64,000 bases of DNA from Hyaloraphidium curvatum. Its lineage: Eukaryota > Monoblepharomycota > Hyaloraphidiomycetes > Hyaloraphidiales > Hyaloraphidiaceae. The position numbers and the translations under genes were made by a program. Positions 1 through 64,000 of this stretch are shown here, one piece after another. The notes beneath the pieces are model-generated. The model did not search any database, was not told where the DNA came from, and saw only the letters and a program-made list of their open reading frames with translations. The stretch's first letter is position 1, and each line of letters begins with the position of its first letter. The stretch is from contig JAIVFI010000001.1 of the NCBI GenBank assembly GCA_025558095.1, positions 448,501 through 512,500 on the forward strand, in the 5' to 3' direction.

Positions 1-932
1 GGTTTTGGCTCGCCCGGGGCAAGGACGGAAAGAGCCAAGTCGGTGTACCAGGAGCAATGCGAGCTGTCTGGCCCGTGGCAGACGACCCTGTGCCCGGCAC
101 GCCTGATCCGGAGGTAGTTCCCGTTGTCCTCGCAGGACCGTACGGTCATCCAGGGCCCGAAAAAGGTCACGTTGCTCGAGGTCTCCGTGACGTCCAAGCA
201 CCCTTCGGGCTTCGCGGGCTTCAAGATGTAGCTGTACACCTCACCGCACCAGCTGTAACTCTCGTTCCAGCTAATGGTGCCGTTGGTGCTGACTGCGGAG
301 CAGTTGGCACCCCCGCCTAAGACGGGGTCCCCATTCGTCGGATGTGTACAGAATGGATCCGAGAACAGGCTGCAGGTGCCGTTCACCGGTCCCTCGCAGC
401 GGGCGCGGTAATGCAGCTCCGGATCGTAGGCTTTCTTGCCCGTCAAAGCGGAGGCCCTGATCCAAGCGCAGCCCAGGGACGGCGCCCGGACGCACGAGCC
501 GGTGCCATTGTACCGGCCGCACGTGAAACCCCACGGCGAGGACCGGCGAGAGAGGCGGCGGGAAGAGTAGTACGATGCAGGGCCGCCATCGCACCAGCCG
601 ATACATTGGGAGGCCTGGAAGTTGTTGTACCGCCCTTGGTCGACGGAGCGACAGACCAGAAAGCCGGTGGCGGGGTCGATGACCTCCCTGAGCGTGAGGC
701 CGTAGGCCGCAGCGTTCGGTACGAGGGCAAATAGAGCAACAAAACCGATTGCGGCCGCGCCAAGGCGGAGCGCGGCGGCCGGGGAGAGGGGAATCGCGGC
801 GGCCGGAGCCCGACGGAGGGCGGCGGTCTGGGCGCCGCGGAGGGTGCCCAGCCCGGGTCGAAAACGCCGGGGGCTCTGCGGCGATATTGTGCGAGCGTCT
901 GCAGCGGTGTCCAATGGCGTCAGCGTCGCCAT
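1..932 (-). CDS. Secreted or membrane-anchored Cys-rich glycoprotein, 3' end missing
   Basis: One frame stays open from an ATG at 932 down to the left edge (310 codons, no stop), so the 3' end lies outside the window. The first 60 or so residues are Ala/Arg/Pro-rich, followed by a hydrophobic stretch (AAIGFVALFALVPNAAAYG) that could be a signal anchor, or a signal peptide if translation really begins later. The remainder is rich in Cys and Trp and carries several N-glycosylation sequons (YNGTGS, VNGTCS, ANCSA, TNGTIS, WNESYS, SNVTF). I see no known domain. The protein probably enters the secretory pathway and acts at the surface. The start is uncertain because the hydrophobic stretch is unusually far from the ATG; an upstream exon is possible. 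Confidence 0.6.
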   Translation of the reverse strand, partial: MATLTPLDTAADARTISPQSPRRFRPGLGTLRGAQTAALRRAPAAAIPLSPAAALRLGAAAIGFVALFALVPNAAAYGLTLREVIDPATGFLVCRSVDQGRYNNFQASQCIGWCDGGPASYYSSRRLSRRSSPWGFTCGRYNGTGSCVRAPSLGCAWIRASALTGKKAYDPELHYRARCEGPVNGTCSLFSDPFCTHPTNGDPVLGGGANCSAVSTNGTISWNESYSWCGEVYSYILKPAKPEGCLDVTETSSNVTFFGPWMTVRSCEDNGNYLRIRRAGHRVVCHGPDSSHCSWYTDLALSVLAPGEPK

Positions 933-992
933 TCGATGTGAGGTTGTTCGTCGGAGTCACTCGTTCATGTGGCGCAGGCCAGGGATTCCGTC

Positions 993-1125
993 GGGCTGCC
1001 GAGGCGCACCGGGCACGTGCCGCCCCTGCTCTTGGATCTCCGCCGCTGTTGGGCCCTCGGGCCGGCCCTGTCTGCCTTGGGGTGCACTGTTTCAGCGCAC
1101 GCAGACAGGAGCGACCACACGGTGC
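993..1125. repeat. Dispersed repeat, copy 1 of 3
   Basis: The segment beginning GGGCTGCCGAGGCGC and ending near GTTTCAGCGCACGCAGA resembles 12909-13052, and more loosely 14104-14228. Conserved blocks occur in the same order with small gaps between them: a CTGCCGAGGCGC block, a CCCCTGCTC block, TTGGGG, CTGTTTCAGC and CGCAGA. No terminal inverted repeats or coding capacity were seen, so it looks like an old non-coding element fragment. Confidence 0.5.
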
Positions 1126-1158
1126 GTCCCTGTCGACCATTCGGCGAGAATGCCAGTC

Positions 1159-1226
1159 AAGTGGGTGAGACAGCAATCTAATTGGAACAATCAAATGGGT
1201 GACAGAGCAATCTAATTGGAACAATG
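1159..1226. repeat. Two-copy tandem repeat, 34-bp unit
   Basis: Two adjacent copies of a 34-bp unit containing CAATCTAATTGGAACAAT, differing at a few positions. It sits just beyond the 3' end of the helicase gene. Confidence 0.8.
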
Positions 1227-1237
1227 ACAAGCTTCTT

Positions 1238-4200
1238 CTAGCGGCAGGACCTCTTGTTCTTGGCGCACGAGCTGCACACAAAGTCGCCCTGCGAGGCATC
1301 GTGGCCCTCGGCGCAGCAGGCGGCATGCACGACGGTATCGCAGCGCATGCACTCGACAAAGTCGTCGGCGTCCCGGTCCAGCGCCTCCTCGCAGTCGCAG
1401 CGGATGCGCAGCCAGTTCGTGACGTTCCAGGCCAGGCCGATGCAGAGCTCGCTCTCGTCGCCCTCGTCGCGGAAGGCGATGGTGATCGGGGCGATCGGCA
1501 CGCCGGGGGCGCGGATTTCGCGCAGGCTGCGGAGCTCGACCAGGTCGGGGTACAGCCTCCTGCGCGCGATCTCCGTCAGGCGGTCGACCATGTCGTCAAA
1601 AACCTGGCGGGCCGTGTTGAAGACCTCGTCCTTGGTGTTCTTGTCGATGACCGCCACCAGGGCATCGGGGTCGATCTGCGCGGAGGAGGCGTCAGGTAGC
1701 TGTGTGCACGGTACCAAATCCGGCATACCTTGAAGCGCTCGCTGCTGGTGGCGGTGATCTTCTCCCAGAGGTCCTTGAAATCGACGTCGTCGGACGGTTC
1801 GTCCTCGAGGGAGCAGAACGCGGACTCGTAGTAGATGAAGCCGAGCATCTTGAGGAGCATGTCCCGCTCCCAAACCTCGAACTCGGGAAGCAAGGCGTCC
1901 TTGAAGGGCTTGAGCAGCTCCGGCCTCTTGATCGGCGACCACCCCAGGAGGCCGAGGTTCGCGCGGGCCTGGCGGAGCTTGGGGTACACGGCCTGCTCCG
2001 GGAACGGCCCGCGAGCGGCGCGCCCGATTGTGAGGTAGGGCGACTCGTCGAGGCGGCGCTTGATGCGCTTGGTCAGGTCCTCGTTGAACTCGAGGACCTC
2101 CTTGATGTACGCTGCGCAGGCGTCGTCCAAGGCTACCAGCACTGGCATGCGGCCGGGCAGGCCGCTCATGTGGTGGCCGGCGATGCGGCCGACCCCCTGG
2201 TAAACGTCGACCATGACCTTGCGCTTGAGCTGGACGATGTCGGACTTGGCCAAGAGGATCGTGGGCGCCAGGTCGTGCCAGAACGTCTTGAGAGTCAGCC
2301 CCTCCTTCATGAGCCTGTGGTGTAGGGCGGTCAGAATGAGTGTCTTGCGGCGAGTGGCACCCGGTTGAGGTCAACTTACTTGTCGCCGATGGTGACGACC
2401 AAGAGGTCCGAGATGTCGGCCCTCGCGGCCTCGAAGGCGGCGTAAATGATCGACAGCGCACCGCGCACGCGGTACAGCAGCCCCTTGGGGAGGCAGATCT
2501 CGTGCTCGTCGTCCGAAACGTGCCAGTCCGAGCCCATGCGTTCCGGGGTCATGGTCTTTTTGCTGAGGATCAGGAACTTCCCCTCGCGGTGCGGGTGGGG
2601 CACCCAGGTCCCGTTGTGGGGCTGGATGGCGCCGTACTTGTCGGGGTAGAGCCGCTTGAGCTCCTGCAGCTGGGCCGGGCTGATGAAGACATCCTGCTCG
2701 CCGGGCAGCAGGTAGCGGCCGACGATCGCAACCGCGGCCTTGTTCAGGAAGATGGACGGGCCGCGTGCGCCCAGGGAGGCGTAGCCCGTGAGGGCCACGA
2801 CGGGGCGCTCGGCCTCGAGGGTGTTGAAAGCAACAGAAAGGGCGAGGTCGTGGAGCTCGCTGTTGTTCTTGAAGCCGCCCAGCACGACGACGTGTTCGGG
2901 CTGCCCGGTCCGCACGGGGACCAAGGCATTCACGAAGTCAAGCACGATGCTCCTCTGCGGCGCGTCGGGCGAGATGTGCGACGTGTCCAGGCCGGCGATC
3001 CGCGTGCCGGCGTCCGCGAGCGAAACAATGGGGATGCGGTTCTCGGGCGAGACGCTCTCGGTGAGGCCAAAGTAGGTAGATTTGAGGTCCATGAAGATCA
3101 TCTGGGCCGACCTGTCGGAATTGCACACGACCGAAGGCGCGTGCGTGGCCGACACCTCGACGAACATCCCCACGGCGTCGATCAGCTGGGGGTTCAGGTT
3201 GAGGGCCAGGGTGCAGTCGAAGCCGTTGTGGAAGAGCCACTTGCTCGCCGCGGGCTGGAGGCAGTGGCGCAGCTGGTGGCTCTGGACCTTGAGGGCCTCC
3301 TCGATGCGGAGGCGGCAGTCGGGGGTCTTGTTGATGTTCTGGCTCTCGTCGACGAACATGACCACGTTGGCGCGGGCACCCTCGCGCCACACGCCGTAGT
3401 GCTCGACGATGGCGGGGAGGTCCTTCTCGATGGCGCTGCGCACGTTCTGCGCCGTGGCCAGGCGGCATCGTATGAGCGGGCGCAAGAAGGGGCGGTTGTT
3501 GCGCAGGCAGATGAGCTTGGAGGGAAAGTCCTCCCTCTCCTGGAGCGTCGAGAGCTCGAAGAGGTACTCGTCGACGTCGCACTGGATGTCGTTGGCCTTG
3601 ATGAAGGAGCGGATCTTGTCGTTGAAGGAGCGGAGCGAGTGCTGCATGTCGGAGTAGCTGGTGGCGTCGTTGCGGAGAAACATGTACGGGAACAGGCCGT
3701 GGCGGAAGAAAGACACATAGGCCAAGGCAATCATCTCGGCGGTCTTGCCCAGCTGGCACTGCCCGACGAGGTGCAGCATCGCACGCTCGTCCGGGTAGGA
3801 GAGCTGGCCGGCCTTGGAGTGCAGGAGGTTGGCGATGCACTCGTCGACGATCCTGTCCACGACGGCCTTCTTGAGGTTCCTGCGGTAGCGGTTGCGGGCG
3901 GCGTCGTATAGCTCCTGCGACGGGGGGCCGCCGAGGATGTCGCTGCCCTCGTCGCTGTCGTCCTTGATCTCGATGGGGTCCGTCGGCTGGCTGGCGCCCT
4001 CGTCGGCCGACGCCTGCGAGAAGGTCGCCCTGGTCGCCTGGATCGCGGCCAGGATGCGGTACGACTGCAGGCCCGAGCCAACGTCTGCGGCCAGGGGCAC
4101 TGCCAGATCGCCCGCGGCCAGGCTGCCGAGGAGCCAGGGGCCCGGGGGCAGCTCAAAGGCCGGGGCGCCCTTGAAGGCCTCGGCGCAGGCGCCAAAGAGC

Positions 4201-4523
4201 CCGGGGGCGCCGTCCGACAGGTCGGCGGCGATCAGGCCTTCGTTCTCGGCGGCAAAGTCGGCGAGCTTGGCGACGAGCGTGTCGATCTTGTCGGCGTCCC
4301 AGAAGACGGCGGCCTGGCGGAGCACCTGCGGAGGCAAGGTCAGCACGTTGCGGCTGCGGCACAAGGCAAGCCAGCTCACCTTGACGGCTTCGTTGACGCG
4401 CTGGGAATGCACCAGCAGCACGGGCTTGAGCATGCCGGCGGCGGCATCCGTCCCCACGAGCGCGGGCACGAAACCGGAGCCGAGCGCGGCCAGCGACTCG
4501 GGCGAGAGCGGCGCGGGTTTCAT
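1238..4523 (-). CDS. SF2-helicase-like ATPase with C-terminal PHD finger
   Basis: Three exons (4523-2380, 2314-1729, 1675-1238) join in frame to 1,055 residues; both introns have a GTAAGT or GTATGC donor and a CTGAC near the acceptor. Helicase motifs appear in order: Walker A GQCQLGKT (254-261), motif II VDESQ (391-395), motif III VSATHAP (457-463), and in exon 2 a motif VI-like YQGVGRIAGHH. A short IEIKDDSDEGSD stretch near residue 184 resembles a SUMO-interacting motif. The C-terminus has a CxC...CxxC...H...C...CxxC pattern ending near the last residue, which fits a PHD finger (C4HC3). The likely role is a nuclear, chromatin-linked DNA translocase. I do not recognise the exact family; the QGVGR motif hints at Z1-type or viral-like SF2 helicases, but that is inference. 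Confidence 0.8.
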
Positions 4524-5956
4524 GCGGCCCTGGGGAGCCCATCAGCGCGATGCGGCGGCGCGGAAAATGCGGGGCATACCTGGACGGCGGCGGCGGAGGG
4601 GATGCCGGCGGCGGGCATGGTCGGTCGCTGCGGGGAGGGCGGGAGGGTCAGATCATGCCGACCACGGTCCGGGGCGGCCGGCGCGCACGGGAGCGCTCGG
4701 CGGCGAACCTACACGGCTGCTATCGGCGGCTGGGAGGGGCGGAACGCTAGCGGCGGCGGCGCAGCTGTTGTCCGAGTCCGAGTTGATAGCCTCTCAGAGG
4801 TCGGTCCCCGGCGTTTTGATCGATGATCGAAAGTCGAAGTCGACCACCGGCGGCGAGTCGGCCAACCAATCCAATCCAATCCAATCCCCCGCCCAGACGA
4901 CCAATCAGTTGCAGAGCTTGGAATCATCGGAATCGGCTATCCGTGGCGTTCATCGGGTCGCCAGATCGATCCCCTGGACAACGTCCATCAGGTTGCTTGT
5001 CCGGAAGGCACGCGAGGTTACTACCTTGGCCCGGATTGCTCCCGCCCGGATTGCTCCACATTCCTTGGCCGTGGGCTTCGCTAGCTGAGCAGAGGTCCAT
5101 CTTCCCAGTCCCTGCGTCCGGTTTCCGCTCGCGGGGACGGTCCATCCCAGGTCGTTCCGCCGCTCCGGGGCACTTTGGTCCCTCAGGTCACCCAGGTCGG
5201 CGGCCAGTCGTGCCCAAGAGCGCCAAAGTTCCGGCACGCCATGATTCGGCGCGTCCTCGGCGAGGCCGGCGCCTTCGACACGTCCGGCCGCCGCCTGGAT
5301 CACTCCGTGAACTGCCACTCCACCAAGCCGAGGGCCTCCACAAAAGACGGCACGCCACTCAGTGCGAGCTCAAAAGACCGCCAAGATCGCCGTGCCGCGT
5401 CGAACTTCCAGATCTCGGCCGTCGGGAGCACCGCGAGGGAGAAACGGCCGTGGCGACGGTGTACTCGGCGCGCTCCTGCGGCGGCGGAAGAGCTCCATGC
5501 GCCCCGTCCGCCGGTCCGTCGGCACCGAAAGGTAAGATGGCACAGGGTTCCGGGCGTGAATCGGGTTCTAGGTCCGATCGCGCGGGGGAAGGAGCGCCAC
5601 GCGGACTGCGTTACCACTTCGCGGTGACGAGAGGACGCAGCTCCCGGACTCGTCGATGGATTTGCTACGACTTTGCTGAGCAATTGCAAGATATTTCAGG
5701 ACGTGGAACAGCCCTGTACAGATGATGACCACTTATCAAGCGGGATGCGATCCGCACGAAGGTCGACCAGTCGGGCAGTCGGGTCGTAAGTGCAGACCTA
5801 GAACACCTCCGAAGTCCAAAGCTTGCCTGCCATAGCAGTGATCCGAACAAAGCTGGCTTTACTCTAGTCTCCATTCTCCATCGGACGCGAGCGGGGCGTT
5901 CGGCGTCGCTTTGTTTACGCTCTTCTCAGACCGCGGCGGCGACATTGCATTTCGCC
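4524..5956. other. Long intergenic region, no convincing gene
   Basis: These 1.4 kb separate two divergently transcribed genes, so they should hold both promoters. Open frames exist on both strands, but none has a credible domain, signal or splice structure. A cluster of CCAAT sequences lies at 4862-4905. Confidence 0.5.
4862..4905. promoter_or_regulatory. CCAAT cluster upstream of the helicase gene
   Basis: Four overlapping or adjacent CCAAT motifs at 5-bp spacing and one more at 4901-4905, about 340-380 bp upstream of the helicase start. CCAAT is the target of the HAP/NF-Y complex; function here is inferred from sequence alone. Confidence 0.35.
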
Positions 5957-6838
5957 ATGGCGACGCCGTGGTTCGCGTTCCTGGCCCTAGTCCCTCTACT
6001 GGTTCTCTTGCTATGGCAGGCTCCGGGGCGCGACCGGCCACTGGAGTCACAGGGACCGCGGGAGCCGCGCCTTCTTGTCTCGCTGACGACCACCGCGCGC
6101 CGGTTGCCGCACATCGGCCGGACGCTGGAATGCCTCGACGGGCAGACCGTGAAGCCCGAGCGAACAATTGTCTGGATTGCCGACAGCGGCACGGCGGCCG
6201 CGTCGGCCATGGCCCGCGCGCACCCGCGGATCGAGTTCCTGGCGGCGGAGGACGTCGGCCCCACGACCAAGCTGGCGCCCGCCCTGTCTTTGACCGCCCG
6301 CGACCCCCACAAGTCACGACTGTGGATCGTTACGGTCGACGACGACGTGGCGTACCCGAACCACACGCTGGAGCGCCTCCGCGGCGCCGCTGCCCGCGCG
6401 GAGAGAGCTGCGGCGTTGGGGCTGTCGGGGCTGCGGTTTGACTGGGCAGGCAGGGTGCTCGTGCTGACGGAGAACGGGAAAATGGCGGACATTCTGGAGG
6501 GGTTTGCGGGCGTGGCGTACCGGCGGGACGCGTTCGACGGCCCCGCGGGGACCGTCCCGCCGTTTGCCGAGTACCTCGGCGCGGCGGTCACCAACCCCGC
6601 CGCCCGCGCGAGCGACGACCTCGTGGTCTCGAACTACCTCGCCCTCCGCGGCGTCTCCCGCCGCGTCGTCTCCTTCCCCGACCTGTCGAAGCACACCCTG
6701 TTCGCCGAGGGCAGGGTGCTCCGCCTGGGCGAGGGCGACGACGCGCTGCACAAGGACGGGCGGTGGGGGTCGACGATGCTGCGGTACGTCGAGGCGGCAA
6801 GGTGGCTCAGGGCCAGGGGGTGGTGGGCGATGGACTGA
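5957..6838 (+). CDS. GT-A-type glycosyltransferase-like type II membrane protein
   Basis: Intronless, 293 residues from the ATG at 5957. The N-terminus (MATPWFAFLALVPLLVLLLW) is a typical signal anchor for a Golgi type II protein. The lumenal part begins RLLVSLTTTARRLPHIGRTL, where glycosyltransferases of the GT2 type start their first strand. It has an acidic VTVDDDVAYP motif suited to metal and nucleotide-sugar binding, then FAGVAYRRDAF and SDDLVVSNYLALRGV, where the second acidic pair may be catalytic. Donor and acceptor sugars cannot be told from sequence. The gene converges on the thioesterase gene, 92 bp away. Confidence 0.7.
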   Translation: MATPWFAFLALVPLLVLLLWQAPGRDRPLESQGPREPRLLVSLTTTARRLPHIGRTLECLDGQTVKPERTIVWIADSGTAAASAMARAHPRIEFLAAEDVGPTTKLAPALSLTARDPHKSRLWIVTVDDDVAYPNHTLERLRGAAARAERAAALGLSGLRFDWAGRVLVLTENGKMADILEGFAGVAYRRDAFDGPAGTVPPFAEYLGAAVTNPAARASDDLVVSNYLALRGVSRRVVSFPDLSKHTLFAEGRVLRLGEGDDALHKDGRWGSTMLRYVEAARWLRARGWWAMD

Positions 6839-6929
6839 ACCCCTCGGCGCGGGAGGGGGCGGCAGGGGCGAGTGGAGGCACGGGCCCGACTTCTGAGCAC
6901 TCCACGTCAGCGGTGCACAACCCTCGTAA

Positions 6930-7550
6930 TCACAACCTCGGCCCGCGGTCTGCCAATTTCGCCAGGTCCACGCGCGAGAAAGTGGCCCGTGCCGTCGCCA
7001 CCGGCTTGGGCTCCGCCTTGCCCTCCACCTTCCACGAGATATAGTCATCCAGGGGCATCAGCGACGCCGACACGTCCACGTCCCTGGGTTTCTCCCCCGC
7101 GAGCAGCCCCCTAAGGCCCGGAATCTCTATCCGCACCGCAAAAATGCCCGGCACGCTCCCAGGCCTCCGGAACGAGACGTCCATCCTCTTGGTCACGTTT
7201 CCCTGTTGCGGATCGTCCCCGGCCAACGCGCCCGCGGCCCGCAGCGCGAAATCGATCCCGATGTCGAAGGCGAGGAAGGTCGCTGCGCCGTGTAGAAGCG
7301 CCGGCGTCTGCCCGCACATGCCGCCGCCGTAGTCGATGATCCACACGGCGTGCGGGTCGGGCGTGTGCAGAAGCGAGAAGAAGGCGCCGCCGGCGAGGCC
7401 GTCGCTGGAAGTGAGGCGCGATTCGAGGCTGCCGGGCAGGCGGAGCGCCGAGTACGCGTCGGAGGTGGAAAAGAGCTGCAGGCCGCGGGCATCGCGGAGC
7501 AGCAGGAGGAGGCGGGCGTCGAAACGCGTGGAAATCGCTTCGGGAGACAT
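6930..7550 (-). CDS. Hotdog-fold acyl-CoA thioesterase-like protein
   Basis: Single exon, 206 residues from ATG 7550. The middle has the 4HBT/hotdog arrangement: LLHGAATFLAFDIGIDFALR (the His-Gly and acidic helix) followed by NVTKRMDVSFRRPG, the usual central strand and loop. Family members hydrolyse acyl-CoA esters. There is no targeting signal I can identify. It is one of three unrelated-looking thioesterases in the window. Confidence 0.7.
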   Translation of the reverse strand: MSPEAISTRFDARLLLLLRDARGLQLFSTSDAYSALRLPGSLESRLTSSDGLAGGAFFSLLHTPDPHAVWIIDYGGGMCGQTPALLHGAATFLAFDIGIDFALRAAGALAGDDPQQGNVTKRMDVSFRRPGSVPGIFAVRIEIPGLRGLLAGEKPRDVDVSASLMPLDDYISWKVEGKAEPKPVATARATFSRVDLAKLADRGPRL

Positions 7551-8211
7551 CGCTGGTTTGGACGGATGTCGAGACGCGTGCAGGATCGACCCGTAAGATA
7601 GGCAACAAATAGTTGGAATTGCTGAAGCAGCAGACTACGGCGAAAGGCCACTACGGCGTCGCCCCAACTCGACCGGATCCCTGCCCGCGGCCAGCCCGGC
7701 CCAACCGTCCCCGCCTTGCGACCTGGCATCGCCCACTCGCCCACCAAGCCGCCTCCGCCCGCCGCAGCATCGCATCCGCCGCCGGGTACGCGACGACGGC
7801 GAATCGCAGATGGAGCATGACATGGGATTCGAGAGCTCGAGCCTCCTCGCTCTGCCACTGCCCGGCCGCACCTATGCAAGGAATCAACCAGCTCAAGTCA
7901 TCTCTGAAGCAAACTCCAGTAGCCAAGAAGCAAGAAAAAGGTGCTGAGCATATCCCATTTCGTTTTGAATACCAAACTTGGGTACGCGGACGAGCAGCGA
8001 CTGCACCAGGTTCTCTGAAACTACCTTTCCAGGGAGACGGCCATGAGTAACTACGAAAGAAAGTGTCGATGTGTAGATGAAACGGATTGGGCCAAACTTA
8101 TCTGCCACTCAAAGCCTGGAAATGGAGAAGGAATGGTTCCGCGGAAGGGTCGGTCGGGGGCTGGGTATGGCGCAGCGTCAGGTGGTCAAGCACGTTCCCC
8201 CCCCTCCGGCG
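7551..8211. other. Intergenic region with a copied gene fragment
   Basis: Divergent promoter space between the thioesterase and the mosaic wall-protein gene. It contains a 57-bp stretch (7748-7804) almost identical to part of the membrane-protein gene at 11653-12128; otherwise I see nothing. Confidence 0.5.
7748..7804 (-). repeat. 57-bp copy of a membrane-protein gene segment
   Basis: Matches 11741-11797 over 57 bp with one mismatch that I can see. On the minus strand both copies translate to FAVVAYPAADAMLRRAEAAW. Flanking sequence does not match, so this is a short gene fragment or an isolated exon. Confidence 0.75.
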
Positions 8212-11200
8212 ATGGCCCGGTGGCGCCCCCTCCTCGCGGCCATCGTGCTGCTTCCCTTCTCGCTCGCCCAGTATGTCCCTGGCGAGCTGTGCTGCCCGGG
8301 GTGCGCCTACTCCAATGCCCTGAACTGCTGCTGCGACCCGTCGCGGCCGCTCACGGCGGTGACTTCCACGGCCGTCACGACCGCGGCCGTGACGTCGACG
8401 ACGACACTCGTCTCGACCGTGCGGAGTTTCACGTCGACGACGACGCGGACGGTGACGGTCGCGGGCGACACCGCCCTGCTCAGGCTCGGGATGCTCGTTA
8501 GCGAGGGCGTGAGAGTGCCGCTGCCCGGCTCGGACCCGCCGGACGCGGGTGGGACGTCTACGGATGATTTTCTGTCGTCGGGGCGGTTCGGCATCGCCGG
8601 GGACAGGCTGGGGGGAGCCCGGGCGCCACCGCTGGAACGGGCGGTGACCCGGGAACGGAACGCCCGCCCGATACCCCTCCTCCGCAGTGGTCGCTGAAGG
8701 AGCTGCGCATCGGCTCGCTCGAAAGGGACAGACTGGGGATGAAGCGCCGCACCCTGAACGTGACATCTCTCGGGGCGCTGGCCGAAGGACCCCCGCCCGC
8801 ATCTGCCGACGGCCCCCGGCTCCAGCGCAGGCACCTGTGCGTCGACTGCCCCGACGACTTGGTCCTCGGCGCCTACCGGATGTTCTACGGCCGCACGGGC
8901 CGGGCGCGGCAGTCGGGCAGCGACGCGGTGGCGTGCTGCCCGGGGCGATCGACGACCACTGTGACCTCGACCGTGGTGGTCTTGGACCTGGCGACGGCGA
9001 CGCGGACCACCACGCTCGCGGGCGTGCGGACCACCTTTGTCACGGTGGTCCGGACCGCGACGTCGCGGAGCAGGACGACGTCAGCCACCAGGACGACGTC
9101 GACCTCGCGCACGCTGAGGACGGTTACGCAGCCCAACGTCATCGTGGGTCGTCCCTCTGCTGTGGGAAACTGATTCACCCTCGATTACTAACGTCTGACG
9201 CCTCCCGGGTCGCTTTGTGACAGACCCAGGTGCTCGCCGGCCGCGCCTTCTTCGACGTCAACGAGGACGGCGTTTACGATCCCGAGGTCGACATCCCCTA
9301 CGCCAACCAGCCCCTCGCCTTCCTCACCGGCCCCTCCGACCCCCCAGCCGACGAGGCCGGCACGACATTGACCGACGCCGAGGGGCTGTTCTCCGCCAGC
9401 GTCGCGGTCGCCCCCGACGCGTTCGTGTCGATCGCGCCGGCGGGGGACACGGGGAAGCCGTTCATGACCCTACAGGCGGATGCCAACGGGGTGGTGCCTG
9501 ACGGTGACCAGATTGAGCTGCCGGTGCCCGTGACGACGGTGCGTCGATCGGAGGTTTAAGGCGTGCAGGCCGTCGTCAGCTTACGTGCCATGTTGTCCCG
9601 CAGACCACGACCCCGTTCACCGCCACCACCAGCCCCACTGCCTCCAGCACGCTGACGACGTCGCGCACATCTACGATCTCGCTGACGCAGAGCCCGACCG
9701 CCTCGGTTACCCGGACGGCCACCGCAACGACCGGCACAGGGTCGACCACCACCACCTTGACCTCCGTGACGACCTCGTCCAGCCGGACAACAACCTTCGC
9801 TTCGATCACAATCTCCTCAGGTCTCCCCGTCTTTGTTGCCTGCCCCAACCTGCCCGCCTCGCAGGATGGCCGCTGCGGCGCCGACCCGGGCACCCGCTGC
9901 ACCGCCAACATCTGCTGCAGCTCCTCTGGTTTCTGCGAGGACGACGGCGGGGACAGCGGCGCCGCGTGGTGCGGGACGGGTTGCCAGCGGGGTTACGGAA
10001 AATGCTGGGCCAACGTCACCGACACCGACGGCTTCTCGTGCCCGACCTACACGCGGACCACGTCCGCCACTCGCACCACGCTGACGGACCTCACGACCAC
10101 CTTTGCCTCCATCACCCTCTCCTCGGGCACGCCCGTGTTTGTCCCCTGCCCCAACTATCCCTCCTGGACCGCATTGCCTCCCGAAGGATCCTACTCCGGG
10201 GACATGTGCGGGCCCCTACAGGGAATGGCCTGCCCAACGAACCTCTGCTGTGGGTCCCCGCCCGATGCCGTTGCCGATCCCGTAATCCTGTGTCCCCGCA
10301 GGTGCACGCAACGGGGCATGTCAGAACGACGGCGGCCAGGACGGCGAGGGATGGTGCGGGTCCCTGTGCCAGCGCGGTTGGGGAAAATGCTGGGCCAACG
10401 TCACCGATCCCGAGAGGTACTCGTGCACCCCCTGGACGACGAGGACGACGACGTCCACGCAGACGACGACGTTCGCTTCCATCACCTTTTCGGTGGTCAC
10501 CCCGGGGTTCGGAATCCCCGTGTTTGTGCCCTGCCCGAACGTACCGGGCAACAACGGCACGTCGCGGTGCGGCGTGGGGTTCGGCGTCGCGTGCACGAAC
10601 GAACTTTGCTGCTCCTCCGGTGGGTGTTTCGGACTGGGAGAAGGGACCGACGGAACCACCGCTCACGGCCCGGTTTGCTTCCAGGCGGGTTTTGCCAGGA
10701 CGACGGCGGCAACAACGGCGCGGCATGGTGCGATGCTGGCTGCCAGCGCGGCTACGGCAAATGCTGGGCCAATGTGACCGACCCGGACAACTACCCGTGT
10801 CCGCTTTTCACGAAGACGAGGTCGACGACGACTTCGGAGACCAGGACGACCTCCATTACCACGACGCCCTTCGTCCCCATAACTACTTCAAGCGGGGTAC
10901 CTGTCTTCCTCCCCTGCCCGGACGTGCCGGTGAGCACCACAAACAAGTGCGGGGACAACTTGGTGAGTTCGGGGCCAGGCGTTGCGTTCGCCGGCCTGCT
11001 CACCTTTGTGGCTCGCATAGTACCAGCGTTGCCCGGACGGGCTCTGCTGCTCCTCGGCAAACAACTGTCAGAACGACGGCGGAGACAACGGTGCCGCGTG
11101 GTGCGGTGCCGGGTGCCAGCGCGGTTACGGCAAGTGCTGGGCAAACGTGTCCGACCCCGAGAACTTTGCGTGCCCGCAAATCGCCACCTACACCCAATGC

Positions 11201-11437
11201 CCGCGGCCTTTCTACATCTGCCTCACCTTCATTGCCTTCGTGCACGTCGAGAACGGGGCGACCATCCGCACCTGCGAGGCTTTCTGCGACCGCACCTCGG
11301 GCTGCAACTCTGCGACGCTCGAGAACGGGTGCTGGGCCGTCAATGCGTCCCAGTGTGCGCGGGCGGTCCCCAGCACCGGGAGCGGGCAGTCGTTCAAGGG
11401 GGACGGCTTCTGCTTGCCGTGCACCGCTGGCTGTTAG
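8212..11437 (+). CDS. Secreted mosaic wall protein: SdrD-like domain plus four hevein-like chitin-binding modules
   Basis: Seven exons (8212-8643, 8688-9143, 9224-9538, 9604-10249, 10302-10619, 10685-10962, 11027-11437) sum to exactly 952 codons. A signal peptide (MARWRPLLAAIVLLPFSLAQ) leads to two Cys-rich/Thr-rich blocks. Exon 3 is an SdrD B-like domain with a calcium-type loop, FFDVNEDGVYD. Four modules of the CBM18 (hevein) type follow, each with a CC pair, an NDGG or DDGG segment and CQRGYGKCWANV, separated by Thr-rich linkers. The last 90 residues are a separate Cys-rich domain (CEAFCDRTSGCNSATLENG). The first intron is only 44 nt, and its borders and that of intron 2 are the least certain. 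The likely role is binding chitin in or on the cell wall. Confidence 0.8.
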
Positions 11438-11640
11438 CTTTGACCACAATGCATGCACTTGGCTCGGTAATGTACCTCTGCGGGACCTGGGTCCGAGTTC
11501 ACAGCCCGCGGGAGTGCGAGGGGGGGTGCGACCGAAGGGCGGGGACCACCAACGACTGCTTCTACGGCAGCGTGAACGTCGTACAGATTCAGGAGCACAA
11601 AGGCAAGGAGCAGCAGAGTTGGCACCGGTCGCTGCGCCAT
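11434..11640 (-). CDS. Small ORF with signal-peptide-like start
   Basis: Sixty-eight residues from an ATG at 11640, beginning MAQRPVPTLLLLAFVLLNLY and followed by a short Pro-rich part with two Cys. It overlaps the stop codon of the mosaic gene on the opposite strand. It could be the first exon of a longer gene or chance; only the N-terminal hydrophobic stretch supports it. Confidence 0.25.
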   Translation of the reverse strand: MAQRPVPTLLLLAFVLLNLYDVHAAVEAVVGGPRPSVAPPLALPRAVNSDPGPAEVHYRAKCMHCGQS

Positions 11641-11652
11641 CACCCGTCTATA

Positions 11653-12128
11653 TCACTCGTTGCAGTCGCCGCTCACTCCCCCTCCCGTCGCTCTACCTCT
11701 CCACCCGGTGGCCGGCTTGGGACCCGGCAGCGCCCGCCACGCCGCCTCCGCCCGCCGCAGCATCGCATCCGCCGCCGGGTACGCAACGACGGCGAATGCG
11801 CAGACATGCGGTGCGAAAGCAAAGTACCCCGGCGCGGTTGGGAGCTGCGACGGGTTGCGGGGGAAGTGCGCCGCGGTCCTGGGCAGCCGCGGGGCCAGAG
11901 GCTCCGCGAGCAGGCCCGAGACGTGGCTCGACGATCGGATCCAGCGGCTCAAGTGCCGCACGATGACGTAGGAGCCCGCGGCATGGGCGGCGAGCAACGT
12001 GCACGCCACGGCGAAGGCCTCGCGGCGGGAGGCGGGAGGAACGAAAGGTCCCAGGGCGGCGCCGAAGAGTCTGAAGGCGACGCACGCGCAGTCGAGGAAG
12101 AGCGCCGCGGCCAGGAACGCGGCGGCCA
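11653..12128 (-). CDS. Putative multi-pass membrane protein, start not found
   Basis: The frame holds several hydrophobic segments (AFLAAALFLDCACVAF, AFAVACTLLAAHAAGSYVIV, CAFAVVAYPAADAM) typical of a small membrane protein. No in-frame ATG is present before an upstream stop, so the first exon lies upstream or the gene is broken. A possible acceptor (CGTGCGCAG) lies near 12168. The part at 11741-11797 recurs at 7748-7804. Family not recognised. Confidence 0.35.
11741..11797 (-). repeat. 57-bp segment duplicated at 7748-7804
   Basis: Source or sister copy of the fragment at 7748-7804, with one visible difference. Confidence 0.75.
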
Positions 12129-12819
12129 CCGGGCGGCCGCTGAAGCTCGTGGTGTGCTCAACAACTCTCTGCGCACGTGCTCAATAACTGCTCGCCTCGC
12201 CAATGTTCCTCCTGCTCTATGCGCTACTACTACATGTGCTCAATCTTTCGTGCGCCGCCTAGAGGTCCCGCCGCGCTCACTCGATGGTCCACGCTCGTCC
12301 GACCTGTTGCTCCTCCTAGCCTTGCGCCACGCTCTTTCGCGCATCCACACTCTCCGCCCGTCGGCTCCACTCCACTCGTCTGCCATCATCTACTAAGCTT
12401 GCTCCAGACCGCTATTCTCTCCCCCGGTGACGCTGACCGCCGCGAGACCAACGCCTCCCGGTCCCGCGGTCCCAGTTCCCCCGAGACCCCTTGCCGCTTG
12501 CACGTCAGGACCGCAATCTATCCCGAAAAGGCTATGCTCGACGTTATTTTTAGGCTTTGATCGATCTCGGGCATTTGCCCCGGACGCCGCGTCAGCCGAT
12601 CGCGGCCGCTCCCTCCCGCTCGCTGCCCCACACGCACATCCCTCCCGCCCTACAGCCCGCCAGCGCCGGCCCGCTCGCCGCCTTCAAGAACACGCCCGCG
12701 AGACCCGACCTCCAGGCCGCAGCGGCCCCGCCGACCCCCAACGCCCGTCAACAACCCCACTCACCTGTTTCCTCCTTTCCACTCCTTCCTCGTCGCCCTT
12801 CACCAACGCCGCGCCAACC
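12129..12819. other. Intergenic, nothing recognised
   Basis: Pyrimidine-rich on the plus strand towards its right end, as expected upstream of the gene beginning at 12820. No RNA gene or repeat was seen. Confidence 0.4.
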
Positions 12820-13717
12820 ATGAACGACGGCAACGCTCAACAGGTCAGTACCCTCTCGCGTGGTCCGGGTCTGGGGTCTTGGTCTACGGGGTCGCCGCCG
12901 CCGAGGTCGGGCTGCCGAGGCGCGCCGGTACGTTCCCCTGCTCCTGGGAGTTTGCGGATCTCCCCCTAGTCGACGCCGGCGTAACGGCGTGGCACCGTCT
13001 GCTGTTGGGGCGGACTGTTTCAGCCCGCGCAGATCGGTTGGCGCACTGCATGATTCCCCATACCAACCCTCCTCCGACCGTAAAACGAACCTCCAGAATG
13101 AAGTCAGCCACGCAACAGGTAGCCCCGCACGTCGCACATGCGGAAGTAATCCCACTTCGTTGACCGCCTACGAGCCCGACCTACTACGACGGCACGGGCG
13201 TGGGTGTCTTGGCCGGCTCGCTCTCCCTCCCCGTGCCCTTGCTCACTCGCGCCCGCCCCTGCAGGCGAGGGTCTCGGCCAAACCGGCCCGCGAGAGCGAC
13301 CTCGAGACGGGCAGACACACCCGCTACGACAACCACCCGATCATGCTGAGCCCGCGTACCCCGGAGCGGAACCGCCGCGAGGAGCGCCGCAAACGCCACC
13401 AGCGTCACTGGAACGAGCAGCTGTTCTGGCCGCCCGACCTCCGGCCCGCGTTCTCGATCCGGCCTTCGCCGCTCCTCAAGCCGCGGCTCTTCATCCTCGG
13501 CTTAGGCGCCCCGCGCAAGTTGGGCCAGCACCCGCCTAAGAGCGCAAGGGTGAGCGCGACGGCGGCTACGCCATGGACGTGGACGGGGAGCTGGACCCGG
13601 CGGGCGTGGGGTAAGGGGTCCGTCAGGGGGATGGCGTCCGGGGGGCGGCGTGGTGCGAGGGGAGGGATCGGGCGAGGGCGGATCGGGAGGTGCCGCGAGC
13701 TGGGCAGGCGGCGATGA
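12820..13717 (+). CDS. Hypothetical protein with a basic, Pro-rich second exon
   Basis: A tentative model: exon 1 (12820-12843) encodes MNDGNAQQ with a GTCAGT donor. A 421-nt intron ends in CCCCTGCAG at 13264, and exon 2 continues ARVSAKPARESDLETGRH and then a very basic RNRREERRKRHQRHW segment. The intron is far longer than others here and contains a dispersed-repeat copy (12909-13052). Near 13550 another frame (GERDGGYAMDVDGELD) looks more protein-like, so the 3' end may be mis-modelled or carry a one-base slip. Function unknown. Confidence 0.35.
12909..13052. repeat. Dispersed repeat, copy 2 of 3
   Basis: Best match to copy 1 at 993-1125 through the shared blocks CTGCCGAGGCGC, CCCCTGCTC, TTGGGG and CTGTTTCAGC. 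It lies inside the putative first intron of the gene at 12820. Confidence 0.5.
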
Positions 13718-14103
13718 GACTCTTTGCGGCGCTTGCGGGGACAACTGGACCTCGGCGCTGACCGCTCGGTGGTGAGCGCGGGCTCGACGTCGACTACCTA
13801 GACGGAGGGCGGGATCGGACTCGTCGGCTTCTGCTTCATGGACGTCTGGGGCATCCTAGGCATCGCAGCGGCGGGACACTGACTGTAGCCACGCCAACCT
13901 GGCGCGACTGATCTCGGCTCCTCCGACATAGAACTCTGGCGGTCGACAACGTCGGCTGCCATCACTCTCGACTTCAACCAAGCAACGCCATCAACAACGA
14001 CTTTCGCCTGTACAGGCCGCGGGGAAACGCAGCGGTGTGCGAGGTCCGCCCGGGATCCGCTTCCGCCTGTCCCAATTCGGGGGCGCAAGCCTGAACCCAT
14101 CAT

Positions 14104-14228
14104 GGGAGTTTGGCAGACCTCCTGTTACTGGGCCTTTGTGCTCAGGAGGTAAAGCGTTGACCTCGAGCAACGCGGAACGTTCGCTGTTGGGGCGCGTTGT
14201 TTTCTTCGCGCGCGGACGTCGGCAACCT
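14104..14228. repeat. Dispersed repeat, copy 3 of 3 (diverged)
   Basis: Shares GGGAGTTTG, a GACCTCC-like block, GCTGTTGGGGCG and a following GTTT...CGCGC block with copy 2, in the same order and spacing. It lacks the left end seen in copies 1 and 2. Confidence 0.35.
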
Positions 14229-14386
14229 GCTTAGATCCAACTTATATCGACCGTGCGCCTCACAATAACGGAGGTAGATAGGCGTCCCCGATCGCCGCGG
14301 GAGTCCAACGGGCACGACGCCTCCGCGGTACGCGAGTTGGCACAGATGGTCAAACACTCGAGCCGGGAACTTCCGAAGTTCGTCAT

Positions 14387-14431
14387 GTTCGTCAGTCAGT
14401 CAGTCAAGGGCTGATTGACTGACTGACGAAC
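14387..14431. repeat. Inverted repeat with GTCA-type stem
   Basis: The left arm (14387-14407) and right arm (14415-14431) are complementary over 17 bp, with a 7-nt loop (GGGCTGA) and one extra GTCA unit in the left arm. It lies about 80 bp upstream of the lectin gene. It could be a cruciform, a regulatory site or a remnant of a small element. Confidence 0.85.
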
Positions 14432-14513
14432 TTCCAAAGCCAAAAGTAGCGGCGCAGGTCCGCGGCTTAGCACAGGAAGAGGACACTTTCGCAACGAGTC
14501 AGACCGTCGCAGA

Positions 14514-15569
14514 ATGGCGTTTCGAAGCCTTGCTGTCAGCGCTCTTGCACTCGTTGCCGTCGCAGTGGCCATCGCGGCCGCGGCCCCCGTCGACCCGAAC
14601 GCAACCGTGGCCAGCGCGGTCGCCGCACCCCGTGACCAGAACGTGACCGTAAGCTCCTCGATGCAACTTTACCGGTTGACGGAATTGACCCGACTCGGTG
14701 TGGGGCGGCACCACGCAGGCGTCCGTTGTCGTGCCGCGGGCGGCTTGCGGAACGAGCGCCGGCAACTTCTGGGCGTCCTGCAGCGGCGTCTCTCTTTCAT
14801 CCGGCGGCGTTCTCTCTGCCCAATGCCGCGGGTGCGACGGTAGAAGTCGCTCTACGTCCATCAATCTCAAGATGGTGGTGCGCAACACACAGGGGCAACT
14901 ATCGTTTCCTGGTACGGGGTTCACGTCGTCGTGCTACTCCATCAGGCTCTCGGGTATGTGTATACCATCGGGAACAGACGGACGGCCCCGCCGACGAACG
15001 CACGCCACCCCAGGGACGTACATGTCTTCCACGTGCAAAGACTCCAGCAGCAGGATCTACACCAGTTCCATCAACCTCAACACAATCATCACCAACTCTT
15101 GCGGCTCCCTTCGGGGCGTCACGGGCTGCACCGCATCCGGCACGAAGTCGTCTCCGACCTGCACCACCGGCCAAACCGGCGGCTTTGCTTACAGCTGTGA
15201 CAGTTTTCAGTTTTCAGCGGCGACCGGCGTACTTCGGGCCTATTGCCGCAAATGCAACGGATCGTATCAGTGGAGCTCGATCACCCTGAATTCGATCTTG
15301 AGCAACAAGCAGGGTCAGTTTTACTTCCCAGGGGCCAGCTTCCTTAACTCGTGCAGCCAAGTGACTCTTTCCGACAGTACGTATCGCTCGGTTTGGATCC
15401 CGCACCCACGTTTCTTACCGCCCATGCAGCAACGCTCAAAGGTACATGCAGGAATTCCGACGGTGCGGCGGTGAATACGATGGTGGGGCTGAATGCCCTC
15501 ATTGGGAATTCGTGCGGCAAACTCGTGGCTGCGTCTGGCTGTTCTCTGTCGGGCTATTCTCCTCCTTAG
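14514..15569 (+). CDS. Secreted cyanovirin-N-homology (CVNH) lectin, tandem repeats
   Basis: Four exons (14514-14648, 14719-14953, 15014-15376, 15430-15569) sum to 291 codons (290 residues). After a signal peptide (MAFRSLAVSALALVAVAVAI) come repeated CVNH half-domains: Cys, then a strand reading LSAQCRGCDG, then TSINLKMVVRNTQGQLSF. The pattern recurs as LRAYCRKCNG with SSITLNSILSNKQGQFYF and as LKGTCRNSDG with MVGLNALIGNSCGKL. CVNH proteins bind mannose-rich glycans, and fungal members are well known. The introns fall at domain or repeat borders. A small CTGCTGCC/GGCAGCAG palindrome lies in the 3' flank (15639-15658). A surface or self/non-self recognition role is an inference. Confidence 0.85.
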
Positions 15570-16019
15570 TGACGGTTTTGGTTTGGGCGCTCTCAATTTG
15601 GGCGGGGTTTTTATTGTCGGGACTTCTCATTTACACGCCTGCTGCCGGCAGGCAGCAGACGCGTGGTATGGTCTAAGAGGCCGCAATTGTCACTCGGTGA
15701 TCGTTGGAATTTATCTGAAACGACAAATTCACGTCTGCTTCATGCTCACTGACTCGGTGTCCGGGTGATTGTGAACGTGTGCTGCGTTCGGACAAGGACG
15801 AGCGTGGATGAGAGTGCGCCCGCCAGATGTAGCTCTAAGAATCCGCATAGACCACCCATCACCCAGACATTTCCCAGACGGATTCCCGGCCAGGTTGTGG
15901 CCCCGCCGTGTCCCCAGGCGGTGGCCGCGCCTGCGTCGTCAGTGATCGCCCTTGGCTTTTGTCGTGGGACCGCCCCGTCAGCCATCGCTCGCCCCCGAAG
16001 CCGAAGCGTAGCGCCCAAC
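15570..16019. other. Intergenic, AT-richer
   Basis: 3' flank of the lectin gene and upstream region of the MYND remnant. Apart from the palindrome at 15639-15658 I see nothing. Confidence 0.4.
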
Positions 16020-16888
16020 ATGAACAGCGTTCTCTTCGAACCCGGCATCTTCGACGGCGACCGGACAATACGCCATCGCCAGCCGCGTGGCCGACGTTAC
16101 TTCCTTCGTTTTCGCGCCCGGCGCCCCCGCCGGCCCGAACAGCGCGCTAGCGGGGATCCTCCTGCCCTGGGAAAAGGAGCTGCTCGCGTCCCATCCCCGC
16201 GATTGCGCGATCTGCGGCGCCGGGTGGCTAGAGTCCTCGGCCCAGCCGACGGAGGACCTCGCGTAAGTTCTTCGTCGAGTCGAGGGCGTGCACGTCGGCA
16301 ATGGCCTCCAAGTTTGAGAATCCGGACGCGGTTCTTCTGGAACGGGCGCACGGGGTCGGGAAGATGCGCCTCGCCCAATGGTTCGTGCGCAAGGACCCCA
16401 ACGGCAAGCTCTCCCGGCTCGAAAGCCTGTTCGTGACGGACCTGGAGAACGCAACTTTCGATGGGGGCAAAACCGTCGTGTCGGGCCTGTACAAGGTGGA
16501 GGTGGAGCGTTCCGCAAGCGACCTTCGACCTCGCCCAGCAGCCCTTCGGACGTCGGGTGCGGGAGTGGCTCGCCAGGCTGCCCCTTCTGTGCCTGATCTG
16601 TGGCAAGCCGATTGGGAAATCTGGCCGGCATGCCGCGGCGGCGCATGCGTGCGGCAGGCACGGAAGCTCATGAAGAAGTTCTACGGAGAGCAGGACGAGG
16701 GCGGCTCCGGCTTGACCCGCGGATGCAGCCGCTGCGGGAAGCTCGGACAGAGCGTGACCGGCGGGCGCGGCGATGCGGAAGCCACGATCAGGCGCTGTGG
16801 GCGGTGCAAGTCCACGAGCTACTGCTCCGTCGAGTGCCAGGGAGCCGATTGGCCGTCGCACAAGGACAAGTGCAAGCCGAAGAACTAA
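16020..16888 (+). pseudogene. MYND zinc-finger gene with several frame breaks
   Basis: The C-terminal MYND finger is clear (CSRCGKLG, then RRCGRCKSTSYCSVECQ and SHKDKCK). An N-terminal CAICGAGW motif resembles CANCGAFG in the intact relative at 23209. Between them the protein-like sequence jumps frame at least three times: near 16268 (a TAA after DLA, with KFFVESRACTSAM continuing one base later), near 16508 (into PQATFDLAQQPFGRR) and near 16670 (back to MKKFYGEQDEGG). The beginning near 16070 may also be shifted. No intron of reasonable length repairs these. It is either a decaying paralogue or a stretch with sequencing indels. Confidence 0.6.
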
Positions 16889-17107
16889 CAGGCCGCGTGA
16901 CCAGGTTCGCGGCTGTATTCGAAGCAAATCAGCACGAAGGTCCATCAAATTCCGATCCCTCTTTCGACCACATCATGACGTCCGGGCAGACCCGATCTCC
17001 GAGTCCGCACAATTACAAAATTCCATGTTGGTACGGTCCTGTTCCCCTTGATTCCAAAGGTGATTCCTCCAATGCTTTCCTGGTATTTCCCATCCACCAC
17101 GACCCGA

Positions 17108-20068
17108 TCACGCGCTCTTCAGCTTTGCGACCAGCTCCTTGGCCAGCCCTACGACCGCAGGCACGTCCACCACCGTGTCCGAGTAGATCCTGTACAGCCA
17201 CGACGGGTCGTAGCAGCACACGTGCGGCGCCACCCAGCGCAGCCCCTGAATGCGGCGGGCGTCGTCCTCGGGGAGGTGCGTCAGGCCACCCTTGCTCGGC
17301 GGCGCGCTCTCGGGCGGCACCGTGGCTTTTTCGTCGTGGTTCTCCCACGTTCCGTAGGCGAACCCGCGCAGCTCGGCCATGCGGCGGTACACGCGGTACT
17401 CGCTCGAGTTGACGCCGTACGGGAACATCTCCAGGATCGCCGCGCGTTCCGCCAGCATCGCCAGGCCGAGCATCGAACCGTGCATCCCCACGATCAGGTC
17501 CGCAGAACGGAGCAGCGCGACGAGCTCCCTGGGCCCGTGGGTCTCGAGGGCGACCGCCTCGACCGCGTGGTCGGGGAAGGCGTCGGCCAGGCCGGCGGCC
17601 AGCACGCGCTCGTTGAGGATCAGCCGGTCCGACCTGCGGGCAAAGAGGAGCACGCGGGGCTTCGCGGGCGGCGCGGGACCGGGGTCGGCGAGCACGCGGC
17701 GGGCGAGGAACTCGGCTGCGCGCGACGCGGCGGCGGCCTTGCGAGACAGGTCGGCCGAATCATCGTCCACGGGGCGCTGCGGTGCGTACAGGCCGTAGTC
17801 GTACCACACCGTGTCGCGGCGCAGGCCGACCACGGCGTCCTTCCAGACGTGCACCGATCCATCCGCCGCGGCCGCCCGGAGCGAAAAGTCGCGGGCCTTG
17901 AACGAGGATGCGAGTACGGCAAGGTCGTCCGTGCCGGCGGATGCGGGGGGCAACTTGCGCAGCCAGTATCGCTCCAGTGCCGTGCGGCCTGAAGGATCCT
18001 CGCGATGATCTGCGGCGACAAAGTCGACGCCGTGCAGGCCGGGTTCCTCGTCGCCGAACGCATCGGGAGAAAACTCGGCGACGGTGGCCAGCAGCGGAAG
18101 CACGTCATCGTGGAGCAGGTGAAAGACGTTGGAGGGAAGGAAGCGCGAGAAGAAGTGCGTGCGGCGGTCGTGCGAAACCACACTGCCGGTCGGCACGGTC
18201 TCTTCGACACCGACCACGAACTTGAAGTTGGCGTGTCCCGCGATCGATCCGGCGTCCGTCAGGTACAGCTGTTTCGGGAGCGCTGCGGCCTTGGGCGAGA
18301 CGAGGAAGAATCCGGCGTCCTTGCTATAGTACAGGTTCTCGATCTTGCACACGGGGTTCTTTCCGTCCGCGGCGTCGACGCAGTCGACCGTGGAGGTCCC
18401 CGAAAGCTCGTCGGTCTTGGGCGGAAACGCGGCGGCGAGGTCGCTCCTGGCCAGGCGCGGCGCAGGCGTAGCCACGGGGCGGATGTCGACCCTGAACGGG
18501 ATTCGAAGGTGAGCGCGGACGGATCGGGCGGGGCGGAGGACAACCCACGTTCCCATGGTCGCGACGATGCCCATGGTGGGAGCAGCGGCAAGAGTTTGAA
18601 AAGCGCCGATGGTAGGAAGGGCAGTGCCGAGCAAGCTGGCGCGGAAATCGATCGGCGCTGCGCGGGACGAGGCGGATGGGGCACCACTCACGTGCCCATG
18701 GGGTCCATGGAGGCCGCGCCCAGGGTGTGGTCGGCGCCGAGGGTTCGGGACGCGGCCAGGGTGTGATCGGCGGCGAGCGTGCGCGCGGCGCCCAAGGTGT
18801 GGGCCGCGCCCAGGGTTCGGACGGCGCCGAGGGTGTAATCTGCTCCGAGGGTCTGCACCGCGGCAAGCGTCCGAGCAGCTCCGAGCGGGGGCGCTGCACC
18901 CAGGGTCCGAGCAATACCGAGGGTCTGCGCGTCCCCGAGGGTCTCGAGAGCACCCAGGGTCAGAGCCGCACCCAGGTACGTGCGAGCGACGTCAAGGGTG
19001 GCTTCGGTGCTGGTGCGCGTGGAATCGATCAGTATCCTGCGGGAGCAAACGGGCCGCAAATCACCCACGCGCCGAAGGTCTGGGCCGCACCCAGGATTTG
19101 AGCCGCATCAAGGGTGTATGCCGCGCCAAGGGTGTGCTCCACGCCGAGGGTGTGAGCCGTGCCGAGCGTCCGATCTGCACCAAGTGTGTGCGCAGCGCCG
19201 AGGGTGTGATCCGCACCGAGGGTCCGAGCCGCACCGACGGTCAGGACCGCGCCGGGAGTTTGAGCCGCACCAAGCGTATAAGCCGCACCGACGGTACGAT
19301 CAGCACCCAGGGTGTGAGCCGGACCCAGGGTGCGAGCGACGCCAAGGGTGGCTTCGGCACTGGCGCGGCAATCGATCAGCAGTGGCGCGAACAAAGCACA
19401 TTGACGCCACCCACGCGCCCAGGGTGTGCACTGCGCCGAGGGTTTGAGCCGCGCCAATGGTCTCGGCAGCGCCCAGCGTGCGTGCCGCGCCGAGGGTGGC
19501 ACCGAGGGTGAAATCAGCACCGAGCGTGCAACCAGCGCTGCCGCGGCGAACGATCAGCGTCCCGCTCCGGCGGGAAAGAACGGGCGGAATTACATTCCCA
19601 CGGTGGCGTCGCTGCTGGCGAGATCGGACGCCGATTCGCCGTGAGGGGTAGGCGGCGTTGGTCACGGTCTGGCCGGCCGGGCGGGCCATGCACCTACCCC
19701 GTCGGCGTGGCCTTCAGCGTGCCGGCGAGTGTGCGGGCGATCTCCAGAGTGTGATCCCACGCAATGCCGCGGCCGGCCGTATCGCCGGAGGGGGGTTCCT
19801 GGGTGGCCGGCGGGCCGAGTTCGGCGGCGGCGGCGAAGCGGACTGCCGCGTGCGCGCCCGCCCGGGCGAGTGCGGCCTCCGCGGTGCCGTTGGCGACGAA
19901 ATAAGCATTCTTCCGCACGGTTTCCAGCGCCGCCGCCGCGCCGTCGGGCGCGCGGCCGAGGTGCGGCGCGCGCCACCCGGCCGCGGCGAGGTCCGAACCG
20001 CCGGGCGCCGCGCCGCGCCCAGCGAGGACAAAGGCGAGCGGGAGGAGGGCGAGCAGGCGGAGCGCCAT
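17108..20068 (-). CDS. GT61-family glycosyltransferase with hexapeptide-repeat stalk
   Basis: Seven exons (20068-19698, 19614-19594, 19537-19415, 19359-19069, 19009-18692, 18635-18549, 18491-17108) give exactly 865 codons. All introns are phase 2, and every internal exon is a multiple of three. Residues 1-20 (MALRLLALLPLAFVLAGRGA) form a signal peptide or anchor. The internal exons encode about 45 six-residue repeats of the type T-L-G-A-x-x. The last exon is a GT61 domain (DUF563; EOGT/POMGNT2-like) with RVLLFARRSDRLILNE and DLIVGMHGSMLGLAMLAE. GT61 enzymes add xylose, arabinose or GlcNAc in the secretory pathway. The repeat part probably acts as a stem. The 21-nt microexon is the weakest element. 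Confidence 0.8.
18549..19537 (-). repeat. 18-bp coding minisatellite inside the GT61 gene
   Basis: An 18-bp unit (minus strand, ACCCTGGGTGCGGCACAC type, variable at the last six bases) is repeated head to tail within four exons. The introns that interrupt it share similar 3' ends (GATCGAT followed by CCGCGCCAG), so exon-plus-intron units were duplicated. Confidence 0.85.
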
Positions 20069-20592
20069 TCTGAGAGGTTGCCGCGGCGGATTCGGCGGGG
20101 GAAAAGGGCGGGAGGAAATGGCGCACGGGCCGGCGGGTCGTCAGCTGTCATCAGCATCGGCCGGCCGGCGTCAGCGCCGCTTTCCCGCCCGCACCTCCGA
20201 TCTCTCTTACGATACGAATCCGTCGGCCACGAAGGCAAGCCACGGACGAAGTTGGCGGAAGGGCGGAATCAATACATGGTCCGCGGAACAGAGGGCAGGA
20301 GATGGCGCCGGTCGTCGCCACATCGACCCTCCACGGAATTGCATTCAGGCGCCATCCTGCATTTACCGTTGGAGAACCCGTTCCCGCGGGGTCCTGGAAG
20401 GACGGCACCGCCTCCCTGGTCCTCTTTCCCCCGCCGTGCTAGCCTCCCATCCGGCCCCAGCAGAAGCGCGGTCCTCTGCCCTACGCATCCACGAATCCGC
20501 CATCGCAATGGACCGAGGGTCCGCTCACCCGCTCAGAGACGCAGCCCATTCTCTCTGTGTCCAACCACGAGTATCTACACGCGACTCCCGCC
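20069..20592. other. Intergenic, nothing recognised
   Basis: Upstream region of the GT61 gene and 3' flank of the protease gene, both on the minus strand. No repeat or RNA gene was seen. Confidence 0.4.
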
Positions 20593-22496
20593 TCATCCTC
20601 GCCGCGTGACCGTGACCGTCCTCGCCGCCCTCGTCACCGTCACCGTCCGCACGGCCGTCCGCGCCGCCTTAGTCACCGTAACCGTCCGCACGGCTTTCAG
20701 CCTCGCCGGCGCCGACACCGTGACCGTTACGGTGGCGGTGGGATTGCACACGGCCGTGGTCGCGGGCGCCTTGGTCGTGGTCGGCGCGGGGGCCTTGGTC
20801 GTGGTCGGCGCGGGGGCCTTGCTCGTCGTCGGAGCTGGCGCCTTGGTCGTCGTAGGCGCGGGCGCCTTGGTCGTCGTCGCGCCCGCCGGCGCGAGGTTGA
20901 ACAGCAGGCACCACCGCAGCAGCACCCCCTTGTCCTGCGCCGCCTGGTCCGTCAGGGTGAGCCGCCAGGTGCCCTCGGCCGACGCCCCCGCGAACCCGGA
21001 CAGCGGCTGCGCGGGCTTGGCCGAGGCCGAGGGGGCGCACGCGAACGAGGACGCGGCCGAGTCGTCGAACACCGTGTCGTACCGCTGCGGCGTGGAGCAG
21101 CTCGCCGGGCGGGCAAACAGGCTCGCCGTGCGGGGGTTGCTAATGCGTTGGAGGGTCGCCGAGACGTCGTTGGGCCAGGTGTGGTTCCACGCGACCTGCA
21201 CGTCCAGGTCGGCGACGGTGCCGGCGCCGGCGGGCACGACGATGTCGGACGAGACGGTGCTGACGTCGGGGATCTCGGCGTTGGGGGTGGCGCAGAACGA
21301 GCCGGGGCGGACGGTGGTCGTCGTGCGCTGACGTTGGAGGGGGGATGTCAGCTGCTGCATTGCACGACGCGCATGCACGGTAAACGCACCGTCTGGGTGG
21401 TCTGGGACTTGGTCGACGTCCTGGACGCCGAGGTCGTCGTCGGGCCCTTTGTCGACGAGCTCCGCGTCGACGTCGTCCGCGTCGTCGAGGTCGTCTGCGT
21501 CGTGGTGGTCCCCACCACCGCGTACCCGCCGTTGGCCGCCACCTGCCCGTCGATCCACGCCGCCAGCGCGCTCACGCGGGAGTACACCCCCGCCGCGGTT
21601 GCGCACCCGTTGCCCCAGGAGGTGATCCCCACCTGCACAAACTGCCCGTTGACGGTCGCGAACAAGGGCCCCCCGGAGTCGCCCTGGCACGTGTCGCGGC
21701 CGTCCCCGCGCCCGGCGCACATTCCCGTCGCGTAGTCCGCCGAGCCGTCCGCGTACCCCGCGTTCCTGCACTCCGCGGGGGTGAGGTACGGCAGGTCCAC
21801 CTCGAGCAGCGAATCCGAGGTGGATCCGCCCGAGGAGGTCGTGCCGAAGCCGATGGCCTTGAGCGTGTCCCCCTGCGCGGGGAAGGACGCGTTGCGGTTC
21901 AGCTGCACGTAGGCGGGGCGGTAGGTCCCGTCGCCGGCGTTGGCGCCCGTGGGGGGGTTGAGGATGATGAGGGCGACGTCGTTGGCCATCGTGCCGGAGT
22001 TGTACTGCGGGTGCTGTATGACCGTTCGGCCTGCAAGATGGGTCAGCGCCCGGACAGGAGCGGCAGAAATGCCACACACCGGTGTAAACGATGTCCTGGG
22101 ACGTGTCCTGGCTGCGGCGCAGGCGGTACGTGACGGCGGTCCAGCTGGGGCCGGTGGTGCCGACGACGCAGTGCGCGGCGGTGAGGAGGATGTTCGGGGC
22201 GATCAGGCTGCCGCCGCAGCTGCGACGGGGGAGGCGTCAGCTGAGTTCTAGCAGTCCGCAGGAGCGACTCACAGGAAGGACGAGGTGATGACGGCGAAGA
22301 AGGGGTAGGAGGAAGGCGACGGCACCGCCGAGCCGCCGACGATGCGCTGCGGCCCCTCGCCGGGCCCGCCGCCGACGGCCACCGCCGCGTCGCGATCTGC
22401 AAACAGCTGCCGCGGGTACTGCCGCGGCGCCGCGGCCGCCGGGTGCGCGAGGGCGGCGGCCGCGAGGAGCACCGCCAGCGCCGCGAGGGCCGGCAT
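20593..22496 (-). CDS. Secreted trypsin-like serine protease fused to a P-domain
   Basis: Four exons (22496-22273, 22219-22080, 22030-21390, 21327-20593) sum to 580 codons. A signal peptide (MPALAALAVLLAAAALAHP) and a short propeptide precede the activation site QRIVGGSA. The triad is present: LTAAHCVV (His), NDVALIIL (Asp) and DTCQGDSGGPL (Ser). The Asp six residues before the Ser predicts Arg/Lys specificity. After a Thr-rich linker comes a P/Homo-B-like domain (GTWRLTLTDQAAQDKGVLLR), then five KAPAPTTT-type repeats and a tail of TVTVT strands ending in RRG. S1-P-domain fusions are uncommon in fungi. The enzyme is probably secreted or wall-bound. Confidence 0.85.
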
Positions 22497-23208
22497 TCTG
22501 GGCGGCGGAGGGGCGGCGCGGGGCGAATCGCGCGTGCGGCTGGCCGGTCGTGTTGGAGAGGCCATGGATCTGTCTGGTGCGGCCGTCGGAGGGCCGCGTG
22601 AGCGTGGCATGGTGTGAGTGGCAATGAGTGACGGCGTCCTGGTCAGCGGCCGGGCGGCGTCAGGCCCAGGGGTTGCCGCAAACACAGCGATCCTCGAAAA
22701 TTGGATTGGTCATCGGGGCTGCCGCCGGTGGCGAACTCGGAATGCCGATCGGCTCGCAGGATCGTCCTCCGCGAATTCAGGGCGCAATTGGCCTTTTCGG
22801 TGCCCCAGGGTCGAGTGGAGTGTCTGCACTAGAGGCAATCGTTGCCAAGTCCAGATCCGCGTCACCGCGTTGCGAACCAGAGCTCCTAGCGCCGACAACA
22901 CATCCGTTCCAGCACTCTCCGCGACCGAGCAGTGTGCAAAGAAAATAGCTCATTTTCAGTTCGTTCCCCCGGCCGACGGCGGATCGAAGCTGTGCTGCCG
23001 CCGGATGCCGTCGGCGCGGGGAGTGGGTGGGTCCACGACCGCGCCGGTCGCGACAGCGACAGTGCACCGCCCTCACGCCGGTCCTTCTGCTGCGCAGTAC
23101 AGAGGAGGGCGGTGGGACCTGCATCTTGTACTCGGACGTACCAACTCATCACACTGCCGAACGCCAGCTTATCACTCCCTTAAGCTCACCGAAGCCCCAC
23201 CTCTCACG
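22497..23208. other. Divergent promoter region
   Basis: It separates the protease gene (minus) and the MYND gene (plus). No further element was recognised. Confidence 0.45.
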
Positions 23209-23798
23209 ATGGAGACCGTCAGGGTCTTCCTGAACCATTGGGACACCAGGCAGAATGCGTGGCATAGGCTTACCACGGACCTGGTCGTGCCCAGCGCCCC
23301 GGTGCAGGCCGCGATCGGCCTCGCCCGCGCGGGTTACGCGGAAGCCCTGGGCGAGGCGAGCCGTACAGGCTGTTCGAGGGCGAGAGCATCGCGTCCCTCG
23401 GGCTCCCGGAGTGCGCCAACTGCGGCGCCTTCGGCACCGTGAACCTCACGCGCGGGATCTTCGCCTTGCTTTCCGCGCCGCCGGAACCCGCGTCGGCCCC
23501 GCTTTTGCCGCCGCCGGTGACGCTGCATCACTACGTGGTGCCGCACTGCCAGCGCACGGCCGAATGCGGGCGCGTCGCTGAGGCGATGATCGAAGAGGCG
23601 GTTCGGAGGTCCAAGGAGGAAACCGACGCCTTCAACGCCATGAGCCGCAAGAGGTGCTACAAGTGCGGGAAGCTCGGAGACGACGACCCGGCAGGGTTGC
23701 AGAGGTGCTCTCGGTGCCGCAACGCGTTCTACTGCGGGCGGCGGTGCCAGCAAGACGACTGGTCGAGGCACAGGGCGGAGTGCAGGGAGGTTTCGTAG
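23209..23798 (+). CDS. MYND zinc-finger protein
   Basis: The C-terminus is a full MYND finger: CYKCGKLG, QRCSRCRNAFYCGRRCQ, SRHRAEC. Upstream is a second Cys pair, CANCGAFG. The first part (METVRVFLNHWDTRQNAWHR) and the rest (PYRLFEGESIASLGL) are in different frames. A 59-nt intron 23302-23360 (GTGCAG to GCGAG) joins them in phase 0 to 176 residues; a one-base slip is the alternative. MYND fingers bind proline-rich partners. Two relatives lie in the window, at 16020 and 55013. Confidence 0.65.
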
Positions 23799-23975
23799 CG
23801 TAAACCTTGCGCACGGCAGACCTTGACGGCGGATCTTGAGGAGAGATGTGCTCACATGAACGCACCCGACCGTTCTTCCGGCACGGTGATGCCTTGTGTG
23901 TCTGGGACGAGCAGAGCAGAGTCCGAAACCTCGATTGAAAAAGCGCAAGGGTATTCCCGTCCCGCGTCCGACCGC

Positions 23976-24748
23976 CTACGAGTCCGCCGCCCACTCATTC
24001 TCCCTCCGGATCTGCTCCTCCTCCTCCGGGGTAAAGTCGTTCTCGATCTTCGCCCGGGTCGGGTCAGCCCCTTCCCTCCCTCCTCCGCGGCGAGACCACC
24101 CACGTTGAACATCTCCCTGATCTGCTCCGGCGTCTTGCCCTTGATCATGTTTGCCACGGTCTTGCAGCCGAGGTCGAGCAGAGGCTTGATGTCCATGTAG
24201 TTTGCGGCGAGGATGAGCTCGAAGAGCTGGTCGTTCTCGACCTTGACAAAGTCGGCGTCCCATTCCTGTTCGTGGGGCCAGGTGAGATGGTGGGTGGGGG
24301 CGGGAAGTGGGGGGAGGACCTCGATGTCGTCCGAGCGCTTCCGCGTGTCGTCGTTGTCGTCCTCGGCCGTCGGCAGGGGGTCGCCCTTGTGGTGCTCGCA
24401 GTACTCGATGACCTGATCCCATGAGCAACAGAAAGAGACGTCGGAAGGGTCCGACATGGGTCCCGGAACGCGTCGATGGAAATGCCGGGAATGAGCCCTT
24501 GCAGAGTGCCCAGCCCGCCCTCCCCACCTTCTTCAGGATGCTCCCCGACACGTTCGGCAGCGGGATCGGTGCGTCGCTCTCCCCCACGTCCTCGAGCATG
24601 TTCTTGAGCAGCACGCTCCGCTCGGCGACCTTTTCGAAGGACGCGGGCCGATGAGCGGTGAGGCGGCGATGGGGCCGCCAACGGGGCGCACCTCGCGCTC
24701 GACGGTGAAGGCGACCGAGTCGCTCGAGGTGAGCGTGATCGTCGGCAT
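23976..24748 (-). CDS. SKP1: SKP1, adaptor of SCF ubiquitin ligases
   Basis: Five exons (24748-24692, 24629-24528, 24412-24320, 24265-24104, 24047-23976), all joining in phase 0, give 161 residues, the usual SKP1 length. The start [19 protein letters not shown], the middle [17 protein letters not shown] and [14 protein letters not shown], and the end [17 protein letters not shown] match the family throughout, including the C-terminal F-box-binding region ([21 protein letters not shown]). SKP1 links F-box proteins to cullin 1. The neighbouring gene at 24908-26138 encodes an F-box protein in the same orientation. Confidence 0.95.
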
Positions 24749-24907
24749 GACGGAGGGGCGGGGCCGGGGGAACGGGGTGGGGAGGTCGATTGAGATGAGG
24801 TTGAGACGCCAGCTACCCGAAAACTCCTAAGCAGCGTTCCACCGACGCCTCCATTGAAAGGGGCCGCCTTCCAGGCCGAATCTCCGGCTCCTGACCTCAG
24901 CTTACCT

Positions 24908-26138
24908 CTACAACGGTATTTCGCCGCTCCCGCTCGTGTCTTCCTCGTCCTCCTCCCCGGTGTAGCAATAATGCCTTAGTGGCGGAAGGTGAGAGGCGGA
25001 TCGGTTCGCCCGGGCGACCCACTCGGCGTCACGGAGGATGAATCGGCGTTCCTCTGGCGAGACAAACTTGGCCCACAGGTGCAGCTGCTCGAAGGCCGGC
25101 TCGGGCTCCCTTTCGGCGACCCAAATCTTGAACGACACGATGCCGATCCGCTGCCGCATGGGCGGTCTCGACGCGCGAGATCTGTCCTTTCGGAATTGTG
25201 TGGTAGCAAATCTGGATGCACAGCTCCCGCGCACGCGGGACGGCTGCGCAGAGCAGCGCGGTCGAGAAGAAGCCGATCTGGAGCCGGCCGATCGCGTTCT
25301 CCGTGCTGCAGATGGCGGTCCACAGCTCAGTGTCCGGCTTGTACCTCTCGAAATTTAGCGTCAGGTCACGCAGGTTGAGCAGGGAATGGCGGAAGAAGAT
25401 CGGAGCAAGGGACCGGGGGTTCCCGTACAGGGTGTCCACGGCCGACACGAGGCGGGGATGGTGCGACGCCATGCGAGCAAGAAACGCGGAATCCTGATCC
25501 GCGATGAATAGATCGAGTGAACGGAGATTCGGGCTGCGCTCGTCGATGGCTGGCAGCACGGCTCCAGGCAGGGAACACCCAGAAAGAAAGAAGTACAAGA
25601 CCTCAAGTGACGACGGGTAGACAAAGCCAGAGAGCCGCTCGCAAAGCTGCTGCTCTTCGAGGTGAAAACGCAGCTCCTTCAGATGCTGGAGCTCCCCGAC
25701 GGCTCCCGAAATGGCGTCCAGGGTCGCGATGGAGGGATCCACCAACTGAATTATCTGAACGCACGTTGCTGCCCGAAACCAAGCGACGACCGCCTCTGGC
25801 TCCACCCGGGCACGACTGAAACTCCAGCTGAACACGCGGAAATCACGTATCATGCTCGCAAGCACCGGGCTGTCCAGGACGCGGCGGAACGCCGGCAAAG
25901 AAGCCGCCGTCTCGTCAACGGAGTGCAGCAGGATCGGCATCGCTAGCTCATGGAACTCCTTCGAGGCAGCAGCACAACGTGCCAAAGCTTTCTTGTCCCT
26001 TTGAAGGCGCCAGAACACGTCCGTCCAGAGCTCGGGCGGGAGGCGGGGCGCGTCGGGCTCGGCCGTCGGGACGCTCTGGGGACGCGGAGCAACATCCGGC
26101 TCGGCGGAACCGCTCTCCGAGTCCGCAGGAGCGATCAT
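24908..26138 (-). CDS. F-box protein with LRR-like C-terminal region; apparent frame slip
   Basis: From ATG 26138, an F-box-like start (APRLPPELWTDVFWRLQRD, then LARCAAASKEFHELAMP) is followed by about 280 residues with leucine-rich spacing (HLKELRFHLEEQQL, NLRSLDLFIADQD, NLRDLTLNFER). The frame changes between about 25140 and 25175, after HTIPKGQISR; the other frame continues RIGIVSFKIWVAEREPEP to a stop at 24908. The only splice repair I found needs a 22-nt intron, so a one-base slip is more likely. It probably recruits substrates to SCF through the adjacent SKP1 product. Confidence 0.65.
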
Positions 26139-26619
26139 TGCGCCGGAGAAGGGGAGCGTGTTCGGAAGGAAGCTCGATGGGCGAGTCGCGTTCGACTGAT
26201 GACATGTCGGAGTCTCCGACACTCGCCCAATCAATCGATCAATATTACCGAGTGACCCAGGAAGTGCCTACAGTAGCTTGGAACCTCTTTTGCGCTATCC
26301 AACTTTGCTCCGTGATGCTGCGTTTGAGTCCTTCTTTCCCCTGTCGATGCTTGCTCGATTGATGTCGCCGCTTCGGCCAAAATCTGGTGGTTCACCCTCT
26401 TCTCGTCGTCATTCAGAGGAAACGGCTGATCCAGTATCCACGTACTGGCTCCCAGGTCCCCCCAGCCCACGGCAAGACAGACGGTCGCGGCGAAAATCCG
26501 CCTCCTACAGAAATCCGCTAAGGTCTCCTGCACCGAACACCCCGGGCCGAATCCCGTCCATCGCGGCCTCTGTTGCTTAATTTGCGCCGGCAAATTGACA
26601 CGGTCGCACCGAGAACGCG
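26139..26619. other. Divergent promoter region
   Basis: Shared upstream region of the F-box gene (minus) and the dehydratase gene (plus). No element was recognised with confidence. Confidence 0.45.
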
Positions 26620-27843
26620 ATGGAGGAGCAGCTGCACATCCGCACGCCGCTCGTCCGCAGCGCGTTCCTCAGCCGGCAGCTGGGCTGCACGGCGCTGCTC
26701 AAGCTGGAGAGCCTGCAGCCGCCCGGGTCGTTCAAGGCGCGCGGTGTCGGGCTCGTCTGCCGGCGGGCGTTCAACCGCGGGGCGAGGAACTTCGTCATCG
26801 CGTCGGGGGGCAACGCCGGGCTGGCGGCGGCGCACGCGGCGCACGTGCTGGGCGCCCGCTGCACCGTTGTCCTACCGGAGACGACTTCGGAAAAAGTGAA
26901 GAAGTTGCTGGAAGCGCGAGACGCCGAGGTCGTCGTGTTTGGTTCGGCGTGGGACCTCGCCGCCCAGCACGCAAAGGACCTCGCCGCCGCCGACCCCTCC
27001 GCCTTTCTGCTGCACCCGTTCGAGGGCGCAGACCTGTGGGAGGGTCATTCGTCGCTCGTGCTGGAGCTGGCCGACGACCTCCCCGCCCCGCCGACCGCGA
27101 TCGTCTGCTCCGTGGGAGGCGGCGGGCTGCTCGCCGGGATCCTGCTGGGCCTCTCGCGCGCCGGCAGGGGCTGGGACGCGGTGCCGGTGATCGCGGCAGA
27201 AACGGTGGGAGCGGACAGCTTCCGGCACGCGCTCTCGGTCGGCAGGGCCGCGCCGCTGCAGGGGGGCATCACCTCCGTCGCCACCTCCCTCGGGGCGATA
27301 ACCGCCTCGCAGGGCGCCGTGGACGCTGCCAGGGCGCACCCGGGCAAGGTCATCTCGGCCGCGGTATCCGACGCCGAAGCCGTCGCCGCGCTGGCCGCCT
27401 TTGCCGACGCGGAGCGGATGCTCGTCGAGCCGGCCTGCTCCGCGGGGCTCGCCCTCGCGCTGGGCGACCGCCGACTGAAGTCCCTGCTGCCCAATCTGGA
27501 CTCCACCTCGACCGTCGTCTTTGTCGTCTGCGGCGGCGCGGGCGTCGACCTCGCCGCCATCTCCAAGTGGACCGACCTCGTTGCCTCTTCCCCGCCACCG
27601 CCCATTCCCCCACCAATCACCGTCGGCGGCCGCCGGCCCACCACCGCCGCCCCCCCCGCGCCGCGCAAGGTCCCCACTATGAGCGTACACCAGGACGAGG
27701 GCGACGGCATCTTCATCTCCGCGGGGGGCGTCGTGATGGACATGTCGTCCAACAGGGACGTGAGCGGGGAGGGGGAGAAGCTGCTCGAGGGGGTGGAGAG
27801 GCTGGGGAGGAGGGTGATGGGGCTCAAAAGGGTGGATCCGTAG
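26620..27843 (+). CDS. PLP-dependent L-serine/L-threonine dehydratase
   Basis: Intronless, 407 residues. The PLP lysine is K39 in the motif GSFKARG, the substrate loop is SGGNAG (62-67) and the phosphate-binding glycine loop is SVGGGGLLAG, all in standard order for fold-type II enzymes. The length and domain order fit catabolic dehydratases of the CHA1 type, which deaminate serine to pyruvate and threonine to 2-oxobutyrate in the cytosol. The last 70 residues are an extra Pro-rich and charged tail not needed for the fold. Serine racemase is an alternative assignment within the same family. Confidence 0.85.
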   Translation: MEEQLHIRTPLVRSAFLSRQLGCTALLKLESLQPPGSFKARGVGLVCRRAFNRGARNFVIASGGNAGLAAAHAAHVLGARCTVVLPETTSEKVKKLLEARDAEVVVFGSAWDLAAQHAKDLAAADPSAFLLHPFEGADLWEGHSSLVLELADDLPAPPTAIVCSVGGGGLLAGILLGLSRAGRGWDAVPVIAAETVGADSFRHALSVGRAAPLQGGITSVATSLGAITASQGAVDAARAHPGKVISAAVSDAEAVAALAAFADAERMLVEPACSAGLALALGDRRLKSLLPNLDSTSTVVFVVCGGAGVDLAAISKWTDLVASSPPPPIPPPITVGGRRPTTAAPPAPRKVPTMSVHQDEGDGIFISAGGVVMDMSSNRDVSGEGEKLLEGVERLGRRVMGLKRVDP

Positions 27844-28729
27844 TCCTGTTGACGCTCGAGTCGTGGAATACAGCGGTCCGCTCCGGAACCTTGCTTCACA
27901 CGGCCCGCAAGCCCCTGCGGGGCTGTTGACGAGGGGCCGCAGGGCTTCGAATCCGCGGCAAATCATTCGTTGCGTCCATCGGATGCCTGGTCCGGGCGCG
28001 GAGACCCGCTGCATGAGGCGTACACGTCGGGGAACTTTCTGGTTCGACTCTTGCGCAGATGGGGCGGACAGCGGGCTTGCCGCAGGTCTTCCGTCCGATG
28101 TCACTTCGCCAGCTCGGACGGCTGCTTCCAATCGGCCGGTGCCGTTTCCCTTGCCTCGGATTCGTGGCGATGTTTCTGTCGGCAAACAGCTGTGTCGAGA
28201 GCGTTAAGTCGCCGTGGAGCGTTTCGCGAGGGAATGAACGACACCAAAGTGCCGCATATGACCCATTGATGTTACTAGATGTCTTCTTTTGCCAGTTGGA
28301 TCCGCTGCAATCGTCCTACAGGTCGGGGATCCCTACGGATCAAACTTTGCACAGATGCCGAGTGCAGCCGACTCGCCGCAGCCTCTGGGGCTGCTCATGT
28401 TTCGCACGGCTGACTAGCTGTTTCCAATCGGCCGTCGTGGGTTCTCTGCCTCTCGGTGGTTCTAGTCCTCGCACCTCCTTTTGCGAAGCCCGCGAGGTGC
28501 AGGGAACGGTCCGCCCAATCCAGCACGACCGATGCATATCCTTGGCGCGACGGCGTCCCGATCAAGGCTTCTCCCGACGTTGCAAAGATGGCCAATCTGC
28601 GGCACTCGTTGGGACGAGATTTGCCACAACTTTGCCGCGCGAGCCTCCGCAGCCCCGCCGCGAGTTTAGCCTGACGGCTCAAAACCACCACCCGGTGTCT
28701 CCTTGCCCTCCCACGCCCCCCGCTCTGCG
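27844..28729. other. Intergenic, weak internal repetition
   Basis: About 0.9 kb between two plus-strand genes. Two short stretches around CTTCCAATCGGCCG (near 28125) and TTTCCAATCGGCCG (near 28423) are similar, suggesting an old duplication. No coding or RNA signal was seen. Confidence 0.4.
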
Positions 28730-30591
28730 ATGGAGGCGCACCCGCCGCCCGTCACCGACGCCGACGCCGCGGCGCCGGGACCGGGGCTGTCGCGGACGGC
28801 CAAGGTGCTGGCGGTGGTGTCGCTTTCTCTCGGAATCTTGCTCTTCTCGCTCGAGGCAACAGGTTCGTGAGCACCCTCCTGCAAAGAAACACCTCTCTGA
28901 AATGCCTTCTAGTCGTCTCGGTGGCGATCCCGGCCATCGTCAAGGACCTCGGCGGCGAGTCGCTGCTCGCGTGGATCGGCACCTCGTACATCCTCGCAGC
29001 GACGGCCGTCGGCCCGCTGTGGGGCAAATTCGGCGACATCTTCGGCCGCAAGAACCTGCTCATTTTCAACACCGTCGTGTTCATCCTCGCCTCGGTCATG
29101 TGCGCCCTCGCGCCCTCGATGGTCGTGCTCATCGTCGGCCGCGGGTTCCAGGGCGTCGGCGGCGGCGGGCTGCAGGCGCTGGTCTACGTGATGGTGTCCG
29201 AGGTCGTCACGCTCAGGGAGCGCGGCACCTACACCGCCATCATGGGCGCCATCGCTGGCGCGGGCGCCATGGTCGGCCCGCTCGTCGGCGGCGTGATCAC
29301 GGACAACTGGAGCTGGCGTGGCGCATTCTGGATCAATCTCCCAGTGGGAGCGCTCGCACTTGCCGGGTACTTCTTCCTCCTCCCGCGGACCGCCCGCCGT
29401 AAAGCCACCTGGCGCGAGACGCTCGCCCGGGTGGACTACGGCGGCGCCATCCTCTGCGTCGCCGGCGTCGTCGGCCTGCTCCTCGGACTCACGTGGGGCG
29501 TGACCGCCGGCTGGGTGTCGGCGCAGACCCTGGTGCCCCTAATTTTGGGCGCCATCATCGTGATCGCGTTCGTGCTCTACGAGTGGAAGGTGCCGAAGGA
29601 GCCCAGCGTGCCCATGCGGCTGTTTGCGTCCGTCAACATTTCGTGCACCTACGCGGCCAACTTCTTTGTCGGGTGGATGAGCATGTCGGGCGGCTACTAC
29701 TTGGTTGGTGCCGCGACGTCGCCGCCGGCACGCCCTTCAGACCCGCTGACCCTCGCCGCCCGCCAGCCGCTGTTTTTCCAGCTCGTCCTCGGCAATACCC
29801 CCACAGCCTCGGGCCTCAAGACCATCCCCTCCATCGCCGTACTCATCCCCGTCTCGATCGTCACCGGCATTGTCTCCTCCAAGACCGGCATCTACGTGCC
29901 CTTCCCCAAGGTCGGCCTGGCCATCGCCGCGGTCGGCGTCGGCCTCATGACCACCTGGAACGCCGGCACCCCCGTCGGCGAGCAGATCGGCTACCTCTGC
30001 ATCCAGGGCTTCGGCCTGGGGCTCAGCCTCTCGATGCTCATGCTCATCGTGCAGGCCAATCTGCCGCTGGCCGACATCGGCCCGGGCACGACCGTGATGA
30101 CATTCATGTCCTCGGTCGGCGGCGTGCTGGGGATCGGCGTGGGCGGCACCATCCTCGCCAACATCGTCGCGGGGCAGCTCTCCTCCGCCGCCATCGTCTC
30201 GGCGGCGGCGGCGCTGGGAATCGACCCGGCAGTGCTTGGCGAATGCGTGCAGGCGCAGGTCAACGGGCAGCCGCTGCAACCCTCGAGCACGGTGCCCGCG
30301 TCGGCGGTGCAGGCCGCCTCGTCGATGGTCGCGGCGGCGTACGAGGCCGCGCTCAGCAAGGTGTTTTTGTCGATGGCCGTGGCGACCTGCGCGGGGTGGG
30401 TCGCCGTTATGTTCATCCGGCACGTGCCCCTGCGGACGACGATGGACTCGACCGAGATCGTCGTGGACTCGGGGAAGGACACGGACCCCGAGGCGGCGGC
30501 AAAGGAGGGGGCCGGCGGGAAGGAGGGGGACGACGAGACGGTGGTGGGCGCGGAACAGGCGGGAGAGCACCAGAAGGAAGCGTTGAGATAG
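28730..30591 (+). CDS. DHA2-family MFS multidrug:H+ antiporter
   Basis: Three exons (28730-28862, 28913-29703, 29767-30591) give 583 codons. The second intron (63 nt) has no stop and would read through in frame, but the homologous YYLPLFFQ junction shows it is removed. The sequence has many hydrophobic segments, a GKFGDIFGRKN loop (motif A), GRGFQGVGGGGLQALVY and GAGAMVGPLVGGVITD (antiporter motif C). Length and topology fit DHA2 drug exporters of the plasma or vacuolar membrane. The C-terminal tail is acidic and probably cytosolic. Confidence 0.88.
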
Positions 30592-30919
30592 CCTTGGATC
30601 GATCGCGTTGTCCCGGGATGCGTACACCAGAGCAGAATTGATCGTTGCACAGCTTTGCGAAAACCGCCCGCTATCCTTTCGCACGGTCATCGCATGCCGA
30701 CGTTGCGCACGATCCGCAAAGGAACTTCGCTTCAAGATAAAGCCCAGTAGATGCAAGTTGCCCAAGTCACTGATGTGCAACTCCGACAAGTCATGAAAGG
30801 TCATTGAGTCAACGGCGGGATTTCGGGATCCAGGATGTCGCCATCTCCGTCCTCAAAAGCGCCACAAACATCGCATCCGCAGCCCAAATTCGGCCCTCCT
30901 GCACCCACATCGACCAGCG
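30592..30919. other. Intergenic, nothing recognised
   Basis: Short space between the transporter and the dioxygenase gene, both on the plus strand; presumably terminator and promoter. Confidence 0.4.
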
Positions 30920-32207
30920 ATGGCCCCCTCTATCGACTCTGCTCCCGCGCCGCCGGCCCCCGCGGCCAAGCAGCCCGCCACGTGGCAGCTGTTCCCGAGT
31001 GTGCCTTTTGCAGCGCGCAAGAACGTCGCTGCCCCGCGATACCACGTCGCCAAGCACACCGTGTTGCCGCCCGTGTTGGCCTATGCGGGAATCACGGCAA
31101 CGGACCTGACCCGAAGCATCGGCACCGAGCTCACGGGCCTGAACCTTGTCGAAGTGACGCCCGACCAGGTGCGCGGACCCGTTCTCCCACGCTGGACCAC
31201 TTCCTGACGCATACACGCTCCCAAGGTCGAAGCCCTCAAGGTCCTGGTCGCCCAGCGCGGCGGGCTCTTCTTCCGCGGGCAGGACGACCTCGACCTTGAC
31301 GCGCAGCAGCGGCTCGGGCTCAAGTTCGGCCCGCTGCACCGGCATCCCAACGCCCGGGGGCCCGAGGGGTACCCCGACGTGCTACCCGTTAATGCGGGTC
31401 CTAACAGCACGATCGTGGCGGGGGATGCATGGCATTCGGACGTCTCGTGCGACAAGGTGCCGCCGGGGATCACGATCCTCAACATCCTTGAGAACCCCGA
31501 GACCGGGGCCGACAGTGCGTTGCCACGGAGCTACTGATGCGTGCGCGGAAGGCCTGATTTGTTTCTCCGCGATCGCAGCGCTCTGGGCTTCCGCCGAGGC
31601 CCTCTACGCCAAGCTCTCCCCCACCCTCCGCGGCTTCCTCGCCACCCTGACCGCCGTCCACGACTCCAAGCAGGCCGGCCTCGCATCCCGCTACGGCACC
31701 CTGCAGCGCGAGGAGGACCCCTCGTTCCCCGTCAGAGTCCACCCCGTCGTGCGCACCCACCCGACCACGGGCCAGCGCAGCCTCTACGTCAACCCGGGGG
31801 TTCACCACCCGCGTCGCCGAGCTCGAGCCCGCGGAGAGCAGGGCGCTGCTGCAGCTGCTGTTCGACCACGTGGCGTACTCCAGCGATTGCCAGGTTCGCT
31901 GGAAGTGGACGGACCGCAGCGTCGCCATCTGGGACAACAGGAACACGCTGCACGACGTCAGCTGGGACTACTTGTGGGTCTTATTCGGCCCGTCGGTCCC
32001 GGCATCCGTTTCATACGGCATCCATACAGCCCCTACTCGCGTAAAGGGTTCCGCGTCGCAGTGCTCTCCGAAGAGCCATTCTTCGACCCGTCGCGGGGTG
32101 AAGTGCGGGAAATCCTGGACGCCGAAGCGTATCTGGCCGAGGTCGGCAAGCCGAAAAAACTGCGGAACGGGGCAGCAAATGTCGAAATCAACGGGCAGGT
32201 CCGCTAG
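30920..32207 (+). CDS. TauD/TfdA-type Fe(II)/2-oxoglutarate dioxygenase, one-base slip
   Basis: Four exons (30920-31168, 31226-31514, 31579-31973, 32030-32207). The frame closes to 369 residues only if one G of the five-G run at 31796-31800 is ignored. Before it lies QRSLYVNPG, after it FTTRVAELEPAESRALLQLL. The iron ligands are visible as WHSDVS (HxD) and the distal His in TLHDVSWDY; the C-terminal RKGFRVAVLSEEPFFDP supplies the usual Arg. Family members oxidise taurine, sulfonates or similar acids. The slip is in a homopolymer, so a sequence error is as likely as inactivation. A copy of its last exon lies at 35389-35542. Confidence 0.75.
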
Positions 32208-32852
32208 GGCGGTGGAAGCCCCGGAGATCGCCGTACCAGACAAAAGAAGCAATCTCATCCGACATTCCTCTGTACATTCCAGACTTATGGCTTCCTGAAC
32301 AACTCGTCGGTTAGATGTGCGTCTGAAGGTTATCGTTCGCGCCCACCCACGCTGGTCAAGCCAGGGCCAAAGATCCTCGAGAGTCCGATTTGGACGTGCG
32401 CCGATCCGTCGTCGCCGGCGCGGGGCCGAGCCGGCCGTCGAAGCACTGGCGTCCTGCCTGACCACCGCCCAATTGCACAGACGGCGGCCCGGTACGGGGC
32501 TCCATTCCGCCGGGTGGTTTGCCGCTCCGGGCGGTCGGATCGGGCGGGACGACAGCGTGCGCGGGCGGCGGGGTGAGGGTGGGTCCTTCCGGACACCAGC
32601 CGTCTGAACTAGCCGCCCGCTCTGCCCTCGCGTCGCCCCCTGGCAGGTTCGGGGACGAGGGAGGGGCGGAAAGATGGCGGTCTTTTGCTCTTCGGCTTGG
32701 TTTTGCGGGCATCATCGGTCGATCTGGCGGGCTGCAGCGTGGGCGGATTCCCGACCTCGGGGCCAGGCGGTTTTTTTTCTTCGGTCAAAGAGCTCCCGAG
32801 TGGTCGGCGGGCGGGGTCGATCTTTCCCCGTCTTCGTCATCACGGTTCGAGG
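32208..32852. other. Intergenic, nothing recognised
   Basis: Promoter space of the secreted protein gene at 32853, with a T run near 32770. No gene or repeat was seen. Confidence 0.4.
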
Positions 32853-35061
32853 ATGCGCGCCGCGGCGCTGCTCGCCCTGAGCGTCCTCGCGCTCGCCGCC
32901 GCCGCCACGGCCGACCGAGAGCCCCCGCCGGCGCGGCTGCCCGCGCTCCCCGGCAGCGGATCGCGCGCCGGCCGGCTGTTCGACCGGCGCCTCGCGCGTG
33001 GGCCGGCCGGCCCCGCGGCGCCCGCGGACGCGTCCGCCGACTTGGTGCCGGTGCGGGGCGCGCTCGCCACGCAGGTCGTCTTCTTCGGTGTCAACGGCTG
33101 CCCCGAGATCGGCTCCGGGATGGGCAACTTCTCCTTCAGGGTCCGCGCGCTCTTCCACCCCGGTTACTCCTGCGAGGAGGTCTTCCCCCCGCCGTTCGTC
33201 AGCGGCGAGTGCGACACCCTGTTCTCCGACCCCCGGTTCCCGGGCTCGTTCGTCACGGGGTGCGTCGACGGCGCAGAAGGCCTGCCCGTGTCGACCAACG
33301 GCGTCGTCGGATGGCACCTCGGACCCACCGTGCCCGAGGCCCTGATGCAGTGTGGGTGGCGCCGCCCCCGGCGCGGGACCGCGACTGACCGGGCCCGCAG
33401 ACAACCTGACCTATATCATGTACTACCTGGAGAGCTGCATTTGGCCCGTGCAATTCGCCCTCTCGAGCGAAATCACCTTCGTGGGTCCCGCCGCCGTTTT
33501 GCTCCCGCCCAACGGCCTCACCCGCGGCCGCCTCCCACCAAGTACACGCCCGAGGTGTGGGAAACCACGGCCAAGTCCCCCAAGCACTCGCCACTGTGCA
33601 CCAACAGCCCCGGCGATTCCATCTGCTTCGCCCAACCCTTCGATCCGGACTTCGCGGGCAGGGTCGAGACCTGCGGTGCCCTCGCGCTTGCCGACAACCT
33701 GATCACGCCGACGTCGACGGCGACGCCGGTGACCACCCAGGTGCGCCGGGTCCGGCGGCCGCCCGGCCGCCAGCTAACCTTCCGCCCCGCGGCAGACGCG
33801 CACCGCGGAGCCGACGCCGACGGGCAAGGTCATCATGTACCGGATCGAGTACGGGAGCACGTGGGATTGTCCCGACGTCGGTCGGTCCCCCGGCATGCCT
33901 GTGCCGCCGCTTGCTGATGCCGCGTCCCCAGAGTCCCTCTTCAACGGCACGGACGTTTCGGAAGTCGTCGGGTACACGGTCACGGACTCCCGCCGGGAGC
34001 TCTGCAGACTGGATGACGGCACGTCGGTGTTCAACACGACGGCCAGGATCTGCGTGTCGGAAAAGCCGTTCGAGACCATGGCCGCGATCGTGTGGTGCGA
34101 GGAGAAGGCGGACTTTCCCGTGAGCCCCGAGGGCGTAGCCGGCGATCCGTTCGGCGGGCCGATCCCGCAGAAGATCCTGGATCGTAGGATGTCCCGCGCC
34201 CGCCCCGCGCGTCGTGCAGGCTGACCTGCCCCCCGATCCGCAGATCCACTGGCTTACAGCGAGGTTCTCGCCGAGACAAACGGAGTGGCGGACTGCCCCC
34301 CTTCCGCCTTCACACCCGCGTCCGTCTACCTCTCCCTCGCGGTTTTCTTCCCGCGGAGCTACGCCGCCGGCTTTGCCACCCTGCTCGGCTTCCTCCCGGG
34401 CCAGGACCCCGCTCTATGCGGCACCCCCGACGCCTTCGGATGCACCGTCCGCCGCTCGACGAGCAAGCTGCAGGGCTGCGGCCCGTTGTGTGCGTGCACC
34501 CCGCCCGCGGCGCGCAGTCAGCCCCCCGCCCCGCTGACCCGCGCCGTCCCCGTGCAGCCCTGCACCAGAACCTGTTGCTCCCCCCCGGATCGCTCCAAAC
34601 CAGGACGGTAGGCTGTCCCCGCGCCCACCCGGTCGTCCGGAGAGCTGACCGCAACGGCGCCTACACCCCGCCAGGCCACGACGACCCGGACGAGCAGCGC
34701 GACGCCGACCACGGGCACCCCGACCGTGCCACCCTCCACGGACACAATCACCGTCACCGCCACGAGCGTCTCGACGACGACGGCCACCGCGGTTTCCACG
34801 TCCACGGTGTCGGTCGCGGGGACCACCGTCATCAGCACGGTTTCCGTGCCCACTACGGTCACCGTGCCCAGGACGCTCTTCTCCACCTCGACGCGGACGT
34901 CGACGTCCACCAGGACGCTCAGGCTGACCCGGACCCGCCTCGTCACGGTCGCCAGGACCACCGTCGTCAGGGTGGTCACGAAAAAGGTCACGGCGACCAG
35001 GATCGGGACCGTCAGGGTGACAGTCACCAGGACGGCCACGATCGCCAAGCGCCGGCGATGA
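32853..35061 (+). CDS. Secreted Thr-rich surface protein, unknown domains
   Basis: Seven exons (32853-33351, 33401-33480, 33543-33740, 33796-34183, 34244-34489, 34558-34607, 34675-35061) sum to exactly 616 codons. A signal peptide (MRAAALLALSVLALAAAATA) is followed by a Cys-containing globular part with sequons (GNFSF, YNLTY, FNGTD, FNTTA) that I cannot assign to a family. The last exon is almost entirely Thr/Val/Ser, alternating as in ITVTATSVSTTTATAV, and ends in AKRRR. The layout resembles the tail of the protease at 20593 and the linkers of the mosaic protein at 8212. Probably wall-associated. Confidence 0.7.
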
Positions 35062-35756
35062 GGAGGGGCGGATGGAGGGAGGGGGACCGTGGACGGGCGG
35101 GGCATGCGTCGGAATGCGGGGGTACGTGCGCCGCCATTGGCGGCTCGCGCCCGCAAATTCTTTGGGAACCGAAGCCCGCAAGCATCAAGATCGTCGATCA
35201 TCCGGTTTTTTGGATTGCCAAGATTGCCAAGAGAACCAGGATCGCAAGACATACGAAAAGCATCCCAACCTGCAGCCATCCGCGGACCGTCGTTCCCGGT
35301 CGTCATTCCTCCCCGATCTCCCCGTCCTCCGCGGTGTCCACCTCCATCTCCGCCTCCCTCGCCGCCTCCTGCGCGGTGCCAACGGGGGTTCCGCGGTGCT
35401 GTCCGAGGAGCCCTTCTTCGACCCGTCGAGGGGCGAGGCGAGGGAGATCGTGGATGCCGAAACATACCTGGCCGAGGTCGGCAAGCCGAGCAAGCTGCGG
35501 AATGGGGCCGTGGACGTGGGAATCAACGGGCAGGGTCAGTAGAGCATTGTCACCCTCGGTGCAATTGGAAGTCGCAAATCCACGACGGATCCCTATGTTT
35601 TCGATGCTGGGATGCCGTAGTGAGCGGTCGGGTCGGGGAAACAAGGAGACAGCGGCCCTCGCGCTTTTTCTGCGCGGGCGCGGCCGATCTCCGAATTTCC
35701 GGCATCCCGCACATACCTCCCCCCGGATCCCTGCACCCTCCGCGACTTTCCCAGAA
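35062..35756. other. Intergenic with TauD exon remnant
   Basis: Between the secreted protein and the first P450. It contains the TauD fragment at 35389-35542; the rest holds nothing recognisable. Confidence 0.45.
35389..35542 (+). pseudogene. Orphan copy of the TauD last exon
   Basis: Translates to SAVLSEEPFFDPSRGEAREI and on to a TAG, closely matching the final exon of the dioxygenase at 32053-32207 (VAVLSEEPFFDPSRGEVREI). The stretch KLRNGA and the final INGQ are also shared. A few bases are lost at its left end, and no other TauD exon precedes it. It looks like a partial gene duplication that carries no active site. Confidence 0.75.
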
Positions 35757-37793
35757 ATGATCCTGCTAATCGCGGTCGCCGCGGCCGCGCTCGCTCTTGT
35801 CTACCTCGCATGGCGCTACCCTGACCGCGCCGCCTTCACCCCCGACATGCCGCGAGCGAAGCCGGCCCCGGGCGGCATCCCGATCTTCGGGCACGCGTTT
35901 TCGCTGCGCAAGTTCCTCCCCACCTTCCACGAGACCATTCTCGAGTGGTAAGAACGTCTTCTGCGGCAGGATGGCATGGGCTGACAACCCGGCCAGGGCG
36001 CAGAAGCACGGGGACGTCGTGCGGATGAGCGCCTGGGTGCCGGGGATCCTCCGGCAGGACGGCATCTGGACGTTCGACGTCAAAGACATCGAGCACGTGC
36101 TGCGGGACCCGTACTTGTTCGAGAAGGGCGAGTTCATGAGGACGAACCTGACCGAGCTGCTGGGACGGGGGATCTTCAACTCGGACGGGAACCACTGGTA
36201 CGTGGGCGGCCGCTGGCTCGACATGCACAGGAATCAGTCTAACGGGGGTGTGATCGCCGACAGGAAGGTCCAGCGCAAGGTCTCGGCCGTGCGTTTCCCG
36301 CTCTCCTTGTGCTCCGTACCTGTTGGCCCTGACTGCTCACCTTCGGCCCAGAACATCTTCAACGTCCGGGCATTCCGCGACGCCTATGTGCCCATCTTCG
36401 CCATTGACGCCACCCGCTTGCGCTCGCATCTTGAAGCCGTCGCTGCGCGGCTGGGTTCTTTCGTGGACGTGCAGGACCTGCTGCTGAGGTCTACCATGGA
36501 CAGCTTTGTGAAGCTGAGCATGTCGTACGACGTGGGGAACCTCGAGGGAATTGGCTCGTTCGACACCGAAGGCCGATACGTGGGGTTCCGTGGTGGCACG
36601 CCGACTCCACCATCTGACGTGCCCCCGGTCAACAGAAGCTGCACCACGTTCCCTTTTCCACAGCCCTCGACAATCTCAACGCCTTCTGCATCCGCCGCAC
36701 GGGAAACCCATTCTGGCCCGTGCTCGAGCGGCTCAACGGCGGGATCGAGCAGGTGCAGGCGTGGAGGTCGACCGTGGACGGGCTGACGGGGCAAATCGTG
36801 GCCGAAAAGAGGGCGAGGAGGGCGGGGGGGAAGATGCAGGGGGAGGGGAAGGATCTGCTCGACTGTGGGGCTCGGTGGCAGTGCTGGGATGTGCGCGGGC
36901 CTGACCGACGCGCGCAGTCTTCATGGACACGACGAACGAGGACGCCTCAGAGGTAACGGACGAGAAGCTCAAGGACATGGCGGGTTGACCAATCGCGGGC
37001 GACGTCGGTGGTTGTCTCATCGATCTCACCTCAGGTCCGGAACATGATCATCGCCGGACGCGACACGACGGCGCAGACGCTTTCCTGGGTCGCGTACCGC
37101 ATGAGCAGTGGGTCTCCGCTCTCCGCGTGACGCCGTTTGTGCTCATGCCGCCCCATACCAGTGCACCCGGAGGTCGCCGACCGCATGCGCGAGGAAATGG
37201 ACGCCGTGCTCGGGTCCGACAAGAACGCCCTCCCCTCGTACCAGGACATCCCCTCGCTCCGCTACACCCTTGCCGTCTTCCTCGAGACCCTTAGGCTGCA
37301 CAGCAACGTGCCCATGAACGTCAAGATCGCCACCGCCGACACCGTGCTGCCCGGCACCGGCACGCCCATCAAGGCGGGGCAACGCGTGCGGTTCAGCACG
37401 TTCGCGATGGGCAGGCTCGAGAGGGTGTGGGGGCCGGATGCGGGTGAGTTCAAGCCGGGGAGGTGGCTGGACGAGAAGGGGGGGTTGCGGAGGGAGGATT
37501 CGTTCAAGTTTGCGGCGTTCAACGCGGGGCCTCGTATTGTGGGTTCGAACTGCTCGCCTCGCAAACGCCCGTTGACGTCTTTGCCCCCTTGTTTCCAGTG
37601 CCTGGGGATGGACATGGCCAAACAGGAGGCGGTCGTGCTCATGTGTGCCCTGTTCCGGCGGTTCCGCCTGCGGGTAGTGCGCGAGGACGACCCGGAAAAG
37701 TGGGGGGACTACGAGGGGCGCAGGGGGAGGTACGATCTGCAGGCGACGTTGGCGGTGCGCAAGGCGCTGGATGTGGTGGTGGAAACTGTCTAG
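35757..37793 (+). CDS. Cytochrome P450, CYP52/63/86-like (upstream copy of tandem pair)
   Basis: Nine exons (35757-35947, 35997-36197, 36264-36288, 36352-36579, 36636-36864, 36918-36979, 37035-37107, 37162-37538, 37599-37793) give 526 residues. An N-terminal anchor (MILLIAVAAAALALVYLAW) is followed by the I-helix AGRDTTAQT, the ExxR motif ETLRL and the heme motif FNAGPRI-CLG, split by the last intron. The sequence around KIATADTVLPGTGTPIKAGQ is typical of fatty-acid and alkane omega-hydroxylases of the ER. Two oddities: an intron at 36198-36263 absent from the neighbour, and a GC instead of GT donor at 36980. The protein is otherwise intact. Confidence 0.88.
37162..37770 (+). repeat. Nearly identical P450 3' block, copy 1
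   Basis: Exons 8-9 and the intron between them match 39376-39984 with five base differences that I can see. Flanking sequence on both sides is clearly diverged. Confidence 0.95.
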
Positions 37794-38033
37794 GAGTGGG
37801 CCGGCCTGCAGTTGTTGCGCAGCAGCCGGAACTGATGGGATGGTGGTCGGACTCTGCAGCAACGAGTGCGCTTCCTTGAGTGCGATCGAATGTCGGCCGC
37901 ACGACGTCGGGCGATTGATGTCATGGAACGGCCGCCCGCGGTCGGCGGGTTCGGCGATCGGAATGTGCGCGGGCGGGCGGCTCGACTGTCCGCAACCACC
38001 CAACTTTCCCCGATCCCCTTGCCGCACCCCGCG

Positions 38034-40007
38034 ATGCTCCTCCTCGTCGCGGCCGCTCTGGGCGTCCTCTTTGTGGCGTACCTCGCGTGGCGGTACCCCG
38101 ACCGCGCGGCCTTCACGCCCGACATGCCCGACGCCAAGATGATGCCCGGCGGCGTGCCGATCTTCGGGCACGCGTTCGCGATGCGGAATTTCCTGCCCGT
38201 CTTCCACGAGATGGTTTTGGACCTGTGAGCACCGCGTTGGCCGGGATGCGCGGGGGCTGACCCGTCCCGAGGGCGCGGGAGCACGGGGACGTGCTGAGGA
38301 TGTCGGCGTGGGTGCCCGGCATCCTGGCGCAGGACGGCGTGTGGACGTTCGACGTCCGCGACATCGAGCACGTGCTGCGGGATCCTTATTTGTTTGAGAA
38401 GGGGGCGTTCATGAAGAAGAACCTGACGGAGCTGTTCGGGCGCGGGATCTTCATCTCCGACGGGAACCACTGGAAGGTCCAGCGCAAGATTTCGGCCGTG
38501 GGTTCCATGCTCGCCCTGGGCCGGCAGCTCCGAGACTCACCGCCCCTCCACGCAGAACATCTTCAACGTCCGCGCCTTCCGCGACGCCTACGTGCCCATC
38601 TTTGCTGCCGACGGCGCGCGGTTGCGGTCGCACCTTGCCGCCGTCGCCGCGCGCCCTGGGTCTTTCGTGGACGTGCAGGAGCTGCTGCTGCGGAGCACCA
38701 TGGACAGCTTCGTCAAGCTGAGCATGTCGTACGATGTGGGCAACCTGGAGGGGACGGGAACGTTCGATGCCGAGGGCCGCTACGTGGGTTGTCCGACGGC
38801 CGGCTCAGAATTCGCCTCATCGAGACCCGCTTCGGGGGAACAGAAACTCCACGACGTCCCCTTCTCCACCGCACTCGACAGCATCAACGCCTACTGCATC
38901 CGCCGCGCCGGAAACCCCCTCTGGCCGGTGCTGGAGCGGTTCAACGGCGGACACGAGAGGGTGCGGGCGTGGAGGGAGACGGTGGACGGGCTGACGGGGC
39001 GGATCGTGGAGGGGAAGAGGGCAAGGAGGGGGGCGGGAAAGGGAGAGGTGGGAAAGGGGGAGGGCGAGGGGAAGGATCTGCTCGATTGTGGGTCGCCGTG
39101 GGTGCGGATCGGAGTGAGGGCTGACCGACGCTGGCAGTCTTTATGGACACGGTGAACGACGACGGGTCCGAGGTCACGGACGAGCAGCTCAAGGACATGG
39201 TGGGCTTCGCTCTGCTCCTCGGCACGTCGCCATGCTGATGGGTTCCACTCCAGGTCCGAAACATGATCATCGCCGGGCGCGACACGACCGCGCAGACGCT
39301 TTCCTGGGTCGTCTACCGCATGAGCAGTGAGTCTTGCTTTCGCTGCTTTGCGGCATGCCCTCACACCCATATCAGTGCACCCGGAGGTCGCCGACCGCAT
39401 GCGCGAGGAAATGGACGCCGTGCTCGGGTCCGACAAGAACGCCCTCCCCTCGTACCAGGACATCCCCTCGCTCCGCTACACCCTTGCCGTCTTCCTCGAG
39501 ACCCTTAGGCTGCACAGCAACGTGCCCATGAACGTCAAGATCGCCACCGCCGACACCGTGCTGCCCGGCACCGGCACGCCCATCAAGGCGGGGCAACGCG
39601 TGCGGTTCAGCACGTTCGCGATGGGCAGGCTCGAGAGGGTGTGGGGGCCGGATGCGGGTGAGTTCAAGCCGGGGAGGTGGCTGGACGAGAAGGGGGGGTT
39701 GCGGAGGGAGGATTCGTTCAAGTTTGCGGCGTTCAACGCCGGGCCTCGTATTGTGGGTTCGAACTGCTCGCCTCGCAAACGGCCGTTGACGTCTTTGCCC
39801 CCTTGTTTCCAGTGCCTGGGGATGGACATGGCCAAACAAGAGGCGGTCGTGCTCATGTGTGCCCTGTTCCGGCGGTTCCGCCTGCGGGTAGTGCGCGAGG
39901 ACGACCCGGAAAAGTGGGGGGACTACGAGGGGCGCAGGGGGCGGTACGATCTGCAGGCGACGCTGGCGGTGCGCAAGGCGCTGGACGTGGAGGTCGATGC
40001 CATCTAG
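38034..40007 (+). CDS. Cytochrome P450, CYP52/63/86-like (downstream copy)
   Basis: Eight exons (38034-38224, 38272-38497, 38556-38783, 38844-39087, 39138-39199, 39254-39326, 39376-39752, 39813-40007) give 531 residues. Exon sizes equal those of the upstream copy, except that exons 2 and 3 are fused here and the fourth exon is 15 nt longer. The same motifs are present: MLLLVAAALGVLFVAYLAW anchor, AGRDTTAQT, ETLRL, FNAGPRI-CLG. The first half of the protein differs moderately from its neighbour, while the last 190 residues are almost the same. It has its own 240-bp upstream region, so it is likely transcribed separately. Confidence 0.9.
39376..39984 (+). repeat. Nearly identical P450 3' block, copy 2
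   Basis: Counterpart of 37162-37770. The match starts exactly at the exon border after the intron acceptor and fades in the last 25 bp of the coding sequence. Confidence 0.95.
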
Positions 40008-40127
40008 TGTTGGGTTGGATGGTCGGAAATGGACCGCATTGGCCTCGATCGGCGGTCGTCTGTTTGGGAGGCTGATCGGAGCCGCCAACCGTCGGCGGGA
40101 CCGCGGCCCCCTGCGCGCCCGCCAAAC

Positions 40128-43100
40128 ATGCTCGGGTCCGCGGAGCCCGCGCCGCCGGCCGACCGTGCGGAAGAGCTCACGGGCGCGGCGCTCGAGGAGG
40201 CGCTGTTTGGCCCGTCCCTCTGCGGCCTCGTCGGAGAACCGCGCGCGGACGGCCCGTCGGAGCCCCGCAGAGAATGCGCGGATTCCGACCGTATCGCGTG
40301 TTTAGACCACATTGCGCACTTAAAGCAGACCGCGGAACTACCGGCGAATGAGCTCCTTAGCCCGACGGAGCAGCCTGAGCTGGTTGGGGACGCAAAATTG
40401 GCGGACGACGGTGCGGTTCAGGCGGGCAGGCCCGCCTCCCCAGCCGGGCAAGCCGAAGCGGGGTTGGACAACCTCCGGCAAGACGCACACGTAGTGGAAA
40501 TGCCGTTGACGCCGACGGACCTGGCCGAGGAGCTGGCCGGACAGGCCGAGCAGCCGTTCCAGGTCTTCGAGCTCGTGGAGGCCGAAGTCCCGCTGGAGCA
40601 CACCGAGGCCCACGAGCAGCAGGCCGAGTACGTCGAGCAGTTCCTGCAGGACGTCCAGCAGGCGCTGGAGGCCATGCATGCGGAGGAGATGACGGCCAGC
40701 TCGGCGGCCGAACTCGCCACGGAGGCACCGGCGGAGCAGGACGAACCCGGCGACCACGTCGAGGTCATGGACTTTGGGCACGTCGAGCTGCCTCGGGAGG
40801 ACTCACAGGCTGGACGGGTTCAGCACGTCGGGCAACATGTGGAGCTACAGGGGGCGGCGGAGATGGGGCATGGCGCGGGCGCCAGTTCGGTCGACAGATT
40901 CGAAGCCGACACCTCCTTGGCCCCCGCCCCGGTGGAGCAGATGGCCGCCCCCACCTTACCCGTGCTCCACCCCCGCACCGAAACCCGCATCTCCGCCGAG
41001 CTCGCCCTGGCCTTTGCCCTGGGCGCCGCCGTCCCCGGCGCGGCCCCCTGCCGCGGCCTCGTCGCGGTCGCCCCCGCCCTCCTCGCCCTCGGCGTGCCCT
41101 GGACCTCCGCAGTCGACGCCACCGCCGCGCTCGTCGACGCCACCGCCCCCGCGACCTTCGACGCCTTGCGCGACGGCCTCTTCGCCGACCCGGCCGAGAT
41201 GCACCGTCCCCTGCACATGCACGAGCCGGACCTCGTCCGCGCGACCGCAGAGCTCTTCGACGCGCCGCTGTGGCGACCCCCCGCCTTCTGCATTGCCGAC
41301 GTGCGCGCCACGGGTCACCCGCTCCCGGCAACTACGGTGCCCTTCCTCGCCGCGATCGTGCGCAGCATCGTGGGGCCGCCCGCGGTGCCGAACGACCTGT
41401 ATTCGAGCCTGGCGGCGTACGCGGGGGAGCACCTGGGGATGGTGCTGCCTATGGCCTCCGTGGAGCCGGGAGAGTCGAGGTCGGATGGCGCGGTCGGCGA
41501 GCCTGGCGGGGAGGCAATGGAGATCGTTGCCGGGCCTGCCCAGGACGCCGACTCGGGCGAGGGCCTCGACTTGGCCTTCCCTCCCCCTGCCGACGACAAC
41601 CTTGCTTTCGCCAGCGCCGCCCCTGCGCGCCTGCTTCCGCCCCTCCCGCTCCTCGCCCTCACCTCCGGCCCCTCCAGCTCCACCCCTCCCCCACTCTCCG
41701 CCACCCCGCCGCAGGACCCCCTCTCCCCCTCCCACCCCCGCTACCGCTCCGCCCGGCCGCGCCCCTCGGAACTCCTCGAGTCCGCCCCCCGCGCGCGGTA
41801 CGCCGACCTCATCCGCGAGGCCATACGGGCGTCGCCTTTGCGCGTGCTGGCGCTGCACGAGGTGTACGAGGCCGTGGGGGCGAAGGTCGCCGACCGGGGG
41901 CGGGACTGGAAGGTTCGTGTCGTCGCGCGTCCGCGGCGGCGCAGGGCGCTGACGTCCCCGCAGAAGAGCGTGCGTGACAACCTGGCGACGAAGCCCGGAT
42001 TCGTGCGCATCCCGGGACCGGACGGGCAGGACGTTCCCGGCGGATTCTGGGCCGTGAGGGGCGAGGAGGCCGCCGAGCGCGCGGCACCAGCCGTCCGCGC
42101 CCCCGTGGGCATGCATTCCAAGGGCGCCGGGAAGGAGCAGCGCAGCAGCGGGGGGGAGGTGCAGCAGCGGGTGCCCAGGAAGGAGCAGAGGCCCGCGGGG
42201 AAGGAGCAACGCCCTGCGAACGACACGGCGCAGCGGACCGCCGACTGCAAGCCTGTAACAAAGCCCGAGCGGCCAGCAGGAGAGGGGCAGCACGGCGGCA
42301 AGAAGGCGCAGCACGGCGCCAGGAAGGAGCAGCACGGCGCCAGGAAGGAGCAGCAAGACTCCCGCGCGGACCAGCTGCACGACCCGGAGAAGCGCCCGGC
42401 TGCTGCAACGGCTCAGGCGCCGTCTCCGGCCAAGAAGCGCCGCGTCATCGGGGAGGAGGAGGAGGGGACGGAGTCTTCCGGGGACGAGATGGCGGCCGCT
42501 GTGGGCTCCAAGGCTGCCGTTCGGCCTGCTCATGGCCTGGAGAATCGCAAGCCCGAGGCCAAGCGTGGTGGCGGCGGCGCGGCGGCACCCAAGCGCAAGG
42601 CCGCGGAGGCGCCGGCGCCGCAGCCTCGCCCGGCTCCGTTGATCCTGCGTCTGCCTTCCCTCGTGGGTGTCCAGGCGTCGGCGTCCGACACCCGATCTCC
42701 GATCGCCGTCGACACCCCGCTGCAAGTGCCCGGCCAACTTTGCTCGGCCCCGATCTCTGTGCCAGCCATCGGGTGGCCTGGCCCCGCAGCCCTTGCGTCG
42801 GCTCCTGCCCTTCTAATTGCCTCTCGTGCTCTGGATCTCGGCGCACCGGAAGATCGCGGTCCTGTGGGCGCCTTCTCGGCGGGACCGCTGGCCGGCCTGC
42901 ACCGCCGCGCCCCGCACCCAGCCCGAACCCCGATCGACGTCGTCGACCTGACGGACGAGCTGCGGAGCTCCTCGCCGCTCGCCTCCCCCGCTGCCTCCCC
43001 TCCCGCCTTCCCCCGCGCGGCGCGAATGTCGGGCACCCCGCCGGATCTCGGCCCCAGCGGCCCGCGGCGCCGCCCCTCCGCGCACCCCACGCCGCCGCCC

Positions 43101-43262
43101 GCCCCCGCCGCGGACCCGGAGATGGACAGGCTGAGGGCCGTCGCGGCTGACAAGAGCAGCATCGTTGCGTCGCTGCGGACCATGCTGTCGAAAGCCGAGG
43201 CGGCCGAGGCGGAGGCGGTGGATGCGTGCCTGCACAGGGCGCGGGAGGCGCGGGTCGGGTGA
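40128..43262 (+). CDS. Large forkhead-domain transcription factor
   Basis: One intron (41913-41963, 51 nt, in frame and without a stop) interrupts the forkhead domain right after DWK; the spliced protein has 1,027 residues. The domain (about 553-628) reads ARYADLIREAIRASPLRVLA, with LHEVYEAV, then SVRDNLATKPGFVRI and GGFWAV. It is preceded by a long Glu/Gln/Ala-rich region and followed by a Lys/Gln-rich part with ARKEQHG-type repeats, a basic PAKKRRV nuclear signal next to an acidic run, and a C-terminal helix. An upstream in-frame ATG at 40029 is only 22 nt from the P450 stop, so 40128 is preferred. A nuclear regulator of unknown targets. Confidence 0.8.
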   Translation: MLGSAEPAPPADRAEELTGAALEEALFGPSLCGLVGEPRADGPSEPRRECADSDRIACLDHIAHLKQTAELPANELLSPTEQPELVGDAKLADDGAVQAGRPASPAGQAEAGLDNLRQDAHVVEMPLTPTDLAEELAGQAEQPFQVFELVEAEVPLEHTEAHEQQAEYVEQFLQDVQQALEAMHAEEMTASSAAELATEAPAEQDEPGDHVEVMDFGHVELPREDSQAGRVQHVGQHVELQGAAEMGHGAGASSVDRFEADTSLAPAPVEQMAAPTLPVLHPRTETRISAELALAFALGAAVPGAAPCRGLVAVAPALLALGVPWTSAVDATAALVDATAPATFDALRDGLFADPAEMHRPLHMHEPDLVRATAELFDAPLWRPPAFCIADVRATGHPLPATTVPFLAAIVRSIVGPPAVPNDLYSSLAAYAGEHLGMVLPMASVEPGESRSDGAVGEPGGEAMEIVAGPAQDADSGEGLDLAFPPPADDNLAFASAAPARLLPPLPLLALTSGPSSSTPPPLSATPPQDPLSPSHPRYRSARPRPSELLESAPRARYADLIREAIRASPLRVLALHEVYEAVGAKVADRGRDWKVRVVARPRRRRALTSPQKSVRDNLATKPGFVRIPGPDGQDVPGGFWAVRGEEAAERAAPAVRAPVGMHSKGAGKEQRSSGGEVQQRVPRKEQRPAGKEQRPANDTAQRTADCKPVTKPERPAGEGQHGGKKAQHGARKEQHGARKEQQDSRADQLHDPEKRPAAATAQAPSPAKKRRVIGEEEEGTESSGDEMAAAVGSKAAVRPAHGLENRKPEAKRGGGGAAAPKRKAAEAPAPQPRPAPLILRLPSLVGVQASASDTRSPIAVDTPLQVPGQLCSAPISVPAIGWPGPAALASAPALLIASRALDLGAPEDRGPVGAFSAGPLAGLHRRAPHPARTPIDVVDLTDELRSSSPLASPAASPPAFPRAARMSGTPPDLGPSGPRRRPSAHPTPPPAPAADPEMDRLRAVAADKSSIVASLRTMLSKAEAAEAEAVDACLHRAREARVG

Positions 43263-43793
43263 TGCGATACCGGTATTGGAACGACGAGTTGTTGTTGCCG
43301 GAGTCCTGCCGTGGCCTTGGAATGTACAGTCGCGTTCGAGAGAGAGTGTTCCTAGACCCAGCGACACGGCCGACCGCCAACCGCATCTCAATCCGTAGTA
43401 TCGTATGCTCGACTCTACCCAGTGTTCGCCGTCGCGGTGCACATAAACATCTCCGGCGCCAGGCAAGGGCAGGACGTGCTCGTGATGCCGACAAGAATTC
43501 GGAGTGCATCAGGGTGCAGATCGTCATGGATGGGCCGCGGGACGGCGGGCTGCGGGGGAGGATCTGAGGACGCGCGGGCCGGGAGGCGAGGACAGATGAT
43601 TTGCGTTTGCTCGGGCCGTTGCGTGCCATCGTTCCTGGAGACACAGTTAGATGCTGAATATGGACCGTCGTACTGCTGTGGGAACACCATGCTCCCTCCG
43701 GCTAGCTAGAAGACGGAAAGTAGCGTTAGGGAACGCGGGGCGACATTCACCCGGCCGTCCCTCCGCGTCCCCGCCCCCCGCGCATCCCGCGCC
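43263..43793. other. Intergenic, nothing recognised
   Basis: AT-richer space between the forkhead and thioesterase genes. No RNA gene or repeat was seen. Confidence 0.4.
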
Positions 43794-45135
43794 ATGTCGG
43801 TCTCGGCGGCGACCGACGCCTCCTACGAGGAAGCCGAGCCGTTCGGCGTCGAGGGCATCGGCAGCCGTGGGCGCCCCGCCGGCGGACCGCGTCCCTTGCT
43901 GACCCGCGGACCGCCGACACTTCGTCCCTATCGCCCTCCGTTTAAAGCCTTCCGCGCCCGCGACTCGCTGCCGCACTCGGGCGAGCGCATCGTGCTGCTC
44001 GACTGGATCGGCACCTCGACGACCCACGACTTGTTCATCAACCTCGTTACCCAGACGGGCCAGATGTTCGGGCCCGTGCTGGCCAGCTTGGGCCTCGTGC
44101 CGGCACCAAGTGGGTCCATACGCCGCTATTTCCGCCAGATTGGCCCACAGTTACCCCCGCAGTGATCGTGACGCGGGATTATCGTGTCCAGCTCCACCCG
44201 GACCTGCTCACGGGGTCGGGGAGGATGGTTCCCGGGGTTGGGGACAAGGTGTGGGGCCGGATGCACCTGCTCGAGGTCAGGGGGGCGTACTTTCGGCTCG
44301 AGATCGAGTTTCGCGTGATCGCCGAGACGGACGAGCGGACGTGGGTGACCGGCCGCGGGGCGCGAGGGGGAGGTGTCGCTGACCGGGCGGCGGCACCGAC
44401 AGGCGCGCAGAGCGGGACCTCACGGGGGGCAGGGCCAACTGGGGACGGGGCGAGGAGCGGAGACCGGGGCTGCCCTTTGCGGGGGGTTGGATCGGCTTCG
44501 TGGGTCCCCCGCGGTCCCTCGGAAGCGCGTCTTCACTGACGCCTCCCTCCCGTGTCAGATGATGGTCGTCCGCGACCCCAAGACCCACCGGTTGCGCTCC
44601 GCTGACGCCGCGGCCTTCGACGCCGAAGACTGGCACCGCCGCGGGATCATCCGCCCCTCCATCCTCGCGCGCGATCCGGGTTACGCGTGGCTGCTCTCGG
44701 GAATCGACGGCGACGCCGACATCCCCGCCGAGGCGCCGCGCGCCGCGGACGGGTGGGAGGCGCTGCCGCCGTTCGAGTGGCGGAGCAGGTGGACGGACAA
44801 CGACTCCTTCGGACACACCAACGTTTCTCGGTGGACTTCCCCGTCGTCCGCTCCCCCTGGTTCGGGGTTTCTGACCCGCCGGCCCTGTCAGCCGCCCCCT
44901 CCCTTTCCTCGAGCTCTCCCGCGCCCTCATCCCCACGCACCGCGTCGCCGGCATCTACTTCGAATGCAAGACCGAGATCCTACCCGGCGTCTCCTCCCCC
45001 GTGTCGGCGATCTGGAACCCCGCCGAGGGCAGGGCGCGGTTCGTGCTGGACAACGGGAAGCCGAACAGGGCGGGGGCGTGGCTGGTGGAGAAGGGGAGGA
45101 TGAGGCTCAAGACGGCGGGAGGGGGGCCCGCGTGA
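43794..45135 (+). CDS. Hotdog thioesterase-like protein, two domains
   Basis: Exon 1 is 43794-44109; exon 2 begins at 44163 (VTRDYRVQLHPDLLTGSGRM). A later exon begins at 44559 (MMVVRDPKTHRLRSADAAAF) and ends at 44830; the last is 44892-45135. The second half has the classic RWTDNDSFGHTN motif of 4HBT thioesterases, followed by FECKTEILPGVSSPVSAIW. The first half has LDWIGTSTTHDLF and a second hotdog-like stretch, as in acyl-ACP or mitochondrial acyl thioesterases. How exon 2 ends (44340-44558) is unresolved; a small exon or one-base slip may be hidden there. Confidence 0.6.
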
Positions 45136-45302
45136 TGCGGTGGCTGGCACGGTTACTGGGCGGGGCGGGGGGCCGAACCGGGCCCTAGACGAGAGAGAGA
45201 CGGGCTAGACAAGACAGACAAGATGGAACGATTTATCTGATCCAAGCTTCTTTTGTTTAGGCTCCAGTGCCGCATCAATCCGTGGAATCGAGTGATCGTG
45301 AT

Positions 45303-47104
45303 TCACCTCGCCGCGATCTTCCCGGCGGCCGTGCCCGCGGCGATCGTCCGAGCGAGATCCACCCTCCTGACCGCCACCGCCTCCACCGCCGCCGGCACGT
45401 CCCCCAGGCTCAAAAACACCCTCCCCTCCGGCGCCTGCCCCTCGTCCGGCACCTCCAGCCTGCCATCCAGCGTGCCTTCCTCCCCGCGCGGCGCAGCCCC
45501 CGCCAGATCGACCCCTGCCTCCCTCGCTTCCCCCGCGTAGGAATCCGCCACCCCGCGCGCCATCAGCCCCCACGACCGCGCGAATGAGACCTGCGCCCAT
45601 GCGAGTCCTGACCCCGTGCTCGAGTCGGCGCGGGCGGGCAACCCCCTCTGCGGCGCGATGCGGACGGAGGCGAGGAGCGCCCTTCCGGCGGTGTAGGCGG
45701 GCACCATCACGGCCATGTGCATGAAGCCGGGATCCGCCCGCAGCAGCCCTCGCAGGAGGAGGGCGAACCTGTGGGCGCGCGCGGCGCAGGCGGAGGAGAA
45801 GCCCGCGGCCGCGAGCGCATGGATGCCGACGTCCTCGAGGGTGAGCGCGTACCGCAGGGCGGAGACGGCGTGCGCGGGGGAGGAAAAGGGCAGCGCGGGG
45901 GAGGACAGGAGGGCGGAGGGGTCGCCGCGGGAGAAGGAGGCGGCGAGGAAGGGGGGGAGGACGGAGGGGAGGACGTCGCTGGCGGTGGCGAGCTGCGCGA
46001 GCTGTTCCCTGCGCTCGGGGGTGGCGGGCTCGCGGGCGAGGCGGTTGAGATGGTGGCGGAGGTAATGTGCCGCAAAGTAAACGAGCATCGGCGAGCCCGC
46101 GCCGTTGAAGGCGGCGGCAACGAGCGCGCGCACGGTCGATGTGATGGCCGGCCACGTGGTGCCGCCAAACTCGACCGAGGCCCAGGGGTTCCCGGCTCCT
46201 CGTGCCGATTTGAGCGCGGAGAAAACCGCCTCGGGGTCGCGCGCGCCGAAGAAGGCCTCGGCGACCGGCAGAGGGTAACGATGGCGGTGGAAGTAGCTGC
46301 AAAACGCGGGCTTGCCGGAAAACCGCGCGTTGATGACGTCGACGGCCGACACGGGGATCCTGAGGCGAAGCACCATCTCGCGCTTGATCCACGCGGTGGC
46401 GTCGGGCGGGTCCTCTTCCGGCAGCGCGCGGAAAAGCGCGTCGGCCGACCTCGCGGCGGCGTGCATCAGCGGGTACGTGCGCACGGGGGCGTTGGCGCCC
46501 AGGAAGACGTTCACCAGGAGAATCAGGGATTGGGCCGCCTCGAGGTCATCCCCGCCGGGGCAAGCAGCAGCTCCTGCGCCCGCCGCGCGCACCACAGCGC
46601 GCCGGCCATCCGCTCCTTGATCGGCAGGCCGGGCATCGTGCGGATGCCGTTGGCGGCTATGCCGAATGCCAGGGCCATCGGTTGCGGGCTGTACACAAAC
46701 AGCTTCGGGCGGAAGGCGCGCTCGAACGCCGTCTGGCTCAGGAAGGGGAAGCTCGGATGCACGCTTTCCCAGAAGTGCGAGATCGCAGGCAGCAGGAAAT
46801 CCGCGGGCGGCGGGTCGGCGTGCGGCACCGCGCGCGCCACGGCGGGCGGCGGCCACCGCGCGTGCGGCCTGCCGGGGCCCGCGCCCGCCGCGTCCCACGA
46901 CGCGCTGCGGTCGCGTGAGAAGAGGAAGGGGCCCCCCGGCAGCGGCTCCGAGCGGCCGCGGTCCACCGGGGGCAGGTCGTCCACCGGGGGCAGGCCGGCC
47001 CCGTCCGTCTCCCCCTCGTCCCCGTCGGCGGGATCGGGCTGCCACCACTTTGCACGCAGCACGAGCTCGCTCCACGCCGCGCCCTGGGCGGGGGCCGCCA
47101 TCAT
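45303..47104 (-). CDS. Fungal-type transcription factor domain protein without visible zinc cluster
   Basis: The N-terminal part (from ATG 47104) contains FLLPAISHFWESVHPSFPFL, the start of the fungal_trans regulatory domain. The remainder, with AQSLILLVNVFLGANAPVRT and YPLMHAAARSADALFRALPE, continues it. The frame changes by one base near 46545-46561, beside a run of four C (minus strand) after AQELLLAP. Adding one C would restore AP-GGDDLEAAQSL. No Cys6 zinc cluster was found in the 150 residues before the domain or in the upstream flank, so the DNA-binding part is missing or in an unrecognised exon. Total length about 600 residues. Confidence 0.6.
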
Positions 47105-47706
47105 GAACGGCGGTCAGGGGTATCCCTCGTCTGACGAAGTTTCCGCGAAGACCCGTCGACGCCCCGGCGGGAGAATCACGCGCTGACCGCGTCCCAATCA
47201 CCATGAGCAGAAATACCTGCGGAAATATGATTCCCGTCGCACTCATCCCTGCGAATTGGATGCGTCTTGTTCAGTTCAAGCCCAGTCCGGCACCCGCGGA
47301 CAAACGCCACGACGTGCGGAGGTAGTCTACTCTGGGCTCCACGTCGAAGGGTGTTGGCTTGCCACTTTTTCTGAGGCATGGGAGGATGCTTAGTGTCAAA
47401 CTCCCCTCCTCGTGGCGCCGCAAGGAATCCTGCTGCGAGGCTTCCGTTCCGATGAGGTGGCGTTCACTGCTCACGGCATTGGCGGAGGACCGGCCAGACG
47501 ACGACAACTCCAGACGAAGAGTCCGCCCTCGTAATTCTGCCGTCGGCCAATCGGGTAACTTCGTTGGGTCTTGCGATGCGCCCGTAAGCGACATTGTCGG
47601 CCGTGTTTGGATGGCGTCGCCGGCCCGAGTCCCGCGCCGGGCCGCCCAACTTCCGCCGCCCGCCACCGCGCCGCCTCCCTCCCCCGCCCCGCCCTCGCCC
47701 GGCGCG
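47105..47706. other. Divergent promoter region
   Basis: Between the transcription factor (minus) and the acyltransferase (plus). An in-frame upstream ATG for the latter lies at 47611. Nothing else was recognised. Confidence 0.45.
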
Positions 47707-49750
47707 ATGTGGTCGCTCCACACGCTGTCCGACGCGATCGGGAAGGCGTTCGGCGTGCCGGGTGGGTGCGTCGTCCCGTTGCCCGCTTCCGCGCTGACGG
47801 CGCCACCTATCCCGCGGACGGTTATTCTCCGTGCTAACCTCCTATTGACCCGTTTTCAACCGCTCCTTGACCGTTTCCTAACCCTCGGCGAACCGGGTGC
47901 GATTCGGCACCCCCGGCTGGGCGTCCAGGCGACAATGTCCTGGGCCTCCTCGCCATCCTGCTGTCGTACGTCGAGGCCGGCATCTTCATGCTGCTGCCCG
48001 ACTCGGTGCCGGTCAAGTCGGCCTTCTCCGTAGCCGCCTCGTTCCTCGCAATGTGGCAGCTGTTCGACATCGAGGGCGCCGTGCACCTCATCTCGGCCGT
48101 CGCCTACACCTGGCTCATCTCGCGCTTCCTCGGCGGCCGCAACGGCGCCCTGCTCACCTTTGCCGCCGTCATGCTGCACCTGGCCTACAACCACCTGCAC
48201 CGCCAGGTGTTCGTCGGGCTGTCGGACTACCGCTCCTTCGACCACACGGCGCCCTTCATGGTCCTGGCCATCAAGCTCACCTCGTACGGCTTCTCGGTGT
48301 GGGACGGCACCCGCCCCGCCTCGGAGCTCACCCCGCACCAGGCGAAAAAGGCCATCAAGGACGTCCCCGACCTGCTCTCGTTCGCCGGCTACGCCTTCTT
48401 CTTTGGCGGCTTCCTCGCCGGCCCGGCCTTTGATTTCGCCGACTACCGCCTGTTCTGCGAGGGCCACCTCGCACCGGGCCCCATCCGTGGCGCGCTCTGG
48501 CCCACCCTGCGCTGCTTCGGCTACGGCATCGGCACCCTCGCGCTGTTCCTGCTCCTGGGCGACTACTCGTTCGAGGCCACGCGGACGGAGCGCTACGCCG
48601 CCCTGTCCCCCTGGGGACGGTACATGTTCCTCTCTGCGTGCGGGTTCCAGGCGCGGACCAAGTTCTACACCGCGTGGAAGCTCGCCGAGGGCGCCTGCGT
48701 GATGATCGGCCTGGGGTGGAACGGCGTGGAGGAGGTGGACGACGGCCGCGGGGGCAAGCGGAAAAAGGTCCGCTGGGACCGCGTGAGCAACGTGCACCCG
48801 AGCAAGATCGAGACGGCGACGAGCTGGAGCGTGCTGGTGCGCAACTGGAACATCAACACGCAGTCGTGGCTCGAGAACCACATCTACCGGCGGTGCACGA
48901 CGCCGGAGCTGAGGGGGTGGGGGATGCTGGCGACCTACGCCGTGTCGGCGTTCTGGCACGGGTTCTACCCGGGTTACTACCGTCCGTTCCGCGTGCCGGC
49001 GTCTTGCGTACTCGCTGACCCCTTGCGCCCCGCCCAGTCTTCTTCTTCTCGGCCGCCATCACCACCTCGGTCGCCGCCAACGTCCGCCGCGCCGTTCGCC
49101 CCTTCTTCCTCCCCCCATCCCCCTACGCCGGCCTCAAGCCCGCCTACGACCTCCTCACGTGGTTCGCCTCCCTCACCGTGCTCAACTACATGGCCGCGAG
49201 CTTCATGCTCCTCTCGTTGTCCGAGGCGCGGAGGGTGTGGGGTTCGGTCTACTTTGCGCCGCACGTGGCGATCGCCGCCGCGTATGCCTTCTTTGCGCTC
49301 GGGGGCGGGAGATGGCTGGCGGGGGTGCAGCGGAGGATGGGGATCGCGGCGGAGAAGCCCAAGAGGGCCACGACGGGGGACCTGCCAGCGCCGAGCAAGG
49401 GGGCTGCCGAGGCGGCGGACGTTGTTGCGGGGAAGGGTAACGGCGTCTCGGCGAACGGGGCCGCGGGAGTGGTGGGTGGACAGCGCGGCCCGCCGCGGCA
49501 AGCTCTGACGGATCCCTTCGCCCCAGCGCACGCGATCCTCGGCCCAGCGCGCGGATTAACTGCTGGAGTATGGGCCGCTATGTCGAAAAAGCCGTTCGTT
49601 GGCAAGGGTTGTGCCGTAAGGTGCTTGCCGGATGGGCGTGAGAATAGACGGGGGATTGGCGGTGTATATCGACCGGACGGCAACCGTGAAGGCGCCGGAT
49701 CGCCTCGACCAGCACGTCCAGCAGGACCTCCACACGTGCCGGCAACGTGA
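47707..49750 (+). CDS. MBOAT lysophospholipid acyltransferase (ALE1/LPCAT type)
   Basis: Exons 47707-47761, 47929-48981 and 49038-49750 join to 607 codons. Multiple hydrophobic segments surround HLAYNHLHRQVF, WNINTQSWLENHIYRR (the conserved Asn region) and SAFWHGFYPGYY, whose His is the catalytic residue of the family. RRAVRPFF near the C-terminus is also typical. The enzyme transfers acyl groups to lysophospholipids in the ER, remodelling membrane lipids. The first intron is unusually long (167 nt). A start at 47611 would add 32 Pro/Ala-rich residues; 47707 fits homologues better. The last 100 residues are low-complexity. Confidence 0.85.
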
Positions 49751-50084
49751 AGCGGAGAACGATGGACGCAATCGATCGATCAGAAAGGTACAAATTCTCC
49801 TCGGGAATACCCCGGGTCCGCTGTGCAAGAGCACCGCCCAGGGGCCCCCGCAACCTGCCAACCAGTCGCGCCGCCGCAGTGAGTTCCCTGCCACTCTCGG
49901 CGCGCGTGCCGGCGTGCCGCTGCTGCCGTCTGGCTGCGGGTGCGGCCGGCCGCTCGCGCTCCCCGGCCCGCCTGCCGCCCGTGCTGACACCTCCCCCGGC
50001 GGCGCAACTCCTCCGCGACCATCGCACCTCCGCCCGCGCTGCCCGGCAGTTCTCTGCAGTACCCGAGACACTTGTCGCGCCGAA
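49751..50084. other. Intergenic, nothing recognised
   Basis: Between the acyltransferase and a small plus-strand gene. Confidence 0.35.
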
Positions 50085-50480
50085 ATGTCCTCGATAAACT
50101 GGCTAAACGAGGCCGTGGCCAGCGTGGTGCGCAATCTCCGCCCGGACCTCTTCGGCCCCGCAGCGCTGACCCCGCCGCCCGCCACGGGCTCCGAACCGCC
50201 CGCTCGAACGCGCAGTCCGGCCTGGATCTGGGCAGCAAGGTCGCCGACATCGGCAACCTCAGGGACTTTGCCAACGACCTCATCGGCGACCTCCGGTTCA
50301 ACCAGAACTCCCCCGGCGCCGCGTCCGCGGCGAAAAAGGTGCTCGCCCCCATGGTCGACGACCACCAGGTCGACGGGAGCATGACGCTCGGAGGCCTGGC
50401 CAAGGCCATCGAGAGGAAGGCGGGTCCGGCCGGCGGCGTGCGACGACGGGCACGCCGGGGTGCTGAAGCCGGTGCGGTAG
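50085..50480 (+). CDS. Small hypothetical protein
   Basis: Exon 1 (50085-50126, MSSINWLNEAVASV) and exon 2 from 50216 (SGLDLGSKVADIGNLRDFAN) join in phase 0 across an 89-nt intron containing CGCTGACCCC. Exon 2 has a helix-like pattern and a DGSMTLGGLAKAIERKAG stretch. Near 50430 the best-looking continuation (ACDDGHAGVLKPVR, stop at 50478) is one base out of frame; the uninterrupted frame runs instead to 50674 and would overlap the thioesterase gene on the other strand. Family not recognised. Confidence 0.4.
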
Positions 50481-50615
50481 GGGTGGACCGACCAGGACAA
50501 CGACATGCCGGAGAACTTCTGAACCTGATGCGCAGGGCGAGCACGTCGGAAATGGGCCCCTTCCTAATGGGTAGACGGATCACCAGATGGCGAGCAAGAC
50601 ATTCCATCCGCGATG

Positions 50616-51898
50616 CTACATCTTTGCGTGGTTCCCCTTCTTCTTCCAGTACGCTCGCAGCTCCCTCATCATGAGCGGCCCGACCTCCCCCCCCACCGGC
50701 ACCCTCGCCTGCCTCACCATCCCCACCAGCAGCCCGTCCGGGGTCCACATCCTGCTCTCCAGGTACGAAACCCTGCACCCGCCCCACGCGCCCGGCGCGG
50801 ACGACGCGGGGCGGTCCTGCAGCGGCATGTCCGAGGCGACGTAGAGGTGCTTGGTGCCGGCGGGGACGGGCTTGTACCATTGGATCGACCAGGAGACGGT
50901 GGTTTCGAGGACCGTGGGGCGGGAGCTGGGGGAGGGGGGTCAGCGATGGCGATTCGGGTTAGTTACCGTGCGTGCATTGAGCCCACAGGATGATGCTGAG
51001 CGCATTGGACCAGGCAAAGTCTGCGTGGAACAGCGCGGTCTGCGTGTGGGCGCCGTGAGATCGTACCGATCCACCACCAGGGGGGCAGGCCGGCAACCCA
51101 CCGGCTCGTCCATGTCCGCGTCGTCGCCGTCCGGGTGCGCGGCCAGCATCGGGAAGCAATCGAAGCCGTCCCACCACTCGCTTTTGAGCGCCTCGGGGCC
51201 CCCGTCCACCGTTTCCCTGATCCTGTCGACGGCCTCCTGCCCCATGGTCGCCCGCATGGCCCTCCAGTGGCCTTCCAGCTGCGTGGGGGGGGGAGCTAAG
51301 CGCGATTCGCACCACGTTGTCTCCCCACGCGGCGCCGGACGCGAGCGAGACCAGCTTCGGGGAGAGGGCGCGGTGCGGGGCCAGGGCGAAGCGCGCGCCG
51401 ACGTGGTGGTGCACCGGAGGGACGGCGGTGGAGTCGGCCGGCGGGGTGAGGTGGCCAACGACGGCCTGCGCGAGGACGAGGGGAAGGTCGCTGCCGGGGC
51501 CGCTGATGCGCAGGCGCAGGAAGCCGAGGCGGCGGGTGGTGCGGACGACGTCGACGATGACATCTGGGAGGAGCGTCAGCATGAGGACGAGGGCACTGCG
51601 GATGAAAGAACCCGCCAATATCGCCGCCGGGGGGCAGGCCCGCGACGTTGTCCGCCTGAATCGTCACGACGTGCGGGAAGCCGCTCTCGAACGCGACCGC
51701 GCGCGCGGCGGACTGCAGCACAAACAGCTGCACGCCGCCAAACACCTGGCCGGTGGGATTGACGAACGGCGCGGGCACCGTGGCGCGGAACGCGGCGGTG
51801 CGGGGGACGCGGGGGGCGCCGCCGGGCGCGGGGCCCGTGGAGCCCGCGGGCCGCAGGTTGAACAGCGACGCGAACGACGCGGGGCCCTCGCTCGGCAT
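50616..51898 (-). CDS. Acyl-CoA thioesterase-like protein (fungal 4HBT_3/TesB type)
   Basis: From ATG 51898 the N-terminal hotdog reads PTGQVFGGVQLFVLQSAARA and continues to HVVTIQADN. The next exon holds VDVVRTTRRLGFLRLR. Later exons give EGHWRAMRATMG, then FHADFAWSNALSII, and finally TVLETTVSWSIQWYKPVPAG and SRMWTPDGLLVGMVRQ. The last is a family signature: the closing strand and Trp-Thr-Pro-Asp-Gly turn. Three later introns (about 34, 38 and 61 nt) close in frame; the first junction, near 51600-51650, does not close without a one-base change next to a six-C run. It should hydrolyse acyl-CoA; location unknown. Confidence 0.65.
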
Positions 51899-52226
51899 GG
51901 CGGGGTCGGATGCCGGGAACGGGTTGCCAACGGTCTGATGGGGACACGTTCTGTTCAGAACGCACCAGCCGCACCGTTTCGGCGGCACTCCGCCCGCGGA
52001 AGCCCATGTTCTGTCTGAAGCTCATGGAAGGGAGCGGTGTAGTTCAGAAGCCTATATCCCTCTCTGCACCCGGTAAGCTAAACGAGAGGACGCCCCGCGG
52101 AGCTCAGGATAGAACTAAAGCCCCGAGGAGTCTCGAAATGACAGGGTGCTGTGAGTGCTATAATAAGACGCTGTGCTTAGAGCTACGAGACTCATGAAGC
52201 TCCAGCTTCCTTTGTTTCCCTGCATG

Positions 52227-53470
52227 TCATTGTCGAGCGCTCGCAACGGAACCGGCGCCCGGCGCCTCTTCTAGCCGCCCCGCGACCTCCTCGAGCCTCC
52301 TGCGCCCCTCCGACCCAGCCCACTTCTCGTCCACCAGCTCGATCGGTGCTTCCGAGCGCGCCCAACCGCGCAGCTCCGCCGCGCACTCGAGCCTGGGCGG
52401 GTCTGCCGTGCCGAGGGGCTCGCAGTCGGAGGGATCGAGGGGCTCGTAGCACTCGTTCGTGCAGATCTTCAGCTCCGACACGAGCGCGCACCCGACGGCC
52501 CAGAGAATGGCCTGCTCGGCCGCAGGAAACTCGTCCGCGCTCTGCAGGTCGGTGTGGATCTCGAGCTCGAGCTGCGTGACGTTGGGAGGAAACCCGGAGC
52601 GGAACTGGCGCGCGATGCTCGTGGTGCCGCCGCGGATGTTGAGCGAACGCAGGCTCGAGCAAGTAACAATCTGGGCCCACTGCTCGTCGCCGTCCGAGTC
52701 CGCGCGATGCCAGGCAACGGAAGGCCGGAAATCCGGCCGCAGCCGAAGCAGGTCTCCCAGCTTTCCGGGCTCCATGTTGTCCACGTATATCAGCTCCCTC
52801 ACCACCCGATCCGAAAGTGCCGCCACAAAGTCAGCCTGGTGCTCCGCGTAGTCATCGTAGGGTGTGTCAAGTTCGATCTCCGCGAGGGAAGGCGAGTGCT
52901 CCGCCACGCACTCGCAGATGCACGCCAGGAGGTCGTTGAAGAATCCGTAGCATCCAAGCTTTTCGAGCGCAGGGAAACGAACTGCAAATCGAGCAACTTC
53001 TTCGTCTTCGTCAAAGAAGGCCGTGGTCATGCGCAGCTCCTTCAAGTTGGGCCACTCCACCCGGCCGAGTACCTGGAACAGGTCCGTGTTCCCCTGGACG
53101 CTGACGCGCAAGACGGTGACAAATGGCGCCGCATTCTTCACGAGCCCCGTCTGCCAGGGCCATCCAGCCTCCGGCATTTCGTCATGAAGCCAGAGCCTGC
53201 GGCAGAACCGGAACCGGCCGACCCCAGCTGTGTCCCCGACGAAGGTCTGGAGGCCCTGGTCACGGGCGACCACTCGCGGCCTTCATCGCGGATCCCGTCG
53301 ACGACCGATCCGACGATGCGGGCGACGAGGTGCGGCAGGAGAAGCGCGCACATCCCGCGGGACGCCAGCGCCATCTCGAGGAGCGTGCGCGGCGGGAGCG
53401 TGAGGCCGATCTTCGCGAGGAGCTCGGGCGGCAGAATGACGGGGGGCTCAGAGACGGCGGCGTCGGACAT
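52227..53470 (-). CDS. Second F-box protein; apparent frame slip
   Basis: From ATG 53470 an F-box-like segment (VILPPELLAKIGLTLPPRTL, then EMALASRGMCALLLPHLVAR) runs to GIRDEGR. About 53270 the frame moves by one base and continues VVARDQGLQTFVGDTAG, then roughly 330 residues with leucine-rich spacing (NLKELRMTTAFFDED, SLRSLNIRGGTTS, NVTQLELEIHTD). No splice pair repairs the join. The protein resembles the F-box protein at 24908-26138 in layout and length; that gene also breaks frame, but near its C-terminus. A probable SCF substrate receptor or a decaying copy. Confidence 0.55.
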
Positions 53471-54108
53471 CGCGGTGTTTGGATGGGTGTCGAGTCGATC
53501 CGGGACTCGGGTCCCGCCGCCCGCTCTACTTGCCGATGGTCTTACGGGCACGGCCGGTGAAAACATCGTTATGGAGGCTCCCTAACACCCTTTTCGAAGT
53601 GGCCGAAAGTACAGAGAGCACGGACAACAAAGTCTCCGCCCTTTGATCTCTTGGCACCGTTCGTGGAACGCGAGATTGATGCCGAGCGCGAAGCGGCCCC
53701 TATAGAGTGCCGCGGATCCTTCTTCGACGTGAGTTGCTACTTCCAGTGATGATGGTATTGGCGCTGTAGCGGACGCAGGCAGTACTGGCCCGTTTTACAT
53801 CCGCCCCAGCAAGGACCGCCCGGGGCACTGAATAGGGTAATGGGTGCTCGGGCGACGGGCTGGGAGCTCTGTCCCCGCGCATTTCGGACGTAGCTTCATC
53901 CGCACTAATCGGATCGGTGAGCGTTTGGGGGCGGAGACGTCCAGGGCTGGTCTCAAGTGGCACAGAGCCAAGTCCGGCGTTGCGGAGGGCGACGCAGAAG
54001 CTTCGGGCAGGGGTTCGCTTTTCGTGTATATTGTCTTCGATCGATCAGAAGCTTCAGCCAGCAGCGCCAGCTGTCCAGCAACCCCTCCGAAAACATCCCC
54101 GTTCCACC
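53471..54108. other. Divergent promoter region
   Basis: Between the second F-box gene (minus) and a hypothetical gene (plus). Nothing else was recognised. Confidence 0.4.
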
Positions 54109-54818
54109 ATGGCTGCACAGGTCTTCACCCTTTCCGCAACGTTGCTTCCGGTTCCGGCAGAGCTCTTCCGTCAGCTGGCCGTGCTGGGCCCCGCCATGGA
54201 CGCGCTGGCGGAGCAGGCGCCGGGGGGCCGGACATCACCGCGGGCCAACTCTTGGAAGCGAGCGAGCGGGTGGCCGGAATCGCGGCTGACATGGTCGCTG
54301 ACGTCATGCGCCTCGTCGGCGGGCCGGGTTCGGGCGGCCCGGGGGAGCGGGACGAGGCCGCGCGCGCCGCGCTGGACATCTTCCGAGCGACGCGGCCCGC
54401 GCTCCGGAGGCTCCTTTCGGAATTCGTCGGTGCCACATCCATCGAGCGTCGCCGGCGCTGGGGTGCCGTGGACGCTGCCGCAGGGGAGCCGTGGTGCGCG
54501 GACGCGGAACCGAGCGAGGAGGCGCTGAGCGATACTCGGGCCTACAACAGCAACTTCAAGCCCGCCGCGCAGTGGGCCTGCTCCATCATGGGAGGTCTGG
54601 CGAAGATCTCCCGCCCAGTGCGGCGCAGGCTGTCCGAAGCGCCGCAGTTCATGGATGATCTGGCCCTCTGCCTGCTCAGCAACCAGGTGGAATGGGACTT
54701 CTTCCACACGCTGCAGTTACACCGGAATCGCTTCGATGCAAGCTTCAATCAGGACGAGCTTGGAGACATCCTGATGTCACTCGCAGCCGCCAGCATGTCA
54801 GGGACGCGTAAGCGCTGA
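54109..54818 (+). CDS. Hypothetical alpha-helical protein, one-base slip
   Basis: Starts MAAQVFTLSATLLPVPAELF and, after a six-G run at 54222-54227, continues in another frame as PDITAGQLLEASERVAGIAA and so on to a stop at 54816-54818. Adding one G restores a single 236-residue protein, which argues for a sequence error. The protein is helical, with a conserved-looking EWDFFHTLQLHRNRFDASFN near the end. No domain recognised. It stands next to a MYND gene, but has no MYND finger itself. Confidence 0.45.
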
Positions 54819-54880
54819 GAGTTTCCAGCGGCTTCTCGCAAGTTCGATCCGGACTGCGCCTCAACTTGCACGGCTCGGAC

Positions 54881-54888
54881 TATATAAA
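54881..54888 (+). promoter_or_regulatory. TATA box of the MYND gene at 55013
   Basis: TATATAAA, 125 bp upstream of the ATG, in an otherwise GC-rich flank. Confidence 0.5.
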
Positions 54889-55012
54889 CCCATAGATCTC
54901 CACATGTATTCCCCGAACGTTCGGATAGAGTTACAAGCCCTCGTACTCCGTGCTCCCGTTCTCCGTGCCCCGCAGGCCAGGACTGGTCTCCCACGACCTC
55001 TCCTGACACAGC

Positions 55013-55458
55013 ATGCCCGTGATCGATGCCTTTTTCGAGAACTGGTGGCCCTGGATCTCCCACTGCGCTGCGCCGTCGCCCGAAAGCAAGATGTCCGCCG
55101 CCCTCCAATTCTCCCACTTCATCGGTAACTTCTGCCCGGCTGTTGAAGCTCGGCCTTGGAGCAAGGAGGAGCGCAAACCCGGCTGGAACGGTTCGAGAGC
55201 AATGGCAAGGTCGTGGGGGCGCTACTGGGGATGGCGCTCATTTCCAGAGACTATGACAACGATGACAAACAGATTCAAAGGCATCTGATGAAGCTCGGAT
55301 CCGGCGACGGCTGCATCTCCGACAGCTGCGAACAGTGCGGCACCGAATCCGACGATCTGCGGCGGTGCTCGGGCTGCAAGGTCACGCGATACTGCGGTGC
55401 CGCTTGCCAGCGGGCGGCGTGGAAAGAACACAAGGACAACTGCAGGCAGTGGCCGTAG
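55013..55458 (+). CDS. MYND zinc-finger protein, small
   Basis: Two exons (55013-55124 and 55166-55458) separated by a 41-nt GTAACT...CAAG intron give 134 residues in frame. The start is MPVIDAFFENWWPWISHC; exon 2 gives RLERFESNGKVVGALLGM and a C-terminal MYND finger (CEQCGTESDDLRRCSGC, then TRYCGAACQRAAWKEHKDNC). It is a shorter relative of the proteins at 16020 and 23209. A TATA box precedes it. The intron is short but within the range seen in the window. Confidence 0.7.
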
Positions 55459-56179
55459 GCGGGGACAAGCGGGAGGACGGCGAGAAGGCTCGGGCCGCGC
55501 CGCGTGCGCTCAACGCACAGGTTCAGCGCATGCAATCAGAATCAATATCAGAAATGAATTCCAACGGCTTCGGATCTTCGGCAACTAGAATCTACAACCA
55601 ACGATGCGATGGATGGCCCGTTTGACATCCGCCGATGGACCGGGGCGGCACTGGGTAGATAGTCCAACTACCGGTCTGCGGACATCCTTCCCGCGCCTTC
55701 GGCACGTACCAAACATTGCGCCAATCGTATCCGAGGCTTGTACGGGGCACAGGTGTCAAGGGAGGGCCTGAAGTGCCACGGAAGCGTTTCGCTCGCTGGG
55801 GACAGCAGGGTCAGCCGTCCCTGGATGGATCTGGACACCGCGGGGCCCCGACCGCCGGCCTCGGCGGACGCTCGGAATCGCCCTCGACGCAAAATGGTCT
55901 GTAAGGGGCCGCGGACAGGCGGATCATGCGCCGGCTTGGTGCTCCGAGGTGGAGCGGCCAGCCCGCACTTCCGGGAAGCGTCACTCCCCCGGCACCCTCA
56001 GTGTGCCTTCGAGGTTCTTCCAGTAGAAAGGCCGAATGCGCCAAGGGGTGGAAACAGCCGGATTCGCCGCGCGAAGCGCGATGCGGCGGGCTGCCGATCC
56101 CGCCCCGCGCACGGCCGGTATATGGCTGCACCATGCCTCCCAGACATCCGCACGCCCCCTCCATGACCGAGAAGCGAGG
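55459..56179. other. Intergenic, nothing recognised
   Basis: Between the MYND gene and tRNA-Ile. No gene or repeat recognised. Confidence 0.4.
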
Positions 56180-56254
56180 CCCGTTTAGCTCAGTTGGTTA
56201 GTAGCGTCGTGCTAATAACGCGAAGGTCGCAGGTTCGACCCCTGCAATGGGCAG
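56180..56254 (+). tRNA. tRNA-Ile (anticodon AAU)
   Basis: The acceptor stem GCCCGTT pairs with AATGGGC. The anticodon arm TCGTG-CTAATAA-CGCGA carries AAT (AAU), and the T arm is GCAGG-TTCGACC-CCTGC. The D arm has an extra T (GTTAGTAGC where GTTAGAGC is usual), leaving three of four D-stem pairs. No intron is present. A T run just downstream (CTTTTTGG, about 56260) fits a Pol III terminator. Confidence 0.92.
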
Positions 56255-56545
56255 ACAAACTTTTTGGATGCCCATTTCGCCCAGGGAGTTCCCGGGATGT
56301 GGGCGGCGGGCCTCCGGCCCGCCCGCCTCCCCTGCGAAACCCTACCCGCGCGGACGCTCGGTCGCAGGTCGACCCCTGCAATGGGCAGACAAACTTTTTG
56401 GATGCCCATTTCGCCCAGGGAGTTCCCGGGATGTGGGCGGCGGGCCTCCGGCCCGCCCGCCTCCCCTGCGAAACCCTATCCGCGCGGACGCTCGCCCTGC
56501 AATGGGCAGACAAACTTTTTGGACCTATCCGCGCGGACGCCTATA
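56231..56545 (+). repeat. Tandem copies of the tRNA-Ile 3' end and its downstream flank
   Basis: The block from the T arm, through AATGGGCAGACAAACTTTTT and a GC-rich palindrome (GCGGGCCTCCGGCCCGC), to CGCGCGGACGCTCG is repeated. CCTGCA occurs at 56242, 56375 and 56496, giving periods of 133 and 121 bp. Later copies have only part of the T arm, so they are not tRNA genes, although each keeps the T-run terminator. Confidence 0.9.
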
Positions 56546-57394
56546 CTGGCCTGACACAACTCGACGTGACACCCTGCGCTGCCGCCCACGTCCATCCCGC
56601 GCCGCGCGTGACTTTCACCTCCCGCCTTCGCGAAATCTCGTCTCCCGGGTCATCGGCAACCTTCACGGACACCAACGCGCCGGTCCGAGCAGTATCCCAT
56701 CACGGCACCTGCGGGCGCCCGCGGAATCGTGCTGGTCGTGAGGTGCATCCGGCACGCACGCCGCCCGCCGTCAATGCCGCCACGACGGCGAGCCAGCCTC
56801 GATCGGGATCGCTTGGTAGCGGGAGGTCGAGCCGGTGTTTTGAGGAGAGGCCGCGGAGCGGGGGTGGAAGACCCGAGATGGGCCGTTCGCGGCCTTGCGC
56901 CCGATCCCGGTGCCTCCATGAAGCCCCGCGAAGCCGTCGTCCGGAACGCTTCCCCGGTGAGAGCACGTGGGGGACGGCGACTGCGCTCCGGACGAGCCGT
57001 CCCGGCCGGTTGGGCACGATTTGGAAGCGCGCTCGCGCCGGTGCGGCCGCCTCCCGGAGGGTGCCATCGCCACGCGCGCGGGCCGATCGCGCTCCCATTT
57101 CCCGGCCGAGAGGAACCGGCGTCCGTGGAGCTTGGTTCCAGACGGCCGGGGAGGCGAGCGGCGGGGCAAGTCGCGCGAGCGGCGGCCAAGGGAGAAAGGG
57201 CGCTTCGGGCTCGGCCGACGCTCCGCGCGCGCGCGCAGAGTCGAGATCGTCGAAGCGCCGGCACGTGCCCGCCGGCAGAATCGTCCGAGGATCGTACGGC
57301 CCTCGAGTCGTCCCCGCATGGCGCGACTCTTGCCCAGCGGGGTGTTCCCCGTCCCGCGGTCCGGGTCACCGCCGGCGGAATCCCGCGCCGGCGG
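56546..57394. other. Very GC-rich spacer, nothing recognised
   Basis: Long open frames on both strands here reflect base composition; none shows domains, signals or introns. Confidence 0.45.
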
Positions 57395-57820
57395 TCAGTC
57401 CCCGATGCTCGAAATCTTGTGCTTCAGGTCGCCCGTGCCCTCGGGGAACGTCATGCCCAGCAGCCCCCACACCTCCTCGTCGGCCCCCTCGGACTGCCCG
57501 CCCCCCTCGTTGTCCCCCGCGGGGGCCGATGCCATGGTGGCGGGCACCTCGGGCTCGGTCCTTATCCCGGCCTCGGCAAGCCGCCGCCCGAAGTCGCCGG
57601 TCTTGGATGCCGGCAGCCGGAAGCCGACGGTCGCGCGGACGTCCGAGAAAAGCGCGTGCGACGAGACCCAGCCGCCGGCGTCGGACACCGCGGCGGCGGC
57701 GAGGGAGAGCGCCGAGTGGCGGGGGAGGCGGACGACCGATTCGAGGCGGAGGAAGCGCGGGGGCGGCATGCTCAGGGGCAGGTGCGGAGCGCGGGCGGGG
57801 CAATCGGGCCTCTCCTCCAT
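57395..57820 (-). CDS. Hypothetical protein with small ferredoxin-like-fold pattern
   Basis: Intronless, 141 residues from ATG 57820. The centre alternates strands and helices (LRLESVVRLPRHSALSL, GGWVSSHALFSDVRATVGFR, KTGDFGRRLAEAGIR), which could form an ACT-like or ferredoxin-like fold. The C-terminus is acidic. Family not identified; the fold is a guess. Confidence 0.5.
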   Translation of the reverse strand: MEERPDCPARAPHLPLSMPPPRFLRLESVVRLPRHSALSLAAAAVSDAGGWVSSHALFSDVRATVGFRLPASKTGDFGRRLAEAGIRTEPEVPATMASAPAGDNEGGGQSEGADEEVWGLLGMTFPEGTGDLKHKISSIGD

Positions 57821-58020
57821 CCCGCCGGGGATCGGATAGGATGGACAGTCGTCGATCCACGATCCACTTCGTTCTACATCCGTTCTACAGTGGTATACCG
57901 TCCCGCCCTTGCGAGACCCTTCCGCCGACGGGCCACCGGGACCTGCCCGTGCCCCGCCTCCCCCGTCCGTGCCGCAGCCCGCCCCTCCAACCGCACATCT
58001 ATCCGACTCCCGCACGCCGT

Positions 58021-58698
58021 TCACGCCGCCCCGCCCATGTCCCGCAGCGCCCCCGCCGCCGCCCACGCGGCCGCCGGGAACCCGCGCACGCCGCCCCACG
58101 TCCGGTCAAACAGCGAGCGCCGCCGCGGGGGCACCTCCGCCGCCGACCCTGCCACGAGATCGAGCGAGCCCTCTCGCCACGGCCTGGTCCACTCCCCCCC
58201 GGGGACCCCGGGGAGGCAGTCCGGCGGCGGCATGCCGAGGGCTTCCATCGGCCCCGTGCCCAGATCCAGCCACGCCCAACCCCCCTCCTCGTCCACCGCC
58301 GGCAGCCCCGGCAGCGCCGACCCGCGATCGTACTCCCCGCTCGCCCACGTCTCATGCACCGCGACGGCGGGGTCGAACCGCACCCTCCTCCGGCCGCCCG
58401 CGGGGGCGGCATCGGGGTCCTCCCCGCGCAGCGTCGCGCACGACGCCAAGCTGTCCAGCGGGCCCCTCCCGCCGACCTTGGCGGCAAACTCGGCGAACGG
58501 GGAGGTGAGGCACGCGTAGCACGCGCCCTCCTCCTCGTCCCCGGTGCCGTGCGGGCAGCCCCCGCCCAGAGTCGCCTCGCTGCCCACGCTCCACGCCGGG
58601 CTGGGCGGGCCGCAGTCGGTCGCGTCGAGCCGGGGCAGCCCCATGAGCCGGGGGAGCCGGCCCGCCGTCGCCGCCATCGCCGTCGCGGTCGCCGCCAT
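58021..58698 (-). CDS. Hypothetical protein with RVxF-type motif and ETWASGEYDR
   Basis: Intronless, 225 residues from ATG 58698. It contains RRRVRFDPAVAVHETWASGE followed by YDR. RVRF is a candidate PP1-docking motif, and the VRF...HETW...EYDR arrangement recurs in uncharacterised fungal proteins in my recollection. It otherwise has low-complexity Ala/Gly/Pro regions and no membrane segment. It could be a phosphatase regulator, but this is inference. Confidence 0.5.
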   Translation of the reverse strand: MAATATAMAATAGRLPRLMGLPRLDATDCGPPSPAWSVGSEATLGGGCPHGTGDEEEGACYACLTSPFAEFAAKVGGRGPLDSLASCATLRGEDPDAAPAGGRRRVRFDPAVAVHETWASGEYDRGSALPGLPAVDEEGGWAWLDLGTGPMEALGMPPPDCLPGVPGGEWTRPWREGSLDLVAGSAAEVPPRRRSLFDRTWGGVRGFPAAAWAAAGALRDMGGAA

Positions 58699-60261
58699 GG
58701 TGTGTTTGCGTTGCTGGGTTGGCCGGCGGACCCTGGTCGGCGCGGCGCAATTGCTTGGGCAGAATCGGCCCGCCGGCCGCCGGTCCAGGCCCGGACCTCC
58801 GACGGGCGGTCGGCGTGCCGCGACCCCGCGATGCATGCCGGACGTGCAGATGCGGGGTGCGGTGACTGTTTCGGACCCGGAACGTGGTCCTGGGGCGATG
58901 CGGAAGGGTGTGCGTGGATGGCGGAGGGGGCTTCGAAAAAGAGCGGGCGGGCTGGGGCGGCCGTCGGGCCATTTGCCCCGTTGGCGCCGAACTCCACCTC
59001 CGCGTCCATGCGAACATCCACCCCGCGCTCGAACGGGCATCCCATAGCATCCATCCGCCCGAAAACCCCCCGCGCACCGCACACGCGCCCGGGTAGGGTC
59101 GGCGCCACGGAGGGACGGAATCGGCCCGCCGGCCGGCGCTGTGCCGCCGGGGCCCGGGACCCGATCCGAGTTCCGCCGCGGGCTTGTCGGGGCTTGTCGC
59201 GGGATCGTGGGCGGGAGGAGCGCCGCGCTCGCGGGCCCGGGAACGCGTCGCGGGGTGCGGGCGGGGCGCCGCGGGAGGGGGGACCCACCGTACGCCGGCT
59301 GCGGTGCGGGAGGTTTGGATCGGTCCCCGGGGCGTGTCCGGACCAGAAGGCCCGCGCATGCCCGAACGATGGAGCGCGCCGTCCGTCATCGATGCCGTCC
59401 GTCGGGCGGAGGAGGGTCGAGGGCGGAGGATCCGTCGGCCTCGGACCGTTTGCCGCAACGGGGCGGCACATTGGGGACCCGGCACCCCTGTGTCGCGCGG
59501 AAGGCGGGTCTGGCTTGCGGTCTGCTGGCTGGGCGTGGGTGGAGGGCAGGACGGATGGACGTGCCCTGCATGGCCGTGCCCCGTTGGTTCGAGATTGTGC
59601 GGTCGGCCTGGCGCGGCCCCGGGCAGGAGCCGCGGGAATGGACGGCGATCGATCCGCGGCGGGGCTGCGGACAGGTCGGCGGAATCCGCGGGCCTGCGGG
59701 CAGGGTAAAGGAACTCGCTCGCGATCGTTGGACTGCGGGACGCACGCGGATGCAGGTCGACGGCGGCAGGCTGCGCGCGCCACATTGTGCCCCTTTAAAT
59801 TGTCGTCGAACCGGGGGGAAGGAGCCGCAGCATGGGTCTGGGTCTGGTCTGGTCTATCCGCCGGCGCCGTACTACATGAGTAGCTCGATGCCACTAGGTT
59901 ATCGCGCCAAGGCGCACGTCTCCGTCGCTAGTGCGTGTCCGTCAGTTCCGTTCCGTCAAATCCACTCTGCCATCGCAGTCTGGCGATTCAGAGCTCCGGA
60001 TCGATGTGCTGCTCGAGCATGTTCAAAGCCGAAGCCACGAAAAACGCTACCCCACTTCCGAATCCGGGGAGGCAGCGTTCATCCTCCAGTACTGTTGAAG
60101 GATCCTGCCACGTCGTCTTCTGGTTGGTAATGAGGAGCTAAGGGGGGCGCCCGATCGGGGAGCCCCGATCAGCGCACAACCCCTTGGCGACCCCCAAACA
60201 GCCGTCCCCTCGGGGCCCGGTGGCCGCGGGCACGCCTCCGCCGCCCCGCGCGCGTCTCGGG
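58699..60261. other. Long very GC-rich intergenic region
   Basis: These 1.5 kb separate a minus-strand and a plus-strand gene. Frames of several hundred codons are open on both strands at once, which here argues for composition rather than coding. A short TTTAAATT lies near 59795. No gene recognised. Confidence 0.45.
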
Positions 60262-62657
60262 ATGCCCGCCCTCGCGGGCCCGCCGGGCCAGGCGGACTAC
60301 GAGCGCGGGGCGTCTCTCAGCGCGGCGGGCCGCCACGCCGACGCGCTGCCGCACTTAAGGAGGGCGGCGTCGCGCGGCCACGCGCCCGCGGCGTTCGCGC
60401 TGGGCAACGCGCTGTACGCTGGACGGGGGCTGCCGGCGGACCGTGCGGAAGCCGCGGCGCTGTACCGGCAGGCGGCCGAGGCGGGCGACGCGGGGGCGAT
60501 GGGCGCCCTGGGCCACGTGCTGGAAAGGGGCGAGGGCGTCGAAGTGGACCTGATCGAGGCGGCGGCGTGGTACCGCAGATCGGCGGAGGGCGGCTGCGTG
60601 CTGTCGCAGCGGCGGCTGGCCGCCCTGTGCTTCGAAGGGCGGGGCACGGACCGGGACACTGGCCAAGCTCTGTTCTGGGGACACTGGCCAAGCTCTGTTC
60701 TGGGCGAGGAAGGCCGCCGAGGCCGGCGACGCCCCCGCCGCCGCCGCACTCGGCCGCATGCTGCGGGGCGGCATGGGCGTCGACGAAGACCCGGGCGAGG
60801 CCGTGCGGTGGCTGCGGTTCGCCGCCGACGCCGGCAACGCCCAGGCGCAGGCGGGGCTGGCCGCGTGCTACGCCGAGGGCAGGGGCGTCGAGAGGGACTT
60901 CGGGGAAGCCGCCCGCTTGTACGGCCTCGCGAGGGACCAGGGGTACCCGGGGGCCGCCAAGGCCCTGGCGAAGCTCGGGTCCGGGGGATCGGGACGGAGG
61001 ACGCCGCCGCCCGCCGCCCCCTCTTCCCCCGACCCGGTCTCCCCGACGACCTGGACCTCCGGTCCCGCCACCCCCGTCGACGCCTTCCGCAAGCGCGCCC
61101 CCTCCCCCCCGAAGCCGCAGCCCGACCCCGGACCGGCCGACGCCGCGGTCGAGGCCGGCAACGCCGCCGTCGCCGCCCGCCGCCGGATCTTTGCCCGCGA
61201 CTCCGGTGCGCCCGCGGGCGAGCGCAAGCCGCCGCAGCGCGTGGTCCGCACCGCGCTGTCGGCCCCTTCCCCGCCCGTTACGGTGACGCCGGCCCCGCCT
61301 CCCTCCGCCAAACCGGACCCCGACCCCGTCCCGCCGACCTTGACCCCCGCCGCCGGCGACCGCGCCCACCGCAGGGTCCTCGCCGCGCACTCGGCCCGCC
61401 CCGCGCAACCCCCCGCCCCGCGGGCGCGCTCCGAGTCCCCCGACCCGGAGCTCCGCCAGCTCGCGCTTGCCTCCGAGGCACTCCGCCTCCGCGAGGAGGA
61501 GCTCGGCCGCCTCGCGAGGGACGTGGCGCGGGTGCAGGCGGGCAGCGAACCGTCGCCGCCGCCCTCGCCGGAGCAGCTCGGGCGCGGGGTGGCGGCGCAG
61601 AAAGGGAGGCCGGGACCGCCGGGCGAGGCGGCCAAGCCCGCGAGGATGGCGGTCTCGCACGAGCGCTCGGGACTCTGGGTCGAGGAGCACGATGTCGCGA
61701 TCGACAGGACGCAGCGCCTGGGGAGGGGCGGGTTCTCGGAGGTGTTCAGGGGCACGATGAGGGGCCGCGAGGTGGCGGTCAAGGTGCTCCGGGAGGAAGG
61801 GGACGCCGAGGCCCTCAACAACAGGGCGACGATCGGCGCCAGGACGTTCTTCCAGGCCGAGGTGAGGGTGAGCGCCGAGGTGCCGGAGCACGAGAACGGT
61901 GCGTTCACCGGGCGATCGGGTGCCTCGCGGTCGTGCTGACGGCCCCCCGTGTGCCCGCCGTGTCAAGTCGTCGCGCTGCTGGGCTACCACACGTCCCCCT
62001 CCTTCATCGTCACCCCCTACTTTCCCGCCGGCACCCTCTCCGCTTACCTCTCCCGCCTGGGCTGGCCGCTCCCCGCCGCGCTCCCCCTGCTGCGGGACGT
62101 CGCCCGCGGGATGCGCCACCTGCACGCGCACTCGGTCGTGCACCACGACCTCAAGGCGGACAACGTGCTCGTCGACGCCGAACGCGACCCCCCGGTCGCC
62201 AAGATCTCGGACTTCGGGCTGGCCAAGCTCCGCGCGCCCACGGGGACCGACCCCTCCTCCGCAGGGGAAGCCTACCGCGGCCCCGCCGGCGCGACGTTCC
62301 GGTTCGCCCCGCCCGAGTACTTCGAGGGCGGGGCGATGGGGCGGCCGGCGGACGCGTGGATGTTCGGGATGCTGTGCTGGCAGGTGTGCTCGGGGGGGCA
62401 GCAACCGTTTGCGCACTGCGCGTACGATCGGGTGGTGGGTCCTCCGTTCCGCGCGTGCCCGTCCCTTTGGGGGGGAGCTGACCCGCACCCCGCTTCCGCG
62501 GCAGCTCATGCGCGCGCTCAACAGGGGCGAGCGGCCACCACGGCCCGAGGGGGTGCCGGACGGGCTGTGGGAGCTCGTTGGCAGGTGCTGGGCCGCGGCG
62601 CCGGGGGACAGGCCGGGGTTCGACGAGATCGTGGGGGTGGTGGAGGGGATGCTGTGA
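60262..62657 (+). CDS. Sel1-repeat protein kinase, interrupted by a 25-bp duplication
   Basis: Exons 60262-61898, 61968-62434 and 62505-62657. About six Sel1-like repeats (AAALYRQAAEAGDAGAMGAL, EAAAWYRRSAEGG and others) lead through a Pro-rich linker to a protein kinase domain. Kinase motifs: LGRGGFSEVFRG (Gly loop), VAVKVLRE (Lys), HHDLKADNVLV (catalytic loop, Asp present), ISDFGLAK and APPEYF. The domain looks active and TKL-like. A 25-bp tandem duplication at 60655-60704 breaks the frame; ignoring it gives one 743-residue protein, with DTGQALFWARKAAEAGDAPA joining smoothly. Sel1-kinase fusions are known in other fungi. Confidence 0.8.
60655..60704 (+). repeat. Exact 25-bp tandem duplication inside the kinase gene
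   Basis: Two exact copies (60655-60679, 60680-60704) of a unit starting GACACTGGCCAAGCTC. Twenty-five is not a multiple of three, so it shifts the reading frame. Confidence 0.95.
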
Positions 62658-62906
62658 CTGTGTTTGAGTAGTCGGGGACGGATGGCGTGTCGGCCGGAGG
62701 AGGAGATGCCGGGGAGAGGGTCGCGTGGGGATGGAGGTGGATTGCCTTTGGATCGAACAATGATGACTTCGTCGTGCGGAACGTTGCCGGCGGGGCGACG
62801 CCGGCTCCGGCCCCTGCTTGCGGCGCGCGAGTCGGGTCGCCGACCCGGTGCTCGGCGGAGCCACGTCGTCGCTGCCTTCTTCGCGCCCCGCCGCCTCGGC
62901 GCCGCC

Positions 62907-63575
62907 ATGTCGACGTTCTCCTTCCTCACGTACGGCATCTTTGTCGCCGCGGCCCTGCCCGCCGCGGCGGTGTGTTTCTGCATCTTCGCCGGCGGCTACG
63001 CGCTGTACCGGCACTTCAAGGCCCGCCGCACGCTGCCTCCCCCTGCGGGCCCCACGAAGCGATCGCGCCCGCCGCTGACGCGCGCGCAGCTCGACGCCGC
63101 GTTCCCCGAGCGGGACGGGACCGACGGCGACGGCGACTGCGCGGTGTGCCTCTCCGCCATGGCAGCCACGCGGGTGCGCGAAATGGGCTGCGGCCACGCG
63201 TTCCACTCGGCCTGCATTGCGGCGTGGCTGATGCGGGACTGGGAGAACCCGGGGGTCCCCGGGGAGGAGGGGACCGGGGACGCGTCCCGCGCTCCCGAGA
63301 CGGACACCTGGGATCGGACATCGCCGGCGGCCCCCAACGACGACGGGACGCCTCGCTCCCCTCCCGCACCTTCGGACGACGTCGAGATGGGGCACCTCCC
63401 GCCCGTGGGCGCGTACGAGGACGAGCCGGCGGTGGTGGAGTGCCCGCTGTGCCGGCGTCGGTACGAGCTGCCCCCCGGCGGCGGGTGGAGGGACGTCGGG
63501 GGGCGAGCGACACAGACTAGGAGTGTCGAGGCATCACGTTCGGGCGACACGAGCCAGGTTTCGGCCGCAGCGTAA
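62907..63575 (+). CDS. Membrane-anchored RING-H2 protein with long loop
   Basis: Intronless, 222 residues. A transmembrane segment (about 10-35, GIFVAAALPAAAVCFCIFAG) is followed by a RING-H2 finger: C78, C81, C95, H97, H100, C103, then C179 and C182. The second zinc-binding loop is unusually long (75 residues between C103 and C179, acidic and Pro-rich). Such proteins are ubiquitin E3 ligases acting on membranes; this loop could bind substrate. Start chosen at the ATG preceding the hydrophobic segment. Confidence 0.8.
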   Translation: MSTFSFLTYGIFVAAALPAAAVCFCIFAGGYALYRHFKARRTLPPPAGPTKRSRPPLTRAQLDAAFPERDGTDGDGDCAVCLSAMAATRVREMGCGHAFHSACIAAWLMRDWENPGVPGEEGTGDASRAPETDTWDRTSPAAPNDDGTPRSPPAPSDDVEMGHLPPVGAYEDEPAVVECPLCRRRYELPPGGGWRDVGGRATQTRSVEASRSGDTSQVSAAA

Positions 63576-63964
63576 CGGGTCGCCCTTGCGGAAGGAGCGG
63601 GGGAGGGCGTAGAGGTGCGAGGACGTGTGCAGCCCGCCTGGGGATCAGTCGTCTTCCACGGATCGGTAGCTACGGGGGTCGACTACGCCGTCGGGTCGCC
63701 TTTGGAGTTTCATCTCTGTATCTGGCCATCTACTGTTGTCTACAACCTGACTGCCCTGCTCATCAGACCCCGATCCGCCGCTCCCCGCCGTACAACGCGA
63801 CTCAAATAGCTTTATCCGCTGTCCAATCTCGTACCTCCATAAGTCCAGAGTTGCGCGGGATGATTCTCCGCCCTTGTCAACGAGCGGAAGCGGGTGCAAG
63901 GGCACGCGGAGCGCACGCGTCTCATCGACCGCTAGCGGCCCGGGGCGGGGCGGCGGCGGCAGCG
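63576..63964. other. Intergenic, nothing recognised
   Basis: 3' flank of the RING gene; no convincing gene. Confidence 0.4.
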
Positions 63965-64000
63965 ATGGCCGGCGCGTCCCGATTCTTCCTCGCCCGGCTG
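63965..64000 (+). CDS. Possible start of another gene, cut by the window end
   Basis: An ATG at 63965 begins MAGASRFFLARL, which resembles a mitochondrial targeting sequence. Only 12 codons are visible, so this is a guess. Confidence 0.2.
   Translation, partial: MAGASRFFLARL

Follow-up and report, generated by a model that had tools for sequence, protein, structure and literature searches.

A predicted POMGNT2-like GT61 glycosyltransferase of Hyaloraphidium curvatum with a probable stalk of T-L-G-A-x-x repeats

POMGNT2, also named GTDC2, is an animal protein O-mannose beta-1,4-GlcNAc transferase of family GT61, whose members use an inverting mechanism. Its C-terminal part is a fibronectin type III (FnIII) domain, and it is not known to have a repeat stalk. 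The hexapeptide consensus of the left-handed beta-helix is [LIV]-[GAED]-x-x-[STAV]-x. Dystroglycan enzymes are treated in PMC8478517; little literature was found on POMGNT2-like GT61 enzymes outside animals, and a TLGA array is not named in the titles or abstract openings found by the searches done.

The window, i.e. the whole stretch of 64,000 nucleotides that was analysed, belongs to the GC-rich, 31.9-Mb genome of H. curvatum, which consists of 55 contigs. It includes a minus-strand gene, named here the GT61/TLGA gene, that probably encodes a POMGNT2-like secretory GT61 enzyme in which a spacer (stalk) of about 270 residues, made of T-L-G-A-x-x repeats, is located between a signal-peptide-like exon 1 and the catalytic domain. 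Exons and introns were predicted from splice signals and reading frame (Table 1). The gene starts with an ATG at 20068 and its TGA ends at 17108, in agreement with a previous reading of this DNA made from the letters alone (the sequence-only reading); the 865 codons given there were not reproduced, the six predicted exons coding for 857 amino acids plus the stop (858 codons). Two other features of that reading were confirmed: the five introns, all GT-AG, are in phase 2, and the four internal exons have sizes divisible by three. Each internal exon ends by breaking a codon after T/P-x-G, within the following Ala or Thr codon. As intron 5 lacks stop codons and is a multiple of three, it could be retained in frame. 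The N-terminus encoded by exon 1 resembles a signal peptide when judged by eye, and the most hydrophobic 15-residue stretches of the whole protein begin at residues 1-3; two faint T-x-x units are found close to the 3' end of this exon.

Table 1. Predicted exons and introns of the GT61/TLGA gene, in coordinates of the window
Feature	Position	Strand	Size (nt)	Characteristics
Exon 1	19698..20068	-	371	Hydrophobic N-terminus MALRLLALLPLAFVLAG; then about 100 aa without Pfam match
Intron 1	19538..19697	-	160	Phase 2
Exon 2	19415..19537	-	123	41 aa, 6 TLG; earliest clear portion of the TLGAxx array
Intron 2	19360..19414	-	55	Phase 2; CTGATCGATT close to 3' end
Exon 3	19069..19359	-	291	97 aa, 10 TLG; TLGAxx array
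Intron 3	19010..19068	-	59	Phase 2; copy of intron 2
Exon 4	18692..19009	-	318	106 aa, 10 TLG; 5' end a near-copy of the exon 3 5' end
Intron 4	18636..18691	-	56	Phase 2; similar to introns 2 and 3
Exon 5	18549..18635	-	87	29 aa, degenerate hexads; 0 TLG, 4 T-[LIVMFYP]-[GADE]
Intron 5	18492..18548	-	57	Phase 2; unlike introns 2 and 3
Exon 6	17108..18491	-	1384	GT61 catalytic domain, POMGNT2-like, and stop codon

The neighbour of the GT61 gene includes a trypsin-like domain (PF00089; 21348-22202, minus strand) within an open frame (20593-22236, minus strand) that has TTTKAPAP and TVTVT repeats at its end. Cyanovirin-N homology (CVNH) domains are found in three stretches at 14689-15474 on the plus strand (whole frame E 1e-27). 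The tRNA-Ile(AAT) gene at 56179-56253 overlaps a 134-nt unit that occurs twice with 98% identity (56225-56494); a duplication of the 3' part of this gene together with its downstream flank seems to have taken place.

The assignment to GT61 made in the sequence-only reading was upheld: Pfam family PF04577 (GT61) matched the whole protein with 41.3 bits and exon 6 alone with 42.1 bits, against a curated cut-off of 27. When exon 6 was compared with solved structures, 8 distinct sequences were matched; the closest were the POMGNT2 chains 6xi2_D (E 1.3e-46) and 7e9j_A (E 1.1e-45), and EOGT (9wjk_A) was found with E 3.2e-5. The catalytic part shares with POMGNT2 the stretches RLILNE, MHGSML, EMFPYGVN and CCYDPSWLYRIYSDT. 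The best stretch aligned positions 211-455 of the 460-residue exon 6 query with positions 177-419 of the 533-residue chain. The POMGNT2 chain continues to 533, whereas the protein described here ends 5 residues past the matched part; since the match stops at POMGNT2 residue 419 near the end of this protein, the POMGNT2 C-terminal part is missing. The gene product is a predicted secretory-pathway GT61 glycosyltransferase of the POMGNT2-like branch. Homologues of the PMT O-mannosyltransferases (PF02366) are present in the genome (10 matches, counted exon by exon), and as a consequence an O-mannose acceptor would be possible for the predicted enzyme. GT61 itself gave 23 matches in the genome, 21 of them above cut-off; contig C2 has seven, of which three are clustered within 303-332 kb, and four matches lie in frames longer than 1,000 amino acids.

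The array occupies residues 105-396 and includes 20 exact TLGA and 39 relaxed T-[LIVMFP]-[GAD]-[AVITPLD] matches, compared with a mean of 0.25 and a maximum of 3 TLGA in 2,000 residue shuffles. A profile path through it consists of 55 pieces, 40 of which are complete hexads. Over these 40 the first position, Thr, is the most conserved (37), followed by Leu (33), Gly (31) and Ala (30); the fifth and sixth positions are variable, mainly A/D/V and R/H/Q. Several units are shortened to four residues (TLGA without the last two), which makes the period imperfect, and the longest hexad-spaced runs of T-[LIVMF]-[GA] are 9 units in exon 4 and 7 in exon 3. The count of about 45 copies in four exons proposed earlier is thus fair, except that the contribution of exon 5 is weak: this exon has no exact TLG and includes degenerate units only. 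As for composition, the 272 residues counted include 45 Thr (17%), 2 Ser and 7 Pro.

The GT61 part was used to search 5.8 billion proteins, scores being computed for the 7,989 candidates with most words in common. At E 1e-3 this gave two relatives, the unnamed proteins P0001 and P0002 (source tag lgn), with 46% and 43% identity, respectively, over 96-97% of the queried part. As in the protein described here, both have a low-complexity stalk immediately N-terminal to the GT61 domain, and this location strengthens the interpretation of the array as a stalk. Their stalks differ in being shorter and Thr/Ser-rich (Thr+Ser 61% and 46%) and in having no TLGA-type run; with segment bounds chosen by eye, the composition is 42% Thr and 19% Ser in P0001, and 36% Thr, 15% Ala and 10% Ser in P0002. 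Both also have an additional N-terminal part, which in P0001 is SdrD_B-like at E 0.15 only, below the cut-off, and in P0002 resembled no family; exon 1 showed no likeness to these N-terminal domains. The N-terminal part of P0001 found 10 further matches in the H. curvatum genome, six of which were read as frames. In four of these (L043-L046) it is followed by long S/T-rich tandem-repeat stalks, L047 has a shorter S/T/P-rich stretch, and L048 has none in the frame read. Since repetitive stalks recur in this genome, the unusual part of the present one is its T-L-G-A-x-x composition. The array is best read as a spacer built of repeats that takes the place of a mucin-like stalk.

The stalks of L044, L045 and L046 (contigs C20, C31 and C16) are very regular and S/T-rich, e.g. 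(S-E-S-Q-S-L-T-A-T-T)n. In the region 9254-10400 of the window (plus strand), positions 9254-9571 match the N-terminal part of P0001 with one internal stop and are followed by Thr-rich stretches and by a cysteine-rich, chitin-binding-like segment at 9841-10050 (PF00187, 20.4 bits, below the cut-off of 27.8).

A spacer of this kind could take the form of a regular strand-rich rod or of an extended chain, both being possible. An extended, flexible, O-glycosylated chain, in which Thr, recurring at every sixth residue, stands in for the dense Thr/Ser stalk seen in the relatives, is a tentative proposal that agrees with the place of the stalks in P0001 and P0002, with the 10 PMT matches in the genome and with Thr being the best kept position of the hexad (37 of 40). 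It does not account for the retention of Leu, Gly and Ala (33, 31 and 30 of 40), which plain O-glycan spacing would not need, and Ser and Pro are scarce.

The other form, a beta-solenoid whose hexapeptide is of another type than that of the left-handed beta-helix, with Leu and Ala at alternate positions pointing inward to give a rigid rod, is likewise a tentative proposal. With three hexads per turn such a rod would have about 15 turns. The six-residue period, with T-L-G-A conserved and the last two positions variable, is in favour of a solenoid, although truncated TLGA units interrupt it at several places. LpxD/GlmU/CysE-type left-handed beta-helix proteins share with the array this period and the use of aliphatic and small residues, but their consensus is absent: in one register none of 39 hexads conformed to it, and in each of the five others none of 31. 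Neither exon 3 nor exon 4 matched any Pfam family up to E 10, and therefore no hexapeptide family (HMMER filters drop most matches above about 0.1). Both results agree with the statement of the sequence-only reading that the unit does not match the hexapeptide of the left-handed beta-helix, although it resembles it. The structure predictions, proposed at that time as the check for a beta-solenoid, point in two directions. AlphaFold2 modelled exon 3 together with exons 2 and 4 as short strands about every six residues, at a mean pLDDT of 43, and Foldseek found 43 matches to this strand model, mostly left-handed beta-helix acyltransferases, all with E of at least 1.7 and TM-scores of at most 0.32. 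Exon 4 alone was modelled as two helices at pLDDT 72, three of the five models being below 40; a Gly every six residues would argue against a long helix. Comparison of exon 3 with PDB sequences gave 9 weak matches, 6 of them to left-handed beta-helix enzymes (E 0.54-4.3). The best match among solved structures was chain 0q of 9e5c, a LIM zinc-binding domain-containing protein (array profile E 5.8e-9, exon 3 E 0.0041), which has an 18-residue repeat equal to three hexads and is rich in Ala, Thr, Glu and Val; it differs in being Glu-rich and without TLGA, no stretch exceeds 14.6 bits, and the match is probably compositional. NCBIfam matches to exon 3 (E 0.0005 and 0.03) were far under their cut-offs and were discarded. 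Whatever its form, the array could also serve for binding rather than spacing.

The distribution of the array was analysed in the genome and in sequence collections. Exon 3, when searched against the genome up to E 10, had 9 matches, of which 5 are in the GT61/TLGA gene (one antisense) and one is on C26 (E 0.42). Two overlapping matches on C19 (E 4.9e-7 and 0.49) were rejected as the antisense of a Lys/Ala-rich frame of AAAPKK type that resembles H1 when judged by eye. One on C5 (E 0.015), where frames of at least 80 amino acids include no array, was also rejected. A six-frame scan covered 19 of the 22 other GT61 loci of the genome, 7 of the frames meeting the locus edge (L008, L012, L013, L017, L018, L020 and L021). 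No such array was found in these 19, the maximum being two hexad-spaced T-[LIVMF]-[GA] in a row, so GT61 enzymes do not in general require one. Scans for close relatives with six exon 3 peptide patterns confirmed 0 of 26 stretches in viral contigs and 0 of 406 in prokaryote genomes. Residues 100-396 found no protein at E 1e-3 (7,995 candidates scored), and exon 3 alone found two at E up to 10 (3,414 candidates scored), P0003 and P0004. The first (E 0.085) has a hexad-spaced run of only 1 and was treated as a chance match.

P0004 (E 0.64) is an unnamed protein of 178 amino acids with source tag ena. Its residues 6 to about 60 form a [TSAP]-L-[GR]-A-x-x array with 45% identity to exon 3 over 56 residues, including ten successive in-register [TSAP]-L hexads, a result reached in 0 of 1,000 shuffles. 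All 11 Leu of its first 80 residues are in one register, which places a Leu in 11 of the approximately 13 hexads; the period is therefore found outside the GT61/TLGA gene as well, a point in favour of a solenoid. It differs from the GT61/TLGA product in having neither GT61 nor any Pfam domain, and the strict T-[LIVMF]-[GA] never recurs at six residues. If it is a real gene, it is possibly a relative of the array or a parallel case. A more ambitious proposal is that T-L-G-A-x-x represents an undescribed hexapeptide solenoid, a rigid rod that recurs outside this gene, as in P0004, with exon copying or alternative splicing setting the rod length and thus an adjustable reach of the GT61 enzyme; taken as a whole we consider it unlikely.

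That the array is coding, and joined to GT61, was analysed without an alignment by determining the identity of bases 18 nt apart in exons 2-5. Identity was 190/249 (76%), 155/249 (62%) and 107/249 (43%) at codon positions 1, 2 and 3, respectively, and the difference between positions 1+2 and position 3 is significant with sites treated as independent (chi-square, p 7e-12); the background in the GT61 exon is 29%, 27% and 36%. The third position was the least matched in each of the four array exons, with only 23 codons compared in exon 5. This pattern points to selection on the amino acids in the TLGA frame. Exons 2-4 are free of stops in the coding frame, whereas one or two interrupt 5 of the 6 alternative frames of the same strand. 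Among the antisense frames of these exons 5 of 9 are open and 4 have stops; antisense coding was nevertheless rejected because the third-position pattern fits the TLGA frame. Furthermore, a single stop-free frame runs from exon 5 through intron 5 into exon 6, so the degenerate units of exon 5 are in an unbroken frame with GT61 and the membership of the array in the GT61 gene does not depend on splicing alone. Together with the codon-position test, this bears out the earlier view that array and GT61 domain are translated together. As far as the bases can tell, the comparison shows that the array is translated in the TLGA frame and that selection acts on its T, L, G and A. It is therefore very improbable that the array is a non-functional minisatellite open by accident, or a separate transcript or skipped exon set, as might be thought from its tandem 18-nt units, from the phases, all 2, that let exons 2-5 be skipped with the frame kept, from the lack of a close homologue in the protein, viral-contig and prokaryote-genome searches and from the open antisense frames, when codon position 3 is the most variable one in all four exons, the other same-strand frames are mostly interrupted and exon 5 shares its frame with GT61.

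The sequence-only reading had also proposed that exons and introns were copied together. The junction exon 2/intron 2/exon 3 is 72% identical over 134 nt to the junction exon 3/intron 3/exon 4 (E 5.6e-14); the match covers the intronic CTGATCGATT, and from the exonic GAAGCC onward 25 of 26 bases are identical. A whole-genome search with the exon 3/4 junction found the exon 2/3 junction and itself, with no third site (2 candidates scored). Intron similarity was also judged against a null of 1,500 pairs, drawn at random from 27 stretches of the window that look like introns, a small set in which the real introns are included. The pairs 2-3, 2-4 and 3-4 outscored 99.4%, 99.9% and 98.1% of the random pairs. 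The scores of intron 5 with introns 2 and 3 were reached by 37% of them, and that with intron 4 by 4%; for the last 60 nt of intron 1 the value was 1.3% against intron 3, compared with 13-18% against introns 2 and 4. Joint copying is thus seen for intron 2-exon 3 and intron 3-exon 4, and is less clear for exon 4-intron 4-exon 5: introns 2 to 4 are alike, yet this junction is absent from the matches of the exon 3/4-junction search. Hexad registers of exons 3 and 4, when compared, gave values of 0.61-0.66 at offsets -4 to 4 (overall 0.62). With no special offset, either unit turnover has erased the internal order or the copy was local to the border. The copies cross the exon-intron borders, as would be the case for a tandem-repeat stalk generated by exon-intron duplication.

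The common 3' end of the introns, on which the proposal of copying had been based, is a weaker argument. GATCGAT is found close to the 3' end of introns 2, 3 and 4 (3/5) and CCGCGCCAG is exact in introns 2 and 4 (2/5); introns 1 and 3 have variants of the latter, and both sequences are absent from intron 5. Since GATCGAT occurs 24 times in both strands of the window, compared with 7.3 expected, it is weak evidence by itself. Furthermore, CTGATCGATT followed by CAG within 12 bases occurs 14 times in the genome, 12 of them outside the GT61/TLGA gene (reversed pattern, 0). GATCGAT alone was consequently rejected as proof of copying, and CTGATCGATT may be a branch-site motif.

Growth of the array could have occurred by slippage of the 18-nt unit plus copying of an exon-intron segment. 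In the product the array would keep the catalytic domain off its anchor or partner, as the stalks of the relatives would, and the symmetric phase 2-2 exons would permit changes in stalk length by gain, loss or skipping of exons without frameshift. The locus thus presents a regular hexapeptide array, supported by selection, at the place where the enzyme's relatives have stalks of low complexity, and the copying of exons and introns is still readable in it. It could be used as a test case for the origin and length change of glycosyltransferase stalk regions, and if the array is folded it would represent an additional class of repeat among hexapeptide proteins.

The array can be compared with the stalks, mucin-like or made of tandem repeats, that are found in proteins of the surface and cell wall and likewise consist of tandem repeats between a secretion signal and a functional domain. 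In contrast to these, only 47 of its 272 residues are Thr or Ser, and its poverty in Ser and Pro, with Thr at 17%, means that it is not a mucin stalk. An enzyme with a repetitive stalk is an already known kind of protein; the T-L-G-A-x-x composition of this one is unusual.
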